Part shown: positions 1-56,951 of the stretch, piece after piece
How the letters are laid out: every line of letters starts with the position of its first letter
How positions within the stretch are numbered: the first letter of the stretch is position 1
NCBI GenBank assembly: GCA_021199355.1
Contig: JAJQIF010000004.1
Coordinates: 1 to 56,951, forward strand
DNA from: Oscillospiraceae bacterium
GTDB lineage: Bacteria > Bacillota > Clostridia > Oscillospirales > Ruminococcaceae
Direction of reading: 5' to 3'
Length of the DNA: 56,951 nucleotides
Made by a program: the position numbers and the translations under genes
Notes under the pieces: model-generated
Database searches by the model: none
What the model was told of the DNA's origin: nothing
What the model saw: the letters and a program-made list of their open reading frames with translations, nothing else

Positions 1-16
1 CATGTCTTCCCGAGTT

Positions 17-22
17 TGTCAA
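17..22 (-). promoter_or_regulatory. -35 box of a leftward promoter cut by the window edge (P2)
   Basis: A perfect TTGACA reads leftwards here, and the 16 bases left of it run to base 1, so the -10 box would lie just outside the window. Immediately upstream (about 23-60) are phased A-tracts (CAAAAAACTTTTG, AAAAAAAG, CAAAAAAGG) resembling an UP element. The upstream block closely resembles the one in front of the tRNA-Thr promoter at 28833-28861. I infer a strong stable-RNA promoter, possibly for an rRNA operon beyond the left edge. The product itself is not visible. Confidence 0.5.
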
Positions 23-79
23 GCCTTTTTTGAAACTTTTTTTCAAAAGTTTTTTGAGACTTGATTCTTAAGGGCATTT

Positions 80-107
80 TTTCTGTCCGTCAGGTTTCCC
101 TCGCGGA
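80..107 (-). other. Hairpin in the leader downstream of promoter P1
   Basis: On the minus strand CTGTCCG pairs perfectly with CGGACAG. Inside, AGG pairs with CCT around a GAAA tetraloop. The element begins about ten bases after the -10 box of P1, so it would lie near the 5' end of the transcript. An ATG follows at 77 with an open frame to the window edge, but its Shine-Dalgarno is weak and it coincides with the A-tracts upstream of P2. I cannot assign this structure to a known RNA family. Confidence 0.4.
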
Positions 108-117
108 CAGTGATAAT

Positions 118-146
118 AATATACCACATGTCGCGAACGTTGTCAA
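118..146 (-). promoter_or_regulatory. Leftward sigma-A promoter (P1)
   Basis: TTGACA (141-146), a 17-base spacer and TATATT (118-123) read on the minus strand. The sequence upstream is rich in A/T tracts. With the second -35 box at 17-22 this forms a tandem P1-P2 pair about 120 bp apart, typical of rRNA operons. Both promoters carry GACATG in the second half of their spacer. No gene start inside the window fits it well. Confidence 0.6.
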
Positions 147-249
147 GAGGGATTTTGCAAAAAATTCGAGGAAATTTTTAGCCGGATTTTGCCCATATAA
201 ATTCGATGTGAATATCGACACATTTTGAATGATTCCGTTGGTTTTCGTC

Positions 250-277
250 AAAAAAAGAAGCCCATCGCTGAGCTTCT
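250..277 (-). terminator. Rho-independent terminator of rplS
   Basis: On the minus strand AGAAGC and GCTTCT form a 6-bp stem followed by a run of seven T. It lies about 15 bases after the rplS stop codon. Confidence 0.75.
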
Positions 278-291
278 CTCTTGAGTCGATT

Positions 292-636
292 TTATCTGAT
301 AGCGTCCTTGGTCTTGGCTGCCTTACCAACTCTGTCTCTGAGGTAATAGAGCTTAGCTCTTCTGACCTTAGCGAGTCTGACGACCTCAACCTTTTCGACG
401 ACCGGAGAATGGAGAGGAAATACTCTCTCAACGCCGCAACCATGGGAAAGTCTGCGAACTGTGAAGGTTTCGCTGATTCCACCGTGCTTGCGAGCTATTA
501 CAGTTCCTTCAAAGACCTGAATTCTCGACTTGTCACCTTCCTGAATTCTGACGTGTACTCTTACGGTATCACCGACAGAAAACTGAGGGACTTCTGTTTT
601 CATGCTCGACTGAGCGATTGTTTTTAAAGCGTCCAC
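292..636 (-). CDS. rplS: 50S ribosomal protein L19
   Basis: L19 is a structural protein of the large ribosomal subunit at the 30S-50S interface. The 114-residue product matches the usual family length. It shows family blocks such as [29 protein letters not shown] and the C-terminal [15 protein letters not shown]. The start is taken as GTG at 636 because GGAGGAG lies 7 bases upstream. An upstream in-frame ATG at 699 has no ribosome binding site and falls in the leader. The gene is monocistronic, with its own promoter (799-827), a leader of about 155 bases and a terminator at 250-277. Trailing genes common in Firmicutes (lepB, rbgA) are not seen here. Confidence 0.95.
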
Positions 637-792
637 TTTAAAACTCCTCCTGTTTGATTTCAGACATTCATACACTTCTATCGGTGATTTTGACCGCATA
701 ACGAAGTCAGAGGACTATCCGCTTTAATGTCATGTTATAAAACCGGCATTAACCCCCATTTGCGCTCGGAACACGCAACGGAATTCAAATGC
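637..792 (-). ncRNA. 5' leader of rplS, candidate L19 autoregulatory leader
   Basis: About 155 transcribed bases precede the rplS start. They contain pairable elements: TTGCG with CGCAA near the 5' end, and TTAATG with CATTAA in the middle. Firmicutes often have a structured L19 leader upstream of rplS that mediates feedback control, so position and length fit. I recognise the context rather than a certain consensus. Confidence 0.45.
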
Positions 793-798
793 TTTAAT

Positions 799-827
799 AT
801 TATATCACATCAGGTCCGGTGTTTCAA
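799..827 (-). promoter_or_regulatory. rplS promoter
   Basis: Minus-strand TTGAAA (822-827), 17-base spacer, TATAAT (799-804). The predicted start is near 792, giving the long rplS leader. Confidence 0.8.
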
Positions 828-894
828 TAGTGAGATTCATAAAAATTACGTTCTCTAAAATCACTTAGTATGTGCAAATTGTACAACACAGTGC

Positions 895-1443
895 TTATAC
901 TTCCTTGTCTATCAGCTCAGATGCGATTATTACGAACAATGTCATTATCTGAGATATTGAAATTCCCGCCGGCGCGGTCAATGCAGATGCGAAAAAAGCA
1001 AGTATCAATAGACATATAGTTATTCCCGACACTATTTCAAGCGGCTTCTCACTGTTTGGGAAAAGTAGCCGCAGTATCATCCCGCCGTCGAAATAGCTCA
1101 CAGGCATCAGGTTGAACAGGGCTATGGCGAGATTTATCGGATCTTTCAAAACCAATGCAAACAGAAGGTTTGTCAGACATCCCGCCGAATAGATGAGAAG
1201 TTTTGACGGTTTCCGGAGCTCATCTGTATCTGCCGAGATGCCGATTCCTCCGCCGTAAAAGCGGATGGCGGTCACCTCTGCACCCGTAATCTTCATAGCA
1301 AGCAGGTGCCCGAGCTCGTGCATGAAGCAAAAGAACAGGCATGCGCCCGTTATGCCGTTCGGCTCCAAGAAGCTAACAGCTGTTACAAGTAAAAATCCGA
1401 AGCCGATACGAATGTCGACTCTGAGAATTCTGAATGATAGCAT
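895..1443 (-). CDS. Site-2-protease-type M50 membrane metalloprotease, SpoIVFB-like
   Basis: Probable intramembrane zinc protease of 182 residues. HELGH (about 43-47) in a hydrophobic segment is the zinc site, and NLMPVSYFDGG (about 111-121) is the second family motif supplying the metal-binding Asp. Several membrane helices surround both, and there is no PDZ or CBS domain, as in minimal SpoIVFB-like members. In sporulating Firmicutes such enzymes include the pro-sigma-K protease SpoIVFB. Location directly after spoVM suggests, but does not prove, a sporulation role. The ATG at 1443 has no good ribosome binding site and no clear promoter of its own, and the spoVM terminator lies upstream, so expression may come from readthrough. 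A housekeeping S2P is the alternative. Confidence 0.8.
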   Translation of the reverse strand: MLSFRILRVDIRIGFGFLLVTAVSFLEPNGITGACLFFCFMHELGHLLAMKITGAEVTAIRFYGGGIGISADTDELRKPSKLLIYSAGCLTNLLFALVLKDPINLAIALFNLMPVSYFDGGMILRLLFPNSEKPLEIVSGITICLLILAFFASALTAPAGISISQIMTLFVIIASELIDKEV

Positions 1444-1474
1444 ACTGAATTCTATTGCGGATTTTATGAAAAGA

Positions 1475-1500
1475 TGTCCCTTACACTAAGGCAAGGGACA
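1475..1500 (-). terminator. Terminator-like hairpin after spoVM
   Basis: A perfect 8-bp inverted repeat TGTCCCTT/AAGGGACA with a 10-base loop, followed on the minus strand by TCTTTTC. It separates spoVM from the M50 protease gene. The short T-tract suggests incomplete termination. Confidence 0.6.
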
Positions 1501-1508
1501 AATTAATC

Positions 1509-1595
1509 TTAACAGCCGGCTTCTTTTTTAATTCCGAAGATAGCCCTAAGAATGCCTCTTATAGGCTTCGACGGCTTGACGATAACAACTTTCAT
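1509..1595 (-). CDS. spoVM: Stage V sporulation protein SpoVM
   Basis: This 28-codon gene encodes MKVVIVKPSKPIRGILRAIF followed by GIKKEAGC. It fits the SpoVM family: about 26 residues, amphipathic, with a KxPKxxxGIxRAxxG core. SpoVM marks the convex forespore membrane and recruits the SpoIVA ATPase to build the spore coat base layer. A GGGAGGA site lies 6 bases before the ATG. Synteny supports the call, since Bacillus subtilis spoVM follows the same priA...rsgA block. The 56-base gap after rsgA contains GAATATT and CATATGTA boxes that could be a sporulation sigma-E promoter, though their spacing is off. Among the window's evidence this gene most clearly implies an endospore former. Confidence 0.9.
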   Translation of the reverse strand: MKVVIVKPSKPIRGILRAIFGIKKEAGC

Positions 1596-1651
1596 GCTGA
1601 TTCCTCCCATACATATGTATTTGTACATAATATTCGGGAAATCAAAAATTG

Positions 1652-2551
1652 CTAACGCTTCTGTTTGTCCTTGAGCTCCCACGGCTTTATTAAAGACGCT
1701 TCACGATACATCTCGCAGTAGCTTCTGTGGCGGCTTTCGGAGATTTTGCCGTTCTTGACGGCTTCCAAGATGGCGCAACCGGTTTCTTTCGTGTGGGAAC
1801 AATCCTGAAAACGGCACTCACCGATATATTCACGGAATTCGGGGAAGCAATCAGCAAGCTCGCCCTTGAGAATGGTGTCATACTTCCCAGTCTCGAAGGT
1901 CGAGAATCCGGGAGTATCGGCTATGTAGCCACCGCAATCGAGCTCGAAGATGTCGACCCTGCGTGTCGTATGCTTTCCTCTGCCAAGACTTTTGCTTATC
2001 TCAGCAGTTGCAAGCCCGAGTTCGGGACAGATATTATTAATAGTAGAGGACTTCCCTGCGCCGGAGTTACCGCAGAAGGCGGAAAACTTACCCTTGAGGG
2101 CTTCCTTGACCCTGTCACAGCCCTCACCGGTTTCGTTATTCACCTCAAAAACGGGATAGACGCCCTGATATATCCTGACATATTCGTCTGCGGGCTGTTT
2201 GTCTGTCTTCGTGAAAACGATGACAGAGTCAATGCCCTTGTATTGCGCCACTGCGGAGAACTTGTCGAGCATCAGAAGATTCGGCGGAGGTTCGCAGGTC
2301 GACATTATAAAGACCATCTGGTCGAGGTTCGAAAGAGGCGGTCTTATAATCTCGTTGCGCCGGGGCTGAATCTCGGTTATAAGCGGCTCAGAATTATCGG
2401 ATATCTCAACAGTCACCCTGTCGCCGCAACAAGGGGAAATATCCCGATTACGGAATATTCCCTTTGCTTTGCAGATATAAGTTGCTCCGTCGTATGCGGC
2501 TACCTTATAGCCGGAGCCGAACGCGCTTATTATTACTCCTTCAAACGTCAT
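1652..2551 (-). CDS. rsgA: Ribosome small subunit-dependent GTPase RsgA
   Basis: Circularly permuted GTPase that acts in late 30S subunit maturation. The 299-residue protein has an N-terminal OB-fold (about 1-65). Its G motifs come in permuted order: TKTD (114-117), GNSGAGKS P-loop (161-168), TT in switch I (195-196) and DTPG (212-215). A C-terminal zinc knuckle uses C246, C251, H253 and C259. The start codon overlaps the prkC stop by one base (TGATG) and has no evident Shine-Dalgarno, indicating translational coupling. In B. subtilis the orthologue is phosphorylated by PrkC, which fits the pairing. rpe and thiN, usually next, are missing here. Confidence 0.96.
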   Translation of the reverse strand: MTFEGVIISAFGSGYKVAAYDGATYICKAKGIFRNRDISPCCGDRVTVEISDNSEPLITEIQPRRNEIIRPPLSNLDQMVFIMSTCEPPPNLLMLDKFSAVAQYKGIDSVIVFTKTDKQPADEYVRIYQGVYPVFEVNNETGEGCDRVKEALKGKFSAFCGNSGAGKSSTINNICPELGLATAEISKSLGRGKHTTRRVDIFELDCGGYIADTPGFSTFETGKYDTILKGELADCFPEFREYIGECRFQDCSHTKETGCAILEAVKNGKISESRHRSYCEMYREASLIKPWELKDKQKR

Positions 2552-4728
2552 CAGGAATCAATAATTGTGAATGCGGACGACCAGTAATTCGAACGGTAGT
2601 ATGTGCCGGTCGTGAAGTCAATCTCGTACTCAGCAAACGTCATCTGGAGACCCGTTCTCGGGCTCTTTGCCATGACATATACGGTCATCGAGCCTTCGCC
2701 GGTCAGCATTATCGACAACGTTCCGCCCGCATACTCGGAGCCGTTCATTGTGATGGTGCTCGTCAGAGCTTCGCCGTTTTCGCTGTTGTAAACGGTTACA
2801 TAGTAGGTGTTTGTAGCCTTGGATGGGATGTCGATATTGAGGATAACCGTGTTGCCGTCCAATTCCGTGTTGTCGGTTGAGTTGGTTGTACCGCCATTGA
2901 TGACGGTTGTTGTTGATGTATCATCTTCATCGGTTATTCCGTCACCCAAATCCACTTCCTCTTCCTCGGTAACGGTACCGTCGGAGACGTAGATGGTGAC
3001 AGTGGTATTTCTCGTTACGGTTTCACCGGCTTCGACACTCTGGTCGATAACGGTGCCGGCTTCCTCGCTCGATTCGACATACTGTGTCTTCGGCACGAGG
3101 TAGTTATCTTCGAGGAGGCTCTGCGCTTCGGAAGCTGTCTTGCCGACCAACGAAGGAACTGTCGTGTCCTCGGTCGAAGGACCGATACTTACATAGACCT
3201 TTACGGTCGTACCTTCCTCAACGGTTGAATATGCAACGGGGTCGGTCTTGACAACGTAGCCTGACGAAATATCGTCGCTTTCTATTTCAACTCGCTGAAC
3301 CGTGAGCGATTCACCCGTCAGAGCGGCATATGCGGACGAATAGTGGTAGTTGACGACATCCGGAATCGTGACGGTTCTTGTGCCCTTACTTACGGTTACC
3401 TTGATGGCGTCGCCGACCTTGACGATTCTGCCCTCCGCCTTTTCCTGCTCCATGATTATGCCCGATTCGTATTCCGAGCTGTATTCCTCGGAAGCAACGA
3501 GCTGAATTTCGGAATAGAGTGAACGTGCCTCGTAATAGTTGAGTCCGATCAGATTCGGCATGGTGTAATCGTTCGAAGACGATGCCGTCGTCTGGAACGC
3601 TCCCAGAATGACGTTCGCCATGAATAGCGTCGAGACAATTATCGCCGTCACGGTCATAGCCGCAAGAATCGGAAGGATGAAATTGTGACGTGGACGTTCT
3701 TTCTCTTCTTCGTCATCGTCGTCATAATCCTCTTCGGGATATTCCTCGGGCTCTTCCGCAGGCTCGGGCTTAGGCTTTTCTTTCTTGACTTTCGGCTTTG
3801 CGGCGCGCTTTTTGGAGACAGTAGTCTTGATGCCATCCAGGAGTCCCGCCTGCTGTTCGGGCTTCTTGACAGGCTCATCGAAGTAACCAAATGTGACGCT
3901 CTGGTCATTCTTGAAGGCTTCGATGTCGCGAATCATGCCGGATGCCGACTGATATCTCTTGGTGGGATCCTTTTCCATAGCCCTTAGGACTATTTCCTCG
4001 AGACCCTTATAGATGTTGGAATTATATTCGGAAGGTCTTACCGGCTCCTCGTTCATGTGCTTAAGAGCCACTGCAACGGGAGTGTCGCCGTCAAAGGGCT
4101 TTCTGCCGGTAAGCATTTCATACATCATGACACCGACGGAATAGATGTCTCCGCGCTCGTCGGTGCGCTCGCCTCTCGCCTGTTCGGGAGAGACATAGTG
4201 AACAGAGCCCATAGTGCGCTCGGTATTCGTGCCGGCATTCTGACGGGAGAAGCATGCGATTCCGAAATCCATCACCTTGATGGTGCCGTCCGCCAGAAGC
4301 ATTACGTTCTGGGGCTTGATGTCGCGGTGGATGATTCCTCTGTCATGGGCAAGCTGAAGGGCTCTTAAAATCTGGATTGTATAGTGGACACACTCACGCC
4401 ACTGAAGCATTCCCTTCTGCTCGATGCACTCTTTAAGTGTGATGCCGTTGATATACTCCATGACGATATACTGGAGGTCATGCTCATAACCGACATCGAA
4501 AATCTTGACTATATTCGGATGAGACAGAACGGCAATGGCTCTGCTCTCGTTTCTGAAATATCTGACGAATTCCTCGTTCTCGGCGAATTCGCTCTTGAGT
4601 ATCTTTACGGCGACGGTTCTGTTTTCCATTATGTCTATGCCCTTGTAGACATCAGACATTCCACCGACGCCGATGAGCTCGGTAATCTGGTATCTTCCGT
4701 CGAGCTTCAAGCCGATGAATTTGTCCAT
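2551..4728 (-). CDS. prkC: PASTA-domain Ser/Thr protein kinase PrkC (Stk1/PknB type)
   Basis: Membrane kinase sensing peptidoglycan fragments, paired with PrpC. The start is ATG at 4728, which has AAAGGAGA just upstream; the frame is open further up but lacks a site. Of 725 residues, the kinase domain (about 12-272) carries K42, HRDIKPQN (134-141) and DFG (154-156). A Lys/Glu/Asp-rich linker follows, then one membrane helix (about 350-376) and three PASTA repeats (about 389-583). Beyond these is an acidic/Thr-rich spacer and an extra 100-residue extracellular tail of predicted beta character (about 620-725), which many homologues lack. The family regulates cell-wall synthesis, growth and spore germination. 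It is cotranscribed with prpC upstream (19-base gap) and rsgA downstream. Confidence 0.96.
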   Translation of the reverse strand: MDKFIGLKLDGRYQITELIGVGGMSDVYKGIDIMENRTVAVKILKSEFAENEEFVRYFRNESRAIAVLSHPNIVKIFDVGYEHDLQYIVMEYINGITLKECIEQKGMLQWRECVHYTIQILRALQLAHDRGIIHRDIKPQNVMLLADGTIKVMDFGIACFSRQNAGTNTERTMGSVHYVSPEQARGERTDERGDIYSVGVMMYEMLTGRKPFDGDTPVAVALKHMNEEPVRPSEYNSNIYKGLEEIVLRAMEKDPTKRYQSASGMIRDIEAFKNDQSVTFGYFDEPVKKPEQQAGLLDGIKTTVSKKRAAKPKVKKEKPKPEPAEEPEEYPEEDYDDDDEEEKERPRHNFILPILAAMTVTAIIVSTLFMANVILGAFQTTASSSNDYTMPNLIGLNYYEARSLYSEIQLVASEEYSSEYESGIIMEQEKAEGRIVKVGDAIKVTVSKGTRTVTIPDVVNYHYSSAYAALTGESLTVQRVEIESDDISSGYVVKTDPVAYSTVEEGTTVKVYVSIGPSTEDTTVPSLVGKTASEAQSLLEDNYLVPKTQYVESSEEAGTVIDQSVEAGETVTRNTTVTIYVSDGTVTEEEEVDLGDGITDEDDTSTTTVINGGTTNSTDNTELDGNTVILNIDIPSKATNTYYVTVYNSENGEALTSTITMNGSEYAGGTLSIMLTGEGSMTVYVMAKSPRTGLQMTFAEYEIDFTTGTYYRSNYWSSAFTIIDS

Positions 4729-4747
4729 AATCACTTCTCCTTTCCTT

Positions 4748-5476
4748 TTAAACCGATATGAGTACGGCTGTAATGTTGTCCTTGCCGCCCCGGGCATTTG
4801 CCGTGTCGATAAGCTCGTTCACGGCGTGCTCTATTGGCTGTTTGTAAGCCATTTCATATATCTGCTCGTTCGTGAGGTAGTTCGTAAGCCCGTCGGTGCA
4901 GATTAGGATATATTCCCCACCGGTCAGGTCAACCTCGAAATAATCCGGCTCGACGATTTTGTCGACCCCGACCGCCCGGGTGATGACATTCTTCATCTTG
5001 TGGTTCTTCATCTCTTCCTCGCTTATCATGCCGTTTGAGAAAAGATACTCCACAACCGTGTGATCGTTTGTTATCTGCCTGATTCCCTTGTCATCCATGA
5101 GGTATGCTCTCGAATCGCCGACGCTCGTTATACTTAAGAGATTCTTATGTACAAGAGCGGAGACGCAGGTTGTTCCCATTCCGGCATTACTCGGGTCTTC
5201 GACGGCTTTGTTATAGACAATGGCGTTTGCCGCTTCGACAGCGGAAACAAGAAGCGACTTGACGCTCTTCGGCTCCATATCGCCGCGATAGCTGAGCTGA
5301 ATCCGCTCATAGATGGCATTCGAGGTCATTTCACTGGCAAGACCGCCCGATGCCGCTCCGCCCATACCGTCGCAAACAACGGAAAAGACGGTTTCATCGT
5401 CTATTACGCATATTCTGAACTTGTCCTGATTTTCGGTTCTGAGTTTTCCTATATCGGTTTTTCCGGCTGCAAACAC
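4748..5476 (-). CDS. prpC: PP2C-family Ser/Thr phosphatase PrpC (Stp)
   Basis: Cytoplasmic metal-dependent phosphatase that reverses PrkC phosphorylation. The 242-residue length is typical of bacterial PP2C. Metal-binding motifs are visible: an early conserved ENQD region (15-18), DGMGG (36-40), GTTC, SVGDSRAYL, CTDGLTNYL and GKDN (231-234). The start ATG follows GGAGGTGACA. It lies 19 bases upstream of prkC and downstream of rlmN, the standard Firmicutes order. Confidence 0.95.
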   Translation of the reverse strand: MFAAGKTDIGKLRTENQDKFRICVIDDETVFSVVCDGMGGAASGGLASEMTSNAIYERIQLSYRGDMEPKSVKSLLVSAVEAANAIVYNKAVEDPSNAGMGTTCVSALVHKNLLSITSVGDSRAYLMDDKGIRQITNDHTVVEYLFSNGMISEEEMKNHKMKNVITRAVGVDKIVEPDYFEVDLTGGEYILICTDGLTNYLTNEQIYEMAYKQPIEHAVNELIDTANARGGKDNITAVLISV

Positions 5477-5503
5477 ATTGTCACCTCCAAATTGATTTTG
5501 TGT

Positions 5504-6550
5504 TTATATTTCATATTCCCGCCTTAACTGCCCACAGGCGGCATCTATATCCGCACCCAAGGTGCGTCGGACCGTTGCATTCACGCCGAGACCCTGAAGC
5601 TTTTTGCAGAAGCCTTCGGCGGCGGTGCGAGAAGAGTGATAGTCGCGTTCTTTGATTTTGTTTATCGGTATTACATTTATATGCGACGGCATTCCGCTTA
5701 CCAGCTTTGCGAGCGCTTTTGCGTCCTCCATAGTGTCATTGGTACCGTCTATCAGGGAATATTCAAACGAGATTCTTCTTCCCGTAGTTGCGAAATAATC
5801 CCGGCACGCCTTCATTAGCTCGCTTATATTATATCTCTTATTCACCGGCATCAATGCGCTTCGCTTTTCGTCGGTGGTCGCGTGAAGAGAAATAGAAAGC
5901 GTGAGTCCGAGATTCAGCTCCGCAAGCTCATAAATCTTGTCGACAAGCCCGCAGGTTGAAAGCGAGACGTGCCTCAGGCTCATATTGGTACCCTTTTCGC
6001 TTGACAGAAGCTCAAGAAATCTCACGACATTATCGAAGTTATCAAGCGGTTCGCCGATGCCCATAAGAACTATGCTCGAGACTTTCCTGCCTGAAATCCT
6101 CTCCGCTTCGTAAAGCTGCAAAAGAATTTCGGAGGGCTTGAGGCTTCGTTTGAAGCCGGCTATAGTAGAAGCACAGAATCTGCATCCCATCTTGCAACCG
6201 ACCTGAGTTGAGACACACAAGGAATCGCCGTGCTCATAGCTCATAAGGACCGTTTCGATATGGTTGCCGTCGGACAGCTCAAACAGGAACTTCTCGGTTT
6301 CATCAAGGCTTGACTTGAGGTTTCGAACACAGGAGAGCTTTTCGATATAAAACTCATTCGAGAGCTTATTTCTCAATGCAAGCGAGAGATTCGTCATTTC
6401 CGAGAATTCTCTTACCCGCTTCTGATGAAGCCATTCGTAAATCTGAGATGCCCGGAAGCTCTTTTCGCCTAAGCCCAGCATCTTGTCCGTCAGCTCTTCA
6501 AGGCTCATTGACAGTATATCAAGTCTTGCGTTATCAGTCAAGATGTTCAC
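5504..6550 (-). CDS. rlmN: 23S rRNA (A2503-C2)/tRNA (A37-C2) methyltransferase RlmN
   Basis: Radical-SAM enzyme that methylates A2503 of 23S rRNA and A37 of some tRNAs. It has 348 residues. C119, C123 and C126 form the CxxxCxxC cluster motif of the subfamily. C339 in ACGQL near the C-terminus matches the catalytic cysteine that bonds to the substrate. GIGEPLDN and SLHA blocks match the family. The ATG overlaps the rsmB stop by four bases (ATGA), indicating coupling within the operon. Confidence 0.96.
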   Translation of the reverse strand: MNILTDNARLDILSMSLEELTDKMLGLGEKSFRASQIYEWLHQKRVREFSEMTNLSLALRNKLSNEFYIEKLSCVRNLKSSLDETEKFLFELSDGNHIETVLMSYEHGDSLCVSTQVGCKMGCRFCASTIAGFKRSLKPSEILLQLYEAERISGRKVSSIVLMGIGEPLDNFDNVVRFLELLSSEKGTNMSLRHVSLSTCGLVDKIYELAELNLGLTLSISLHATTDEKRSALMPVNKRYNISELMKACRDYFATTGRRISFEYSLIDGTNDTMEDAKALAKLVSGMPSHINVIPINKIKERDYHSSRTAAEGFCKKLQGLGVNATVRRTLGADIDAACGQLRREYEI

Positions 6551-7845
6551 CCAATTCTTAAGAATTTCGCCATGAAGAATCCGTCGCCGCCATATGTGCA
6601 GGTCGCAGGCGTTACGGTTGCCTTGTAATCATCAAAGTGGGACAGCTTTGAGCCCTCAAAGTCCGGATTTTCTTTTAAAAATCTTTCAGCTATGTTGTCA
6701 TTCTCGTTGCGGTTGAGAGTGCAGGTCGAATAGACAAGAGTTCCGCCCGGCTTTACATACCGAGCCGATGTCTTCAATATTTCGTACTGGACTATCGGAA
6801 ACTGTCCCAAATCATCCTCACATGAATAGTTATATTTAATCTCCGGCTTGCGCCCGATTACTCCGAGACCGGAGCACGGAACGTCACAAAGGACTCTGTC
6901 TGCCATCGGAATCTCGCTGTTGAAGATTTTCGCGTTGTTTGTGGATGCCGAAATAATGCTCAAATTGAGCCTCTTCGCACCTTCGGTGATGAGCTTTGCA
7001 CGGTTGGCGTGCAGGTCAAAAGCAAAGACATTTCCGACATCGTTCATAATTTCCGCAATCGTAAACGCCTTGCCTCCGGGAGCGGAGCATACGTCGAGGA
7101 CTGTTTCGCCCTCTTTTGCACCCAATTCGGAAGCACAAATCTGGCAAGAGGCATCCTGAACATGGAACATTCCCTTTTTGTATGCCGAAAGCCTTTCGGC
7201 GGAACCGCAATTCTTCAAATCGTAGCAGTCGGGAATCACTTCATTCGGAACAGCTTCGATATTATCTTTTGCGAGTTCGGCAAGAATATCTTTCGTATCA
7301 AATTTGCAGGTATTGAAGCGGACTGTTGTAGGAGGTCTCCCCAAGGAAGCTTTGAGAATAGAAAGCGCAATCTCCTCGCCGTAATCCCGAAGCCACATAT
7401 CTGCGAGCCACTCGGGGCAGGAATACTCAAGAGACAAGCTGTCAAACGGGAGCTTTTTGCCGTCACGGATGAAGCTTCGGAGGACCGCATTCACGAAGCC
7501 GGATGCCGACTGATTACCAAGTTTTGTGAGCTTGACGCTCTCGTCGACTGCGGCACTGTCGGGAACGGAATCCATATAGAGAAGCTGATAGATTCCCATT
7601 CGCAGGATTTCCCGGATTTCGGGGGAAAGCTTTTCTATCGGTCTTTTCAAATATTTTCCGATAACGGCATCAAGGGTGATTCTTCTTTCGATGACGCCGT
7701 AGTAGAGAGCGGAGATAAACCGCCTGTCGACATCGGAAAGACCTGAGTTTCTTGAAAGCGTATTGTCGAGCGCAATGCTCGAAAAGCTTGAATTTTTCTC
7801 GACTTTCAGGAGTAGTCCCAAACAAATCTCTCTCGGTGTCTGCAT
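6547..7845 (-). CDS. rsmB: 16S rRNA (cytosine 967-C5) methyltransferase RsmB
   Basis: SAM-dependent m5C methyltransferase of 16S rRNA, 432 residues. The N-terminal third is a NusB-like RNA-binding domain. The C-terminal catalytic domain has DVCSAPGGK for SAM binding, the release cysteine in CDVPCSGLG and the nucleophile cysteine in YSTCTL. The start ATG lies 29 bases after fmt with only a weak purine tract upstream. It ends in an ATGA overlap with rlmN. Order fmt-rsmB-rlmN is as in Bacillus. Confidence 0.95.
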   Translation of the reverse strand: MQTPREICLGLLLKVEKNSSFSSIALDNTLSRNSGLSDVDRRFISALYYGVIERRITLDAVIGKYLKRPIEKLSPEIREILRMGIYQLLYMDSVPDSAAVDESVKLTKLGNQSASGFVNAVLRSFIRDGKKLPFDSLSLEYSCPEWLADMWLRDYGEEIALSILKASLGRPPTTVRFNTCKFDTKDILAELAKDNIEAVPNEVIPDCYDLKNCGSAERLSAYKKGMFHVQDASCQICASELGAKEGETVLDVCSAPGGKAFTIAEIMNDVGNVFAFDLHANRAKLITEGAKRLNLSIISASTNNAKIFNSEIPMADRVLCDVPCSGLGVIGRKPEIKYNYSCEDDLGQFPIVQYEILKTSARYVKPGGTLVYSTCTLNRNENDNIAERFLKENPDFEGSKLSHFDDYKATVTPATCTYGGDGFFMAKFLRIG

Positions 7846-7874
7846 CTATATTTCTACTTTCGTAAGTTTTTGTA

Positions 7875-8816
7875 TCATTGAGCGGAGGTCAGGCGTGTGC
7901 CCTTTTTTACGGGTCTGCCTCTTAAATAGTCGGAAACGCTCATCCGCTTGGAGCCTTCCGCCTGGATTTCCGTAAATTTTACGGAACCGACACCGCAGGA
8001 AACGGTGAAATCGTGCTCATTTATGATTATTCCCGCTTCGGGATTTGCATTTTCGGTCGAAACGAGCTCGCTTCTGTAAACCTTCAGGCGTTTGCCGTCA
8101 AGGTAACAGCAAGCCCCGGGAGAATCGGACAACCCGAGAATCTTGTGATGAACCTCGGTTGCGGGCTTTGTGAAATCTATAGCGCACATGTCTTTTGTGA
8201 GCATTGGGGCATAGGAAGATTCGGCTTCGTTCTGCTTGACAGCCGTTATCTCGCCTTTGACAAGCCCGTCTATTGTCTTTATGAGAAGCGACGCGCCGAC
8301 ATAGGAAAGGCGGTCGTAGAGCTCCGATGCGGTTTCGTTTTCCCTGACGGCTACTTTTTCGGATAAGAGCATGTCGCCGGTGTCGAGGCCCTCCGCCATC
8401 TGCATGGTGGTTATGCCGCCGAATTCGTCGCCATTGAGAACCGTCCACTGAATCGGGGCGGCACCGCGATATTTTGGGAGAAGCGATCCGTGAACGTTGA
8501 TACAGCCGTACTTCGGGAGATTCAGAATCTCAACCGGAAGAATCTTTCCGTAAGCCGCAACGACTATCATGTCGGGGTTCAGTTCTTCGAGAATCGGCAG
8601 ATATTCGGAAATCTCTTTTTTGAGGGAATTCGGTTGATAAACAGGTATATCATGTGCGAGCGCATATTCCTTGACGGGAGAAAAGGCTATCTTGTTTCCC
8701 CTGCCCTTTGGCTTGTCAGTCTGGGTAAAGACCGCAGAGACGGTGTGCCCGCTTTCAATCAAGGCTTCAAGCGAAGGGATTGCAAAGCTGGGGGTTCCCA
8801 TGAAAACAATTCTCAT
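7875..8816 (-). CDS. fmt: Methionyl-tRNA formyltransferase
   Basis: Transfers a formyl group from 10-formyltetrahydrofolate to initiator Met-tRNA. The 313-residue protein starts MRIVFMGTPSFA. It carries the family signature SLLPKYRGAAPIQW around residues 110-123, with the catalytic N-H-D set in CINVHGSLLPKYRG and downstream EGLDTGDM. GGAGGAATAA precedes the ATG. It lies 8 bases after def. Def and Fmt act at opposite ends of N-formyl-methionine metabolism. Confidence 0.97.
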   Translation of the reverse strand: MRIVFMGTPSFAIPSLEALIESGHTVSAVFTQTDKPKGRGNKIAFSPVKEYALAHDIPVYQPNSLKKEISEYLPILEELNPDMIVVAAYGKILPVEILNLPKYGCINVHGSLLPKYRGAAPIQWTVLNGDEFGGITTMQMAEGLDTGDMLLSEKVAVRENETASELYDRLSYVGASLLIKTIDGLVKGEITAVKQNEAESSYAPMLTKDMCAIDFTKPATEVHHKILGLSDSPGACCYLDGKRLKVYRSELVSTENANPEAGIIINEHDFTVSCGVGSVKFTEIQAEGSKRMSVSDYLRGRPVKKGTRLTSAQ

Positions 8817-8824
8817 AAACTGAG

Positions 8825-9292
8825 TTATTCCTCCTCGGGCTCTTCGTAAATCTCTTCGATATTCTGCGGAAGCGTTACGCCGTCAAGATGGTCGAGCTCG
8901 TGGCAGACACATCTTGCAAACAGGTCGCTGACCTCTTTTTCGTACCACTCGCCGAGGCGATTCTGAGCCTTGAACTTAACGGTTTTCGGACGGGTGACAT
9001 ATCCCGCAATATCAGGATAGGAAAGGCAAGCCTCAACTCCGCGCTGGGTTTCCTCGGAACGGTAGGTTATCTCGGGGTTGACAAGCTCGAAAAGCCCCTC
9101 ACCTGTATCTATGACAACCGCACGTCTTATTATGCCCACCTGAGGTGCGGCAAGTCCGACTCCTTCGGCTTTATACATGGTGTCCTTCATGTCGTCAAGG
9201 AGCTCTCCGAGACGCCGGTCGAATTTTTCCACCGGCTTGCAGGTTTTAAGAAGCACCGGATCTCCGTCTGTAACTATTTTTCTGAGTGCCAA
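8825..9292 (-). CDS. def: Peptide deformylase
   Basis: Metalloenzyme that removes the formyl group from nascent N-terminal methionine, 155 residues. Motif 1 is GVGLAAPQVG (about 44-53). Motif 2 reads EACLS rather than the usual EGCLS, keeping the metal ligand C89. Motif 3 is HELDH (131-135) with two His ligands. The start is TTG at 9292, set by GGAGG 8 bases upstream; the nearby ATG at 9299 is out of frame. It lies between priA and fmt in the conserved operon. Confidence 0.95.
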   Translation of the reverse strand: MALRKIVTDGDPVLLKTCKPVEKFDRRLGELLDDMKDTMYKAEGVGLAAPQVGIIRRAVVIDTGEGLFELVNPEITYRSEETQRGVEACLSYPDIAGYVTRPKTVKFKAQNRLGEWYEKEVSDLFARCVCHELDHLDGVTLPQNIEEIYEEPEEE

Positions 9293-9311
9293 GTGGCATT
9301 CCTCCTATGTT

Positions 9312-11768
9312 TTATGAATCGCCGTTTATGTCGGCGTAGACTTTTACGTTTGAAAAGCTTTTATTCTTGTATGTTTCCTTGAGAAGCCCGGACATATAGC
9401 TCCGGAAAGCGTTTGAAAGCCGGCACTTTATCGTCAGTGCGTATTTATACTTACCGCCGATTCTGCCGTAGCCGGATTTGGCGGGTCCCAGAACCCTTAA
9501 CGGGAACTTCTTGTCAACAGCATCGAGATTATGGCGCATCATTGAGACAAACTCGTTTGCGGCTCGGAGTGCGCCCGATTCTATCGTCGATGAGAATGAA
9601 ACCGTGCAGATATCGCAGAAGGGCGGGTAGATGAGCTCTTTGCGGAGTGATACCTCCTGCTCATAGAAGCCCTTGTAATCCTGCTCGGAAGCTAGCTTGA
9701 TGATGTGATGGTCGGGGAAGAAGGTCTGTATATAGGCGACAGCTTCCGAATCTCCCCTGCCGCCTCTGCCGCAGACTTGCGTGAGAAGTGAGAATGTTCT
9801 TTCGTAGCTCCGATAGTCGCCTGCGTTCAGTGAATTGTCGAGCGATATAACGCCGACGGTCGTGACATTCGGGAAGTCGAGACCCTTTGCAATCATCTGT
9901 GTGCCGAGCATTATGTCATACTTGCCCGCCTCGAAATCCGCAAACTTCTCTTCGTAGGCATATCTTGAATAGGTTGTGTCGGCATCCATTCGGAGAACTC
10001 TTGCGTCGGGAAAAGCGTTCGTGAGCTCTTCCTCGAGACGTTGGGTGCCGAGCCCCGTGAGCCTTACCCTGTCGCTTCCGCATTCGGGGCATCTGCCGGT
10101 GAACGAGACGTAATAGCCGCAATAGTGGCAGATGAGCTTTCCGCTCGATTTATGATAAGTCAGCGGAACCTGACAGCGAAGGCACTTGACAGCCGTCCTG
10201 CAATCAAGACAGGTGGCGTTGGTGTTGAAGCCCCGGCGATTCAGAAGAAGAATCGTCTGCTTGCCCTTTTTTGTCTCTTCCGAGATTCTTCTGACCATAT
10301 CGGTGCAGAAGATGCCGCCGTTCCCCTCCTCAGCTTCGAGGAGCATGTCGGCAACCACCACCTGAGGGAGCTTTGAGCCGCTGTAGCGGTGATTGAGCTC
10401 GAATAAGTGATATCTGCCGCTTTTTGCATAATAGTAGCTTTCGAGCGAGGGCGTTGCCGACGCCATCAGAAGAAGTGCGTTATGGTTGCCGCATCTTTTG
10501 ATTGCTACGTCGCGGGCATGATACCTCGGCGAAGCGTCGGATTTATAACTGCTCTCGCCCTCTTCGTCCATGATTATGAGCCCTATATCGGGCATAGGGG
10601 CGAAGACAGCGCTTCTCGTGCCGATGACTATCTTCGCGTCTCCGCGAGAAATTCGTTTGAATTCATCCATTCTTTGTCCCAAAGACAGGCTCGAATGAAC
10701 CACTGCGACGGTATCGCCGAAGTAGGCGCAGAATTTCGAGACCATCTGAGGGGTTAATGATATTTCGGGCAAAAGCAAAATACAGCCCTTGCCGGATTTT
10801 ATCGTTCTTTCAATCAGCTTTATGAATACCGCGGTTTTGCCGCTTCCGGTGACTCCGTGAAGGAGCGCTCCACAGGGTTTTCCCTCGTCCAAGAGCCTTG
10901 AGATACCGTCATAGACCTCTTTCTGCTCGTCCGAAAGGATCACGCTATCCAAAGAAAGCTTCTGCTCGGTTATGCTTTTGGGTGTCCGAAGGGACTCGTA
11001 TCTGTATTCCTCGAGGATGCCCTTTTTGAGCATCGAGGTGATTATTGTCTGGGTTACGCTGAGAATATAGCAGAGCTCTTTTATTGAAGCCGACGAGTTT
11101 TCCTCTAAGAAATCGACGACGAGCTGTTGCTTCGGGGTGAAGGCTTTGCCGTCCAGCTGATAATCCGGGGAAAGCCTGACCATTCTGACGGTTTCGTCTC
11201 CGACGCGGCGTTTGAATTCGTCCTCCTCTTCGAGGATGCCCTTATCCGAAAGGGACTGAATCAGAGACTCCTTTTCGGCATTTGCGGTGTCGTCTAAAAT
11301 CCTGTCAAACTCTTTTTGGGACTGTGCGCCGAGTAATGCCTGATAGAGCTTCGATTCTTCATCTGTCAGCTGGACATCCGGCTTATGGTTCGAAAGAGTA
11401 TAGACGCTCTTGCGGATGACGGTGTAGCCCGCCGGAACTATGGTCCTGTACGCTTCAAAATAGGTGCAAAAGGTGTGCTCCTTGAGCCAGAAAACCATGT
11501 CAAGAAGCTCGTCATTTATCAGAGGCTCACGGTCGATAAGGCTGATTATAGGCTTTATGGTGATGTCATCGGTGAGCTCCTTTTCGTAGACCCGGGTGAC
11601 AAGACCGATTCGCTTTGTATTAGCCCTGCCGAACGGGACGAGGACACGCATGCCAGCTCTGACTGTCCCGAAAAGAATATCGGGATAGCGGTAGGTATAT
11701 TCGTTATCATAGCCATAGTCGGCTCCTGACAGGACTACCTTTGCCGCATGGACGGACGTGCCACTCAT
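9312..11768 (-). CDS. priA: Primosomal protein N', replication restart helicase PriA
   Basis: 3'-to-5' superfamily 2 helicase that reloads the replisome at stalled forks. It has 818 residues: N-terminal 3'-DNA-end-binding domain (1-105), winged helix, Walker A GVTGSGKT (305-312), motif II DEEG (401-404), then the zinc-binding insert with CLDC, CLRC, CHYC and CPEC pairs, and the helicase C-terminal lobe. Motif II in most PriA proteins is DEEH, so the Gly is unusual. The ATG overlaps the rpoZ stop by four bases. coaBC, which often separates rpoZ and priA, is absent. Confidence 0.96.
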   Translation of the reverse strand: MSGTSVHAAKVVLSGADYGYDNEYTYRYPDILFGTVRAGMRVLVPFGRANTKRIGLVTRVYEKELTDDITIKPIISLIDREPLINDELLDMVFWLKEHTFCTYFEAYRTIVPAGYTVIRKSVYTLSNHKPDVQLTDEESKLYQALLGAQSQKEFDRILDDTANAEKESLIQSLSDKGILEEEDEFKRRVGDETVRMVRLSPDYQLDGKAFTPKQQLVVDFLEENSSASIKELCYILSVTQTIITSMLKKGILEEYRYESLRTPKSITEQKLSLDSVILSDEQKEVYDGISRLLDEGKPCGALLHGVTGSGKTAVFIKLIERTIKSGKGCILLLPEISLTPQMVSKFCAYFGDTVAVVHSSLSLGQRMDEFKRISRGDAKIVIGTRSAVFAPMPDIGLIIMDEEGESSYKSDASPRYHARDVAIKRCGNHNALLLMASATPSLESYYYAKSGRYHLFELNHRYSGSKLPQVVVADMLLEAEEGNGGIFCTDMVRRISEETKKGKQTILLLNRRGFNTNATCLDCRTAVKCLRCQVPLTYHKSSGKLICHYCGYYVSFTGRCPECGSDRVRLTGLGTQRLEEELTNAFPDARVLRMDADTTYSRYAYEEKFADFEAGKYDIMLGTQMIAKGLDFPNVTTVGVISLDNSLNAGDYRSYERTFSLLTQVCGRGGRGDSEAVAYIQTFFPDHHIIKLASEQDYKGFYEQEVSLRKELIYPPFCDICTVSFSSTIESGALRAANEFVSMMRHNLDAVDKKFPLRVLGPAKSGYGRIGGKYKYALTIKCRLSNAFRSYMSGLLKETYKNKSFSNVKVYADINGDS

Positions 11769-11983
11769 CTCTTGAGAGTTTTCTTGAGGGACGGGTCTTC
11801 AATGAGCTTGTACTCGCCGTTTGCGAACTGGTCGACGGCGGTCTTGACCGGCTTCACGTCGATTACTTCCTTGTTTTCATAGGCGGTGTCGATAATCTCT
11901 CTTGCACGCTTTGCAACCGCAACTACCAGAGAGTATACACTCTCGCCGTTCTTTAAAATCTGTGAGCTTGAAGGTCTCAACAT
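11765..11983 (-). CDS. rpoZ: DNA-directed RNA polymerase omega subunit
   Basis: Small RNA polymerase subunit that helps fold and hold beta-prime. The 72 residues include the family core YSLVVAVAKRAREI and PVKTAVDQF. GGAGTG precedes the ATG. It overlaps the end of gmk by 7 bases and the start of priA by 4, the usual gmk-rpoZ-priA coupling in Firmicutes. Confidence 0.93.
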   Translation of the reverse strand: MLRPSSSQILKNGESVYSLVVAVAKRAREIIDTAYENKEVIDVKPVKTAVDQFANGEYKLIEDPSLKKTLKR

Positions 11984-12585
11984 TTGTCTAACACTCCTTT
12001 TATCAGGTCTTGGTTTATCTTAACTAAATTCTTTGATACTGTCATTATCCGATAGAGGGTTTCAACCGCTTCCGAAACATCGTCGTTTACAAACACATAA
12101 TCGTAATTCTCGGCGACGGCGATTTCTCTTGCCGCTTCTTTTACTCTGCCGTCTATAACTTCTTCGGTCTCGGAATGACGGTTTTCGAGGCGGCGACGGA
12201 GTTCGCCGATTGACGGCGGAAGCATGAATATCATCACGGCTTCGGGATAGGACTCCTTAACCATCATAGCGCCCTTGGTCTCTATCTCCAGGATTACGTC
12301 TATTCCGTTATCAAGGCACTCGAAAACCTTTTCCTTCGGTGTGCCGTAGGAATTGCCGCAGAAGGTCGCATGCTCGAGCATTCCGCCGGTTTCGACGAGC
12401 TCGTCGAAGCGCTCTCTTGTAACGAAATAATAATGCACTCCGTCGACTTCGCCGTCTCTTGGTGCCCGGGTGGTTGCCGAGACGGAGTATTTAAGCTCCG
12501 GCATCCGTTTTCTCAGTTCCGTAAGCACTGTTCCCTTGCCGCAACCGGACGGTGCGGAGAAGACGTATAGCACGCCTTTAGTCAT
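11977..12585 (-). CDS. gmk: Guanylate kinase
   Basis: Phosphorylates GMP to GDP with ATP. About 202 residues with P-loop SAPSGCGKGT near the N-terminus, the GMP-binding SATTRAPRDGEVDGVHY block and the lid region RRLENRHSETE. The ATG at 12585 is preferred because AAGGGG lies about 9 bases upstream; a TTG two codons earlier (12591) is too close to that site. The start overlaps the end of remA by 8 bases, so the two are translationally coupled. Confidence 0.96.
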   Translation of the reverse strand: MTKGVLYVFSAPSGCGKGTVLTELRKRMPELKYSVSATTRAPRDGEVDGVHYYFVTRERFDELVETGGMLEHATFCGNSYGTPKEKVFECLDNGIDVILEIETKGAMMVKESYPEAVMIFMLPPSIGELRRRLENRHSETEEVIDGRVKEAAREIAVAENYDYVFVNDDVSEAVETLYRIMTVSKNLVKINQDLIKGVLDKC

Positions 12586-12826
12586 TTTCAATGTCCCCTT
12601 TGTCTGTCCCTAAAATATATTCGGCTGTCCTTGAAGAGAGTATGACGTGGTCGCTGACGGTTATGATGACCGACTTGTTCTTCTTGCCGAAGGTGCAGTC
12701 GATGAGCGAGCCGCGATCCTTCGCCTCCTGAATGATTCGCTTTATCGGGGAGGTATCGGGAGAGGCTATCGCCACAATCTTGTCCGTCGAGACGTAGCAG
12801 GAATAGCCGATATCAACTACGTTCAT
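12578..12826 (-). CDS. remA: RemA-family (DUF370) DNA-binding regulator
   Basis: An 82-residue protein of the RemA/DUF370 family. In B. subtilis RemA is a DNA-binding activator of biofilm matrix and osmoprotection genes. Family features include the start MNVVDIGYSCYV, PIKRIIQEAKDRG and the conserved DCTFGKK region. AGGAGAG precedes the ATG. The order yicC-remA-gmk-rpoZ is conserved across Firmicutes, which strengthens the call. What it regulates in this organism cannot be told from the sequence. Confidence 0.92.
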   Translation of the reverse strand: MNVVDIGYSCYVSTDKIVAIASPDTSPIKRIIQEAKDRGSLIDCTFGKKNKSVIITVSDHVILSSRTAEYILGTDKGDIEND

Positions 12827-12836
12827 ATTATCTCTC

Positions 12837-13715
12837 CTATTCGATATTCTGAATCTGTTCTCTTATCTTTTCGACCGCACTCTTAAGTTCGACGACGATT
12901 TTTGTTATCGTAAGGTCGGAGCACTTGGAGCCGGTGGTGTTTATCTCTCTGTTTATCTCCTGAACGAGGAAGTCAAGCTTCTTGCCGATAGGTTCGGTCT
13001 CGTCAAGCAGTTCGCGGAATGCGGCAATATGGCTGTGGAGCCTTACCGTCTCTTCATCGACAGCTGTTTTGTCGGCGAAGATTGCGGTTTCGGTGAGGAT
13101 TCTCGCCTCGTCGATGTTCTTTCCCTCGAGGACCTCCTGAAGCCTCTGATAGAGCCTCTTCTGATACTCTTCCGTAACAGTAGGAGAACGCTTTTCTATC
13201 TCGCACACCATTGCTTCGATGCTGTCAAGCTTCACCAAAATATCGGCTTTCAGGCGTGCGCCCTCGGCTTCTCTCATAGCTATAAAGCCGTTCAGAGCTT
13301 CCGTTGCTACTTCGGAGACCTCCTGCCAGATTTCGTTTTCGTCGGTTTCCTGCTTGGTAACGGTGAAGATATCCGGAATTCTGAAAAGCTGGGAAAGTGT
13401 CAGGTCGTCACGGAGCTCGAGCTCCGTTCCCGCAGTGCGAAGCGCATTGATATAATTCTTCGCAAGCTCAGTGTTTACGTTTACGTTCACATCGGAGCCG
13501 TCGGTTGTATTGACTGTTATATATGATTCAACCTTGCCACGGTTGATTTCTGCGGCATAAAGGGCTTTCAGCTTATCCTCGATAAAGGCATACTGACGGG
13601 GGTATTTTGCGCTGAACTCGAAAAATCTGTGATTGACGGCACGAAGCTCAACGGTTATCTCGCGATTTCCGAAGGTCTTCTTGGACCTGCCGTAGCCGGT
13701 CATGCTTCTCGGCAT
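12837..13715 (-). CDS. yicC: YicC/YloC-family endoribonuclease
   Basis: A 292-residue protein of the YicC family, whose members are RNases or RNase adaptors in mRNA and small-RNA turnover. It has the N-terminal YicC domain (MTGYGRSKK, ELRAVNHRFFEF) and the C-terminal DUF1732 region ending in GSKCSDLTITKIVVELKSA. GAGGT lies before the ATG. It is the first gene of the long leftward operon and has a strong promoter (13778-13806), so it sets expression of remA-gmk-rpoZ-priA and probably the genes beyond. Confidence 0.93.
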   Translation of the reverse strand: MPRSMTGYGRSKKTFGNREITVELRAVNHRFFEFSAKYPRQYAFIEDKLKALYAAEINRGKVESYITVNTTDGSDVNVNVNTELAKNYINALRTAGTELELRDDLTLSQLFRIPDIFTVTKQETDENEIWQEVSEVATEALNGFIAMREAEGARLKADILVKLDSIEAMVCEIEKRSPTVTEEYQKRLYQRLQEVLEGKNIDEARILTETAIFADKTAVDEETVRLHSHIAAFRELLDETEPIGKKLDFLVQEINREINTTGSKCSDLTITKIVVELKSAVEKIREQIQNIE

Positions 13716-13777
13716 CCATATTACCTCTTTTCGTTTATATTACAGTAGGCACACTGCGCTACATTACTATCTATGCT

Positions 13778-13806
13778 ATTATAGCACCTTTTGCGATTTA
13801 GTGCAA
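13778..13806 (-). promoter_or_regulatory. Promoter of the yicC...rsgA operon
   Basis: Minus-strand TTGCAC (13801-13806), 17-base spacer, TATAAT (13778-13783). It is back-to-back with the plus-strand promoter at 13848-13876. I see no other clear promoter down to rsgA. Confidence 0.85.
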
Positions 13807-13847
13807 GGTCTTTGGGCTCGAAAATCTATTACAGTTTGGAAACATAG

Positions 13848-13876
13848 TTGAAATCGTCGGGAATTTATGATACAAT
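13848..13876 (+). promoter_or_regulatory. Promoter of the HD-domain gene
   Basis: TTGAAA (13848-13853), 17-base spacer, TACAAT (13871-13876). It diverges from the yicC promoter with 41 bases between the two -35 boxes. Confidence 0.85.
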
Positions 13877-13908
13877 CAGGATAGCGAAATTACGGGAGGA
13901 AAGCAAAA

Positions 13909-14520
13909 GTGACTTTAGATGCACAGGAATATAAGAACAGATTCATAGAGATTTACACCGGAAATATCAAACGCGAGGGCTCGGAGAAGCTTCTTGAATA
14001 TCTCCAGTCGAAAAACTGCGACTTCTTCACGGCTCCGGCTTCGACGAGATTTCATAATTCCTTTGAGGGCGGTCTCTGCGAGCACTCCATCAACGTTTAC
14101 GAGTGCCTGAAATCCTATCTCGAAACCGACAGGGCGAAAAGCTTCGGGCTTTCGTTCAGCGATGAGTCGATTGCTATCGTCGCGCTTCTGCACGATGTAT
14201 GCAAGACGAATACATACGTCGTAAGCATGCGAAACGTAAAGAACGACAAAACGGGACAATGGGAGAAGGTTCCCTATTACGACTATAACGACACTCTCCC
14301 CTATGGGCACGGCGAGAAGTCGGTATATATCGTTTCGGGATTTATGAAGCTCACCCGGGACGAGGCTATGGCTATCAGGTGGCACATGGGCTTCTCGATG
14401 GGCGAGGACACGAGGCTCGTCGGAAACGCCCTCCGGGATTATCCGTTGGCGCAAGCTCTCAACATTGCCGACGCCGAGGCGACGAACTTTATCGAAGAGA
14501 AGCGGAACAAGTCGAAATAA
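13909..14520 (+). CDS. HD-domain phosphohydrolase-like protein
   Basis: A 203-residue protein with an HD metal-dependent hydrolase fold. H59 (in CEHS), H95-D96 (LLHDVCK) and later His residues (GHGEKS, RWHMG) fit the family ligands. Homologues in Clostridia are annotated only as HD-domain proteins, and the substrate is unknown. The start is GTG at 13909, set by GGGAGGAAAG. It is one of only two protein genes on the plus strand and is monocistronic, with its own promoter and a bidirectional terminator. Confidence 0.88.
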   Translation: MTLDAQEYKNRFIEIYTGNIKREGSEKLLEYLQSKNCDFFTAPASTRFHNSFEGGLCEHSINVYECLKSYLETDRAKSFGLSFSDESIAIVALLHDVCKTNTYVVSMRNVKNDKTGQWEKVPYYDYNDTLPYGHGEKSVYIVSGFMKLTRDEAMAIRWHMGFSMGEDTRLVGNALRDYPLAQALNIADAEATNFIEEKRNKSK

Positions 14521-14525
14521 AAAAC

Positions 14526-14553
14526 AAAGCGGAGTGGTTTTCACTCCGCTTTT
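14526..14553. terminator. Bidirectional terminator between the HD gene and degV
   Basis: AAAGCGGAGTG/CACTCCGCTTT hairpin with TTTTATTAT after it on the plus strand and an interrupted T-run (GTTTTTT) after it on the minus strand. It serves both convergent genes. Confidence 0.85.
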
Positions 14554-14557
14554 ATTA

Positions 14558-15439
14558 TCAGTGTCTGTCTCCCCAGTGGACAACGGCTGTCATTCCGGGT
14601 CCGACATGAGCTCCGATTACCGGTCCGATGTCGGTGATTCCGATGGTGGAATTTGGAAAGAGCTCTTTCAGCTCGCTACGGATTTCCTCGGCGGCTGTCA
14701 GGTTGTCGGCATGACCGATGAGGATAAATGTGCCGATATCGGGACGAATCGACTTCTTGACGTCCTCGATGAGGGCGGCGGTTGCCTGCTTGCGTCCGCG
14801 GGGCTTGGCTATTGTCTGAAGCTTGCCTTCGTCGTCGAGCGTGAGAAGCGGCTTGACCTGAAGGACTGTGCCCATTGCGGCGGTTGCGCCCGAAACTCTT
14901 CCTCCACGTTTCAAGTGCTCAAAGGTGTCGACGGTGAACCAGTGGCAAACATGGTATTTGTGCTCTTCAATCCATGCGAGAAACTCGTCCATGCTCAGTC
15001 CTGTTCTCATCTCTTTAATCGCTTCGTAAAGGAGGAAGCCCTGACCGAGAGAGGCGTCGAACGGGTCTACTATCTCAATCCTGCGGTCGGGATACTGCTC
15101 CGAAAGATTCCTTGCGGCGATTCTTGAAGCGTTCAAGGTCTGCGAAAGACCGGATGTAAGACCTATGTAGACGATATCGTTGCCTTTCTGGAGCTCCGGC
15201 TCGAAAAACTCTTCATAGACCTCGGGGTTAATCTGGGAAGTCGAGGCGAAAAGTCCGCTTCTCAGCTTCTGGTAAAACTCTTCGATGGTTATTGTTCCGT
15301 CGCCGTTGTAGCTGTAGACATAGCCCTCATCGCCGACGGTAATGTTCATGGGGACGAAGGTGACCTCGGAAAGCTCCTCAATCATCTCTTTGGTTATATC
15401 GCAGGTGACGTCTGAAAATACTTTGTAACTGTTTGCCAT
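14558..15439 (-). CDS. DegV family fatty-acid-binding protein
   Basis: A 293-residue DegV/FakB-type protein. The family binds a fatty acid, and FakB members present it to the FakA kinase for phospholipid synthesis. The opening VFSDVTCDIT block, ASTSQINPE, IGLTSGLSQT and KRGGRVSG are family hallmarks of the two-domain fold with its buried acyl site. AAGGAGG precedes the ATG. It lies 14 bases after asnS and is probably cotranscribed with it. FakA is not in the window, and the bound lipid cannot be predicted. Confidence 0.92.
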   Translation of the reverse strand: MANSYKVFSDVTCDITKEMIEELSEVTFVPMNITVGDEGYVYSYNGDGTITIEEFYQKLRSGLFASTSQINPEVYEEFFEPELQKGNDIVYIGLTSGLSQTLNASRIAARNLSEQYPDRRIEIVDPFDASLGQGFLLYEAIKEMRTGLSMDEFLAWIEEHKYHVCHWFTVDTFEHLKRGGRVSGATAAMGTVLQVKPLLTLDDEGKLQTIAKPRGRKQATAALIEDVKKSIRPDIGTFILIGHADNLTAAEEIRSELKELFPNSTIGITDIGPVIGAHVGPGMTAVVHWGDRH

Positions 15440-15453
15440 TGTTTCCTCCTTGT

Positions 15454-16845
15454 TCAGAATTTAAGGCTCTTGGGTGTTCTTGCGTATGGGATGACGTCGC
15501 GGATGTTCGAGACGCCGGTTATATACATAAGGATTCTTTCGAGACCGAGACCGAAGCCGGAATGAACGACTCCGCCGTATTTACGAAGATCCAAATACCA
15601 CTCGAGGGTGCTTCTGTCCATGTTCATGTCTTCCATCTTCTTGACAAGAACATCGAAGTTCTCTTCACGCTGAGAGCCGCCCATGAGTTCTCCTACGCCC
15701 GGTGCAAGCAGGTCGCATGCCGCAACCGTCTTGCCGTCGGGGTTGAGCTTCATATAGAACGCCTTGATGTCCTTCGGGAAATCTATCAGGAAAACGGGAC
15801 CCTTGGCGACTTTATCGCAGATATAGACCTCATGCTCCTTGAAGAAGTCCATGCCCCACTCGACGGGATTCTCAAACTGAACATCAGCATGCTGGAGATA
15901 GTCAACAGCTTCGGTATAGGTGATGACCTTGAAGTCGGAGTTCATGACGTGCTCAAGCTTATCTATCAGATCGTGCTTTTCGGAGACGAAATCGTTCAGG
16001 AACTTCATCTCGTCGGGACAGCTTTCAAGAACATCTTTTATGATATACTTGACAAGTGCCTCCATGACCGCCATATCGCCCTTGAGGTCGCAGAACGCCA
16101 TCTCAGGCTCTACCATCCAGAATTCATTGAGGTGATAGGGGGTGTTGGAGTTCTCGGCACGGAACGTTGGTCCGAAGGTATAGACCTTGCCGAGAGCCAG
16201 AGCGAACGGCTCGACATGGAGCTGACCCGAAACGGTCAGGCAGGCGTGCTTGCCAAAGAAATCGTTCTGATAATCGCCGTCCTCACGGGTGGTGACGGTG
16301 AAGGTCTCGCCGGCACCCTCGGCATCGTTGCCGGTGATGAGGGGCGTGTGGATATAGCTGAAGCCGTTCTCGCGGAAGAACTGGTGAATCGACTGGGAGA
16401 CTATCGAGCGGATTTTGAAGACCGCCATGAATGTATTTGTTCTGGGTCTGAGGTGCGGAATCTCTCTTAAGAATTCGAGAGAATGGCGCTTTTTCTGCAA
16501 GGGATAGCTCGAATCACAGGCACCGAGAAGAGTAATCTCGCTCGCGTTAATCTCGAAGGGCTGTTTTGCCTCGGGAGTGTGGATAAGCTTGCCGGTGACG
16601 CTGACGGCACAGCCGGTCAGAAGCTTCGATATCTCGGCATAGTTCGGAAGCTTTTCAGCCTCATAGACCACCTGACAATTAGTGAAGCAGGAGCCGTCAT
16701 TCAAAGAAATGAAGCCGATGTTGTTATTCGAGCGGTTGGTTCTCATCCATCCCTCAACGGTGACAGTCGCCCCGTCGGCGGCGTTGTCATTCGGCAGAAG
16801 CCCCTTCACGCTCTTATATATCTCGTCAATCAGAAGTTTTGGCAT
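15454..16845 (-). CDS. asnS: Asparagine-tRNA ligase
   Basis: Class II aminoacyl-tRNA synthetase that charges tRNA-Asn, 463 residues. An N-terminal OB-fold anticodon-binding domain (about 15-125) precedes the catalytic core. Class II motifs include FRAENSNTPYHLNEFWMVEPE (motif 2 region) and GFGLGLERILMYITG (motif 3). A promoter lies directly upstream (16881-16909). The short 5' region (about 30 bases) leaves no room for a T-box, so it is not tRNA-attenuated here. Confidence 0.96.
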   Translation of the reverse strand: MPKLLIDEIYKSVKGLLPNDNAADGATVTVEGWMRTNRSNNNIGFISLNDGSCFTNCQVVYEAEKLPNYAEISKLLTGCAVSVTGKLIHTPEAKQPFEINASEITLLGACDSSYPLQKKRHSLEFLREIPHLRPRTNTFMAVFKIRSIVSQSIHQFFRENGFSYIHTPLITGNDAEGAGETFTVTTREDGDYQNDFFGKHACLTVSGQLHVEPFALALGKVYTFGPTFRAENSNTPYHLNEFWMVEPEMAFCDLKGDMAVMEALVKYIIKDVLESCPDEMKFLNDFVSEKHDLIDKLEHVMNSDFKVITYTEAVDYLQHADVQFENPVEWGMDFFKEHEVYICDKVAKGPVFLIDFPKDIKAFYMKLNPDGKTVAACDLLAPGVGELMGGSQREENFDVLVKKMEDMNMDRSTLEWYLDLRKYGGVVHSGFGLGLERILMYITGVSNIRDVIPYARTPKSLKF

Positions 16846-16880
16846 AGCATGCGTCCCCTTTGTAAATTGTAACTCTGTTT

Positions 16881-16909
16881 ATGATAAACCTTTTAGGGGA
16901 AATTGTCAA
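16881..16909 (-). promoter_or_regulatory. asnS promoter
   Basis: Minus-strand TTGACA (16904-16909), 17-base spacer, TATCAT (16881-16886). An AAAGGGG ribosome binding site follows before the ATG. Confidence 0.8.
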
Positions 16910-16925
16910 GAGCTTGAGACAGAAA

Positions 16926-16954
16926 AAGACCGCAAGCGGTCAGCTCACGGTCTT
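16926..16954 (-). terminator. Terminator of surface-protein gene 1
   Basis: AAGACCG/CGGTCTT arms followed on the minus strand by TTTTCTG. The same arms recur in the terminators at 17780-17806, 18559-18592 and 19362-19389. Confidence 0.7.
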
Positions 16955-16975
16955 AGTCGGTGAATTCGTGTGGAA

Positions 16976-17662
16976 TTATCTTCTCTTAGAAGAAACTACA
17001 GCGAAGCCAGCGATTGCCATCGGGACGAGGGCAAGTGCAACACCGGTGTCAGGAGAAGAAGCGGTAGAAGTCTCGGTAGACTCAGAAGCTTCCTCAGTGG
17101 TCTCTTCAGTAGCGTTGACATCCTCAACAGCCTCTTCCTCAGTGGTCTCAGGAACGATTACAGAGATGTAAGAAACCTTGTAAGCATTCGTCTCAGAAGT
17201 GTTGATTACGAGGGTAGGAGTGCCGCCGTTAAGAGCGCCCATCTCTTCGTAACGAGCATAAACTGCGTTTGCATCGTAGGTAACGGTAACACCGTCATCA
17301 GACAAGCAGTCGATGATTCCCTTATCAGGCTCATCAGCAGAAGTGTGACCAGCAGTACCGAGCCAGCATCTCTCATCGCCAGTTGAATACCAGCTGTCGA
17401 TAAGGCAGAAGTTCTCATAAGCGCCATCGGTTTCGAAACCAATGTGAACTTCGGTATCTCTGGTGATAACGAGAACAGCACCCTCTACCTGAAGAGCTTC
17501 AAGGAAGGCATCGGGATCTTCGATTTCCTGTGTTGCCCAGCTATCGGAGTTGAAGAAGAGATGCTCTTCCGGACCCCAGATAACTTCGTCATCTGCAAAA
17601 GCAACAACGCTTACAGAGAGAACCATGACTATCGCCAAAGCGATTGACAATACTTTTTTCAT
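16976..17662 (-). CDS. Secreted surface protein with sorting-like tail, paralogue 1
   Basis: No known family recognised. The 228-residue protein has a signal peptide (1-23, ending AFA), then an ectodomain of about 150 residues of likely beta character, rich in Asp, Glu, Trp and Tyr. A low-complexity Glu/Thr/Ser spacer follows, then SPDTG (203-207), a hydrophobic stretch and a final KRR. The tail resembles a sortase-anchoring signal with Ser in place of the Leu of LPxTG. It shares signal peptide and tail with the proteins at 18608 and 19410, while the ectodomains differ. A xylanase gene nearby makes carbohydrate binding conceivable but unproven. Promoter and palindromic leader at 17675-17735; terminator 16926-16954. 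Confidence 0.85.
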   Translation of the reverse strand: MKKVLSIALAIVMVLSVSVVAFADDEVIWGPEEHLFFNSDSWATQEIEDPDAFLEALQVEGAVLVITRDTEVHIGFETDGAYENFCLIDSWYSTGDERCWLGTAGHTSADEPDKGIIDCLSDDGVTVTYDANAVYARYEEMGALNGGTPTLVINTSETNAYKVSYISVIVPETTEEEAVEDVNATEETTEEASESTETSTASSPDTGVALALVPMAIAGFAVVSSKRR

Positions 17663-17674
17663 TTGTGAATTCCT

Positions 17675-17690
17675 CCAAAATATATTTTGG
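17675..17690 (-). promoter_or_regulatory. 16-bp perfect palindrome at the ribosome binding site, copy 1
   Basis: CCAAAATATATTTTGG is its own reverse complement. Its last two G are the first two bases of the GGAGG Shine-Dalgarno. In RNA it could form a 6-bp stem with a UAUA loop, partly hiding the site; in DNA it could be an operator. Identical copies lie at 19240-19255 and 20131-20146. Confidence 0.85.
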
Positions 17691-17706
17691 TGTTAAAACC
17701 ATATCT

Positions 17707-17735
17707 ATGATAACACACCAACTCGGATTTGTCAA
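17707..17735 (-). promoter_or_regulatory. Promoter of surface-protein gene 1
   Basis: Minus-strand TTGACA (17730-17735), 17-base spacer, TATCAT (17707-17712), about 17 bases ahead of the palindrome. Confidence 0.85.
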
Positions 17736-17779
17736 TAAATATCCGAGCTTTTGGAAAAAGTTTTTTGTCGGAAAAGAAA

Positions 17780-17806
17780 AAGACCGCAGGGTCAGTTTGC
17801 GGTCTT
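17780..17806 (-). terminator. Terminator of the PIN/antitoxin pair, overlapping the stop codon
   Basis: A perfect 9-bp stem AAGACCGCA/TGCGGTCTT and TTTTCTTTT on the minus strand. The stop codon of the small gene (17792-17794) is in the loop, so translation and termination may interact. The arms match those of the neighbouring surface-protein terminators. Confidence 0.85.
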
Positions 17807-18016
17807 GGTTCTTTGGTATTCCTTAATCAGAGCATAAAGCTCATCGACACTCATGTCAGGCTGTTTATACTTGTCTTTCGTATAATCGCCAGAACAGGAG
17901 CAATTCTGTTTCATGAAAAGAGCCGCACCCTCAGCGCCTAATGCTTTCTCTAGCGCTTCATAACCTGCTATTCTCAGCTCTGCGGGGTGACTGTAATTTA
18001 CTCGTGCCTGTGCCAT
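17792..18016 (-). CDS. Probable antitoxin partner of the PIN-domain protein
   Basis: A 74-residue protein beginning MAQARVNYSHPAELRIAG. The pattern ALEKALGAEGAALFMKQ followed by GDYTKDKY resembles a widespread small family encoded beside PIN-domain genes, so I infer an antitoxin. The typical phenylalanine/glycine stretch before GDYT is replaced by NCSCS. The start ATG overlaps the PIN-gene stop by one base (TAATG) and has GGAGGAG upstream. The order is toxin first, antitoxin second, opposite to many vapBC operons. It could also be a hypothetical gene unrelated to neutralisation. Confidence 0.75.
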   Translation of the reverse strand: MAQARVNYSHPAELRIAGYEALEKALGAEGAALFMKQNCSCSGDYTKDKYKQPDMSVDELYALIKEYQRTKTAN

Positions 18017-18468
18017 TAAAAATCTCCTCCGCTCCAATATTGTTCGATATAATCTCGTGGATTCATAACTTCTACTTCTAAATCTAATCTTGAAGCCATT
18101 TTTATAAGCTTGTAATCCGTTGTCAACATAACATCTGCACCGGCTTCTTCTGCACATGCTATATGAGCACTGTCAGATGCACGAATATTTGAATGTTCCT
18201 GAATCTGATTAGCCCTCAACCTATTACTATCGCTAAGTTCAACCGTCTCATCAACGCCGTTGTAGTCATTAAAAACCTGTGACCTTTTATCAAAATCACT
18301 TATATTATTAAGCTCAAATACAAGCACATCACTTCCTACAAGAGATATACTCTCCTGCGCATGCAACCTAAATATAGCTAAAATCGCTTTAACCTCAGCT
18401 CTGACTTGCTCTTGGCTCAAATCGTCAAACTGTCTGCAATAGCAACAACAATCCAGATAGACTTTCAC
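18016..18468 (-). CDS. PIN-domain protein, probable VapC-like toxin RNase
   Basis: A 150-residue PIN-domain protein. Acidic residues fit a metal-dependent RNase site: D6 in the first strand, D99 in the SDSAHIA segment and D118 in TTDYK. VapC-type toxins cleave tRNA or rRNA. The start is GTG at 18468 with a weak AGGCGG site upstream. The coding sequence is more A/T-rich than its neighbours, suggesting transfer. It lies between surface-protein genes 1 and 2, with its own promoter and an inverted repeat at 18479-18496 that could be an autoregulatory operator. Confidence 0.85.
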   Translation of the reverse strand: MKVYLDCCCYCRQFDDLSQEQVRAEVKAILAIFRLHAQESISLVGSDVLVFELNNISDFDKRSQVFNDYNGVDETVELSDSNRLRANQIQEHSNIRASDSAHIACAEEAGADVMLTTDYKLIKMASRLDLEVEVMNPRDYIEQYWSGGDF

Positions 18469-18478
18469 AACAACACCG

Positions 18479-18496
18479 CCTATAAATTTATATAGG
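18479..18496 (-). promoter_or_regulatory. Inverted repeat upstream of the PIN gene, possible operator
   Basis: CCTATA and TATAGG arms separated by 6 bases lie between the -10 box and the GTG start. Toxin-antitoxin complexes often repress their own operon through such sites. Function here is inferred. Confidence 0.4.
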
Positions 18497-18515
18497 TGAA
18501 ACTTACTCTGATAGT

Positions 18516-18544
18516 ATTATATCACAAAATTCACGGAATGGCAA
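18516..18544 (-). promoter_or_regulatory. Promoter of the PIN/antitoxin pair
   Basis: Minus-strand TTGCCA (18539-18544), 17-base spacer, TATAAT (18516-18521). Confidence 0.8.
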
Positions 18545-18558
18545 TAGCCAATTTAAAG

Positions 18559-18592
18559 AAAAAGACCGCAGGCATGCACCCACGGTCTTTTT
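18559..18592 (-). terminator. Terminator of surface-protein gene 2
   Basis: A 10-bp stem AAAAAGACCG/CGGTCTTTTT, with a T-rich tail on the minus strand. It immediately precedes the PIN promoter, isolating the two units. Confidence 0.8.
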
Positions 18593-18607
18593 GAAATCAA
18601 TCAGTGA

Positions 18608-19228
18608 TTATCTCTTCTTGGAACCTACAACAGCGATACCTGCGATTGCCATCGGAACGAGGGCAAGTGCAACACCGGTGGAAGGAGAAGTGGTAGTGGT
18701 GGTCTCTTCGGTAGCTTCTTCGGTGGTCTCCTCGGTAGCTTCCTCAGTAGCCTCAGCCTCTTCGGTCTCATCAGTGGTCTCTTCGGTCTCAGCAACAGCT
18801 GCATCAGCAGAAGTGGAAACTACAGCAACACCGGTAAGAGTTGCATAGTCATCACCCCACCAGTTAAGAACGACACCATCAGCAGGATCAGCACCGATTG
18901 CAGCAAAAGCAGCAGCAACATCGGTAAGAGCATAGCAAACATAACCATCAGTGTTGACAGCAAGCTCATAGTCAGTGCCATAGCCGATTGCAGTGGTCCA
19001 GTTGGAATCGCAAAGAGCGGCAGGTCCCCAACCAGCATAGCTTTCGTCATCGAGAGTGAAGTAGATGTAGAGATAGAGGCTCTCATCGGTGAAATCAACA
19101 CCATCGGTGCAGGTAAGGGTTGCGGAAGCTGAAATGGACTCAGAAGCGACTGTAGTGTCAGCAAATGCAACGACGCTCAAAGAGAGAACCATTACAAGTG
19201 CAACAGCGATTGATAAGAATTTCTTCAT
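18608..19228 (-). CDS. Secreted surface protein with sorting-like tail, paralogue 2
   Basis: No known family. The start is ATG at 19228, with GGAGG upstream; the open frame extends further but covers the promoter. Of 206 residues, 1-23 are a signal peptide nearly identical to those of paralogues 1 and 3. An ectodomain of about 120 residues rich in Asp, Ala, Trp and Tyr follows, then a long Thr/Glu low-complexity spacer. SPSTG (181-185), a hydrophobic segment and a KKR end form a sortase-like signal. It is the shortest of the three and its ectodomain is clearly divergent. It is monocistronic, with the same promoter-palindrome leader as its paralogues. Confidence 0.85.
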   Translation of the reverse strand: MKKFLSIAVALVMVLSLSVVAFADTTVASESISASATLTCTDGVDFTDESLYLYIYFTLDDESYAGWGPAALCDSNWTTAIGYGTDYELAVNTDGYVCYALTDVAAAFAAIGADPADGVVLNWWGDDYATLTGVAVVSTSADAAVAETEETTDETEEAEATEEATEETTEEATEETTTTTSPSTGVALALVPMAIAGIAVVGSKKR

Positions 19229-19239
19229 TTCGAATTCCT

Positions 19240-19255
19240 CCAAAATATATTTTGG
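19240..19255 (-). promoter_or_regulatory. 16-bp perfect palindrome at the ribosome binding site, copy 2
   Basis: Identical to copies 1 and 3, again sharing two G with GGAGG and followed by GAATTC before the start codon. Confidence 0.85.
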
Positions 19256-19270
19256 TTTAAAACCTCTATT

Positions 19271-19299
19271 ATCATACCACCATATCTCGTGTTTGTCAA
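19271..19299 (-). promoter_or_regulatory. Promoter of surface-protein gene 2
   Basis: Minus-strand TTGACA (19294-19299), 17-base spacer, TATGAT (19271-19276). Confidence 0.85.
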
Positions 19300-19361
19300 C
19301 CGAAAAATCGAAATTTACCTCAAATTTACACAAACCCCTCCACCACCGCCGGCTAAAAGAA

Positions 19362-19389
19362 AAGACCGCAAGCCGAAGCTCACGGTCTT
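19362..19389 (-). terminator. Terminator of surface-protein gene 3
   Basis: AAGACCG/CGGTCTT arms with an inner AGC/GCT pairing, and TTTTCTTTT downstream on the minus strand. Confidence 0.75.
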
Positions 19390-19409
19390 AATCTATGACA
19401 GAAAAGTGA

Positions 19410-20120
19410 TTATCTTCTCTTGGAAGAAACTACAGCGATGCCAGCGATTGCCATCGGAACGAGAGCAAGTGCAACACCGGTGTCAGGAGAAGAAGCAGTG
19501 GTGGTCTCGGTGGACTCAGAAGCCTCTTCAGTAGTTTCCTCAGTAGCCTCAGCCTCTTCGGTGGTCTCTTCGGTCTCTTCCTCAGCAGAAGCAGTGGTGA
19601 TTACATAAACGCCATAGGTCTTAGCGCCGGAGCAAGCACCGAATATCCACTGCCAAGTGTTAACAGTGAGGTCGATGTCGTTAGCGGTAAGAGCGTCAAC
19701 AAATTCAGCAGCATCAACGATGATATAAGCATAGTCGCCGTCAATAACAACATCTTCAGCGCCAAGATTGCCTTCGCCTCCAGCGTAGTTGAAGTGAGCA
19801 AGAACCATTACCCAAGTATCGGTGGTCTGAACACCATACTGGAAGCCATAGCCATCCTCAGTGGAGCCTGCGATAGCGTCAGCCTTGATAACGATCTTAG
19901 CGCCATCAACGGTGATAGCTTCTGCAAATTCAGCACCAGCATCAGTAGAGCTACCGAGATCGGAATCTTCTTTCCACCAGCCGTTGTCCATCGGGAAGAG
20001 AGGCTCGTAAGTTGTAAGAACTTCGGTTGCAATGCTATCAACATAGTCATCTGCAAAAGCGCAAACGCTTACAGAAAGCATCATGATAATCGCCAAAGCG
20101 ATTGATACAAATTTTTTCAT
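19410..20120 (-). CDS. Secreted surface protein with sorting-like tail, paralogue 3
   Basis: No known family. It has 236 residues: signal peptide 1-23, an ectodomain of about 155 residues with many aromatic residues and alternating hydrophobic strands (jelly-roll-like by eye), a Glu/Thr spacer, then SPDTG (211-215), a hydrophobic segment and KRR. The tail is almost identical to that of paralogue 1. The neighbouring upstream gene is a GH10 xylanase, and no terminator is evident between them, so some readthrough into this gene is likely besides its own promoter. A surface-displayed glycan-binding module is a reasonable guess. No sortase gene is in the window. Confidence 0.85.
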   Translation of the reverse strand: MKKFVSIALAIIMMLSVSVCAFADDYVDSIATEVLTTYEPLFPMDNGWWKEDSDLGSSTDAGAEFAEAITVDGAKIVIKADAIAGSTEDGYGFQYGVQTTDTWVMVLAHFNYAGGEGNLGAEDVVIDGDYAYIIVDAAEFVDALTANDIDLTVNTWQWIFGACSGAKTYGVYVITTASAEEETEETTEEAEATEETTEEASESTETTTASSPDTGVALALVPMAIAGIAVVSSKRR

Positions 20121-20130
20121 TTGAATTCCT

Positions 20131-20146
20131 CCAAAATATATTTTGG
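20131..20146 (-). promoter_or_regulatory. 16-bp perfect palindrome at the ribosome binding site, copy 3
   Basis: Third identical copy of CCAAAATATATTTTGG, directly abutting the Shine-Dalgarno of paralogue 3. Confidence 0.85.
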
Positions 20147-20161
20147 TATAAAACCATATCT

Positions 20162-20190
20162 ATCATAGCACCAAATCGCTGATTTGTCAA
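20162..20190 (-). promoter_or_regulatory. Promoter of surface-protein gene 3
   Basis: Minus-strand TTGACA (20185-20190), 17-base spacer, TATGAT (20162-20167). Confidence 0.85.
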
Positions 20191-20238
20191 CCGGCATGGA
20201 CATTATTTTTGTAGAAAAGTCGGATGAAATTATTTATA

Positions 20239-21393
20239 TCATGACTTCGAAGCCGCAAGGTCGATGAGGCTCCAGTAGGCGGATTTGAGCTTATAGTCGC
20301 GGTCGATGAGCAAGGGATAGTTTACTCTGCCGGAGACGGGATAGCCGTTGAGCCATGACATGCCGTCGTTATAGCCCCACATTACGACCGAATCGAGATA
20401 GCCCGCCTCGGAGAACTCGATGAACATCTCGAAGATGTCCGAATAGAGGCTGTCGAACTTCTCGACAAACTCGTCGGTGAGCTCAATGTCGGTGGACGAA
20501 TCGCTCCACGAATAGCAACTGAGGTCGAGCTCTGTGATTTCGATGACGAAGTCGGGGTCGATTTCTTTTAATCTCATGAGGATTTCAACGTTGTTTTTGC
20601 AGGTTTCGGCGTCAAAGTCGATGTCGATGTGCATCTGGAGTCCTATGCCGTCAATCGGAATCCCCTCTTCGAGCATGCTCTTGACCATCATGTACATGGT
20701 GATGGTCTTATCCTCCGAAGATTCAAGGCTGTAGTCGTTGATGATGAGCCGGGCGTCAGGGTCGGCTTCGTGAGCTGTTTCAAAGGCGATTTCGATGTAG
20801 TCGTATTTGTCGCCGTCGCCGTCATAGTCGCCGATGATCTGGTACCACATGGAATCGCGGAGCCCGCCGTTGTCGCCGAGAACTTCGTTGACGACGTCCC
20901 AGACATCGACTTCGCCCTTGTAATGGCTGACGATGGTGGTGATGTGCTCTTTCATCCGCTCGATAAGGACGTCCGCCGAGACGGTGTTGCCATCGTCATC
21001 ATAGGAGAACCAGTCGGGGCACTGTGAGTGCCAGACGAGGACGTGTCCACGGACGGTTTTGTCGTATTCGTTTGCGAATTCGACGAGCTTGTCCAGAGCT
21101 TCGAAGTTATAGACATCCTCGGAAGGATGAATATTCTCGGGCTTCGACTCGTTCTCGAGGGTGAAAACGTTGTACTGCTTGATGAGGATTTCCATCTCCT
21201 CGGAGCCCTCTACCAAGTCGCTCGTGTTCATGGCGGTTCCTACCTTGAACCACTCGGAAAAGGCTTCATAGAGCGAAGGGGCTTCCTCGTCATAGGCGTA
21301 CAGGTCGGGATGCGAAGTGCTTCCGCAGGAGGTCAAAGCCGTTGCCGATATGGCAAACGCTATGACTGCGGAAAGGATTCTTTTCAGCTTCAT
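20239..21393 (-). CDS. Glycoside hydrolase family 10 endo-1,4-beta-xylanase, lipoprotein
   Basis: Probable retaining endo-xylanase that cleaves xylan backbones, 384 residues. The N-terminus is a lipoprotein signal (LTSC, lipidated C23), so the enzyme should be tethered to the outer face of the membrane. GH10 signatures: RGHVLVWHSQ (116-124), acid/base E170 in DVVNE, QMH (253-255), nucleophile E288 in ITELD and late WGYNDGMSW. There is no separate binding module or dockerin. It is the last gene of the pcrA...DUF3810 run, 26 bases after DUF3810, with GGGAGGAA before the ATG. It sits next to the surface-protein island, suggesting plant-fibre use in a gut or rumen habitat. Confidence 0.93.
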   Translation of the reverse strand: MKLKRILSAVIAFAISATALTSCGSTSHPDLYAYDEEAPSLYEAFSEWFKVGTAMNTSDLVEGSEEMEILIKQYNVFTLENESKPENIHPSEDVYNFEALDKLVEFANEYDKTVRGHVLVWHSQCPDWFSYDDDGNTVSADVLIERMKEHITTIVSHYKGEVDVWDVVNEVLGDNGGLRDSMWYQIIGDYDGDGDKYDYIEIAFETAHEADPDARLIINDYSLESSEDKTITMYMMVKSMLEEGIPIDGIGLQMHIDIDFDAETCKNNVEILMRLKEIDPDFVIEITELDLSCYSWSDSSTDIELTDEFVEKFDSLYSDIFEMFIEFSEAGYLDSVVMWGYNDGMSWLNGYPVSGRVNYPLLIDRDYKLKSAYWSLIDLAASKS

Positions 21394-21419
21394 TATAATG
21401 TTCCTCCCGTATATCTTAA

Positions 21420-22559
21420 TCAGATAGTGCCTCCTGCGGCGTAGTAGTCCATCAGGAGCTTGGTGACTTCGTAATAGATTTCGATGCCCTCTTCGACGTC
21501 GTTGAACTTGAGGTTAGCCTCCGTCAGAGCTTCCGATACAGCCTGAACCGTTTCGGTCGGGATTATCTCTTTATCCTCGTTCTCTTCCCAATAGGTGGAT
21601 TTGAAGGAGTAGAGATCGTAATCCCAGACCTCCGAGGGCACATTGGCGATGGCTTCGCGAAGGGCGTCTTCATAGGAGGTGCCGATAAGCTCCTTGGCGT
21701 CTGAATAAAGATAGTAGAAAGCATCCACAAGCCCACTGTAGCGGACGGCGGCGCAGTCGGAATTGAAGCAGGCAACCATGGCGACAAAGCTCGCTTCATC
21801 CTCCTGAATTATGCCCTTGAGGTGGGCAAGCTCGTGGCAGATGGTCGAGGGCTTCGAGATGTCCTGCGGGTCACGGTTGTATGTGGCTTCAAAGGCAAAC
21901 GGGATATATAAGCCGATAATGCTCTCCTGAGACATGAAGTAGGAGAAAAAGATGCCCTTGGGATTCGGGTAATATCCCGAAAGCTGAGAATAATCTTCTG
22001 AGATTGATGTAAGAGCTCCCTTGCATTCGTCTATGTAGTCATCGTCGAGCACTATGTAGCCGTCGTCTCCTCTGTCGAACTGGTCATATAATTCCGCAAG
22101 ACCGTCGGCTACTGCGCCGATAGTTTCGATAAGGAGCTCTTCGGTATGCTCTGTCTCTTCGAAGTATCTTTCCGAAAACGGGGTGCACTGATACATGACG
22201 AAGCAGTTGAGTGTCTCGGTCATGAGGACATAGGCGACTATCCATGCGACAAACCGAAGCGAAAAGCCGCTGACTTTCGAGGTGAGCTTCTTATCCTTGC
22301 GCTTCACTATCATAAAGATTATGTATACCGGCAAGCCGATGAGGACGAGAAGCACGGCAAGAACAATCATGACCTCGCCGACCGAGAACGGGAAAAGTCC
22401 CGACAGCCAGATAAACGGCGTCGAGATTACGGGATAGATTTTCTGAACGTAGAAGTCGGATACGGTCGTCGACAATCGGGCGATTACGTTGAAGAGTATC
22501 GCCAGAACGAAAACGGCTATCAGTGCAATGTCGGATTTTTTGAGTTTACGTTTTTTCAT
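21420..22559 (-). CDS. DUF3810 family membrane protein with zinc-protease motif
   Basis: A 379-residue protein with two or three N-terminal membrane helices and a large extracytoplasmic domain. The domain contains CHELAHLKG (HExxH zinc site) followed by EDEASF, which looks like a gluzincin third ligand. This matches DUF3810, a family of uncharacterised putative metalloproteases. Its start overlaps the CDF stop by one base. Substrate and role are unknown. The neighbouring CDF transporter might supply or control the metal. Confidence 0.85.
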   Translation of the reverse strand: MKKRKLKKSDIALIAVFVLAILFNVIARLSTTVSDFYVQKIYPVISTPFIWLSGLFPFSVGEVMIVLAVLLVLIGLPVYIIFMIVKRKDKKLTSKVSGFSLRFVAWIVAYVLMTETLNCFVMYQCTPFSERYFEETEHTEELLIETIGAVADGLAELYDQFDRGDDGYIVLDDDYIDECKGALTSISEDYSQLSGYYPNPKGIFFSYFMSQESIIGLYIPFAFEATYNRDPQDISKPSTICHELAHLKGIIQEDEASFVAMVACFNSDCAAVRYSGLVDAFYYLYSDAKELIGTSYEDALREAIANVPSEVWDYDLYSFKSTYWEENEDKEIIPTETVQAVSEALTEANLKFNDVEEGIEIYYEVTKLLMDYYAAGGTI

Positions 22560-23725
22560 CAGTCCATCTTCTTATCAACGTTGATGACGAAGTAGTATTG
22601 CGTGGGGTCGTGAGCCTCAAGATACTTCTCCGTCAAAAGGGCTTCGATGCGGGTTAAGTCATAGTGTTCTCCGAACGGCTCTACAATGTCAAAAAGTATA
22701 TTTGTGTGAGTGGGACCGGCGACGATTCTGAAATCGTGGATGCCGAGGTCGCTCCCGAATTCTTCGCGAAGGGCTTCAACGGTAATGTCGTGAAGCTTGG
22801 CTCTGAGCGGGTCGTGCATGTCGACCGGATCCATGTGGATGGTCAGGAGTATTCCGAGCTCTTCGTGCGCCTCGCGCTCGATGGTGTCTATCATGTCGTG
22901 CAGAAGGAAGATGTCCTGCGAAGCGTCGACCTCGATGTGAAGAGAGGCATAGCACTTCCCTGCCCCGTAGCTGTGGACGATAAGGTCGTGATAACCGACA
23001 ACATTTTCTCTGCCACGGACGAGCGAATAGATGGACTCGACAATCTTTTCGTCGGGGTGCTCGCCGAGCATCGGGCTGATGACCTCGGAAAGGGTTCTTA
23101 TTGCCGAAATTATAACGAATACGGAGATTATAAGTCCGAACCAGCCGTCAAGGTTGACCTTGAAAATCTGCATGACCGCCATGCTGAGGATTACCGAGCC
23201 GGTCGTGATGATGTCGTTTCTCGAGTCGACCGCATCGGCTTTAAGGGCATCCGAGTCGATAGCCTTCGAGAAGTCAAGATAGGTGAAATACTGCCAGAGC
23301 TTGACGGCAACTGCGGCTATCAGAACAATATATGTAACTACGCTGATTTCAAGTTCACTCGGCGTGATTATCTTGTCGATTGAGCTTTTTGCAAATAGGA
23401 CTCCGACGCAAAGAACAAGAAGCGCAACTATCAGCGCTGTTATCTCTTCGTATCTTGCATGACCGTAGGGATGGTCTTTATCTGCGGGACGGCTTGAAAG
23501 CTTGAAGCCGACCATCGTAAAGACGGACGAGCATGCGTCGGACAGGTTGTTGACAGCGTCGGCGATAACGGTGATACTATTAGACATCAGTCCCACCAGA
23601 AGCTTGAAGAGGAACAGAACGACGTTTGTCAGCACACCGAAAACTCCGGCGGCGATGCCGTATCTGATTCTGACTTGAGGGTCGGAGGTATTTTGATAGT
23701 CCTTGATAAAAAGCTTTTTAAGCAA
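22559..23725 (-). CDS. Cation diffusion facilitator family transporter
   Basis: Proton-coupled divalent metal exporter of the CDF family (zinc, iron or manganese). About 388 residues with an N-terminal set of six membrane helices. The first carries NSITVIADAVNNLSD, the metal-site helix with conserved Asp residues, and HPYGHARYE follows the third. A C-terminal cytoplasmic metal-binding domain contains His/Asp-rich segments. I prefer TTG at 23725, since AAGGGTGA lies 5 bases upstream. A TTG at 23752 overlapping the preceding stop is possible and would add 9 residues. The metal cannot be assigned. Confidence 0.9.
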   Translation of the reverse strand: MLKKLFIKDYQNTSDPQVRIRYGIAAGVFGVLTNVVLFLFKLLVGLMSNSITVIADAVNNLSDACSSVFTMVGFKLSSRPADKDHPYGHARYEEITALIVALLVLCVGVLFAKSSIDKIITPSELEISVVTYIVLIAAVAVKLWQYFTYLDFSKAIDSDALKADAVDSRNDIITTGSVILSMAVMQIFKVNLDGWFGLIISVFVIISAIRTLSEVISPMLGEHPDEKIVESIYSLVRGRENVVGYHDLIVHSYGAGKCYASLHIEVDASQDIFLLHDMIDTIEREAHEELGILLTIHMDPVDMHDPLRAKLHDITVEALREEFGSDLGIHDFRIVAGPTHTNILFDIVEPFGEHYDLTRIEALLTEKYLEAHDPTQYYFVINVDKKMD

Positions 23726-23748
23726 TATAATCACCCTTGTGGATATAT

Positions 23749-24327
23749 TCAAGCCTGCTCGTCGAGAGTGAGCTCATATGCGGGAAGGAATTCGTCAAGG
23801 AACATGTCAGCCTCGGGGATTCCCATTGCCCTGATTGATTCGTAGGTTTGTTTTTCGGCTTCCTCGAAATCACGATTGCCGGACTTTCTTTCCTCGATGC
23901 ACTTTATAAGCGCGGAAATCTTGTCGGCGGCTTTTACGAGACGAAGAAGTTCTTTGTCCTCACTTTTGAAAATTCCGTCGTACTCCCCTCTTATATCCTC
24001 GGGGATACAACCGAGGAGCTTTTCGACTGCGGCGGCTTCGACGTCCTTATATGCGGTTCTGATTTCGGGGTTGAGATATTTTACGGGTGTCGGCAGGTCG
24101 CCGGTTATAATCTCGGTTGTGTCATGGAAGATGGCGAGAACCGCCGCACGGTCGGGGTCGACATTTCCGCCGAAGCGGTCGTTCCGTAGAACACAAAGAA
24201 GATGCGCTATGATTGCCGTGTCGAGGGAGTGCTCGGCGATGTTTTCGTTGCGGGTATTGCGCATGAGTCCCCAGCGGTTTATGTACTTCATACGGGATGT
24301 AAGCGCAAAGAAGCTGTTGTTTTCCAT
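23749..24327 (-). CDS. yfbR: HD-domain 5'-deoxynucleotidase, YfbR-like
   Basis: A 192-residue HD-domain protein resembling E. coli YfbR, which dephosphorylates deoxynucleoside 5'-monophosphates. It has RWGLMRNTRNENIAEHS at the N-terminus (H33 ligand) and FHDTTEIITGDLPTPVKY (H68-D69), both family signatures. The start overlaps the DUF4364 stop by one base. It lies in an operon headed by the PcrA helicase, a plausible nucleotide-pool partner. Confidence 0.9.
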   Translation of the reverse strand: MENNSFFALTSRMKYINRWGLMRNTRNENIAEHSLDTAIIAHLLCVLRNDRFGGNVDPDRAAVLAIFHDTTEIITGDLPTPVKYLNPEIRTAYKDVEAAAVEKLLGCIPEDIRGEYDGIFKSEDKELLRLVKAADKISALIKCIEERKSGNRDFEEAEKQTYESIRAMGIPEADMFLDEFLPAYELTLDEQA

Positions 24328-24926
24328 CAGAGATCGTCGACCTCCTTTACTTCGGGCTGGTATTCCTCGTTCTCGGTTGCAAAGTCGATTACTTTCGCAT
24401 AGAAATCGGTTGGATTGAGTCTTATCTTCTCGGCAAGAAGGTTCGCCTGCTCCTCATCGGGAGCGAAGAGCTTTAAATCCATAAGCGTAGTGCCAGAATC
24501 CTGACATGTGACTCCGACAAGATAGCCCTTTTCCTGTTCGGAAACCGAGACCCTGACGTCGTTGTCGTTCTTGAGCTTGGCGAAGAACTTAAGACCGGAA
24601 GAGAGAATCTTGTTGCGGAAGCGTGCCGGAACCTGCTGTTTGAAGCTGTCGGCTCCTGCTCTTGCCGCCTCGGAAAGGACATAGTATTCCTCGTCGCCGT
24701 TATTTTCGAGCGAGAGCATCCCGCTTTCAAGCATACTCTCGACAACCGAGGAATAGACGAAATAGTTCACCGTGCCGTCGGTCGTTGCGATTTCGGCAAG
24801 CTGAGTCGGGGTTATCGGGCGGTTAATCTGCCTTAAGAAATAGCAGAGAAGAATCTTCACCGCCATTTCGTCGTGGAGGCTCAGCATATCCTCCGTCAGG
24901 TAATCATCATATGTATAGTTAGCCAT
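24327..24926 (-). CDS. DUF4364 family protein
   Basis: A 199-residue protein matching the Clostridia-specific DUF4364 family. The N-terminal half looks like a winged helix (TPTQLAEIATTDGTVNYFVYSS followed by a variable wing). The C-terminal half is alpha/beta with no catalytic motif visible. Function is unknown; DNA binding is likely from the fold. AAGGAT precedes the ATG. It lies 12 bases after pcrA and couples to yfbR. Confidence 0.85.
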   Translation of the reverse strand: MANYTYDDYLTEDMLSLHDEMAVKILLCYFLRQINRPITPTQLAEIATTDGTVNYFVYSSVVESMLESGMLSLENNGDEEYYVLSEAARAGADSFKQQVPARFRNKILSSGLKFFAKLKNDNDVRVSVSEQEKGYLVGVTCQDSGTTLMDLKLFAPDEEQANLLAEKIRLNPTDFYAKVIDFATENEEYQPEVKEVDDL

Positions 24927-24938
24927 AGTTTATTATCC

Positions 24939-27290
24939 TTATATTTTCGATATTTTTGCGAATGCCGCCATTATCTTTTTGGTGCCAACGCTGTCGAATG
25001 CAACCTCAAGAAGCATGTCGTTGGACATTTTGGTGGTTTTCAGAACCGTTCCGTCGCCAAAGACATTGTGATGCACTCTGTCGCCGACCGAGAAGTCGAT
25101 ATCCGCAGTTTTTGCGGTCTGGGGCTTCTTTGCCGCCTGCTGAAGATACGACGCGGTGCCCGAAGTGTGAGACTGCGGAACGGGTCTTCTCTGATAATCG
25201 TCCGAGGTTCTTTCCGTGTGCTTTTCGATTGCTTCTTCGGGAAGCTCGGAAATGAACCTTGACGGGCGGTTGAAGTTGGTCGAACCGAAGAGAAGACGCT
25301 GGCGGGCGTAGCTGAGGCTTAAGTGCTTTCTTGCCCGGGTTATCGCAACATAGGCAAGGCGGCGCTCTTCCTCGATATCCTCTTCTGTATCCATACTACG
25401 GGAGCTCGGGAAGATATTCTCTTCCATTCCGACTACGAAAACGTTGTTGAATTCGAGTCCCTTTGCCGAGTGGACGGTCATAAGAGTTACGCTGTCGGAA
25501 GAATCCATCGAGTCGATGTCTGCATACAGGGCGACGTCTTCAAGGAACCCGGAAAGCGAGGGCTCTTCGGCTTCCTCCAAGTAGCTTACCATCGAGGATT
25601 TGAGCTCGTTGATGTTTTCGAGCCTTGTCGCGCCCTCGTCGCCTTGGGTTTCAAGGAATGCCCTGTAGCCGGATTTCTCCATAAGTTCATCAAGAAGCTC
25701 CGGGAGCGGGATAAGCTCGGCGTGATCCCGAAGCTCGTCGAACATGTCGGCTAAACTCATGAGTTTAGGGGCGGAACGGGAGAGAATCGGATAATCCCTT
25801 GCCATACGCATTACCTGCAAGGGCGATTCGCCGAGGTCTCTTGAGATGCTTTCGAGGGCATCGACGGTTGCGGCTCCTATTCCGCGCTTCGGCTCGTTGA
25901 TGATACGCTTGAGGCGCAGGAGATCGTTCTCGTTGTTGATGACCGACAGGTAGGCGATGATGTCCTTGACTTCCTTTCGGTCGAAGAACTTTAAACCACC
26001 GATAACTTTATACGGAATTCCGCTTCGCATGAAGGCGTTTTCGATTGAGTTTGACTGGGCATTCATTCGGTAGAGAACAGCATTATCGGAATATTTGCCG
26101 CCGTCCTTGATGTAGCCTAGGACCGTTTCGGCGACGTATTTTGACTCGCCCTGCTCGGTCGCGGCACCGTAGACGGTGACCTTTTCACCGTCGCCCGCGG
26201 ATGTCCAAAGCTTCTTGCCCTTGCGGCTACGGTTGTTTTTGATTACTTCATTGGCACAGGTCAGGATATTCTGGGTTGAGCGATAGTTCTGCTCGAGACG
26301 GATTACTTTTGCATTCTCGTACTGGTGCTCGAACGAGAGGATATTCTCGATTGTTGCACCTCGGAATTTATAGATTGACTGGTCGTCATCTCCTACCACA
26401 CAAAGGTTCTTCCGCTTGGCGCTGAGCATCGAAATCAGGCGATACTGAACCATGTTGGTGTCCTGATATTCGTCGACCAATATGTATTTATATAGGTCCT
26501 GATAGTGCTCGAGTACGTCGGGGAAATCCTCGAAGAGCTTGACAGTGAGAAGGATTATGTCGTCGAAGTCGAGGGCGTTTGCATTGCGGAGCCTGTGTTG
26601 GTATTCGGAATAAATCTTTGCGATGGTCTGCTTGCGGTAGTCGCCCATCGAGAGCTTTTCATACTCTTTTTCATCGACCTGAGACTCCTTTGCGGACGAA
26701 ATCTCACGCATAATCTCCTTTGGCGGAAATCTCTTGTCGGATATATTATAGTCCTGCAAGCAGGCTTTTATCACTCTCTGGGTGTCGTCGGTGTCGTAGA
26801 TTGTGAAGCTCGAAGCATAGCCGAGCTTGTCGATTTCACGCCTGAGTATTCTTACGCAAGCCGAATGAAAAGTCGCTGCTGTGATGCCGTCGGCGACGGT
26901 GCCGAGCATCTGGTGAAGTCGGTCCTTGAGCTCACCTGCGGCTTTGTTTGTGAATGTGATTGCAAGGATATTCCAAGGGTTGACGCAGTTTACGGCGGTG
27001 ATAGTTCTGAGACGCTCACTATCGTCAACTCTTCCGGCGGCGTAATCCTCGAGAAACTTCTCATCATCGGGGGTTACTCCGGAATATCTGAATGTATCGT
27101 TGTAGGCGTTGCCAAAATAAATCATGTTGGCAATACGGTTTACGAGCACCGTCGTTTTGCCGCTTCCGGCTCCCGCCAATATCAGAACTGGTCCGTCAAC
27201 CGTGAAGACTGCCTCTCTCTGCATGTCATTGAGATTTGAAAAATATTTTGTAAGAGCTTTTCTTTTTAGCTCGGTAAAATTATCTGCCAC
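24939..27290 (-). CDS. pcrA: ATP-dependent DNA helicase PcrA/UvrD
   Basis: Superfamily 1A 3'-to-5' helicase for repair, mismatch removal and displacement of RecA or RNA polymerase. The start is GTG at 27290, with GGAGG 7 bases upstream; an earlier in-frame start at 27335 overlaps the promoter. Of 783 residues, Walker A AGAGSGKT lies at 39-46, then VDEYQDTN (motif II), VGDDDQSIYKFRGA (motif III), and VTLMTVHSAKGLEF and YVAITRA (motifs V-VI). A basic/low-complexity linker leads to a C-terminal Tudor-like domain (VGDRVHHNVFGDGTV) that contacts RNA polymerase in PcrA. It is the first gene of its operon. Confidence 0.96.
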   Translation of the reverse strand: MADNFTELKRKALTKYFSNLNDMQREAVFTVDGPVLILAGAGSGKTTVLVNRIANMIYFGNAYNDTFRYSGVTPDDEKFLEDYAAGRVDDSERLRTITAVNCVNPWNILAITFTNKAAGELKDRLHQMLGTVADGITAATFHSACVRILRREIDKLGYASSFTIYDTDDTQRVIKACLQDYNISDKRFPPKEIMREISSAKESQVDEKEYEKLSMGDYRKQTIAKIYSEYQHRLRNANALDFDDIILLTVKLFEDFPDVLEHYQDLYKYILVDEYQDTNMVQYRLISMLSAKRKNLCVVGDDDQSIYKFRGATIENILSFEHQYENAKVIRLEQNYRSTQNILTCANEVIKNNRSRKGKKLWTSAGDGEKVTVYGAATEQGESKYVAETVLGYIKDGGKYSDNAVLYRMNAQSNSIENAFMRSGIPYKVIGGLKFFDRKEVKDIIAYLSVINNENDLLRLKRIINEPKRGIGAATVDALESISRDLGESPLQVMRMARDYPILSRSAPKLMSLADMFDELRDHAELIPLPELLDELMEKSGYRAFLETQGDEGATRLENINELKSSMVSYLEEAEEPSLSGFLEDVALYADIDSMDSSDSVTLMTVHSAKGLEFNNVFVVGMEENIFPSSRSMDTEEDIEEERRLAYVAITRARKHLSLSYARQRLLFGSTNFNRPSRFISELPEEAIEKHTERTSDDYQRRPVPQSHTSGTASYLQQAAKKPQTAKTADIDFSVGDRVHHNVFGDGTVLKTTKMSNDMLLEVAFDSVGTKKIMAAFAKISKI

Positions 27291-27325
27291 TTTCTTTCCT
27301 CCGTGTTCAAAATCTGCACCTGTTA

Positions 27326-27334
27326 AGTATACCA
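27326..27334 (-). promoter_or_regulatory. Extended -10 promoter of the pcrA operon
   Basis: Minus-strand TGGTATACT is an extended -10 element. No good -35 hexamer lies at the right distance. It would start transcription about 30 bases before the pcrA GTG. Confidence 0.5.
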
Positions 27335-27403
27335 CAAACGGTCGAAAAAGAAAATACCGGGGAGACGATTTTTATCTTTTTCTAAAAATTTCACTTTTGG
27401 GTA

Positions 27404-27433
27404 TGGACATTTAACGTCTGCATAGTGTATACT
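27404..27433 (+). promoter_or_regulatory. Promoter of the AI-2E family transporter gene
   Basis: TGGACA (27404-27409), 18-base spacer, TATACT (27428-27433). The leader that follows contains two inverted repeats (27438-27456 and 27460-27481). Confidence 0.6.
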
Positions 27434-27437
27434 ATAA

Positions 27438-27481
27438 GCAGATGCTTTGCATTTGCTTAGGTTAAAGCTGACGCTTTAACC
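27438..27481 (+). repeat. Two consecutive stem-loops in the transporter leader
   Basis: GCAGATGC/GCATTTGC (one mismatch, 3-base loop) is followed by the perfect 8-bp GGTTAAAG/CTTTAACC with a 6-base loop. Neither has a T-tract. They lie between the promoter and the weak TTG start, so they may affect mRNA stability or translation. Confidence 0.6.
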
Positions 27482-27510
27482 GGTTATGACAAAAACTTGG
27501 GGGATTTTAA

Positions 27511-28791
27511 TTGAGATTCTTTGACAATAAAAAATACAATAAGATATTCGGCTATTGCTTTGCGTTTATTACAGTGGTTCTGTTGGTGGTGCTTGCCCTG
27601 TTCCAATGGGACACGGTGAGCTCGTTCTTCAGGAACATTCTCAGCGTTCTTGAGCCGGTAATCTGGGGACTGGTCATAGCCTTCATCATGAATTCGATGG
27701 TGAAGAGAACCGAGACTATTCTCGGGAAAACCGTTTTCAGAAAAAAAGCCCATCCGAAGATTTCAAGAGCCATAGGCATTGCGGTTGCTTCAATAATCAT
27801 AATCGCAGTCATTACCTTGGTCATCATGGCGGTCATCCCGCAGATTATTTCGAGCATCCCGGGAATTTACGACGGTCTTGTAAACGAAGTCTATCCGGCG
27901 GTTGAAAGCTGGATTACGAAGCTTTTGGACGACTATCCGAGCATTGCGACCACCGTCAACAATGAATTAGACAACATAACATCCTACCTGAGTTCGTTTG
28001 TATCGAACCTCGCTTCTCAGCTTTCGACGCTTCTGACGAGCTTACTCAGCTTTGCGAACTCGGTCAAGAACTTTATCCTCGGGTTCTTTGTCGCCATCTA
28101 CTTCCTTGCGAGCAAAGAGATTTTGCAGGCACAGGCTAAGAAACTCATCGTCGGTATCTTCCCTGAAAGGATTTACCATCCGCTGTTTACCTTCACCTCA
28201 AGCACAAATCATGCTTTGCTCGGGTTTATCTACGGCAAGATTCTCGACTCCATCATAATCGGCTGTCTCTGCGCCGTCGGCATGCTTATTCTCAACATGC
28301 CGTATGTAATGATTATCTCAATCATCATCGGCATCACAAACATTATCCCGATATTCGGTCCGTTCATCGGAGCTATCCCTTCGGCAATACTGGTGCTCAT
28401 TGCCGAGCCGAGAAAGGTCATCTGGTTCGTTATATTCATCCTCGTTCTCCAGCAGATTGACGGCAACATCATCGGTCCGAAGATTCTTGGCGACAGGATT
28501 GGCATTTCGTCCTTCTGGGTTCTTATTTCCATCATCGTCTGCGGAAATCTGTTCGGAATTGTCGGCATGATTATCGGAGTTCCGCTCTTTGCGGTCATAT
28601 TCGACCTTCTGTCGGCGATTGTCAAGCGGAATCTTACACGAAAGAACATGCCGACCGAAACGAGCTACTACTCTATGGCGGGAGTCAACATCGGTCCCGA
28701 GGGTACCATTATCCCCTCGGTTGAGACGAGCGATAGCTCTTCCGAAAGCACAACCGAAAGTATCTCAACTGAAATTTCCGGTAAGGATTAA
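27511..28791 (+). CDS. AI-2E family transporter (UPF0118)
   Basis: A 426-residue polytopic membrane protein of the AI-2E/UPF0118 family. Members include the E. coli TqsA exporter and sodium or proton antiporters, so the substrate is uncertain. About seven or eight hydrophobic helices are visible, with the conserved long extracytoplasmic region and a C-terminal block containing NIIPIFGPFIGAIP and NIIGPKILGDRIGIS. The C-terminus is a soluble Ser/Thr/Glu tail. The start is TTG at 27511 with GGGGGA 6 bases upstream. It is a single-gene unit on the plus strand. Confidence 0.9.
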   Translation: MRFFDNKKYNKIFGYCFAFITVVLLVVLALFQWDTVSSFFRNILSVLEPVIWGLVIAFIMNSMVKRTETILGKTVFRKKAHPKISRAIGIAVASIIIIAVITLVIMAVIPQIISSIPGIYDGLVNEVYPAVESWITKLLDDYPSIATTVNNELDNITSYLSSFVSNLASQLSTLLTSLLSFANSVKNFILGFFVAIYFLASKEILQAQAKKLIVGIFPERIYHPLFTFTSSTNHALLGFIYGKILDSIIIGCLCAVGMLILNMPYVMIISIIIGITNIIPIFGPFIGAIPSAILVLIAEPRKVIWFVIFILVLQQIDGNIIGPKILGDRIGISSFWVLISIIVCGNLFGIVGMIIGVPLFAVIFDLLSAIVKRNLTRKNMPTETSYYSMAGVNIGPEGTIIPSVETSDSSSESTTESISTEISGKD

Positions 28792-28832
28792 AAGTTAATA
28801 TCGGGATTCTCAAAAAAATTTCAAAAAAGGTC

Positions 28833-28861
28833 TTGACAAATCGGCTCGAGTAGTCTATAAT
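28833..28861 (+). promoter_or_regulatory. tRNA-Thr promoter with A-tract upstream region
   Basis: Perfect consensus: TTGACA (28833-28838), 17-base spacer, TATAAT (28856-28861). Upstream, CAAAAAAATTTCAAAAAAGG resembles an UP element and closely matches the sequence before the leftward promoter at 17-22. Confidence 0.9.
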
Positions 28862-28897
28862 ATCAAATCGTGGCACGGATGAATCGTGTCAGATGGT

Positions 28898-28973
<76 letters not shown>

Positions 28974-29006
28974 CTTTTTATCTTGAAGAGTCTCCTAAGC
29001 ATTACA

Positions 29007-29041
29007 AAATCGCCCTTTCACTTCTGTGAAAGAGCGATTTT
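29007..29041. terminator. Terminator after tRNA-Thr and the ComEA-like gene
   Basis: A long stem AAAATCGC-CTTTCAC/GTGAAAG-GCGATTTT with one bulge and a TTCT loop, then TTGTTTTTG on the plus strand. On the minus strand it lies 10 bases after the convergent ComEA-like gene and could serve both. Confidence 0.85.
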
Positions 29042-29050
29042 TGTTTTTGC

Positions 29051-29485
29051 TTATTCCTCTGATTCCGTTTCTTCGCCGTAGAAATGCTCGATTATTTTCT
29101 CTAAAGTCGCATCGGAAATGCCGTCGATATATGTAATCTGTTTGATATCCGTGAAACCGCCTATGGATTCACGGAAGTTGACGATGGCATTCGCCTTGAC
29201 CTCGCCGATACCTTTGATTTCCATGAAATCCTCGACAGTGGCGGAGTTGATGATACCGAGGTCGTACTGCTCGGTCTCATCCGCAAGAAGAAGGCTGAAC
29301 GAGTCCGACTTATGATATCTCACGGCGAATATTCCCGCCGCCGAGGCGATAAAAATCACTATGACAACCGCCAGGAATATCTTCTCGCGGAGCTTAAGCG
29401 ACTTGTCCTCGTCCGGCGAATTTACGCTCAAATCTACTGCTTCAACGCCTGAAGAAGAGCCGAAGTCTTGTCTGTTCTTTCCCAA
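29051..29485 (-). CDS. ComEA-like helix-hairpin-helix membrane protein
   Basis: Up to 144 residues: a short cytoplasmic N-terminus, one membrane helix ([18 protein letters not shown]), then an extracytoplasmic helix-hairpin-helix domain. The domain has [24 protein letters not shown], repeated weakly as [16 protein letters not shown]. ComEA proteins of this kind bind incoming DNA in transformation. The SLBB domain typical of Gram-positive ComEA is missing, so a different DNA-related role is possible. TTG at 29485 would overlap metK by 52 bases. TTG at 29431, two bases after the metK stop, gives 126 residues. Neither has a strong site. Confidence 0.8.
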
Positions 29486-30606
29486 GGCAAATCCAAATCC
29501 TCTCTGCCCATGTGTCCATAGGCTGAAATACTGCGATAAATCGGCTTGCGGAGGTCCAAATCGCCAATTATATGCGACGGTCTGAAATCGAAGACTTCGC
29601 CGATGACTTTGGCGAGGATGTCGTCGCTGACCTTGCCGGTGCCGAAGGTGTCAACAAGGAGCGAAACTGGACGGGCAACGCCGATTGCATAAGCAAGCTG
29701 GATTTCGCACTTTGATGCCAAGCCAGCCGCCACGACGTTCTTGGCGGCGTATCTTGCGGCATATGCCGCCGAGCGATCGACCTTGGTCGGGTCCTTGCCG
29801 CTAAAGCAACCGCCGCCGTGCCTCGAATAGCCGCCATAGGTGTCGACGATAATCTTTCTGCCGGTGAGACCGCTGTCTCCGCACGGTCCGCCGATTACAA
29901 ATCTTCCGGTCGGATTGACATAGAAAACGGTTTTATCATCCATAAGCGACTCGGGGATTACGGCTTTTATGCACTTCTCGATTATATCTTGGTGGATTTG
30001 CTCCTGAGAAACGTCGGGGTCGTGCTGGGTGGAGATGACGACGGTGTGGATTCTCACGGGTCTGCCGTCCTCGTATTCGACTGTTACCTGGCTCTTGCCG
30101 TCCGGTCTTAAGTAGCCGAGCTCGCCGGACTTTCTCAGATCCGCAAGCTTGCGGGTGAGCTTATGAGCGTAGTAAATCGGCATCGGCATGAGGACGGGGG
30201 TTTCGTCACAGGCATAACCGAACATCATGCCTTGGTCGCCGGCGCCGATGTCGCCTTCGTTTTGGTCTCTTCCCTCGAGGGAGTTGTCGACGCCCATAGC
30301 TATATCGGGAGACTGCTTTCGGATTGAAGTCAGGATTGTGCAACCCTCGGAGTCAAAGCCGTATTCCGGCTTGTTGTAGCCGATATCCTTGATGACATCA
30401 CGGGCAATGCTCTGGATGTCGATTGTAGCTTTTGTGGTTATTTCGCCTATGCACATAACAAGGCTTGATGCGCATGTAGTCTCGCAGGCGACCTTTGACA
30501 TCGGGTCCTGCTTAAGGCATTCGTCGAGGACGGCATCGGAAATCTGATCACAGACCTTGTCGGGATGTCCCTCGGTAACTGATTCGGAAGTGAATAAACT
30601 TCTCAT
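29434..30606 (-). CDS. metK: S-adenosylmethionine synthetase
   Basis: Makes S-adenosylmethionine from methionine and ATP. The 390-residue protein has [20 protein letters not shown] at the N-terminus, the [12 protein letters not shown] nucleotide motif and [19 protein letters not shown] (P-loop-like signature). AAAGGACAA precedes the ATG. A SAM-I riboswitch and terminator lie in the 5' leader, so the product represses its own gene by attenuation. SAM is the cofactor for rlmN, rsmB and other methyltransferases in the window. Confidence 0.98.
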
Positions 30607-30630
30607 TTCTATTGTCCTTTCATATAGTTA

Positions 30631-30660
30631 TAAAAACCGCACTCGGATAACCGGGTGCGG
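30631..30660 (-). terminator. Riboswitch expression-platform terminator for metK
   Basis: The minus-strand CCGCACCCGG/CCGAGTGCGG hairpin (one mismatch) is followed by TTTTTATAAC, between the SAM-I aptamer and the metK start. Ligand-bound aptamer should favour this terminator. Confidence 0.85.
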
Positions 30661-30674
30661 AAAAATCTCAATTT

Positions 30675-30783
30675 CCTCATCTTTCGGTTAAACCGCTGGA
30701 TTTAGCACCTTGAAAACAGGTTGCCGGGCATCATAGGGCCAGTTCCCCAGGAGCCGAAGGCTCCTGTTGCCTCTCTTGATAAG
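30675..30783 (-). ncRNA. SAM-I (S-box) riboswitch
   Basis: The minus strand has the S-box core: CTTATCAAGAGAGG at the 5' end (P1 and kink-turn side), ACTGGCCC, GATGCCCGGCAACC, AAGGTGCTAAATCC and 3' GATGAGG. P2b carries a GGAGCCTTCGGCTCC extension. P1 closes with the complementary 3' strand. It senses S-adenosylmethionine and controls metK through the terminator at 30631-30660. Confidence 0.96.
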
Positions 30784-30801
30784 GGTTTTTATTATGTTTC
30801 G

Positions 30802-30830
30802 ATTATAGCAAGTCACACACGGCTTGTCAA
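30802..30830 (-). promoter_or_regulatory. metK promoter
   Basis: Minus-strand TTGACA (30825-30830), 17-base spacer, TATAAT (30802-30807), directly upstream of the SAM-I aptamer and just after the ilvA stop. Confidence 0.9.
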
Positions 30831-30868
30831 GCCTTATGGCATGGACAAACTCGCAAATATGACTAAAT

Positions 30869-32080
30869 TTACAGATTCGGGGTGATAACCTTCGGGTTAA
30901 AGCCGCCTTCTTCGAGAGCCTTGACGATTCTTTGCTTGTGGTCGGTGCCGAAGGCTTCCATCGTGATCTTGAGCTCAACAGCCGCATTGCGGTTGGTGCT
31001 GACAAACTGGTTATGGTCGAGCTTGATGACGTTGCCCTGCTCGTTTGCGATGACGGTTGCAACTCTTACGAGCTCGCCTGCTCTGTCAGGCAAGAGAACG
31101 GAAACTGTGAAGATTCTGTCCCTCTGGATGAGACCGTGCTGGACAACTGAGCTCATTGTGATGACATCCATGTTGCCGCCGCTCAGGACGGATACTACCT
31201 TCTTGCCCTTGAAGTCAAGATGATTGAGCGCCGCAACGGACAGAAGTCCCGAGTTCTCGACTATCATCTTGTGGTTTTCGACCATGTCGAGGAACGCGAC
31301 GATAAGCTCGTCGTCCTCAACGGTGATGATGTCGTCGAGGTTCTTCTGGAGATACGGGAATATCTTCTTGCCGGGGGTCTTTACTGCGGTGCCGTCGGCA
31401 ATGGTGCTGACATTCGGGAGAGTTACGACTTCTCCCGCTTTGAAGGAAGCGGTCAGGCAAGCCGCACCGGCGGGCTCAACGCCTACAACATGGATATTAG
31501 GATTAAGAAGCTTTGCGAGGACGGAAACGCCGGTTGCGAGTCCGCCACCGCCGACAGGAACAAGAATGCAGTCGACGAGAGGAAGCTCCTTGACGATTTC
31601 CATGGCTATTGTTCCCTGTCCGGTTGCTACTGTCAGGTCATCGAACGGGTGGATGAAGGTATAGCCCTCTTCCTCTGCCAATTTGAGAGCATATTCGCAT
31701 GCTTCGTCGTAGACATCTCCGTGGAGAACGACTTCGGCACCGTAGCTCTTGGTTCTGTTTACCTTGATAAGCGGAGTGGTGGTCGGCATGACGATAACAG
31801 CCTTTGCGCCGTATGCCTTGGCGGCATATGCAACGCCCTGGGCGTGATTGCCTGCAGAGGCGGTAATGAGACCTCTGTCCCGCTCCTCCTGAGAGAGTGT
31901 GCTGATTGTGTAATAAGCACCTCTGACTTTATAGGCACCTGTGACCTGCATATTCTCAGGCTTTAAATAAACCTTGTTGCCGGTTCTGTCGCTGAAATAC
32001 TTACTGTAAATCAGCTTGGTTTCCTGTGTCGCCTGTTTTACTACTTCAGACGCTTCTTCAAACTTATCAAGTGTAAGCAT
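30869..32080 (-). CDS. ilvA: Threonine ammonia-lyase with C-terminal ACT domain
   Basis: PLP enzyme that deaminates threonine to 2-oxobutyrate, the entry to isoleucine synthesis or threonine breakdown. It has 403 residues. Catalytic K51 lies in GAYKVRGA, SAGNHAQG (74-81) binds the cofactor phosphate side and GGGGLATG is the glycine loop. The C-terminal ACT-like domain (from about 325) suggests allosteric control. One ACT domain and this length resemble the TdcB/short IlvA group, so catabolic versus biosynthetic use is open. AAGGTGAT precedes the ATG. It is cotranscribed with ribU. No terminator separates it from the metK promoter. Confidence 0.94.
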   Translation of the reverse strand: MLTLDKFEEASEVVKQATQETKLIYSKYFSDRTGNKVYLKPENMQVTGAYKVRGAYYTISTLSQEERDRGLITASAGNHAQGVAYAAKAYGAKAVIVMPTTTPLIKVNRTKSYGAEVVLHGDVYDEACEYALKLAEEEGYTFIHPFDDLTVATGQGTIAMEIVKELPLVDCILVPVGGGGLATGVSVLAKLLNPNIHVVGVEPAGAACLTASFKAGEVVTLPNVSTIADGTAVKTPGKKIFPYLQKNLDDIITVEDDELIVAFLDMVENHKMIVENSGLLSVAALNHLDFKGKKVVSVLSGGNMDVITMSSVVQHGLIQRDRIFTVSVLLPDRAGELVRVATVIANEQGNVIKLDHNQFVSTNRNAAVELKITMEAFGTDHKQRIVKALEEGGFNPKVITPNL

Positions 32081-32104
32081 TATGTATCACCTTGTCTATC
32101 TATT

Positions 32105-32157
32105 TTTATCCAGCACCAAGCACTAGTAGCACTTGGTACTGTTAGCATTCAGTGCTG
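32105..32157 (-). repeat. Inverted repeats between ribU and ilvA
   Basis: Minus-strand CAGCAC...GTGCTG arms enclose ACCAAG...CTTGGT around a short loop, with repeated GTGCT/TGCTA words. It starts right after the ribU stop codon. There is no T-tract, so it is more likely an intercistronic RNA structure than a terminator. Confidence 0.5.
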
Positions 32158-32838
32158 TCAGCCCTTTGTGCTGAACCAGATTGCGATTCCGAGAGCGCAT
32201 GCGAGGACGCCGATTACAGCTATGTTGATGGCGACGGCTGTTCCCTTCTTGGGTGCGCTTCCCGAGGATGCGGGCAGAACCTTTGCGTGTCTTAAGGCGT
32301 TCATTACCGGCTTATAGAGGATGAACGTTAGGCAGGCATTTATCAAGCCCTTGATGAAATTGAACGGGAAGAACGCCGGCATGAGGAGCGCCGCTACAGC
32401 TTCCCTCGAAACGCCCATATATAGGGGCGTGATGAAGTAGTTCCAGAGGAGCATACAACCGGTCATGAAGACGACGCCGATGGCGAGTCCCAGAACTGCT
32501 CCCGAAACCTTGCGGTTGTACTTATAAATAACGGTTGCCGGAATTACGAACGAGAGCGTTGAAATAACGTTCATAAGCGCTCCGATGATTCCGGTTGTGC
32601 CGACGGTTGCCATTTCGATAAGAGAAACGATAACAGAGGTTGCAACGGAATACCACGGTCCCAAGATAAAGCCCTCGAGAGCGATTACGACATCCTTGGC
32701 TTCGTACTTAAGGAAGCTTACGGACGGGACAAAGGGTATTCTCAATACCAGAGTTACTATGTATGCGAGTGCGGAAAAAAGCGCCGCCAGAACAAGCTTT
32801 TTAGTGTCGAATTTTTTCGATGTGGTTGCAGTGGACAT
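32158..32838 (-). CDS. ribU: ECF transporter S component, riboflavin type (RibU)
   Basis: Substrate-binding subunit of an energy-coupling-factor importer, 226 residues with about six membrane helices. VSFLKYEAKDVVIALEGFILGP matches the RibU signature for riboflavin binding. The Ala/Gly-rich helix ends that bind the shared EcfT subunit are also present. A C-terminal extension after residue 190 adds a further helix. AGGTGA precedes the ATG. No FMN riboswitch is seen upstream, which is unusual for ribU in Firmicutes. The shared EcfAA'T module is not in the window. Confidence 0.9.
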   Translation of the reverse strand: MSTATTSKKFDTKKLVLAALFSALAYIVTLVLRIPFVPSVSFLKYEAKDVVIALEGFILGPWYSVATSVIVSLIEMATVGTTGIIGALMNVISTLSFVIPATVIYKYNRKVSGAVLGLAIGVVFMTGCMLLWNYFITPLYMGVSREAVAALLMPAFFPFNFIKGLINACLTFILYKPVMNALRHAKVLPASSGSAPKKGTAVAINIAVIGVLACALGIAIWFSTKG

Positions 32839-32897
32839 GTGTCACCTATATTCTTTCCATAGTCAAAATACTGTAATGTTCCGATGTAGCAAACTGT

Positions 32898-32927
32898 GCT
32901 CTCCCGTAAGAACTCATACGGGAGAGC
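32898..32927 (-). terminator. Strong hairpin between efp and ribU
   Basis: A perfect 10-bp stem GCTCTCCCGT/ACGGGAGAGC with a 10-base loop, but no T-run follows (CACAGTTTGC). It is either a weak terminator of efp or an mRNA processing or stabilising structure. A possible weak promoter (TTGCTA, 16 bases, TATTTT) follows before ribU. Confidence 0.5.
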
Positions 32928-32977
32928 CTGGTTACGTTATTGCCGGGTCTATCGGGAAGGCTTTATGCTCGGAGCCT

Positions 32978-33535
32978 TTAGGCTCTTCCCATGTATTCAC
33001 CCGTTCTGGTATCGATTCTGATGGTCTCGCCTTCGTTGATGAAGAGCGGAACCTTGATCTCTGCACCGGTTTCGAGAGTTGCGGGCTTCTGGGCGTTGGT
33101 TGCGGTGTTACCTGCAAAGCCGGGGTCGGTCTGGGTCACTACGAGATCTACAAAGAACGGAGGCTCTACGCCGAATACCTTGCCCTTATAGGAAAGGATT
33201 GTGCAAACCATGTTCTCCTTGACGAACTTGAAGTTGTCGCCGACATCGTTGGGGCTTACGGGAATCTGCTCGTAGGTCTCAGCGTCCATGAAGTAGTAGA
33301 GCTCACCGTCGGAGTAAGAATACTCCATGTCTCTTCTCTCGATATACGCTGTCGGGAACTTTGCGGTGGGGTTGTAGGACTTCTCAACAACTGCGCCCGT
33401 AAGAACATTCTTTGTCTTTGTTCTGACGAACGCCGCACCCTTACCGGGCTTGACGTGCTGGAACTCTATAACCTGCATGACGTTGCCGTCCTCTTCGAAA
33501 GTTACACCGTTTCTGAAATCACCTGCTGAAATCAT
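32978..33535 (-). CDS. efp: Elongation factor P
   Basis: Rescues ribosomes stalled at polyproline sequences. It has 185 residues in three beta-barrel domains. The tip loop KPGKGAAF places the modifiable Lys at position 32. The start is ATG at 33535 with GGAGGAC upstream; a longer frame to 33562 has no site. The last codons and the stop lie in a GAGCC/GGCTC hairpin whose UAAA loop holds the stop codon. pepP upstream and efp together are a common Firmicutes pair. The gene has a promoter at 33598-33626. Confidence 0.96.
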
Positions 33536-33597
33536 ATATTGTCCTCCATTTTCTTTCGGCATGCAATAGCATCCGAAGAATGTCTTTTAGTATTCCT

Positions 33598-33626
33598 ATT
33601 TTAACCGATAATCGTGAATAATGCAA
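33598..33626 (-). promoter_or_regulatory. efp promoter
   Basis: Minus-strand TTGCAT (33621-33626), 17-base spacer, TAAAAT (33598-33603), inside the pepP-efp gap. Confidence 0.7.
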
Positions 33627-33631
33627 GGGGT

Positions 33632-33662
33632 AATTCGAAATATGTGCAATTTGCACCGAATT
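33632..33662. repeat. Nested inverted repeat upstream of the efp promoter
   Basis: Outer arms AATTCG/CGAATT enclose GTGCAA-T-TTGCAC, ending 5 bases upstream of the efp -35 box. It could be an operator or a terminator stem for pepP. No T-tract is present. Confidence 0.45.
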
Positions 33663-33670
33663 TTTCACTA

Positions 33671-34738
33671 TCAGAGCACTATAAGCGACTTTTCTGCCTC
33701 GGTCATGTCTATGCAACCGTCATTCTTGACGATAACAAAGTCTTCGATTCTGACTCCGAACTCACCGGGAAGGTAAATTCCGGGCTCGTCTGTAACAATC
33801 ATATTCTCCTTGAGTACAATCTTACTTGAGGGAGCTGCTGCCGGAGCCTCGTGAATTTCGAGTCCAACGCCGTGTCCCAAGCTGTGTCCGAATTTATCGC
33901 CGTAGCCGGCTTCGGTGATGATGTCACGGGCGACTTTGTCAACATCGCCTGCGCTTACGCCCGCCTTGATATTCTTCATAGCCTCTAACTGAGCCTTGAG
34001 AACGACGTTATAGACCTCTGCCATCTTGTCGGTGGGTGTTCCGACGCAGACGGTACGGGTCATGTCACTGTGGTAGCCGTCGTATGTAGCACCGTAGTCC
34101 ATGAGGACGAAGCTGTGCTCGGTGACCTTGGTGTCTCCGCCGACGCCGTGAGGACGGGATGTATTCGCTCCGGTCAGGGCTATGGTTTCAAACGAAAGGT
34201 CCTCAGCGCCGTTATTAAGCATGTAATAATCGAGGCAAAGACCGATTTCACGCTCGGTGACGCCGACCTTGATGAAGTTCAGGACATTGTCGAAAGCCTT
34301 CTCGGCGATTCTCTGAGCCTTAATCATCTTGTCGATTTCGTCCTGAGTCTTGACGATTCGAAGCTCGCCGATTGCCTTGCTCAAATCGTTCGAAGAGACA
34401 ACCTCGGCGGCTGTGATTCTCTCCTTAAGAGCGTTGAGCTGAGAAACGGTTACATAGTCGCTCTCGATTGCGACGTTCTTCGCGCCGTGCTTCGTGAGAA
34501 GCTCGTTAATCTGCTCGAAGAGCTTGCCCTGAAGGATTACCTCGGCATCCTTGACGGTCAAAGAAGCTACCTCAAAATATCTTGAGTCGATGATGAGATA
34601 AGCCTTATCCTTGAAGGCGACGATGGTGCCGGCGGATGATTTCATGCCGGTGAAGTATCTTCTGTTGACGTCCGCAGTGATAAGCGCACAGTCAATGCCT
34701 TCGGGCATTACTTCAAACAGTTTTTCAAATTTGCTCAT
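33671..34738 (-). CDS. pepP: M24 family Xaa-Pro aminopeptidase
   Basis: Di-metal aminopeptidase that removes N-terminal residues before proline, 355 residues. The N-terminal creatinase-like domain (1-130) is followed by the pita-bread catalytic domain. Metal ligands are visible in MDYGA, HSDMTRT, GHSLGHGVGLEIHE, VTDEPGIY and GVRIED. Its start overlaps the end of the preceding TIM-barrel gene by 14 bases. The usual Firmicutes partner efp follows. Confidence 0.94.
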   Translation of the reverse strand: MSKFEKLFEVMPEGIDCALITADVNRRYFTGMKSSAGTIVAFKDKAYLIIDSRYFEVASLTVKDAEVILQGKLFEQINELLTKHGAKNVAIESDYVTVSQLNALKERITAAEVVSSNDLSKAIGELRIVKTQDEIDKMIKAQRIAEKAFDNVLNFIKVGVTEREIGLCLDYYMLNNGAEDLSFETIALTGANTSRPHGVGGDTKVTEHSFVLMDYGATYDGYHSDMTRTVCVGTPTDKMAEVYNVVLKAQLEAMKNIKAGVSAGDVDKVARDIITEAGYGDKFGHSLGHGVGLEIHEAPAAAPSSKIVLKENMIVTDEPGIYLPGEFGVRIEDFVIVKNDGCIDMTEAEKSLIVL

Positions 34739-35603
34739 TTGTATTTCCTCCCGATAAATAATTATTATAGACTTGTTTCATGGTGAGCGCATCTATGTCC
34801 TGAGTTCCCGCACTCTCGCAGATGAAGGTCGGCGTCAGGTTGCGCTTGATGATAAGCTCCATAAGCGGCTCGCATTCGGGACCGTAGGTTGTGTCCTCGA
34901 ATGTTAAGTGCTTCTTCTCGCCGCCCGGAGTGGTGTATTCGATTTTTGAGAAGTGGGAATGGAAGACCTTCAGTCGGTCGCTTCCGAGCTCGTTTTCTAT
35001 TTTGTCAAGAATCTCTGCGAATGCCTCGCTCGAATTGACGGCTCCGAAGGTTCTTGCGTTCAGATGTCCGAAGTCGACCGTCGGCAGGAAGGTATCGTCA
35101 AGCTTGCAAAGCGTCAGGACTTCTTCGAGGGTGCCGAGCTGGTTCACCTTGCCCATAGTTTCGGGGCAGAAGTGAATGTCTTCGAATCCTTCCGAAATCG
35201 CCGCCTGTCTTGCCCGGGAAAGGGTTTCACATGCAAGCTCAAGGGCATATTCTCTTGAGATTTTGGCGCAGGAGCCGGAATGGATTACTATTCTGTCCGC
35301 TCCGATGAGCTTTGCCGCACGGCAGGACTGCAATATGTAGTCGATGCTCTTGTCACGCTTTTCGGGCTCGACACTCGAAAGCGAGATGAAATAAGGCGAA
35401 TGAAGTGAGAGCTTTATTCTCCACTTCTCGGCTTCGGATTTGAGTGCCAAGCCGGTGGCTTCCGTTACTCTGACTCCCTGCCCACACTGGTATTCGAAGG
35501 CATCGAGACCCATTTCACTTAAGTACTTCGGCATATCCGACGATTTCTTATATATCTTCGAGAACGCTTCCGAGCTTCCGGCAGGTCCGAATTTAGCTGT
35601 CAT
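34725..35603 (-). CDS. TIM-barrel protein of the endonuclease IV/sugar isomerase superfamily
   Basis: A 292-residue AP endonuclease family 2-like TIM barrel. LHSPYFISLSS, DRIVIHSG, CPETMGK, TVDFGHLNARTFG and FHSHFSKIEY supply His, Asp and Glu residues at positions expected for a metal site of endonuclease IV-like enzymes. It may be a diverged Nfo or a xylose-isomerase-like epimerase. The ATGA overlap with yqeG upstream and the overlap with pepP downstream mark it as part of one operon. Exact reaction unknown. Confidence 0.82.
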   Translation of the reverse strand: MTAKFGPAGSSEAFSKIYKKSSDMPKYLSEMGLDAFEYQCGQGVRVTEATGLALKSEAEKWRIKLSLHSPYFISLSSVEPEKRDKSIDYILQSCRAAKLIGADRIVIHSGSCAKISREYALELACETLSRARQAAISEGFEDIHFCPETMGKVNQLGTLEEVLTLCKLDDTFLPTVDFGHLNARTFGAVNSSEAFAEILDKIENELGSDRLKVFHSHFSKIEYTTPGGEKKHLTFEDTTYGPECEPLMELIIKRNLTPTFICESAGTQDIDALTMKQVYNNYLSGGNTNEQI

Positions 35604-36094
35604 TTAAGTGTCCTCTCTTTCTTTGGCAATAGCGGCTTTTCAAGGGTTCTTTTTACTCTGAACCAGAAGCCGGTTTCGTAAACGATGGGAAACGTGAAAA
35701 TACAACGGATTCCGTGGAGATTCGAGCCGAGGACATCGGTGTAAATCTGGTCTCCGACCGTGGCGACCTCCTTCTTCGACAGTCCAAGGCGCTCGACAGC
35801 CTCGCGATAGCCTTTGCCGAGGGGCTTTCCGGCATCGCAGACGAAATCCAGTCCCAAGGATTCCGAAAAAGGCTTTACACGCTCATAGTGGTTATTCGAC
35901 ATGATGAGCATCGGCAGACCCTCAGCTTTCATGTCCTCGAGCCACTGCCCTATTCTTTCGTTCGGAATCGGATTGTTGTGAGTTGTCAGGGTATTGTCCA
36001 GATCCAGAATCAGAGCCTTTATATTTTCCTGCTTCAGAAAGCCGATGTCGATATCGGCGATGGAATTAAAAACGTATTTCGGCTTGAAAAGCAT
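35600..36094 (-). CDS. yqeG: YqeG family HAD IIIA-type phosphatase
   Basis: A 164-residue HAD-superfamily phosphatase. Motif 1 is DLDNTL, motif 2 is IMSNN, the Lys is in DAGKPLG and motif 3 is VGDQIYTDVLG. It resembles YqeG and mitochondrial PTPMT1-like phosphatidylglycerophosphate phosphatases (Gep4), so a PGP phosphatase role is plausible. In many Firmicutes yqeG heads the yqeG-yqeH-aroE-yhbY-nadD-yqeK cluster; here it is split from yhbY and nadD. GGAGGAAAA precedes the ATG and follows the rpsU terminator T-run directly, leaving no room for a promoter between them. Confidence 0.92.
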   Translation of the reverse strand: MLFKPKYVFNSIADIDIGFLKQENIKALILDLDNTLTTHNNPIPNERIGQWLEDMKAEGLPMLIMSNNHYERVKPFSESLGLDFVCDAGKPLGKGYREAVERLGLSKKEVATVGDQIYTDVLGSNLHGIRCIFTFPIVYETGFWFRVKRTLEKPLLPKKERTLK

Positions 36095-36110
36095 TTTTCC
36101 TCCAAAAAAA

Positions 36111-36153
36111 CAAAGGCGAACAGTCCGACGATATCGCCGTCTGCTCGCCTTTG
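36111..36153 (-). terminator. rpsU terminator abutting the yqeG ribosome binding site
   Basis: A 12-13-bp stem CAAAGGCGA-CAG/CTG-TCGCCTTTG with a further inner pairing, then TTTTTTT on the minus strand (36104-36110), immediately followed by GGAGGAAAAATG of yqeG. Confidence 0.85.
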
Positions 36154-36165
36154 ATTTTAAGTTAA

Positions 36166-36339
36166 TCAGTACTTACGCTTACGAGCAGCTTCCGACTTCT
36201 TCTTACGCTTTACAGAAGGCTTTTCGTAGTGTTCTCTTTTGCGTACCTCGGCGATAACACCGTCACGAGCGCAAGATCTCTTAAAGCGCTTAAGGGCGGT
36301 ATCCAATGATTCGTTTTTGCCGACGTGTATTTCTGCCAT
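36166..36339 (-). CDS. rpsU: 30S ribosomal protein S21
   Basis: Small-subunit protein at the platform near the mRNA exit, acting in initiation. The 57 residues start [20 protein letters not shown] and end in a basic [14 protein letters not shown] tail, as in S21. GGGAGGGAAC precedes the ATG. Promoter at 36431-36459, leader of about 85 bases, terminator at 36111-36153. The downstream yqeG can be reached only by readthrough. Confidence 0.97.
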
Positions 36340-36430
36340 TTGTTGTTCCCTCCCTTTGTCACTGGGACAGAGGATTTATGCGGTCATAGCTGATACAGTT
36401 ATACCACTTTCGCACAATGCGACTAGATAC

Positions 36431-36459
36431 ATTATAGAACAAACGAGAATAGAAGTCAA
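36431..36459 (-). promoter_or_regulatory. rpsU promoter
   Basis: Minus-strand TTGACT (36454-36459), 17-base spacer, TATAAT (36431-36436), about 25 bases after the leuS stop. Confidence 0.88.
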
Positions 36460-36482
36460 GAGAAATTTGCAACTTTCAAAAA

Positions 36483-38888
36483 TTATTTTGCTACGATGTT
36501 GACGAGTTTGCCCTTGACGTAGATTTCCTTGACGATTGTCTTGCCTGTCAGTTCCGAAGCTATCTTGTCCATGCTCTTTACCTGAGTGAGAACTTCATCG
36601 GATGTTGCCTCAGTCTGAACCATAGCTTTATCCTTGATCTTACCGTTAATCTGGACGGCAATCTCGACTTCACTGTCCTTGCAGAGCGCTTCGTCATAGG
36701 TGCACCATTTGGCATCATGGATATAGCCGCCGAAGTTGCAATTCTCATACATCTCCTCGGTGATGTGAGGAGCGAAGGGATAGAGCATGATGAGGAAATC
36801 TCTCAGCTCGGCACGGTTGATTGAGCCTGCCGCCGCAAAGTCGTTAAGTATTGTCATCATAGCGGCGATTGCGGTGTTATACTTCATCGTGTCGATGTCA
36901 TTCGAAACCTTCTTGATGAGCTTGTGCATCTTCGAAGTGAATTCAGGACGATAGCCGTCGCCATCAATCAAAGTATCCTGAAGAGCCCAGACTCTTTCCA
37001 AGAATCTCTTGCAACCACGGACGCTCGACTCGCTCCAGGGAGCCGCCTTTTCATAGTCACCCATGAAGAGGGTGTAAACTCTCAGAACGTCTGCACCGTA
37101 CTCGTTGATAACATCGAGCGGGTCGACAACGTTGCCCTTGGATTTACTCATCTTCTCGCCGTCGAGACCCAAGACCAAGCCCTGAGCTGTACGCTTGATA
37201 TAGGGCTCGGAGGTATTTACGGCTCCGATATCATAGAGAAACTTGTGCCAGAATCTTGAGTAGATGAGGTGGCGGGTAACGTGCTCCATGCCGCCGTTAT
37301 ACCAGTCAACAGGCATCCAGTAGTCGAGTGCTTCCTTCGACGCAAGCGCCTCGTTATTATGCGGGTCACAATAGCGGAGATAGTACCACGACGAGCCTGC
37401 CCACTGGGGCATGGTGTCGGTTTCTCTCTTGGCGGGACGTCCGCACTTCGGGCAGGTGCAATTTACGAAGCTGTCAATCTTGGCAAGCGGGCTTTCGCCG
37501 TCGGAGCCGGGAACGAAATTCTCGACTTCCGGGAGCTTGAGAGGAAGCTCTTCGTAAGGAACGGCAACCATTCCGCAGTGCTCGCAGTATACAATCGGGA
37601 TAGGCTCGCCCCAGTAACGCTGACGGTTGAACGCCCAATCCTTCATCTTGTACTGAACGCCCTTCTCACCTACGCCCTTGGCTTCGAGAACCTCAATCAT
37701 CTTTTCGATGGAATCCTTCTTGTTTGTAAGACAGTTGAGCTCACCCGAGTTGACCATCTCGCCGTCGCCGGTGTAGGCTTCCTTCGAGATGTCTCCGCCC
37801 TTGATGACTTCGATTATGTCGATGCCGAACTTCTTGGCGAATTCATAGTCTCTCTGATCATGTGCGGGAACCGCCATGATTGCGCCGGTGCCGTAACCCA
37901 TCATTACATAATCGGATATGTAGACGGGGATTTCGGTGCCGTTGACGGGATTGATTGCGCTTATACCTTCAAGCTTGACGCCGGTCTTGTCCTTGACGAG
38001 CTGAGTTCTCTCAAACTCGGTCTTCTTGGCGCACTCGTCACGGTAATCCTTGACGGCATCGAAGTTAGTAATCTTGTCGCTGTACTGGTCGATAATCGGG
38101 TGCTCGGGTGCCATTACCATGAAGGTGACGCCATAGAGAGTGTCGGGTCTGGTGGTATAGATTCTGAGCTTTTCGGGGATATTCTTGAGCTCGAAGTTGA
38201 CGAATGCGCCGGTCGACTTGCCGATCCAGTTCTGTTGTTGGAGCTTGATGTTCGGGAGGTAATCCACTTCCTCAAGTCCCTCAAGAAGCTTGTCACAATA
38301 GTCGGTAATTCTTAAGTACCAGACGTCCTTCGGCTTCTGGATAACGTCGCTGTGGCAGACGTCGCACTTGCCGCCCTGTGAGTCCTCGTTCGAAAGAACA
38401 ACCTTACAGCTCGGGCAATAGTTGACGAGGGTCTTGTCTCTGAAAGCAAGACCGTTTTCGAACATCTTGAGGAATATCCACTGTGTCCACTTGTAGTAGT
38501 CCTCGTCGGTGGTGTCGACGGTGCGTGACCAGTCGAACGAGAAGCCGACTTTCTTTAGCTGTTCGGAGAAGTGGTGGATATTCTGGTCGGTGGAGATTCT
38601 CGGATGGACGCCGGTTTTGATGGCGTAGTTCTCTGCCGGAAGTCCGAAGGCGTCGAAGCCTATCGGGAAGAGGACATTATAGCCCTCGAGTCTCTTCTTG
38701 CGGCAGACAACCTCAAGACCGGAAAAAGCCTTGACATGTCCGACGTGAAGCCCTGCTCCCGAAGGATAAGGGAACTCGACGAGGGCATAAAACTTCTTCT
38801 TCGAATGGTCTATCTTAGCATCGAAGGTGTGGTTTTCTTCCCAATAATCCTGCCATTTTTTCTCGACAGCCGCGAAATCATATTTCAT
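36483..38888 (-). CDS. leuS: Leucine-tRNA ligase
   Basis: Class I synthetase that charges tRNA-Leu, 801 residues, bacterial type. HIGH-type HVGH lies at 48-51 and the KMSKS loop (DGEKMSKSKGN) near 580. CPSC...CDVC in the zinc region and a large CP1 editing domain (GTGAIMAVPAHDQRDYEFA) that hydrolyses mischarged tRNA are visible. A C-terminal tRNA-binding domain ends in QINGKIKDK and VKEIYVKGKLVNIV. It is the last gene of the long operon. No T-box was found in the 59-base gap before it. Confidence 0.97.
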   Translation of the reverse strand: MKYDFAAVEKKWQDYWEENHTFDAKIDHSKKKFYALVEFPYPSGAGLHVGHVKAFSGLEVVCRKKRLEGYNVLFPIGFDAFGLPAENYAIKTGVHPRISTDQNIHHFSEQLKKVGFSFDWSRTVDTTDEDYYKWTQWIFLKMFENGLAFRDKTLVNYCPSCKVVLSNEDSQGGKCDVCHSDVIQKPKDVWYLRITDYCDKLLEGLEEVDYLPNIKLQQQNWIGKSTGAFVNFELKNIPEKLRIYTTRPDTLYGVTFMVMAPEHPIIDQYSDKITNFDAVKDYRDECAKKTEFERTQLVKDKTGVKLEGISAINPVNGTEIPVYISDYVMMGYGTGAIMAVPAHDQRDYEFAKKFGIDIIEVIKGGDISKEAYTGDGEMVNSGELNCLTNKKDSIEKMIEVLEAKGVGEKGVQYKMKDWAFNRQRYWGEPIPIVYCEHCGMVAVPYEELPLKLPEVENFVPGSDGESPLAKIDSFVNCTCPKCGRPAKRETDTMPQWAGSSWYYLRYCDPHNNEALASKEALDYWMPVDWYNGGMEHVTRHLIYSRFWHKFLYDIGAVNTSEPYIKRTAQGLVLGLDGEKMSKSKGNVVDPLDVINEYGADVLRVYTLFMGDYEKAAPWSESSVRGCKRFLERVWALQDTLIDGDGYRPEFTSKMHKLIKKVSNDIDTMKYNTAIAAMMTILNDFAAAGSINRAELRDFLIMLYPFAPHITEEMYENCNFGGYIHDAKWCTYDEALCKDSEVEIAVQINGKIKDKAMVQTEATSDEVLTQVKSMDKIASELTGKTIVKEIYVKGKLVNIVAK

Positions 38889-38947
38889 GTGTATCAGTCC
38901 TTATAATTTACTTGGGTGACCCTTTTGTTAATCTACTGCGCTATATT

Positions 38948-39301
38948 TTAGCACAGCATTCCCGATATGTCAATAACTTCGCCGTCGCTCCAGAGCTTTT
39001 CGAGCGAATATTGCGCACGGGTATCTTTACAGAAGACATGCACGATGATGTCGCCGAAGTCCATAGCTATCCAGCTTGCACCGTCGACGCCCTCAATGTG
39101 GTCGGGCTTGACTCCGAGCTCGCCAAGCTTGAATTCGGTTTCATCTGCGAGAGCCTTGGTGTGGGTCGTCGAAGTGCCGCCGGCGATAACGAAGTAGTCC
39201 GCTATTATCGTCAGATCGGTTATCTTGATTACCCGGATGTCCTCGGCTTTCTTTGAGTCGAGTGCTTTTACGATTGCCGTGATTTTTTCTTGTTCTGTCA
39301 T
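38948..39301 (-). CDS. rsfS: Ribosomal silencing factor RsfS
   Basis: Binds L14 and blocks subunit joining during starvation. The 117 residues include ALDSKKAEDIRVI, DYFVIAGGTSTTHTKALAD and WIAMDFGDIIVHVF, the YbeB/Iojap core. AAAGGAG precedes the ATG. Context nadD-yqeK-(LCP)-rsfS-leuS is standard for Clostridia. Confidence 0.95.
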   Translation of the reverse strand: MTEQEKITAIVKALDSKKAEDIRVIKITDLTIIADYFVIAGGTSTTHTKALADETEFKLGELGVKPDHIEGVDGASWIAMDFGDIIVHVFCKDTRAQYSLEKLWSDGEVIDISGMLC

Positions 39302-39312
39302 TTCTGGCTCCT

Positions 39313-40176
39313 TTACTTTGAATTTTCTGTTGTTATCAAATTGATATTAATGTTCTTTGTACTTGTCTCGTTCAGAAGATTTATAAGCTCTATAATCTCG
39401 CTGACGGTCATGTCGGTTTCGACGTGGTTTACCAGCAAATCTATTGTGAGGCTCACCCACTCGACTGCGCCTTTTTCCTTCAAAGTCGAGATAAATGAGA
39501 TGAGAAGTTGGTGATAGGCATCAATTCTGTCCGCATCTCCATCGGTATATGAGTCGCTGTCCGAAAGAATAATTCCGGCGACGCTCCCCATCACGGTTCT
39601 TTCGCCTTTACTGATTATATTTTCGCCGATTTTCAGCTCTTTGTCAAGAGTCAGTTTCACTCCGCCGAGAAGATTTACAGAGTCTGCGACGGTTTCCGTG
39701 CTCACAGACATACTGCCGTCAATGTGCAAATTTAGTGCCATCGAGACAATTTCCGTATAAACCTCGGTTTCGTATGCTTCCGCAAGTGTCCCCTCAAAGC
39801 CTCCGCAGGATACGAGAGTATCAGGCGGGATATCTGAGATATCAAGAGTATGCTTGTCCTCGTCGAAAGTGAAAATGTGGATACGACACGGCTCTTCTTC
39901 ATCTGTTACCGACAGAAGAATATTACGTTTTGTGGTGGCGGGCTCATAGGAATAGCCCCGTAACTCATAGTCCGAGCTTTCAGGCTTTATAGCTCGCAAC
40001 GCCACAAGCTTTTTTGCATATGCTGCAGTGCCGCTTAAGACCATATAGGTCGCCGCCGCTGTTATGATGCAGGCAATCGCCATCATCAGAGGGAGCTTGT
40101 CCCCACGTCGGACACGAAGCCTCAGGCGTTCTTCTCTTTCGAATTTAGAAAGTATTTTCTTCAATCGCTCTTTCAT
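39313..40176 (-). CDS. Degenerate LytR-CpsA-Psr (LCP) family membrane protein
   Basis: A 287-residue protein with a basic cytoplasmic N-terminus, one membrane helix (about 28-50) and an extracytoplasmic domain. It aligns by eye with LCP proteins, which attach glycopolymers to peptidoglycan. RNILLSV, the block before the spacer, LAEAY and GGVKLTLDKE fit the family. However, the SIPRDT motif reads DIPPDT (115-120), the early R-x-D-T block is missing and the RxR segment is replaced by MGSVAGIILSD (196-206). Arg and Asp residues needed for polyprenyl-pyrophosphate binding are therefore lost, so it is probably not an active transferase. The locus position between yqeK and rsfS is typical for an LCP gene. 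No good ribosome binding site. Confidence 0.75.
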   Translation of the reverse strand: MKERLKKILSKFEREERLRLRVRRGDKLPLMMAIACIITAAATYMVLSGTAAYAKKLVALRAIKPESSDYELRGYSYEPATTKRNILLSVTDEEEPCRIHIFTFDEDKHTLDISDIPPDTLVSCGGFEGTLAEAYETEVYTEIVSMALNLHIDGSMSVSTETVADSVNLLGGVKLTLDKELKIGENIISKGERTVMGSVAGIILSDSDSYTDGDADRIDAYHQLLISFISTLKEKGAVEWVSLTIDLLVNHVETDMTVSEIIELINLLNETSTKNININLITTENSK

Positions 40177-40211
40177 AGCTAACTACATAAGGGCGTTGAA
40201 TCCTTTGGTTC

Positions 40212-41408
40212 CTACTTTTTCGTCTCGCCCTGAAGGCTCTGCTTATAGAGGGTGTATTCGTTGTAGGCGTCAAGTGTAAGGGTCGGGATGGTGCGGGTTT
40301 TCGAGATGGAATCCTCAATCGAGAACTTCATCGCTTCATATAGTCCCAAATCCAAATCCTTATGGGTAACATCACGGTAGTACTCGACATCCTTATAGTG
40401 GCGTTCCTTCGAGATTAAATCCGCCATATAGATTATCTTTTCGAGGAGATTCATGCCGCCTTTGGCGACTGTGTGATATCTTACTGCCGAGAGAATGTCT
40501 GGGTCGGTGATTCCGAAATGCTCTTTTAAGAAAACCGAACCGGCTATGCCGTGATATGTCTTAGGGGCGTGAAGCTCGACTTCTGTAACGTTGAGAGGAC
40601 ACCTGAGAACGAGTTCATACTGCTCCTCTATCGGGATTTCCTTGCAAATGTCGTGGACAAACCCTGCAAAATAGGCTTTTTCACGGTCGCAATCATTAAG
40701 GACCGCAAGCTTCAGAGCCTCGTCGGCGACGTTAAGCGAGTGATTGAACCGCTTTTCGGAGAGAATCCCTTCAAGATATTCCCTGTAGCTATTATACTTC
40801 GTTTTGTCAAAATTATAAAGCCCATTTTCCAGAATATAACGCTCAACAGATTCGGGAATCCGTCCGAAGGAGGTGTTATAGGCTATCAAATCGGCACGGA
40901 TTTCGGTTGAGGACGCCTCGACGGCTTCACAATCTATGAGAATACATCTGCCGCCACGAGTGCGAATCTCTTCAGCTTTAGCTTCGGACTGCTTTCTGTC
41001 ACTTTCCGAACGGCAGACACAGACGAGAGTGCAGAGCTCCATTATCCGCTCGGGCTTGACCCATGTGAGGAAAGTATTAAGCATGTCGCTTCCCATGACA
41101 AAGTAGAGCTCGTCATCAGGATAGATACCGTGAAGATGCTCCATCGTGTTGACGGTGTAGCTTTTACCCTCGGATTTAATCTCAAAGTCGCTGACTTCGA
41201 CGCTTGGATATTGCGAAGCTACAAGCCGGCACATTTCGAGCCTTGCCTCGTCGGATGCCAGGTCCTTCACCGCCTTGTGTGGCGGGATATGGGTCGGCAT
41301 CAGGATGAGCTTGTCCGGATTCAGTTCCTTCAGGACGTTCTCTATTACGTTCAGGTGTCCGTTATGAATGGGGTTGAAGGTACCCCCGAATATCGCTATC
41401 TTCATCAT
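40212..41408 (-). CDS. nadD: NadD-YqeK fusion: nicotinate-mononucleotide adenylyltransferase plus HD hydrolase
   Basis: Two enzymes in one 398-residue chain. Residues 1-197 are NadD, which adenylates nicotinate mononucleotide in NAD synthesis: GGTFNPIHNGH nucleotide-binding motif (8-18) and SSTEIR (166-171). Residues about 205-398 are YqeK, an HD-domain hydrolase; homologues split Ap4A into ADP. The HD pair is H252-D253 in FVHDICK, with later YHTVAKGG. In most Firmicutes these are adjacent separate genes, so the fusion may be a lineage trait. The start overlaps the rdgB-yhbY stop by four bases. Confidence 0.94.
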   Translation of the reverse strand: MMKIAIFGGTFNPIHNGHLNVIENVLKELNPDKLILMPTHIPPHKAVKDLASDEARLEMCRLVASQYPSVEVSDFEIKSEGKSYTVNTMEHLHGIYPDDELYFVMGSDMLNTFLTWVKPERIMELCTLVCVCRSESDRKQSEAKAEEIRTRGGRCILIDCEAVEASSTEIRADLIAYNTSFGRIPESVERYILENGLYNFDKTKYNSYREYLEGILSEKRFNHSLNVADEALKLAVLNDCDREKAYFAGFVHDICKEIPIEEQYELVLRCPLNVTEVELHAPKTYHGIAGSVFLKEHFGITDPDILSAVRYHTVAKGGMNLLEKIIYMADLISKERHYKDVEYYRDVTHKDLDLGLYEAMKFSIEDSISKTRTIPTLTLDAYNEYTLYKQSLQGETKK

Positions 41409-42295
41409 TTGAAATCAATAACCGGCTTCTTCGGATTTCTGCGGTACAAAACCGCCTTCGAGCCGATGGTGATTACCACTTCGGAATCGGTCTTGTCGGC
41501 GAGCTCCTCTGCGGCTTCTCTTGCGGTATAAAGCGAATTCTCAAGGCACTTTATCTTGATTATCTCGTGAGCTGTAAGGTAATCGTCGATTGACTTGACC
41601 TGTGCCTCGCTGATTCCGCCTTTGCCAATCTGGAACGAGGGCTCGATATTGGCGGCGTAGGCTTTCAAATAGCTTCTCTGCTTTGAATTGAGCTTTGAAG
41701 CTCTCTTCGGCTTCTGATTGTCTTTCAGGTAAGCCTCAAGCTTGCGAAGGGCGTTGCCGCGGTGGCTGACGCTGTTCTTTTCTTCGTCGGTGTACTGGGC
41801 GAGTGAACGGTCGCCGACCATGAAAAGCGGGTCATAGCCGAAGCCGTTAGAGCCTATCATTTCATAGCCGATTTTGCCCTCGATTTTGCCGTCGAACTGG
41901 TGCTTTGCGCCGTTTTCGTCGAAGTAGGTTATCACGCAGACAAACCGGGCGGTTCTGTCATCGTCGGGAACGCCTTCCATATTCTTAAGAAGCAGATGGC
42001 ATCTGTCGACATCGTCGAGACCCTCGCCGCCGTATCTGGCGGAATAGATTCCCGGCTCGCCGTTAAGAGCGTCAACTGCGATTCCCGAATCGTCGGCGAT
42101 TACGGGCATGTGAGTCAAATCATAAACCGCTTTGGCTTTGAGCTCGGAGTTCTCGGCAAAAGTGGTGCCGGTTTCCTCGACTTCAAGCTTTATTCCGGCT
42201 TCGGATTGGGAGATTACGGTTATGCCGTATGGCTCCAGAATCTCTTTGACCTCGCGGAGCTTTTCCGGGTTATTTGAAGCAAGTATCATCTTCAT
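41405..42295 (-). CDS. rdgB: RdgB-YhbY fusion: XTP/dITP pyrophosphatase plus CRM-domain RNA-binding protein
   Basis: A 296-residue fusion. Residues 1-192 are the non-canonical purine NTP pyrophosphatase: ASNNPEKLREVK, TTFAENSELKA, DDSGIAVDALNGEPGIYSARY, GFGYDPLF and SHRGNAL. After a short basic linker (193-201), residues 202-294 are a YhbY/CRM domain: LNSKQRSYLKAYA, GKGGIS (the GxxG loop, 224-229), a pattern ending VVITIGSKAVLYRRN. YhbY binds pre-50S particles in ribosome assembly. YhbY is normally the gene before nadD, so a loss of the stop codon between neighbours explains the fusion. Overlaps ftsY by four bases and nadD-yqeK by four. Confidence 0.93.
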   Translation of the reverse strand: MKMILASNNPEKLREVKEILEPYGITVISQSEAGIKLEVEETGTTFAENSELKAKAVYDLTHMPVIADDSGIAVDALNGEPGIYSARYGGEGLDDVDRCHLLLKNMEGVPDDDRTARFVCVITYFDENGAKHQFDGKIEGKIGYEMIGSNGFGYDPLFMVGDRSLAQYTDEEKNSVSHRGNALRKLEAYLKDNQKPKRASKLNSKQRSYLKAYAANIEPSFQIGKGGISEAQVKSIDDYLTAHEIIKIKCLENSLYTAREAAEELADKTDSEVVITIGSKAVLYRRNPKKPVIDFK

Positions 42296-43212
42296 TGCGA
42301 GTCCCCTCCCTCATCGAACAGCGCATCTACGAAGTCCTTGGCGACAAAAGGCTGGATGTCGTCTATCTTCTCGCCGACGGTTACTATCTTTACGGGCACC
42401 TTGAGCTCGTTTACTATCGGGATGACGATTCCGCCCTTGGCGGTGCTGTCAAGCTTCGTAAGAATTATTCCCGTGATATCGGCGGCTTCGTTGAATTCAC
42501 GAGCCTGATTTACGGCGTTCTGACCGGTGGTGGCATCAAGAGCGATTAACACCTCGAGAGCGCAGTCCTCCGCCTTGGAGTGGACGATTCTCGAAATCTT
42601 CGAAAGCTCTGCCATGAGGTTTTTCTTGGTCTGGAGCCTTCCTGCGGTGTCGACAATTACAACGTCGACGTTGCGAGCTTTCGCGGCATCCATAGCGTCG
42701 AAGACCACAGCCGCAGGGTCGCTTCCCTCGGCGTGCTTGATGATGTCGACTCCGGCACGGTCGCACCAGACCTGTAGCTGGTCGACCGCCGCGGCTCGGA
42801 AGGTGTCAGCCGCAGCAACGAGAACCTTCTTGCCCTCGTTCTTTAACTGATAGGAAAGCTTGCCGATGGTGGTGGTCTTTCCGGCACCGTTTACGCCGAT
42901 TACGAGGATTACCGACGGCTTTGTCGAAAGATTGAGCGGCACGTCCTCGCCGAGCATTTCGGTGATGATGTCCTTGAGAGCCTGCCGGGCTTCCATCGGG
43001 TCTTTGATTTTATTCTCTTTTACTCTTTCTCTGAGCGAATCAACGATTTCTTCGGAGGTCTTGCCTCCTAAATCGGACAGGATTAAGAGCTCTTCGAGCT
43101 CATCATAGAAGTCGTCATCGAGGTTTCCCCTTCTGAACAGACTGTTTATCCCGCTCATGAGACCGTTTTTGGTCTTTGAAAGTCCTGCTTTCAGCTTGTC
43201 AAAAAAGCCCAT
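42292..43212 (-). CDS. ftsY: Signal recognition particle receptor FtsY
   Basis: SRP-receptor GTPase that delivers ribosome-nascent chains to the translocon. The 306-residue NG-domain form lacks an acidic A-domain. GVNGAGKTT (106-114), ADTFRAAAVDQL, DTAGRLQTKKNL and TKLDSTAKGG are the G elements. It follows smc with a 21-base gap and overlaps rdgB-yhbY by four bases. smc-ftsY is a conserved Firmicutes pair. Confidence 0.97.
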   Translation of the reverse strand: MGFFDKLKAGLSKTKNGLMSGINSLFRRGNLDDDFYDELEELLILSDLGGKTSEEIVDSLRERVKENKIKDPMEARQALKDIITEMLGEDVPLNLSTKPSVILVIGVNGAGKTTTIGKLSYQLKNEGKKVLVAAADTFRAAAVDQLQVWCDRAGVDIIKHAEGSDPAAVVFDAMDAAKARNVDVVIVDTAGRLQTKKNLMAELSKISRIVHSKAEDCALEVLIALDATTGQNAVNQAREFNEAADITGIILTKLDSTAKGGIVIPIVNELKVPVKIVTVGEKIDDIQPFVAKDFVDALFDEGGDSQ

Positions 43213-43233
43213 ATAATTCTCCTTTGTTTTGTA

Positions 43234-46200
43234 TTAGTTAATCTCGTCGTCGCTGAAGGAAACGTTGTGAACGTCCATCTTGAGGAGCTTCGAAACGCCC
43301 TTTTCCTGCATGGTGACGCCATAAAGGACGTCCGCCTCTTCCATCGTGCCGCGACGGTGGGTGATAAGTATAAACTGGGTTGTGTCGGTGAAGTGCCGTA
43401 GGTATTGCGCATACTTCGTTACATTGACGTCGTCGAGCGCCGCTTCTATCTCATCAAGGATGCAGAAGGGCGAAGGACGAAGCATGAGTATTGCGAAGTA
43501 GATAGCTATCGCCACGAAAGCCTGCTCGCCGCCGGAAAGTAGTGAAAGATTCTTAACGACCTTTCCGGGAGGTGCAACGTTTATTTCGATTCCCGATTCG
43601 AGAACGTTGTCAGGGTCTGTGAGAATCAGCTCTCCCCTGCCGCCGCCGAAAAGCTCGGAGAACGTTAATTTAAAGTTCTCGTTAATCTTCTCGAAGCTTT
43701 CCGAGAACATTCTCTTCATATTCACGGTGAGATCGTCGATGAGAGCTTCGAGCTCGGATTTCGACTTCGTGACGTCCTCAAGTTGCTTCGACAAGAAATC
43801 GTATCTCTCGGAAACCTCTTTATACTCGTCAACCGCGTCGGTATTGACCGAGCCGAGAGCCCGGATTTTGTTCCTGATTTCGGTCAGATGCTTGTTGGCT
43901 TCGGCGACGTCCTCGAGCTTTTCAGCCTGAGATGCCGCTTCTTCGGCGGTCATTGAGTAGGACTCCCAGAGGCTTCCGATGATGTCGGAGCTGTCGCGGC
44001 GGATGGTTTCGAGTCTTTCCGAAAGCCTCGAAATTTCGCTCATGACGGATTCTTTAAGACCCGAAGTTTCTTTGGATTTAGCCCTTGCTAAGTTCTCCTG
44101 ACGCTCGTATTCAAGGGAGCCGTCGGTTTCCTGACGGATTCTCTCGGAATATCTTTCGGCTGTGATTTTCGATTCCTCGGCTTCGCGCTGACGCTCGGCG
44201 ATATTCTCGTTTTCCTGAGCTATCTGACGCTCGAGCTCGGCTTTTCTGTCGAGGTATTCCGTAGCCGACGCATGCGAGCTTTCGATGCCGGTCTTGAGCT
44301 GTTCTATGAACTGGCTCGCCGCTTCGATGTCCTTGGCGAGTTCCGTTGAACGAAGACGCTTCTGGGAAATATCGTTTGAAATCTCCTCGCGGCGGTTCTT
44401 AAGGGCGGCACTCTCCTCGCCGGCTGTGCTGATTTTGCCCTCGATTACCGAGATTTCGGCTTCAAGCTCGGCGAGCTTAATCTCCGACGAGGTCTTGGTC
44501 TCCTCGGACGTTGCGATTTTGTTTTGATTCCAAAGAACCGATTTCTCGATATCCGAGACACGGTCCTTGAGCTGTTCCGATGAAAGCCTCAGCCTTTCCG
44601 CTTCGGTCTCAAATCTGAGCTTGTCGGACTCCATCGAGGAGATGGTGTCCTTCTCACCTTCAACATCAAAGCCTAACTTTTCGGCTTCGGCGTTGGCGGC
44701 TTGAAGCCTTTCTCTAAGTCTTGACAGGTCGGATTCCAGCTTGTCAAGCTGTGCCCCTATCTTTGCAATTTCGTTCTTTCTTGAGAGGACGCCCGAATTC
44801 TTTGAGGAGCTTCCTCCGGTGAAGGAGCCGCCAGAATTGATGACCTGACCGTCAAGGGTTACTATCTTGAAGCGATATCCGTGCTTCTTGGCAATATTCG
44901 CCGCAAGGTCGATATTCTCGGCAACTGCTGTTCTGCCGAGAAGGGATTTTATGATGCCGGAATATTCCTCGTCACAGTCAAGGAGCTCGTATGCCATCGC
45001 GACGAAGCCTTCTTCCATGTCGAGCCCACGCTCTTTGAGGACGTTGCCCTTGACGGAGGTTATCGGCAGGAAGGTTGCCCTGCCGCCTTTGGTTTCTTTC
45101 AAATATCGGATGCAAGCCTTTGCCGACTCTTCATTCGAGACGACGACGTTCTGCATGGCACCGCCGAGAGCCGTTTCGATTGCAAGGCTGTATTTCGGGT
45201 CTGCCGAAACGAGCTGGGAAACGGTTCCCCGGACGCCCTGAAGTCTGCCCGACTTGCCGGCTTTTACGACGCTCTTGACGCTTCCGGCAAAGCCCTCCAT
45301 GCTGTTCTCGAGATCTATCAGCATCTGACGGCGGGATTCAAGCGAGCGCTTATTGAGTTCGGCTTCGTTATATTCCTGCGACAGCTTCTTTTGCTGTTCG
45401 GTTTTCTTCTGGTAGAGCATGTTGAAGCCGGAAAGACGGTTCTGGTGCTCGGAAATTTGCTTTAAGATGTCCGAAACGCCGTCGAGTGCCGACTGCTCGT
45501 CGTTTTCGGTCTTGGTTATCTGGAGCTTCATGGTATCAATTTGCGCAGATGCGTCTTTAATTTCGTTTTCGGCGTCGCTCTTGTCCCGAAGGGCATTTGC
45601 GATTGCGAACTTGAGCTCTGAGCGCTCGACATAGGCGCGATTAAGCGATTCTCGGGAGGTGTTCAGGTCGCTTTCATGCTCGTTCTCTTCGACATTCAAG
45701 CCGGTGAGCTCCTGTTCAAGTGCCGCAACCTCTTCATTAAGTGACCTCAAATCAGCCTTGATTCGCTCAGAGTCGGAAAGGCGCTGGGAAATGCTCTTCT
45801 CGACCTCTTTTTCGGCGTCGATGAGCTCCTGACGCTTTTTCTCGGCTTCCGCGATCTCGGTCTCGTAGTGCATGATGTTGTTCTTATACACGGCGATATC
45901 CGAAGCGGCTTCGGAGCTCTTCTCGGTGAGTTCGGCGATTTTAGCCCTGTATTCCTCCGCCGCGGCGGCTGACTGTCTGCGCTTTGCGGCGAGCTCTTCT
46001 ATTTCTGCCTCGCATCGGGAGATTTCGTTCGTGAGATGCTCATATTCGCCCTGAGACGAAAGAAGAAGATTTCCGGTGTCTGATTCGCTCGCCTTGAGCT
46101 CTTCAAGCTTGTTCGTCCAGACGGAGATTTCGAGGTGCTTTCTCTCGTCGGCAAGCTTGAGATACTTTTTCGCTTTTTCGGACTGGATTCGAAGTGGCTC

Positions 46201-46806
46201 CACTCTGCCCTCCAATTCCGAAAGTATGTCTTTTAATCTTAGGATATTTTCTTCCGCCGAAGTAAGTCTGCGCTCAGACTCGGCTTTTTTGTAGCGGAAC
46301 TTCGAGATTCCGGCGGCTTCGTCGAAAATCTCTCTGCGGTCGCCCGACTTCGAGCTTATGATGTCGGCAACCTTGCCCTGACCGATTATCGAGTAGCCGT
46401 CACGACCGAGACCCGTGTCCATGAAGAGCTCGAGGACATCCTTGAGTCTGACCTGAGCACCATTTAGCATGTACTCGCTCTCGCCGCTTCTCCAAAGCCT
46501 GCGCATGACGCTGACTTCGTCGGAATCTATTTCGAGAGTGCGGTCTTCGTTTGATATATTAAGTGTAACGGACGCAAAGCTCATGGGACTGCGCTTTTCG
46601 GTTCCACCGAAAATTACGTCCTCCATTTTTCCACCACGAAGAGTCTTGGAGGACTGCTCCCCCAAAACCCATCTGACTGCGTCACCTATATTGCTTTTTC
46701 CGCTTCCGTTGGGACCTACAACGGCTGTCAGACCTTTTCCGAATTCAAGCTTGACCTTGTCGGGAAAGGATTTGAAGCCGTGAAGCTCAATAGATTTCAA
46801 ATACAC
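43234..46806 (-). CDS. smc: Chromosome partition protein SMC
   Basis: Condensin-like ATPase that loops and segregates chromosomes with ScpAB. It has 1190 residues. Walker A GPNGSGKSN (32-40) is in the N-terminal half of the head. Long coiled coils enclose a hinge around 510-660, with several glycine-rich turns (GGSFTGGSSSKNSG). The C-terminal head has LSGGEQ (1090-1095) and Walker B CILDEIEAALDD (about 1115-1126). The start is GTG at 46806 with AAGGAATG upstream. It lies between the radical-SAM gene and ftsY. Confidence 0.97.
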   Translation of the reverse strand: MYLKSIELHGFKSFPDKVKLEFGKGLTAVVGPNGSGKSNIGDAVRWVLGEQSSKTLRGGKMEDVIFGGTEKRSPMSFASVTLNISNEDRTLEIDSDEVSVMRRLWRSGESEYMLNGAQVRLKDVLELFMDTGLGRDGYSIIGQGKVADIISSKSGDRREIFDEAAGISKFRYKKAESERRLTSAEENILRLKDILSELEGRVEPLRIQSEKAKKYLKLADERKHLEISVWTNKLEELKASESDTGNLLLSSQGEYEHLTNEISRCEAEIEELAAKRRQSAAAAEEYRAKIAELTEKSSEAASDIAVYKNNIMHYETEIAEAEKKRQELIDAEKEVEKSISQRLSDSERIKADLRSLNEEVAALEQELTGLNVEENEHESDLNTSRESLNRAYVERSELKFAIANALRDKSDAENEIKDASAQIDTMKLQITKTENDEQSALDGVSDILKQISEHQNRLSGFNMLYQKKTEQQKKLSQEYNEAELNKRSLESRRQMLIDLENSMEGFAGSVKSVVKAGKSGRLQGVRGTVSQLVSADPKYSLAIETALGGAMQNVVVSNEESAKACIRYLKETKGGRATFLPITSVKGNVLKERGLDMEEGFVAMAYELLDCDEEYSGIIKSLLGRTAVAENIDLAANIAKKHGYRFKIVTLDGQVINSGGSFTGGSSSKNSGVLSRKNEIAKIGAQLDKLESDLSRLRERLQAANAEAEKLGFDVEGEKDTISSMESDKLRFETEAERLRLSSEQLKDRVSDIEKSVLWNQNKIATSEETKTSSEIKLAELEAEISVIEGKISTAGEESAALKNRREEISNDISQKRLRSTELAKDIEAASQFIEQLKTGIESSHASATEYLDRKAELERQIAQENENIAERQREAEESKITAERYSERIRQETDGSLEYERQENLARAKSKETSGLKESVMSEISRLSERLETIRRDSSDIIGSLWESYSMTAEEAASQAEKLEDVAEANKHLTEIRNKIRALGSVNTDAVDEYKEVSERYDFLSKQLEDVTKSKSELEALIDDLTVNMKRMFSESFEKINENFKLTFSELFGGGRGELILTDPDNVLESGIEINVAPPGKVVKNLSLLSGGEQAFVAIAIYFAILMLRPSPFCILDEIEAALDDVNVTKYAQYLRHFTDTTQFILITHRRGTMEEADVLYGVTMQEKGVSKLLKMDVHNVSFSDDEIN

Positions 46807-46813
46807 GCTTTTA

Positions 46814-47800
46814 TCATTCCTTAATGAGAAAATTTTCCGTCTGGGAAGGCTCCGGTCTTATCGTGACCTCTATCCCCTTCGAGCGAAAATATTCGATATT
46901 GCTTTTTTTGTGACCGAGTGCTTTCGACAGATAGTCGGGGCGAACGGTGAAGGTATAGGACGCACCGCCATTCATAAGCTTTTCCATCGTGTTTCTTGCC
47001 CGAACGCCTTCGCAGAGCTCTCTGAATGCCGGATGATAGATTCCTCCGAGCATGGAGCTCTCGACATCGGTTGACGAATGAAGCCCTAACTTGATGACAG
47101 CTATATTTCTTTGTTCAAACAAATCCAAAAGCCTCGCCGAGAGCTCGACGGCTTCGGATAATTCATACGTCCTGTATTTGCCCTCTGTGTATAGCTCGCC
47201 GAGTTTTGTATCTTTCAGCACTACAGTCGGATAGATTCTGACCTCCGACGGTTCCAAATCTGCGATTTTAAGGGCGGTTTCATAATCTTTTTCAAGCGTT
47301 GAGCCGTAGAGACCGAGCATCATCTGCAGTCCAAGATTGAAACCATGCTGTTTTATGAGACGTGAAGCGTTCACTACGTCTTTTGCCGTATGCCCACGCT
47401 CGTTGAGCGCAAGGACATCGTCGAACATCGACTGTGCGCCGAGCTCGATTGTGGTGACGCCGTAGCTCCCGAGTATCGACAGAATTTCTTCGTCGATGGC
47501 ATCGGGGCGGGTTGAAAGGCGGATGCCCCTGAATCCCATATCGACATACCTCTTCGCCGGCTCAAGGAGCTCGAGCATGTAGCTTTGGGAAATTGCCGTG
47601 AAGCTACCGCCGAAAAAGGCGATTTCGGTGTTCGTTATATCCACACCGTCGGAAAGTGCCTTCTCGCAGGTCTCCACGACGTCTTTTGCGTGAGGGATGA
47701 AGGCCTGCCCGGTGATGGTGTTCTGGTTGCAGAACGTGCACTTGTGCGGACAGCCGATATGCGGAACGAAGATGGAGAGGTTTGCATGCTTATTTGGCAT
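46814..47800 (-). CDS. Elp3-family radical SAM protein
   Basis: A 328-residue radical-SAM protein of the Elp3/YtqA-like group. C17, C21 and C24 form the CxxxCxxC iron-sulfur motif (GCPHKCTFC). FFGGSFTAI and IRLSTRPDAID are typical of the Elp3-type fold. It lacks the histone-acetyltransferase domain of true Elp3, so it is not the complete tRNA U34 enzyme. The start ATG at 47800 lies inside the end of rnc (11-base overlap) with GGGAG upstream; the upstream frame is rnc sequence. rnc-radical SAM-smc-ftsY is conserved in Clostridia. Substrate unknown. Confidence 0.9.
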   Translation of the reverse strand: MPNKHANLSIFVPHIGCPHKCTFCNQNTITGQAFIPHAKDVVETCEKALSDGVDITNTEIAFFGGSFTAISQSYMLELLEPAKRYVDMGFRGIRLSTRPDAIDEEILSILGSYGVTTIELGAQSMFDDVLALNERGHTAKDVVNASRLIKQHGFNLGLQMMLGLYGSTLEKDYETALKIADLEPSEVRIYPTVVLKDTKLGELYTEGKYRTYELSEAVELSARLLDLFEQRNIAVIKLGLHSSTDVESSMLGGIYHPAFRELCEGVRARNTMEKLMNGGASYTFTVRPDYLSKALGHKKSNIEYFRSKGIEVTIRPEPSQTENFLIKE

Positions 47801-48494
47801 CAGGCAGTGCTCCCATAAGCTTGAGGGCTTCCTTAGCCGCAAGCTGTTCGGCACGCTTTTTGGAGCTCGCCGTGCCGGTGCCGATGACGTTTGAGTTGAG
47901 CATAACGTCGACTGTGAACGAGCGTCTATGCGCAGGTCCCGACTCGGAGACGAGCTCATATTCAACCGATTCCTCGGGGTTCTTCTGGATTATCTCCTGC
48001 AGGACGGTCTTGTAGTCGTCATATTCCTTTGCGGCGGCTTCCTCAACGTTCTCTGGGATGAACCTAAGGACATATTTCTTTGCCGCTTCAAAGCCGCCGT
48101 CGAGATATACAGCGGCGATCACAGCCTCGAAGGCGTCGGAGATTATCGACGGACGGTTTTTGCCGCCGTTCGAAAGCTCACCCTTGCCGAGGTAGATGTA
48201 TTCCTTCAAATCAATCTGCTCGGCGAACTTGGCGAGGGATTTCTCGCAGACGAGGGTCGCACGGGTCTTGCTCAGCTCACCCTCGGGATAGTCCTGACAT
48301 TCTTCAAACAGATACTCAGAGACGACTATCGACAGAACAGAGTCCCCAAGAAATTCGAGACGTTCGTTGGAATTTCTCGTGTGATGAGATTCGTTGGCAT
48401 AGGATGAGTGGGTCAAAGCCTCGATAAGCAGGTCTTTGTCTTTAAAAGTATAGCCTAATTTTTGCTCAAATTCTTCTAATTTCGTAAGTTCCAT
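47790..48494 (-). CDS. rnc: Ribonuclease III
   Basis: Double-stranded RNA endonuclease for rRNA processing, 234 residues. The catalytic signature NERLEFLGDS (43-52) precedes further Asp and Glu ligands. A dsRNA-binding domain occupies about 160-228. Its start overlaps the plsX stop by one base. acpP, commonly between plsX and rnc, is absent. Confidence 0.96.
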   Translation of the reverse strand: MELTKLEEFEQKLGYTFKDKDLLIEALTHSSYANESHHTRNSNERLEFLGDSVLSIVVSEYLFEECQDYPEGELSKTRATLVCEKSLAKFAEQIDLKEYIYLGKGELSNGGKNRPSIISDAFEAVIAAVYLDGGFEAAKKYVLRFIPENVEEAAAKEYDDYKTVLQEIIQKNPEESVEYELVSESGPAHRRSFTVDVMLNSNVIGTGTASSKKRAEQLAAKEALKLMGALPDAK

Positions 48495-49516
48495 TACTTC
48501 TCCTCTGTCTCTTTTTGCTTCATCTCTTCAAGAGCTGTGGCTATTTCTTCGGTTACGTTGTTTTCGATATAGAGCTTTGCCTGACGGATGGCGTTATAGA
48601 AGGCTTTTGCGTTCGATGAGCCGTGAGCCTTGATTACGGGCTTTGCGGCACCCAAAAGAGGTGCCCCGCCGTATTCCGAATAATCAAGCTTCTTTCTCAT
48701 CGCATTGATTCTCTTGAGAACGAACAGCCCGGCGATTTTACCGGTTACTCCGCTGAATACGTCCTTCACATATGCCGAAATGAGCTTGCCCATGCCTTCG
48801 TAGGTTTTAAGTACAAGATTTCCTGAGAATCCGTCGGTTACGGCGACGTCTGCACCGCCGAGAGGAATCTCACGGGCTTCGATGTTTCCAATAAAGTTGA
48901 CAGGAGCGTTGCCGAGTTGTTTATAGGTCTCGACCTCCTGGTCTCTGCCCTTGGTCGGCTCGGCGCCGATGTTTATAAGTGCTGTTCTCGGGTTTTCGAC
49001 ACCTTGGAGCTTGTTCATATAAGCTGAGCCCATTATCGCAAACTGGACGAGCATGTCTGGGCGGCATTCGGAATTAGCGCCAATGTCAAGAACCATGCAG
49101 GGTGCCGCTGTCGTCGGGAGAACCATGCCGATGGCGCAACGCTTGATGCCCTTCATGCGCTTGACTATGAAGGTGGCACCGACTGTCAGAGCTCCCGTTG
49201 AACCGGCAGAAACGAAGGCGTCTCCCTCGCCGTCATGGAGCATCTTTAAGCCCACCGCCATCGAGCTTTCGGAGTATTCCTTAAGAATCTTTGTGGGCTC
49301 GGTTTCGACCGCCATAACCAGAGGGGCGTGGTGAATGGCGATATTCGAAATATCGAGCTCGTTTTCCTTGGCGCAAGCTTTTATCTTCTCTTCGTCGCCG
49401 ACAAGGGTTATATCGACGTCCAATCCGTTTACGGCGTCGATTGCGCCCTTGATTACTTCGAGCGGAGCGTTATCACCGCCGAAGGCGTCCACTATTACTC
49501 GGATTTTATCAGCCAT
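48494..49516 (-). CDS. plsX: Phosphate acyltransferase PlsX
   Basis: Converts acyl-ACP to acyl-phosphate, the donor for PlsY in phospholipid synthesis. The 340-residue protein starts IRVIVDAFGGDNAP (family hallmark), with GSTGALTVGATFIVKRMKGI and DIGANSECRP. GAGGAGGC precedes the ATG. It lies between trmFO and rnc; the fatty-acid genes often beside it are not here. Confidence 0.96.
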   Translation of the reverse strand: MADKIRVIVDAFGGDNAPLEVIKGAIDAVNGLDVDITLVGDEEKIKACAKENELDISNIAIHHAPLVMAVETEPTKILKEYSESSMAVGLKMLHDGEGDAFVSAGSTGALTVGATFIVKRMKGIKRCAIGMVLPTTAAPCMVLDIGANSECRPDMLVQFAIMGSAYMNKLQGVENPRTALINIGAEPTKGRDQEVETYKQLGNAPVNFIGNIEAREIPLGGADVAVTDGFSGNLVLKTYEGMGKLISAYVKDVFSGVTGKIAGLFVLKRINAMRKKLDYSEYGGAPLLGAAKPVIKAHGSSNAKAFYNAIRQAKLYIENNVTEEIATALEEMKQKETEEK

Positions 49517-49518
49517 TT

Positions 49519-50862
49519 TTATGCCTCCTCAGTCTCGGTCAGTGCCTTCTCGAGAGCGTTCATTGCACGCTCGGAAAGCATCTGATATTTAAGTTGTTTG
49601 TTTTTGATTCGTTTGGGAAGTAAGAGCTCGTCGAGCTCCGGCAGGATTCCCATATTTGCGCCCATCGGCTGGAAGCCGGATGGCGAGCCAATTTCGACAT
49701 AGTTCGAAAGTGCACCTATCATCGTTTCGACGGGAAGAGTTATCTCGGGAAGATTAAGAATCCTCCTTCCGAGGCTCATGGCGGCGTAGATTCCGCTTGC
49801 CGCCGATTCGGTATAGCCCTCGACGCCCGTCATCTGACCGGCGAAATAGATCCTATCATCCTTCTTCAGGCAGAAGTGGCGATCCAGAAGCATCGGTGAA
49901 TTCAGATATGTGTTTCTGTGCATGACGCCGTAGCGCATGAATTCGGCATCCTTGAGCCCCGGAATCATCGAAAATACTCGCTTCTGCTCGCCAAATTTGA
50001 GATTTGTCTGGAAGCCGACGAGATTGAACATCGTGCCTTTGACGTTTTCCTTCCGAAGCTGAACCACGGCATAGGGTCTTCTTCCGGTATTCGGATCGAC
50101 TAAACCCACCGGCTTCATGGGTCCAAAGCGCATTGTGTCCTCGCCACGCTTGGCAAGCGCTTCAATCGGCATACAGCCCTCGTAGACTTTATAGTTGTCA
50201 CTGCCCGACTTTTCAAATTCATGTAGCGGCGCGGTTTCGGCGTGGATGAGCTCGTTATAGAAGGCGAGATATTCGTCCTTGTTCACCGGACAGTTGAGAT
50301 AGTCCGCTTCGCCCTTGTTGTATCTCGAAGCCTCGAAAACTCTTGACATGTCGAGGCTGTCACGGGTCACAATCGGTGCGGCGGCATCATGGAAATAGAG
50401 ATAATCCTCGCCGATAAGAGCTTTTATACTCTCCGAAAGGGCATCGCTCGTGAGCGGTCCCGTAGCGATTATAACATATCCGTCAGGGATTTCGGTTATC
50501 TCTTCGGAAATAAATTCTATATTCGGGTGAGCAAGAATCTTCTCGGTGACCTTGTCAGAGAAGTCCTGTCTCGAGACCGCCAATGCTCCTCCCGCCGGAA
50601 CCCGGGTTTCGTCCGCCACAGGCATCGTGACCGAGCCGAGACGGCGCATTTCGAGTTTCAATAGTCCCGCCGCTGAATCCGGCTTTTCTGCTTTCAGGGA
50701 ATTTGAGCAGACGAGCTCACAGAGCCCGTTATATTTGTGGGCGGGGGTGAATTTATTCGGCTTCATATCGTAAAGCCGGACATGAATCCCCATATTTCCG
50801 AGGCACCATGCCGCTTCACAGCCGGCAAGACCGGCGCCTATTACACTGACGATATTATTCAC
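49519..50862 (-). CDS. trmFO: tRNA (uracil-54-C5) methyltransferase TrmFO
   Basis: Folate- and FAD-dependent enzyme making ribothymidine at tRNA position 54. The 447-residue protein has an FAD dinucleotide-binding GAGLAGCEAAW (9-19), KFTPAHKYNGLCELVCSNSLK and the C-terminal GGVEGYTESAASG-type block (GQMTGVEGYTESAASG). The start is GTG at 50862, inside the last codons of topA (8-base overlap). topA-trmFO is a common Firmicutes pair. Confidence 0.96.
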   Translation of the reverse strand: MNNIVSVIGAGLAGCEAAWCLGNMGIHVRLYDMKPNKFTPAHKYNGLCELVCSNSLKAEKPDSAAGLLKLEMRRLGSVTMPVADETRVPAGGALAVSRQDFSDKVTEKILAHPNIEFISEEITEIPDGYVIIATGPLTSDALSESIKALIGEDYLYFHDAAAPIVTRDSLDMSRVFEASRYNKGEADYLNCPVNKDEYLAFYNELIHAETAPLHEFEKSGSDNYKVYEGCMPIEALAKRGEDTMRFGPMKPVGLVDPNTGRRPYAVVQLRKENVKGTMFNLVGFQTNLKFGEQKRVFSMIPGLKDAEFMRYGVMHRNTYLNSPMLLDRHFCLKKDDRIYFAGQMTGVEGYTESAASGIYAAMSLGRRILNLPEITLPVETMIGALSNYVEIGSPSGFQPMGANMGILPELDELLLPKRIKNKQLKYQMLSERAMNALEKALTETEEA

Positions 50863-52936
50863 CGCTCAAATCCTTTTCGTAGTCGCAATTTCTTTGATGA
50901 CAGAGGAGCTTGCCCGTTTTTGCTCCGCCCTTCTGGAAGAGGGTCGAACCGCACTTGGGGCAGACTTCGTTTGTCGGGGTATCCCAGGTCATAAATTCGC
51001 ACTTCGGGTTATCCTCACATCCGAAATACTTCTTGCCCTTCTGGGTCTTCTTCTGGAGGATTTTCTTGCCGCAATAAGGGCACTTGCCGGGGGCTTCTAT
51101 GACAATGGTCTTGGTGTTTTTGCACTCGGGGAAGCCGGAGCATGCCAGGAATTTGCCGTATTTTCCGATTTTTATTACCATCGGCTTGCCGCAGAGCTCG
51201 CAAATCCGGTCGGTCGGTTCGTCGGGGACCTTGACGCGCTTACCGTCGAGGTCGATTTCAGCCTGCTTGAGCGACTTGTCGAAGCCTTCGTAAAACACTC
51301 CGAGCGTTTCCCGCCAGTCGGCCTTGCCGAGCTCGATATCATCAAGATTCGATTCCATCTGAGCCGTGAACTGGACGTCGACGATGTCCTCGAAGTGATC
51401 CTTCATCAGCTCGGTTGTGACCTCGCCCAAGGCTGTCGGCTTGAGCTGTTTGCCCTCACGCTCGACATAGGAACGCTGAAGGATGGTTGTTATGGTAGTT
51501 GCATATGTTGACGGACGGGCTATGCCGTACTCTTTGAACGCTTTGATGAGTGTTGCTTCGGTGTATCTTGCCGGAGGCTGTGTGAAGTGCTGGATTCCGT
51601 CTACGGACCTGACCTTCAGAACGTCGCCCTTTGCAAGAATCGGTATATTCTCCGAGTCGTCGTCCTTTGATTCCTCGTATAGAACGGTGAAGCCGTCGAA
51701 CTTGACTGCAAAGCCGGAAGCCTTGAAGGTGCAACCGTTGACCTCTGCGGTGACGCTCTGGGTGTCCATCAAGCAGTCCGCCATCTGGCTTGCCAAGAAT
51801 CTTGACCAAATGAGCTTATAGAGCTTGTATTGGTCGTTTGTGAGATTCGGTTTCGCCTTTTCGGGGGTGAGCTCAATCATTGTTGGTCGTATTGCTTCAT
51901 GGGCGTCCTGAACATTGTTGCCGCCGGATTTATAGTTGCGGGGCTTTTCGGGGAGGTACTGAGTGCCGAAGTTGTCGGTGATGAACTGTGCGGCGGAAGC
52001 CTTAGCCTCGTCGGAAATTCGAAGTGAATCGGTACGCATATAGGTAATCAAGCCCACCGCTCCCAAGCCTTCTATCTCGACGCCCTCATAGAGCTCCTGA
52101 GCGATGTTCATGGTTCTTCTTGAGTTGAAGTTATAACGCTGTGCGGTGTCCTGCAAGAGCGATGCTGTCGAGAACGGAGCGGCGGGAGCCTTTGAGCGTG
52201 TGCCCTTTCTCAGGGCTGTTACGACGAAGTCGCCTCCGTCAATCTTAGCCAAAACCGCATCGGTTTCCTCTTTGGTTTTGAGCTCTGCCTTTTTGCCGTC
52301 GACGGCTGTGAGACGGGCTGTAAAAGCCTTGCGGGAGGACTTTCCAAGGAGCTTTGCCTCGATAGACCAGTACTCCTCGGGGACGAATTTTTTAATTTCC
52401 TCCTCGCGGTCGACAATCATTCTGACGGCAACCGACTGGACACGTCCGGCTGAGAGACCCTTGCGGACCTTTCTCCAGAGGAACGGGGAAAGCTTGTAGC
52501 CGACGATTCGGTCAAGAATTCTTCTCGCCTGCTGGGCGTTTACTATGTTCATATCTATACAGCGCGGAGCGGCGATTCCCGCCTCAACGCCGGTTCTTGT
52601 TATCTCATTGAATGTTATTCTGTTTTTCTCGTTCGGGTCAAAGCCGAGTATTGTGGCGAGGTGCCACGAAATCGCTTCGCCCTCACGGTCGGGGTCGGTT
52701 GCAAAATAGACGTGATCCGCCTTCTTGGCACGCTTTTTGATGTCGTCGATAACCTTTTCCTTGCCTTTGATGTCGACATAGGTGGGCTCGAAGCCGTGCT
52801 CTATATCAACTCCAAGCTTGGACTTGGGGAGGTCTCTTACATGACCGACGCATGCAACCACATCGTAGCCGTTTCCCAAGGTTCCCTTGACGGTGTGAAT
52901 CTTCGAGGGCGACTCTACTATAATTAAATCTGACAT
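50855..52936 (-). CDS. topA: DNA topoisomerase I
   Basis: Type IA enzyme that relaxes negative supercoils. It has 693 residues. The Toprim acidic motif DPDREGE lies at 81-87 and catalytic Y299 in ITYMRTDS. Three C-terminal C4 zinc ribbons (CELCGKP...CSGFPEC, CPYCGKK...CEDNPKC, CPKCGST...CHQRNC) help bind single-stranded DNA. The order dprA-topA-trmFO is widely conserved. A weak AAGG site precedes the ATG. Confidence 0.97.
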   Translation of the reverse strand: MSDLIIVESPSKIHTVKGTLGNGYDVVACVGHVRDLPKSKLGVDIEHGFEPTYVDIKGKEKVIDDIKKRAKKADHVYFATDPDREGEAISWHLATILGFDPNEKNRITFNEITRTGVEAGIAAPRCIDMNIVNAQQARRILDRIVGYKLSPFLWRKVRKGLSAGRVQSVAVRMIVDREEEIKKFVPEEYWSIEAKLLGKSSRKAFTARLTAVDGKKAELKTKEETDAVLAKIDGGDFVVTALRKGTRSKAPAAPFSTASLLQDTAQRYNFNSRRTMNIAQELYEGVEIEGLGAVGLITYMRTDSLRISDEAKASAAQFITDNFGTQYLPEKPRNYKSGGNNVQDAHEAIRPTMIELTPEKAKPNLTNDQYKLYKLIWSRFLASQMADCLMDTQSVTAEVNGCTFKASGFAVKFDGFTVLYEESKDDDSENIPILAKGDVLKVRSVDGIQHFTQPPARYTEATLIKAFKEYGIARPSTYATTITTILQRSYVEREGKQLKPTALGEVTTELMKDHFEDIVDVQFTAQMESNLDDIELGKADWRETLGVFYEGFDKSLKQAEIDLDGKRVKVPDEPTDRICELCGKPMVIKIGKYGKFLACSGFPECKNTKTIVIEAPGKCPYCGKKILQKKTQKGKKYFGCEDNPKCEFMTWDTPTNEVCPKCGSTLFQKGGAKTGKLLCHQRNCDYEKDLSGE

Positions 52937-52972
52937 TACTTAGTTGCCTTTCTTCTTTCAATCCGGGATATG

Positions 52973-54202
52973 TTAGACAGTGTAGCGGTTTCCCGAAAGC
53001 GAACGGATTATTCCGTCTAATTCGAGCTCCGTAAGAGTCATTTCAAGGTCGACAATTCCGTCGACGTTCTCGGCTATCTCGTCAAACAACACGATCCCGT
53101 TCGAAAGGATATATTCGACTATCCTGCGCCTACCGTCGGAAAGCCCGGACAGGTCGGGAGCGGGTCTCGGTTCGATTATCGGCTCCGCCGGCTCTTCGTT
53201 TCGCGTTGCTTGGTGGGTCTTCTTGCGGGACCGTCTTATGGGTGTCGGCTCCTGATTGCGATTGACGCCGAAAATGCCGCTTTCGCTTCTCTGGGAGAAG
53301 ACATCCGCACTGTAGTTAAGTCTGTGCGCATAGACGCTGTAATACTCATTCAGGATATCTCTCGAGTCGAACACGGGGATTGCGCCGTCCCGAAGAAGCG
53401 AAACAACGCCTGAGTAGGAATCATCATAAAGGTTATGCGGTGGGACGCAGAAAATGTCCTTGCCCTGCGAAAGGGCGAATGCGGCTGTGCTCAGTGAGCC
53501 GCTCGATGAACCCGCCTGCAAAATGAGGGTTCCCAAGCCGATTGCCGAGAGGATTCTGTTTCTCATTCTGAAATTCAATGCGGTCGAGCCGGAATGCGGA
53601 AGATATTCGCTGATGACGGCTCCGTGTGCGGAGACAGCCTTTTTCATGGCGCCCGAGTTCTTCGGATAGTCATAAAGAAGTCCACATGGCATGACGGCGT
53701 AGACCCTACCGCCGCCCTTTATTGCGGAAACCAAGGAAACCGAATCGAGCCCCGAGGCGCAACCGCTCGCTATCGTCACTCCGGCGTGTGCAAGCTCGCC
53801 GATGAGCTTTGAAGCGATGGCTCTTGAATAGTCGTCGGGGTTTCTTGTCCCAACGGCGGTGATTATGACGCTCTCGTCAATCGAATCGAGCTTACCGAGG
53901 GCGAACAGCACCGACGGCGGATTATAGATTTCACGGAGTCTGTCGGGAAAATCGGGGTCGTCGTGGGAATAGATATTGATTCTCTGTTTCTCGCATTCCG
54001 AGATTAAGTCTTCAGCCTTCTCCATGGTTGCGAGCTTGAACGAATTCCTGTCCTGAGGCAGGACATTCCGGAAATCGCCCGAGGAGACATGCTCATAAGC
54101 TTCCGCGACGGAATTATAGTGGGACAGAAAGTTCCACTTTCTTGAGTTTGCAGGTCCATAGGCTAACGTGAGCCAGAGCCAGTATTTCGTCGATTCCGTC
54201 AT
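52973..54202 (-). CDS. dprA: DNA-processing protein DprA
   Basis: Protects incoming single-stranded DNA and loads RecA during natural transformation. It has 409 residues. The Rossmann-like core is VGTRNPDDYSRAIA (about 117-130), GVTIASGCASGLDSVS and RNRILSAIG; the usual GSR and AxGID motifs are GTR and ASGLD here. A C-terminal winged helix ends the protein. A low-complexity basic linker (RRSRKKTHQATRNEE) separates the two. AGGAGA precedes the ATG. Together with the ComEA-like protein, DprA hints at a transformation route, but other competence genes are not present. Confidence 0.94.
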   Translation of the reverse strand: MTESTKYWLWLTLAYGPANSRKWNFLSHYNSVAEAYEHVSSGDFRNVLPQDRNSFKLATMEKAEDLISECEKQRINIYSHDDPDFPDRLREIYNPPSVLFALGKLDSIDESVIITAVGTRNPDDYSRAIASKLIGELAHAGVTIASGCASGLDSVSLVSAIKGGGRVYAVMPCGLLYDYPKNSGAMKKAVSAHGAVISEYLPHSGSTALNFRMRNRILSAIGLGTLILQAGSSSGSLSTAAFALSQGKDIFCVPPHNLYDDSYSGVVSLLRDGAIPVFDSRDILNEYYSVYAHRLNYSADVFSQRSESGIFGVNRNQEPTPIRRSRKKTHQATRNEEPAEPIIEPRPAPDLSGLSDGRRRIVEYILSNGIVLFDEIAENVDGIVDLEMTLTELELDGIIRSLSGNRYTV

Positions 54203-54221
54203 GGTGCATTCTCCTTTTCGG

Positions 54222-55016
54222 TTATTTTGTCATTTCCCAGAGCGTTATTGCGGCGGCTGTTGCCGCATTCAGGGATTCTATACTGCCGTTCATCCTGATT
54301 GTGATGCGCTTGTTACAAAGGGCTACATCCTCATCGCTTAGACCGTTGCCCTCATTACCGATTACGACGCATGAGCTTCCGCAGAATACAGTCTCACGGA
54401 TGCTTTCGGCATCAGGGTCGACCACTGCGGCATAGAGAACGACTCCGCAATCATGAAGAAGCTGTGCCGCTTCGGGAAAGCTCAGGTCGTCTCTGAACGG
54501 GACTCTGAAAATCGAGCCCATTGTCGAGCGGATTGTTTTGGGATTATAAACATCACAGCAGTCGCAGAGGAAAACGCCGTCCAAGCCGACGGCATCCGAA
54601 ACCCGCAAAATAGTCCCCACGTTGCCGGGGTCCTGAAGTCCGTCAAGAACCGCAAAACGACTTCCTGTTTTTATTTTACCGACTCCGAGATTTTTGTCAA
54701 GTACTCCTGCGACAGAAAAGATGCCTTGGGAGTTTTTTGTGTCCTCCATCATGCCGGCAAGCTTATCCGAAATCAGATATATTCTTTCATCAGAGCTTGC
54801 TTTCAGAAGCTCTATATCGTCGAAATATTTTTCAAGAGCCTCTTCGGTTATGAAGACGCCTTCGAGCGAGACCCCCGACTTTGCGGCGTCAACGGTGAGC
54901 CTTGCGCCCTCGAGAACAAACTTCTGCTCCTTGGTACGGTATTTCTTGTTATCACGCAGTTTAATATATTCTTTTATCAGTGGGTTATCCCTGCTTGTTA
55001 TAAACTTAAATTCCAT
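54222..55016 (-). CDS. TrmH/SpoU-type RNA 2'-O-methyltransferase
   Basis: A 264-residue SPOUT-class methyltransferase that methylates a ribose in tRNA or rRNA; the target is uncertain. Residues 1-95 form an RNA-binding domain. The catalytic domain carries motif 1 LQDPGNVGTILRVSDA, motif 2 VVIGNEGNGLSD and motif 3 IRMNGSIESLNAATAAAI with the knotted fold. No Shine-Dalgarno is evident before the ATG. It starts the long leftward operon. No promoter was confidently identified just upstream. Confidence 0.9.
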   Translation of the reverse strand: MEFKFITSRDNPLIKEYIKLRDNKKYRTKEQKFVLEGARLTVDAAKSGVSLEGVFITEEALEKYFDDIELLKASSDERIYLISDKLAGMMEDTKNSQGIFSVAGVLDKNLGVGKIKTGSRFAVLDGLQDPGNVGTILRVSDAVGLDGVFLCDCCDVYNPKTIRSTMGSIFRVPFRDDLSFPEAAQLLHDCGVVLYAAVVDPDAESIRETVFCGSSCVVIGNEGNGLSDEDVALCNKRITIRMNGSIESLNAATAAAITLWEMTK

Positions 55017-55066
55017 TTTCGTAAAAATTTTCAGCGTCCGTAATTACTTTGCCTAAATGCAAATAT

Positions 55067-55091
55067 AACCACGCCCGCGTGGAGCGTGGTT
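55067..55091. terminator. Hairpin after rplT
   Basis: AACCACGC/GCGTGGTT inverted repeat with a GC-rich loop, 12 bases after the rplT stop. T-runs on the minus side are weak (TTATATTTG), so readthrough into trmH is possible. Confidence 0.6.
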
Positions 55092-55102
55092 ACCTTATTT
55101 TA

Positions 55103-55459
55103 TTAGTTGAGTGCTGCCTTTGCCTTTTCGGTGATTGCGGTGAAGCCTGCAGGATCGTTGATTGCGATTTCGGAAAGCATCTTTCTGTTGATGGTGATGC
55201 CCGCCTTCTTGAGACCATTCATAAGTGTTGAATAGTTCATTCCGTTTGCCTTGGCGGCGGCGGAAATTCTTGCAATCCAGAGCTGTCTGAACTGACGCTT
55301 CTTCTGCTTTCTTCCGATATATGCGTAGTTGCCCGACTTCATGACAGCCTGCTTAGCCATCTTGAAGTGAGTGCTCTTTGAACCCCAGTAGCCCTTGGCG
55401 AGCTTCAAGGTTGCGTTTCTTCTCTTACGAGTCATCATTGCGCCCTTAACACGAGCCAT
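55103..55459 (-). CDS. rplT: 50S ribosomal protein L20
   Basis: Early-assembly 23S rRNA-binding protein. The 118 residues match L20: basic N-terminal extension ending [13 protein letters not shown], then the globular domain [24 protein letters not shown] precedes the ATG. It is the last gene of infC-rpmI-rplT. In several bacteria L20 represses this operon. Confidence 0.97.
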
Positions 55460-55477
55460 AATTTGTTACCTCCCCTA

Positions 55478-55681
55478 TTATTTGTATGGAATTGTCTTCT
55501 TGAGTGCCTCGACGTTTGCGCTTGAAGCGTAAGCCGTGCCTCTGGCGATTCTCTTTGCCTTGCGGTCCTTGGATACGAGACGATGTCTCTTGTTAGCGTG
55601 CTGGAACTTAACCTTGCCGGTGCCGGTGAGGCTGAAACGCTTCTTGGTGCCGGAATGGGTCTTGATCTTATTCTTTGCCAT
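55478..55681 (-). CDS. rpmI: 50S ribosomal protein L35
   Basis: Large-subunit protein, 67 residues. MAKNKIKTHSGTKKRFSLTG and the C-terminal basic blocks are diagnostic. AAGGAGG precedes the ATG. Located between infC and rplT, as in nearly all bacteria. Confidence 0.97.
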   Translation of the reverse strand: MAKNKIKTHSGTKKRFSLTGTGKVKFQHANKRHRLVSKDRKAKRIARGTAYASSANVEALKKTIPYK

Positions 55682-55707
55682 TTGGATATCCTCCTTAAAT
55701 TATATAC

Positions 55708-56232
55708 TTACTTGGATGCCTTCGGGGAAATCATAAGTGTAATGTTTCTCCCCTCGACCTTGCTGGGCTTGTCGAATGTGCCATATTCGGCGACTGCCTC
55801 TTTGAATTGATCCAAAAGCTTGTCGCTGAGCTCTGAATGAAGCGGGACTCCCTTGCGGAACTGGAGCCTGATGGAAACTTTGACCTTGTCTCCGCCCTTC
55901 AGGAACTTTATTGCCTGATTAACCTTGGTATTGAAATCGCCGTCGTCAATCTTTGAGGTCATTCTGACTTCCTTGATTTCGACGACCTTCTGGTTCTTTC
56001 TGGCTTCCTTTTCACGCTTGGACTGCTCGAAGCAGTACTTGCCGTAATCCATGATTTTGCATACCGGCGGATTTGCCGTGGGCGCAATCTTAACAAGATC
56101 AAGCTCCTTTTCGGCAGCAATCCTCAATGCTTCCTTCGAGGAGATAATCCCAAGCTGTGTGCCGTCCGAGTCGATGACACGGATTTCCTTGTCACGGATT
56201 TCTTCATTGATTTGATGAGCTACGTTGGCTAT
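55708..56232 (-). CDS. infC: Translation initiation factor IF-3 with an AUA start codon
   Basis: IF-3 checks start-codon pairing and prevents premature subunit joining. The most likely start is ATA at 56232, 7 bases after GGAGGTG. It gives 174 residues, beginning (M)ANVAHQINEEIRDKEIR, the proper length. No ATG, GTG or TTG lies in frame near the site; the next usable one (TTG at 56127) would drop 35 residues, including the conserved INEEIRDKEIR. IF-3 genes often use rare start codons such as AUU, AUC or AUA, because IF-3 itself discriminates against them and thereby regulates its own synthesis. It is the first gene of infC-rpmI-rplT. Confidence 0.9.
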   Translation of the reverse strand: MANVAHQINEEIRDKEIRVIDSDGTQLGIISSKEALRIAAEKELDLVKIAPTANPPVCKIMDYGKYCFEQSKREKEARKNQKVVEIKEVRMTSKIDDGDFNTKVNQAIKFLKGGDKVKVSIRLQFRKGVPLHSELSDKLLDQFKEAVAEYGTFDKPSKVEGRNITLMISPKASK

Positions 56233-56406
56233 GGCGCAACACCTCCGAAAAAATTATATTGGTTCAAACCCAACAAAAAAGCGCAAACACACAGTTTACG
56301 CTCACAAAATCACTCGCGGCATGGCAAAGCCCGCCGAAAATAAACCTTATTGACCTCTTTGCAAAAGCTTGAGGTGAGAACGCAAACGTTGCTACTTTCT
56401 TTACGG
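56233..56406 (-). ncRNA. infC-rpmI-rplT leader with attenuator
   Basis: About 174 transcribed bases precede infC. Minus-strand GTTTGCGTTCTCACCTCAAGC is followed by pairable GAGGTC and a GGCGGGC/GCCGCG region. The leader ends in the terminator at 56275-56301, just before the infC ribosome binding site. The Firmicutes IF-3/L20 operon is known to have such a structured leader controlled by L20, and I assign it to that class by position and architecture. Confidence 0.7.
56275..56301 (-). terminator. Attenuator terminator in the infC leader
   Basis: Minus-strand GCGTAAAC/GTTTGCGC stem (one G-U pair), 5-base loop and TTTTTT, about 40 bases before the infC start codon. Confidence 0.8.
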
Positions 56407-56411
56407 TTGAC

Positions 56412-56440
56412 ATTATATACCGTGAGTGTGGATTTGTCAA
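56412..56440 (-). promoter_or_regulatory. infC operon promoter
   Basis: Minus-strand TTGACA (56435-56440), 17-base spacer, TATAAT (56412-56417). It begins 20 bases after the stop of the addA-like gene. Confidence 0.88.
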
Positions 56441-56459
56441 GTGGTTTTGAAAAAAATTT

Positions 56460-56951
56460 TTATACTATGATTTCCGAGCCATTGGCGAGCCTGAGAGAAT
56501 AGATATAGCAGGACTTGACCGGCTTATCCAACAGCACATCGAATGCCGCCTTATACAGAGATAATTGCATGGAATATCTTTCGGCGAGCTCTTCGACAGT
56601 CTTGACTTTGTCGGTCTTGTAATCGACGATGACATAGCCGTCCGACTCCTCGAAAATACAGTCGGCGATTCCCTGCATCATGCCGTCGGTGTCGCCATAG
56701 ACCGCTTTTATCTCCTCGGGTTCTTCTATGTCGGAGAACTTTACGATAAAGCTTCTTTCGCGGCTGACGTTGGGGCTTTCGCTCATACGGCGGTAGATAT
56801 CGCTGTCAAAGAATGCCGAGAGTGAAGCTGTGTCGAGGGACTTCGCCTCGTGCTCGCTGAAAATACCTGAATCGGTGAGCCTCTTTATCTCCCCTGCCAC
56901 ATCTTTGGCGGCAAGCGAGTAGTCGGCGCACTGCATGAAGCGGTGCATCAA
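56460..56951 (-). CDS. addA: AddA-like helicase-nuclease, C-terminal part only
   Basis: The 5' end lies beyond the window; only the last 163 codons are visible. They carry the RecB-type PD-(D/E)xK nuclease elements: GIADCIFEESDGYVIVDYKTD followed by ERYSMQLSLY, with the metal-binding Asp and the catalytic DYK. The end IYSLRLANGSEIIV resembles AddA of the AddAB recombination complex, which processes double-strand breaks. AddB or another RecB-like nuclease cannot be excluded. No terminator is seen before the infC promoter that follows. Confidence 0.8.
   Translation of the reverse strand: MMHRFMQCADYSLAAKDVAGEIKRLTDSGIFSEHEAKSLDTASLSAFFDSDIYRRMSESPNVSRERSFIVKFSDIEEPEEIKAVYGDTDGMMQGIADCIFEESDGYVIVDYKTDKVKTVEELAERYSMQLSLYKAAFDVLLDKPVKSCYIYSLRLANGSEIIV

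Follow-up and report, generated by a model that had tools for sequence, protein, structure and literature searches.

Divergence patterns point to exchange of exposed modules between constant ends in a surface-protein array of an Oscillospiraceae bacterium

Three short surface-protein genes of an Oscillospiraceae bacterium combine near-identical ends with strongly divergent middles, and comparison with related genomes indicates that these middles have been exchanged between the constant ends. We propose, with a probability of about 0.6, that the locus is an exchangeable array of surface lectins, in which self-contained display genes carry swapped middles and the modules bind glycans. The locus belongs to gut bacteria known mostly from MAGs, and the history of its exposed domains differs both from that of the flanking genes and from that of the ends of the same genes. 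The window, that is, the whole stretch of DNA analysed, comprises positions 1-56,951 (56,951 nucleotides, forward strand) of contig JAJQIF010000004.1 in assembly GCA_021199355.1.

Three display genes with constant ends

The region 16926-20190 extends from the terminator-like hairpin of P0001 to the -35 box of P0003. It holds three minus-strand genes for surface proteins of 206-236 aa, listed here with the genes between and beside them.

20239..21393, minus strand: GH10 xylanase with a signal sequence
19410..20120, minus strand: P0003, 236 aa; signal peptide, module D ectodomain, E/T spacer, SPDTG anchor
18608..19228, minus strand: P0002, 206 aa; signal peptide, module B ectodomain, E/T spacer, SPSTG anchor (start taken as the ATG at 19228; the program-made ORF list starts farther upstream, at a TTG)
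18016..18468, minus strand: PIN-like protein, 150 aa (PF01850 at 23.2 bits, cut-off 23.6)
17792..18016, minus strand: 74-aa partner of the PIN-like gene, the stop and start overlapping as TAATG
16976..17662, minus strand: P0001, 228 aa; signal peptide, module A ectodomain, E/T spacer, SPDTG anchor

The first-pass annotation had described these as neighbouring genes with constant ends and divergent middles. Paralogue identities among the three confirm the second part, with 57-96% at the ends (26-aa anchor 85-96%, signal peptide 70-83%, E/T spacer 57-69%) and 23-27% in the ectodomains. The genes are not direct neighbours, since the PIN-like gene and the 74-aa gene separate P0002 from P0001. The ends include the following elements, of which the promoter-like site has the form TTGACA-N17-TAT[GC]AT at all three genes.

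19413..19490, minus strand: SPDTG anchor of P0003 (protein sequence)
18611..18688, minus strand: SPSTG anchor of P0002 (protein sequence)
16979..17056, minus strand: SPDTG anchor of P0001 (protein sequence)
20162..20190, minus strand: sigma-70-type promoter-like site of P0003
19271..19299, minus strand: sigma-70-type promoter-like site of P0002
17707..17735, minus strand: sigma-70-type promoter-like site of P0001
19362..19389, minus strand: terminator-like hairpin after P0003
18559..18592, minus strand: terminator-like hairpin after P0002
16926..16954, minus strand: terminator-like hairpin after P0001

In the proposed mechanism, each gene would be a unit with its own promoter, leader, signal peptide, one folded module, acidic E/T spacer, SPxTG anchor and terminator, and its product would be secreted and then attached to the wall by a sortase. 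All three proteins show the layout of sortase-anchored proteins, namely a signal peptide, an xPxTG-like motif, a hydrophobic stretch and a positive tail. The earlier description gave all three a hydrophobic-KRR tail, but P0002 terminates in SKKR. The proteins scored 11.6, 14.3 and 7.5 bits against the NPXTG family NF033846 (cut-off 23.5) and were not assigned to it. The genome-wide tail search that the first-pass annotation had called for, made with P0003, returned 13 proteins with such a tail, eight of them NPTTG, and the tail is accordingly found throughout the genome. A sortase, likewise sought, is present: six matches exceed the PF04203 cut-off, and among the four of these that were scanned further, two adjacent, class B-like sortases best match TIGR03064 at 116.4 and 115.6 bits, below its cut-off of 153.75. 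The class B sortase SrtB of C. difficile is reported to cut SPKTG (PMC4371152). Given the motif and the class of the sortase genes, the proteins are probably attached to the wall by a sortase of class B.

The array across the genus

The locus, made up of the GH10 xylanase, the array and AsnS, shows conserved synteny in 10 further genomes of this genus; the xylanase lies upstream of 10 of the 11 arrays. Together these arrays contain 34 surface genes, two to four in each, and the module order changes from array to array; under our proposal, surface genes would also be gained or lost. A module swap is seen in G013, where the P0003 slot holds a module A between P0003-like ends.

A short-read MAG assembly could in principle have mixed genes with common end sequences; the compared genomes are draft assemblies, the named ones being MAGs, and the near-identical ends amount to repeats about 100 bp long. 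We regard such an artefact as hardly credible, because the anchor letter follows the module type in all 33 readable tails from the 11 genomes, the arrays are flanked by the same neighbours throughout, and mixing within a genome cannot produce ectodomains that are common with distant species.

Divergence within and around the genes

Synonymous divergence (dS) was estimated by codon bootstrap for the close relatives G013, G012 and G007 and the distant relatives G006, G015 and G014; G010, G011, G009 and G008 were part of the identity comparison, outside the bootstrap. In the close relatives, pooled flank dS was 0.21 for G013 (flanks without GH10 and PIN genes, DUF3810 partial), 0.25 for G012 and 0.29 for G007, and pooled constant-end dS was 0.05, 0.10 and 0.10, respectively. 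The seven ectodomains compared in these genomes gave dS values of 0.42-1.25. The lowest, module B of G012 (0.42, CI 0.27-0.62), touches the flank interval, and its dN is 0.24 vs 0.01. The secreted GH10 xylanase, the comparison control, stands at 98% in G012 and 97% in G007. Along P0001 and P0002 in the close relatives, identity is 83-100% over five 30-bp blocks of leader and signal sequence, averages 57-74% over the middle blocks, and averages 94-99% over the blocks of spacer, anchor and trailer.

The distant relatives depart from their flanks in the opposite direction, each having one nearly shared ectodomain despite a flank dS of about 1.1. Module D of G006 has a dS of 0.25 (CI 0.15-0.38) vs 1.08 for its flanks, module A of G015 has 0.47 vs 1.06 (flanks without the PIN gene), and module B of G014 has 0.58 vs 1.13.

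Trees conflict in the same manner. AsnS places G000, G013, G012 and G007 together with support of 98/99, a grouping rejected by the trees of ectodomain D (AU p 8e-102, 3 of 4 rows), ectodomain B (p 4e-35, 4 rows) and ectodomain A (p 2.5e-68, 3 rows). The clade for these AU tests was chosen from flank identity, after the ectodomain divergence had been seen, and the ectodomain trees omit the module A gene of G007, whose tail includes unread sequence, as well as the more distant gene of G001. The tree of the B-gene ends puts G000, G013, G012 and G007 on one side of a branch, with weak support (59/90).

The dS contrasts, the ectodomain trees and the swap in the P0003 slot of G013 together argue that middles have been exchanged between constant ends. 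The modular surface set with domain exchange that had been suggested from the window is thereby strongly supported: divergence changes stepwise within genes, dS departs from the flanks both upwards and downwards, and the AU tests and the slot swap agree. Homologous recombination would be the route: the near-identical ends could act as homology arms, with which a diverged middle from a different species in the genus could take the place of the resident one.

Without exchange, the array would consist of ancient paralogues whose retention and loss differed among the species. Gene number and order do vary between arrays, and sequence grouping finds many ectodomain types in the genus (a generous grouping, with borders cut by rule and composition correction off). 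We consider this account very improbable, however, since the divergence step falls inside single genes, and since the anomalously low dS with distant species means that differential loss cannot be the cause. Whole-gene paralogy without any exchange was rejected on the block identities within genes and the dS contrasts.

Ectodomain modules and their likely ligands

The exposed parts of the three proteins are as follows.

19587..20051, minus strand: module D ectodomain of P0003, residues 24-178; remote relative of module A
18800..19156, minus strand: module B ectodomain of P0002, residues 25-143; beta-rich model, pLDDT 93
17141..17593, minus strand: module A ectodomain of P0001, residues 24-174; beta-rich model, pLDDT 77.5

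The ectodomains had been called clearly different from each other. This agrees with their low identity, but those of P0001 and P0003 are remote relatives (hhalign 93%); the same comparisons detected no relationship of the P0002 ectodomain to either. Structure prediction and fold search, the check proposed earlier, were carried out for modules A and B, and CBM65 and other carbohydrate-binding modules rank first. CBM65 is among the top Foldseek and VIA rows at middling scores (best Foldseek E 5e-3, best Z 7.0). Searched against PDB sequences, the profiles of modules A and B retrieved no CBM up to an E-value of 10, and the ectodomain families have no Pfam match over cut-off. The earlier suggestion of glycan or fibre adhesion has indirect support from the ranking of CBM folds and the kept GH10 gene. 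The modules also occur in long surface proteins and, in relatives, in Ser/Thr kinases. Considering the fold, the GH10 neighbour and these further contexts, the modules most likely bind glycans, which could be plant hemicellulose, mucus or microbial wall polymers, and module exchange would then change what the cell sticks to. Variability is not confined to loops, mean entropy being about equal in strands and loops. Invariant aromatic residues include W99 and W100 in module B and W19 and W68 in module A, by the numbering of the modelled ectodomains. A role as the CBM of an enzyme was rejected, as a Pfam scan found a glycoside hydrolase in none of 25 long module-bearing ORFs (22 in 20 stretches of relatives, plus three long ORFs from the genome of the window).

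Variability might itself be the function. The ectodomains could be exposed antigens or targets of phages or bacteriocins, and domain exchange could let the cell evade host IgA or phages, in the manner of the C. difficile S-layer cassettes. Recombinational switching of that S-layer is reportedly named in the title of one paper. The exposed part is variable between constant ends, and the near-consensus promoter at each gene suggests abundance. L010, a solitary short anchored gene elsewhere that was meant as a negative control, is variable too (97% in G012, 68% in G007), and SlpA cassette types are reported to determine phage infection (PMC10100898). We judge escape somewhat unlikely as the explanation, since a dN/dS below 1, a fold resembling glycan binders and the kept GH10 gene point to a ligand-binding role, although the two can coexist.

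PASTA domains are part of wall-sensing kinases. By analogy, wall polymers of the same cell could be the ligands, and the modules would then serve to organise or sense the envelope; module B does end three Ser/Thr kinases of relatives (L117, L104 and L108; Pkinase E 9.8e-33, 2.7e-34 and 1.6e-34). This reading seems improbable to us: with a self ligand, one would not expect species to exchange modules, and the four module B places of the window's genome (E 0.01) include no Ser/Thr kinase of that kind.

A wider version of the lectin-array proposal, which we offer tentatively, invokes a cross-species pool of CBM-fold modules swapped by recombination, with pairs of PIN-like and 74-aa genes that travel along and may help to keep the arrays. 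Kinases would use the same modules for sensing, so that a single exchangeable repertoire of ligand specificities would supply adhesion as well as sensing.

Relation to known systems

No paper on this locus was among the matches listed from the open-access PMC literature, in which nothing combined NPXTG, sortase and Ruminococcus. Among the closest known systems is CBM65 of Eubacterium cellulosolvens Cel5A, with relatives in Ruminococcus albus 8; its binding residues are reported as W55, Q106 and Q110 (PMC4954948). The SlpA S-layer cassettes of C. difficile similarly join a conserved part to an exposed variable one (PMC10100898), but SlpA is one S-layer gene, whereas here several small sortase-type genes carry CBM-like modules in species of one genus. 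The starch-binding domain of Sas20 is likewise a non-catalytic, beta-sandwich glycan binder, and Ruminococcus bromii has a predicted wall-anchored relative of it with a sortase motif (PMC9112005); it belongs to a different module family and is not known to form an array or to exchange modules. The NR2 domains of CshA/B give surface adhesins a ligand-binding fold that is shuffled and highly mutable (PMC10952558); they are reported as widely distributed adhesin tip domains, while the proteins described here have a single module and came from one genus only in the searches made. NPXTG-anchored proteins (NF033846) share the tail architecture but differ from the SPDTG and SPSTG motifs. Two questions become testable at this locus: whether gut Firmicutes evolve their specificity for binding fibre or mucus through module exchange, and whether such cassettes serve commensals in evading phages or IgA. 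A further yield is a set of module families that lack a Pfam match over cut-off, together with a likely fold.

Intervening genes and the leader palindrome

Relatives of the PIN-like gene occur in 8 of the 11 arrays, the window included; its 74-aa partner matched nothing over cut-off in Pfam and nothing in NCBIfam or PADLOC. The two genes were compared with type II toxin-antitoxin systems (PIN/VapC): the PIN score falls just short of its cut-off, and the overlapping partner matches no known antitoxin in these databases. The leaders of all three surface genes share an exact 16-bp palindrome joined to the SD.

20131..20146, minus strand: leader palindrome of P0003, CCAAAATATATTTTGG, joined to the SD
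19240..19255, minus strand: leader palindrome of P0002
17675..17690, minus strand: leader palindrome of P0001

A genome search found the exact palindrome with SD at three sites, every one at P0001, P0002 or P0003, and allowing up to three mismatches added only the opposite strand of those sites; the palindrome is absent from L010. It is paired in the predicted RNA fold of only one of the three window leaders. Across the array genes, pairing is kept in 32 of 33 leaders, exactly in 28 and through G-U in four, and is broken in one.

Organization of the surface-protein units

At the level of sequence, our comparisons establish constant units with variable middles, exchange of ectodomains within genes and between species, and reuse of the same modules elsewhere. 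The three genes, all on the minus strand, code for short secreted proteins and share one order of parts: promoter, leader, signal peptide, ectodomain, Glu/Thr spacer, SP[DS]TG anchor and terminator-like hairpin. Each sigma-70-like promoter matches 11 of 12 consensus positions, and all three leaders carry an exact 16-bp palindrome, CCAAAATATATTTTGG, fused to the Shine-Dalgarno sequence; a genome search found this combination at three exact sites, every one at these genes.

16976-17662, minus: P0001, 228 aa, ectodomain module A
17675-17690, minus: leader palindrome of P0001
17792-18468: PIN-like gene with overlapping 74-aa partner
18608-19228, minus: P0002, 206 aa, module B
19240-19255, minus: leader palindrome of P0002
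19410-20120, minus: P0003, 236 aa, module D
20131-20146, minus: leader palindrome of P0003

The near-identical ends and divergent middles described in the first-pass annotation hold up, with paralogue identities of 85-96% for the anchor versus 23-27% for the ectodomain. Its three neighbouring genes are likewise present, but P0002 and P0001 are separated by the PIN-like and 74-aa genes, a region that weakly matches PDC-M11A in PADLOC (E 1.6e-6). Upstream of the array lies a GH10 xylanase whose signal reads by eye as lipoprotein-like, and downstream a class II tRNA synthetase of the D/K/N group, which we take to be AsnS.

Arrays across the genus

Matches to P0003 occur in 30 of 31 genus genomes, often to the tail only. 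The same locus holds 34 surface genes across 11 genomes, namely the window's own and those of ten relatives, with two to four per genome; the order of modules A, B, C and D varies between arrays. GH10 lies upstream in 10/11 arrays and AsnS downstream in 10/11, the remaining one reaching a contig end. PIN-like genes, in up to three copies, are found in 8/11 arrays and relatives of the 74-aa gene in 9/11; the PIN-like/74-aa pair recurs as many as three times in the array of a relative (G014) and has diverged far beyond the flanking genes. In all 33 readable tails the anchor follows the module: SPDTG with A and D, SPSTG with B and SPATG with C. Of the 33 array leaders compared, 28 carry the palindrome exactly, and four of the five deviating copies retain RNA pairing through G-U. 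Further arrays in other species carry different ectodomains and tails specific to each array; under generous settings (BLAST E 1e-3), 46 of 59 short ectodomains join one linked group. Beside the array of relative G013 (L064), GH10 is absent and DUF3810 is read in two pieces, which suggests local deletion or rearrangement.

Exchange of ectodomains

Synonymous divergence (dS) of three close relatives from the window's genes (codon-bootstrap intervals in brackets)
G013: pooled flanks 0.21 (0.18-0.25); constant ends 0.05; ectodomains 0.80, 0.91
G012: pooled flanks 0.25 (0.22-0.29); constant ends 0.10; ectodomains 0.87, 0.42, 1.16
G007: pooled flanks 0.29 (0.26-0.33); constant ends 0.10; ectodomains 1.17, 1.25

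The ectodomain proteins of these relatives are 46-71% identical to the window's. GH10 is 98% (G012) and 97% (G007) identical, and secretion alone therefore does not account for the ectodomain divergence. Distant relatives G006, G015 and G014, with flank dS of 1.06-1.13, each have one near ectodomain (D 92%, dS 0.25; A 89%, 0.47; B 90%, 0.58, respectively), and the other four compared are 45-65% identical. The ends of these three also have a lower dS than the flanks (0.28-0.48); codon constraint may account for this, or the copies may have been homogenised. Each of the 14 ectodomain comparisons gives a dN/dS below 1, so the variety stems from import of diverged versions. The PIN-like/74-aa pair probably moves together with the array, because PIN-like genes are more diverged than the flanks (dS 1.0 in G012, 2.3 in G007).

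The step in divergence falls inside the genes. Between P0001/P0002 and close relatives, five leader/signal blocks are 83-100% identical, and block averages are 57-74% in the middle and 94-99% in the last part; high identity in a few of the central blocks means that a breakpoint can fall within the ectodomain. In the first slot of G013, module A is flanked by P0003-like ends. The AsnS tree unites the window's genome (G000) with G013, G012 and G007 (98/99), a grouping rejected by the ectodomain trees of D, B and A (AU p 8e-102, 4e-35 and 2.5e-68, respectively; D and A with three of four rows each, as G013 lacks D and the G007 A gene was left out). In the tree of gene ends, which covers the B genes, all four fall to the same side of a weakly supported branch (59/90). 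Diversification by domain exchange, as proposed at first pass, is thus borne out by within-gene steps, dS anomalies, AU tests and the G013 slot; the route would be homologous recombination at the constant ends.

A solitary short anchored protein elsewhere in the genome (L010:1057-1704; G000:C7:482916-483560) has the same design with a different ectodomain and is variable too (identity 97% in G012, 90% in G006 over residues 1-185, 78% in G013, 68% in G007).

Module reuse and predicted function

Profile searches for both modules covered the family. Module A was found in 13 of 31 genus genomes and in 2 of 297 family-sampled genomes, both from this genus. Module B was found in 11 of the 31; a pattern-limited GTDB contig scan yielded 11 loci, and the records holding them all bear the name of an Oscillospiraceae or Ruminococcus MAG. 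Both modules recur in long proteins of the window's genome, including a 591-aa NPTTG protein (A-B-A), and three Ser/Thr kinases of relatives end in module B.

L100:1801-9129, window's genome: 2443-aa protein, module A, C-type lectin and transglutaminase-like domain
L101:3752-5338 and 5612-7156, window's genome: 529-aa NPTTG protein (B-B-A) and adjacent secreted GH13 amylase
L117:4379-7456, L104:4845-7406 and L108:2148-4364, relatives: Ser/Thr kinases with module B

The alpha-amylase (PF00128, E 4.8e-80) beside the B-B-A protein echoes the GH10-array pairing. No glycoside hydrolase domain was detected in the 25 long module-bearing ORFs scanned.

The displayed modules would bind a ligand, most likely a glycan, because carbohydrate-binding folds rank first in comparisons with the models of both modelled ectodomain families, the xylanase is a constant neighbour and the modules occur in surface and kinase proteins. 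The main rival driver of the variation, evasion of phage or of host antibodies, is compatible with such a binding role. Surface variation in which displayed domains are swapped while the ends stay constant is already known; the SlpA cassettes of Clostridioides difficile are, to our knowledge, the nearest precedent in their constant and variable parts (PMC10100898). The novelty here lies in the module families, in a gut Oscillospiraceae array whose small proteins are CBM-like and sortase-type, in the module pool across species and in the shared use of modules in kinases; literature searches in open-access PMC gave no publication on the locus among the matches listed.

Anchors and sortases

The genome encodes at least 13 tail-bearing proteins of this kind, a lower bound from similarity to P0003, which puts a minimum on the member count suggested at first pass.

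Window locus: SPDTG, two; SPSTG, one
Elsewhere in the genome: NADTG, one (solitary, 215 aa); NPTTG, eight; NPATG, one

A search for a matching sortase had also been proposed. Six genes exceed the sortase family cut-off; a matching specificity may reside in an adjacent class B-like pair, itself under the NCBIfam cut-off. Among the four genes classified, the other two comprise one class C enzyme and one without a class match over cut-off. Anchoring to the wall would be by a class B sortase, the likeliest enzyme for these SPxTG anchors by analogy, because C. difficile SrtB, of class B, cleaves SPKTG (PMC4371152). Two near-identical short sortase-like genes at the ends of contigs C2 and C7 (L003, L004) are cut at the same residue, suggesting that repeated sequence broke the assembly.
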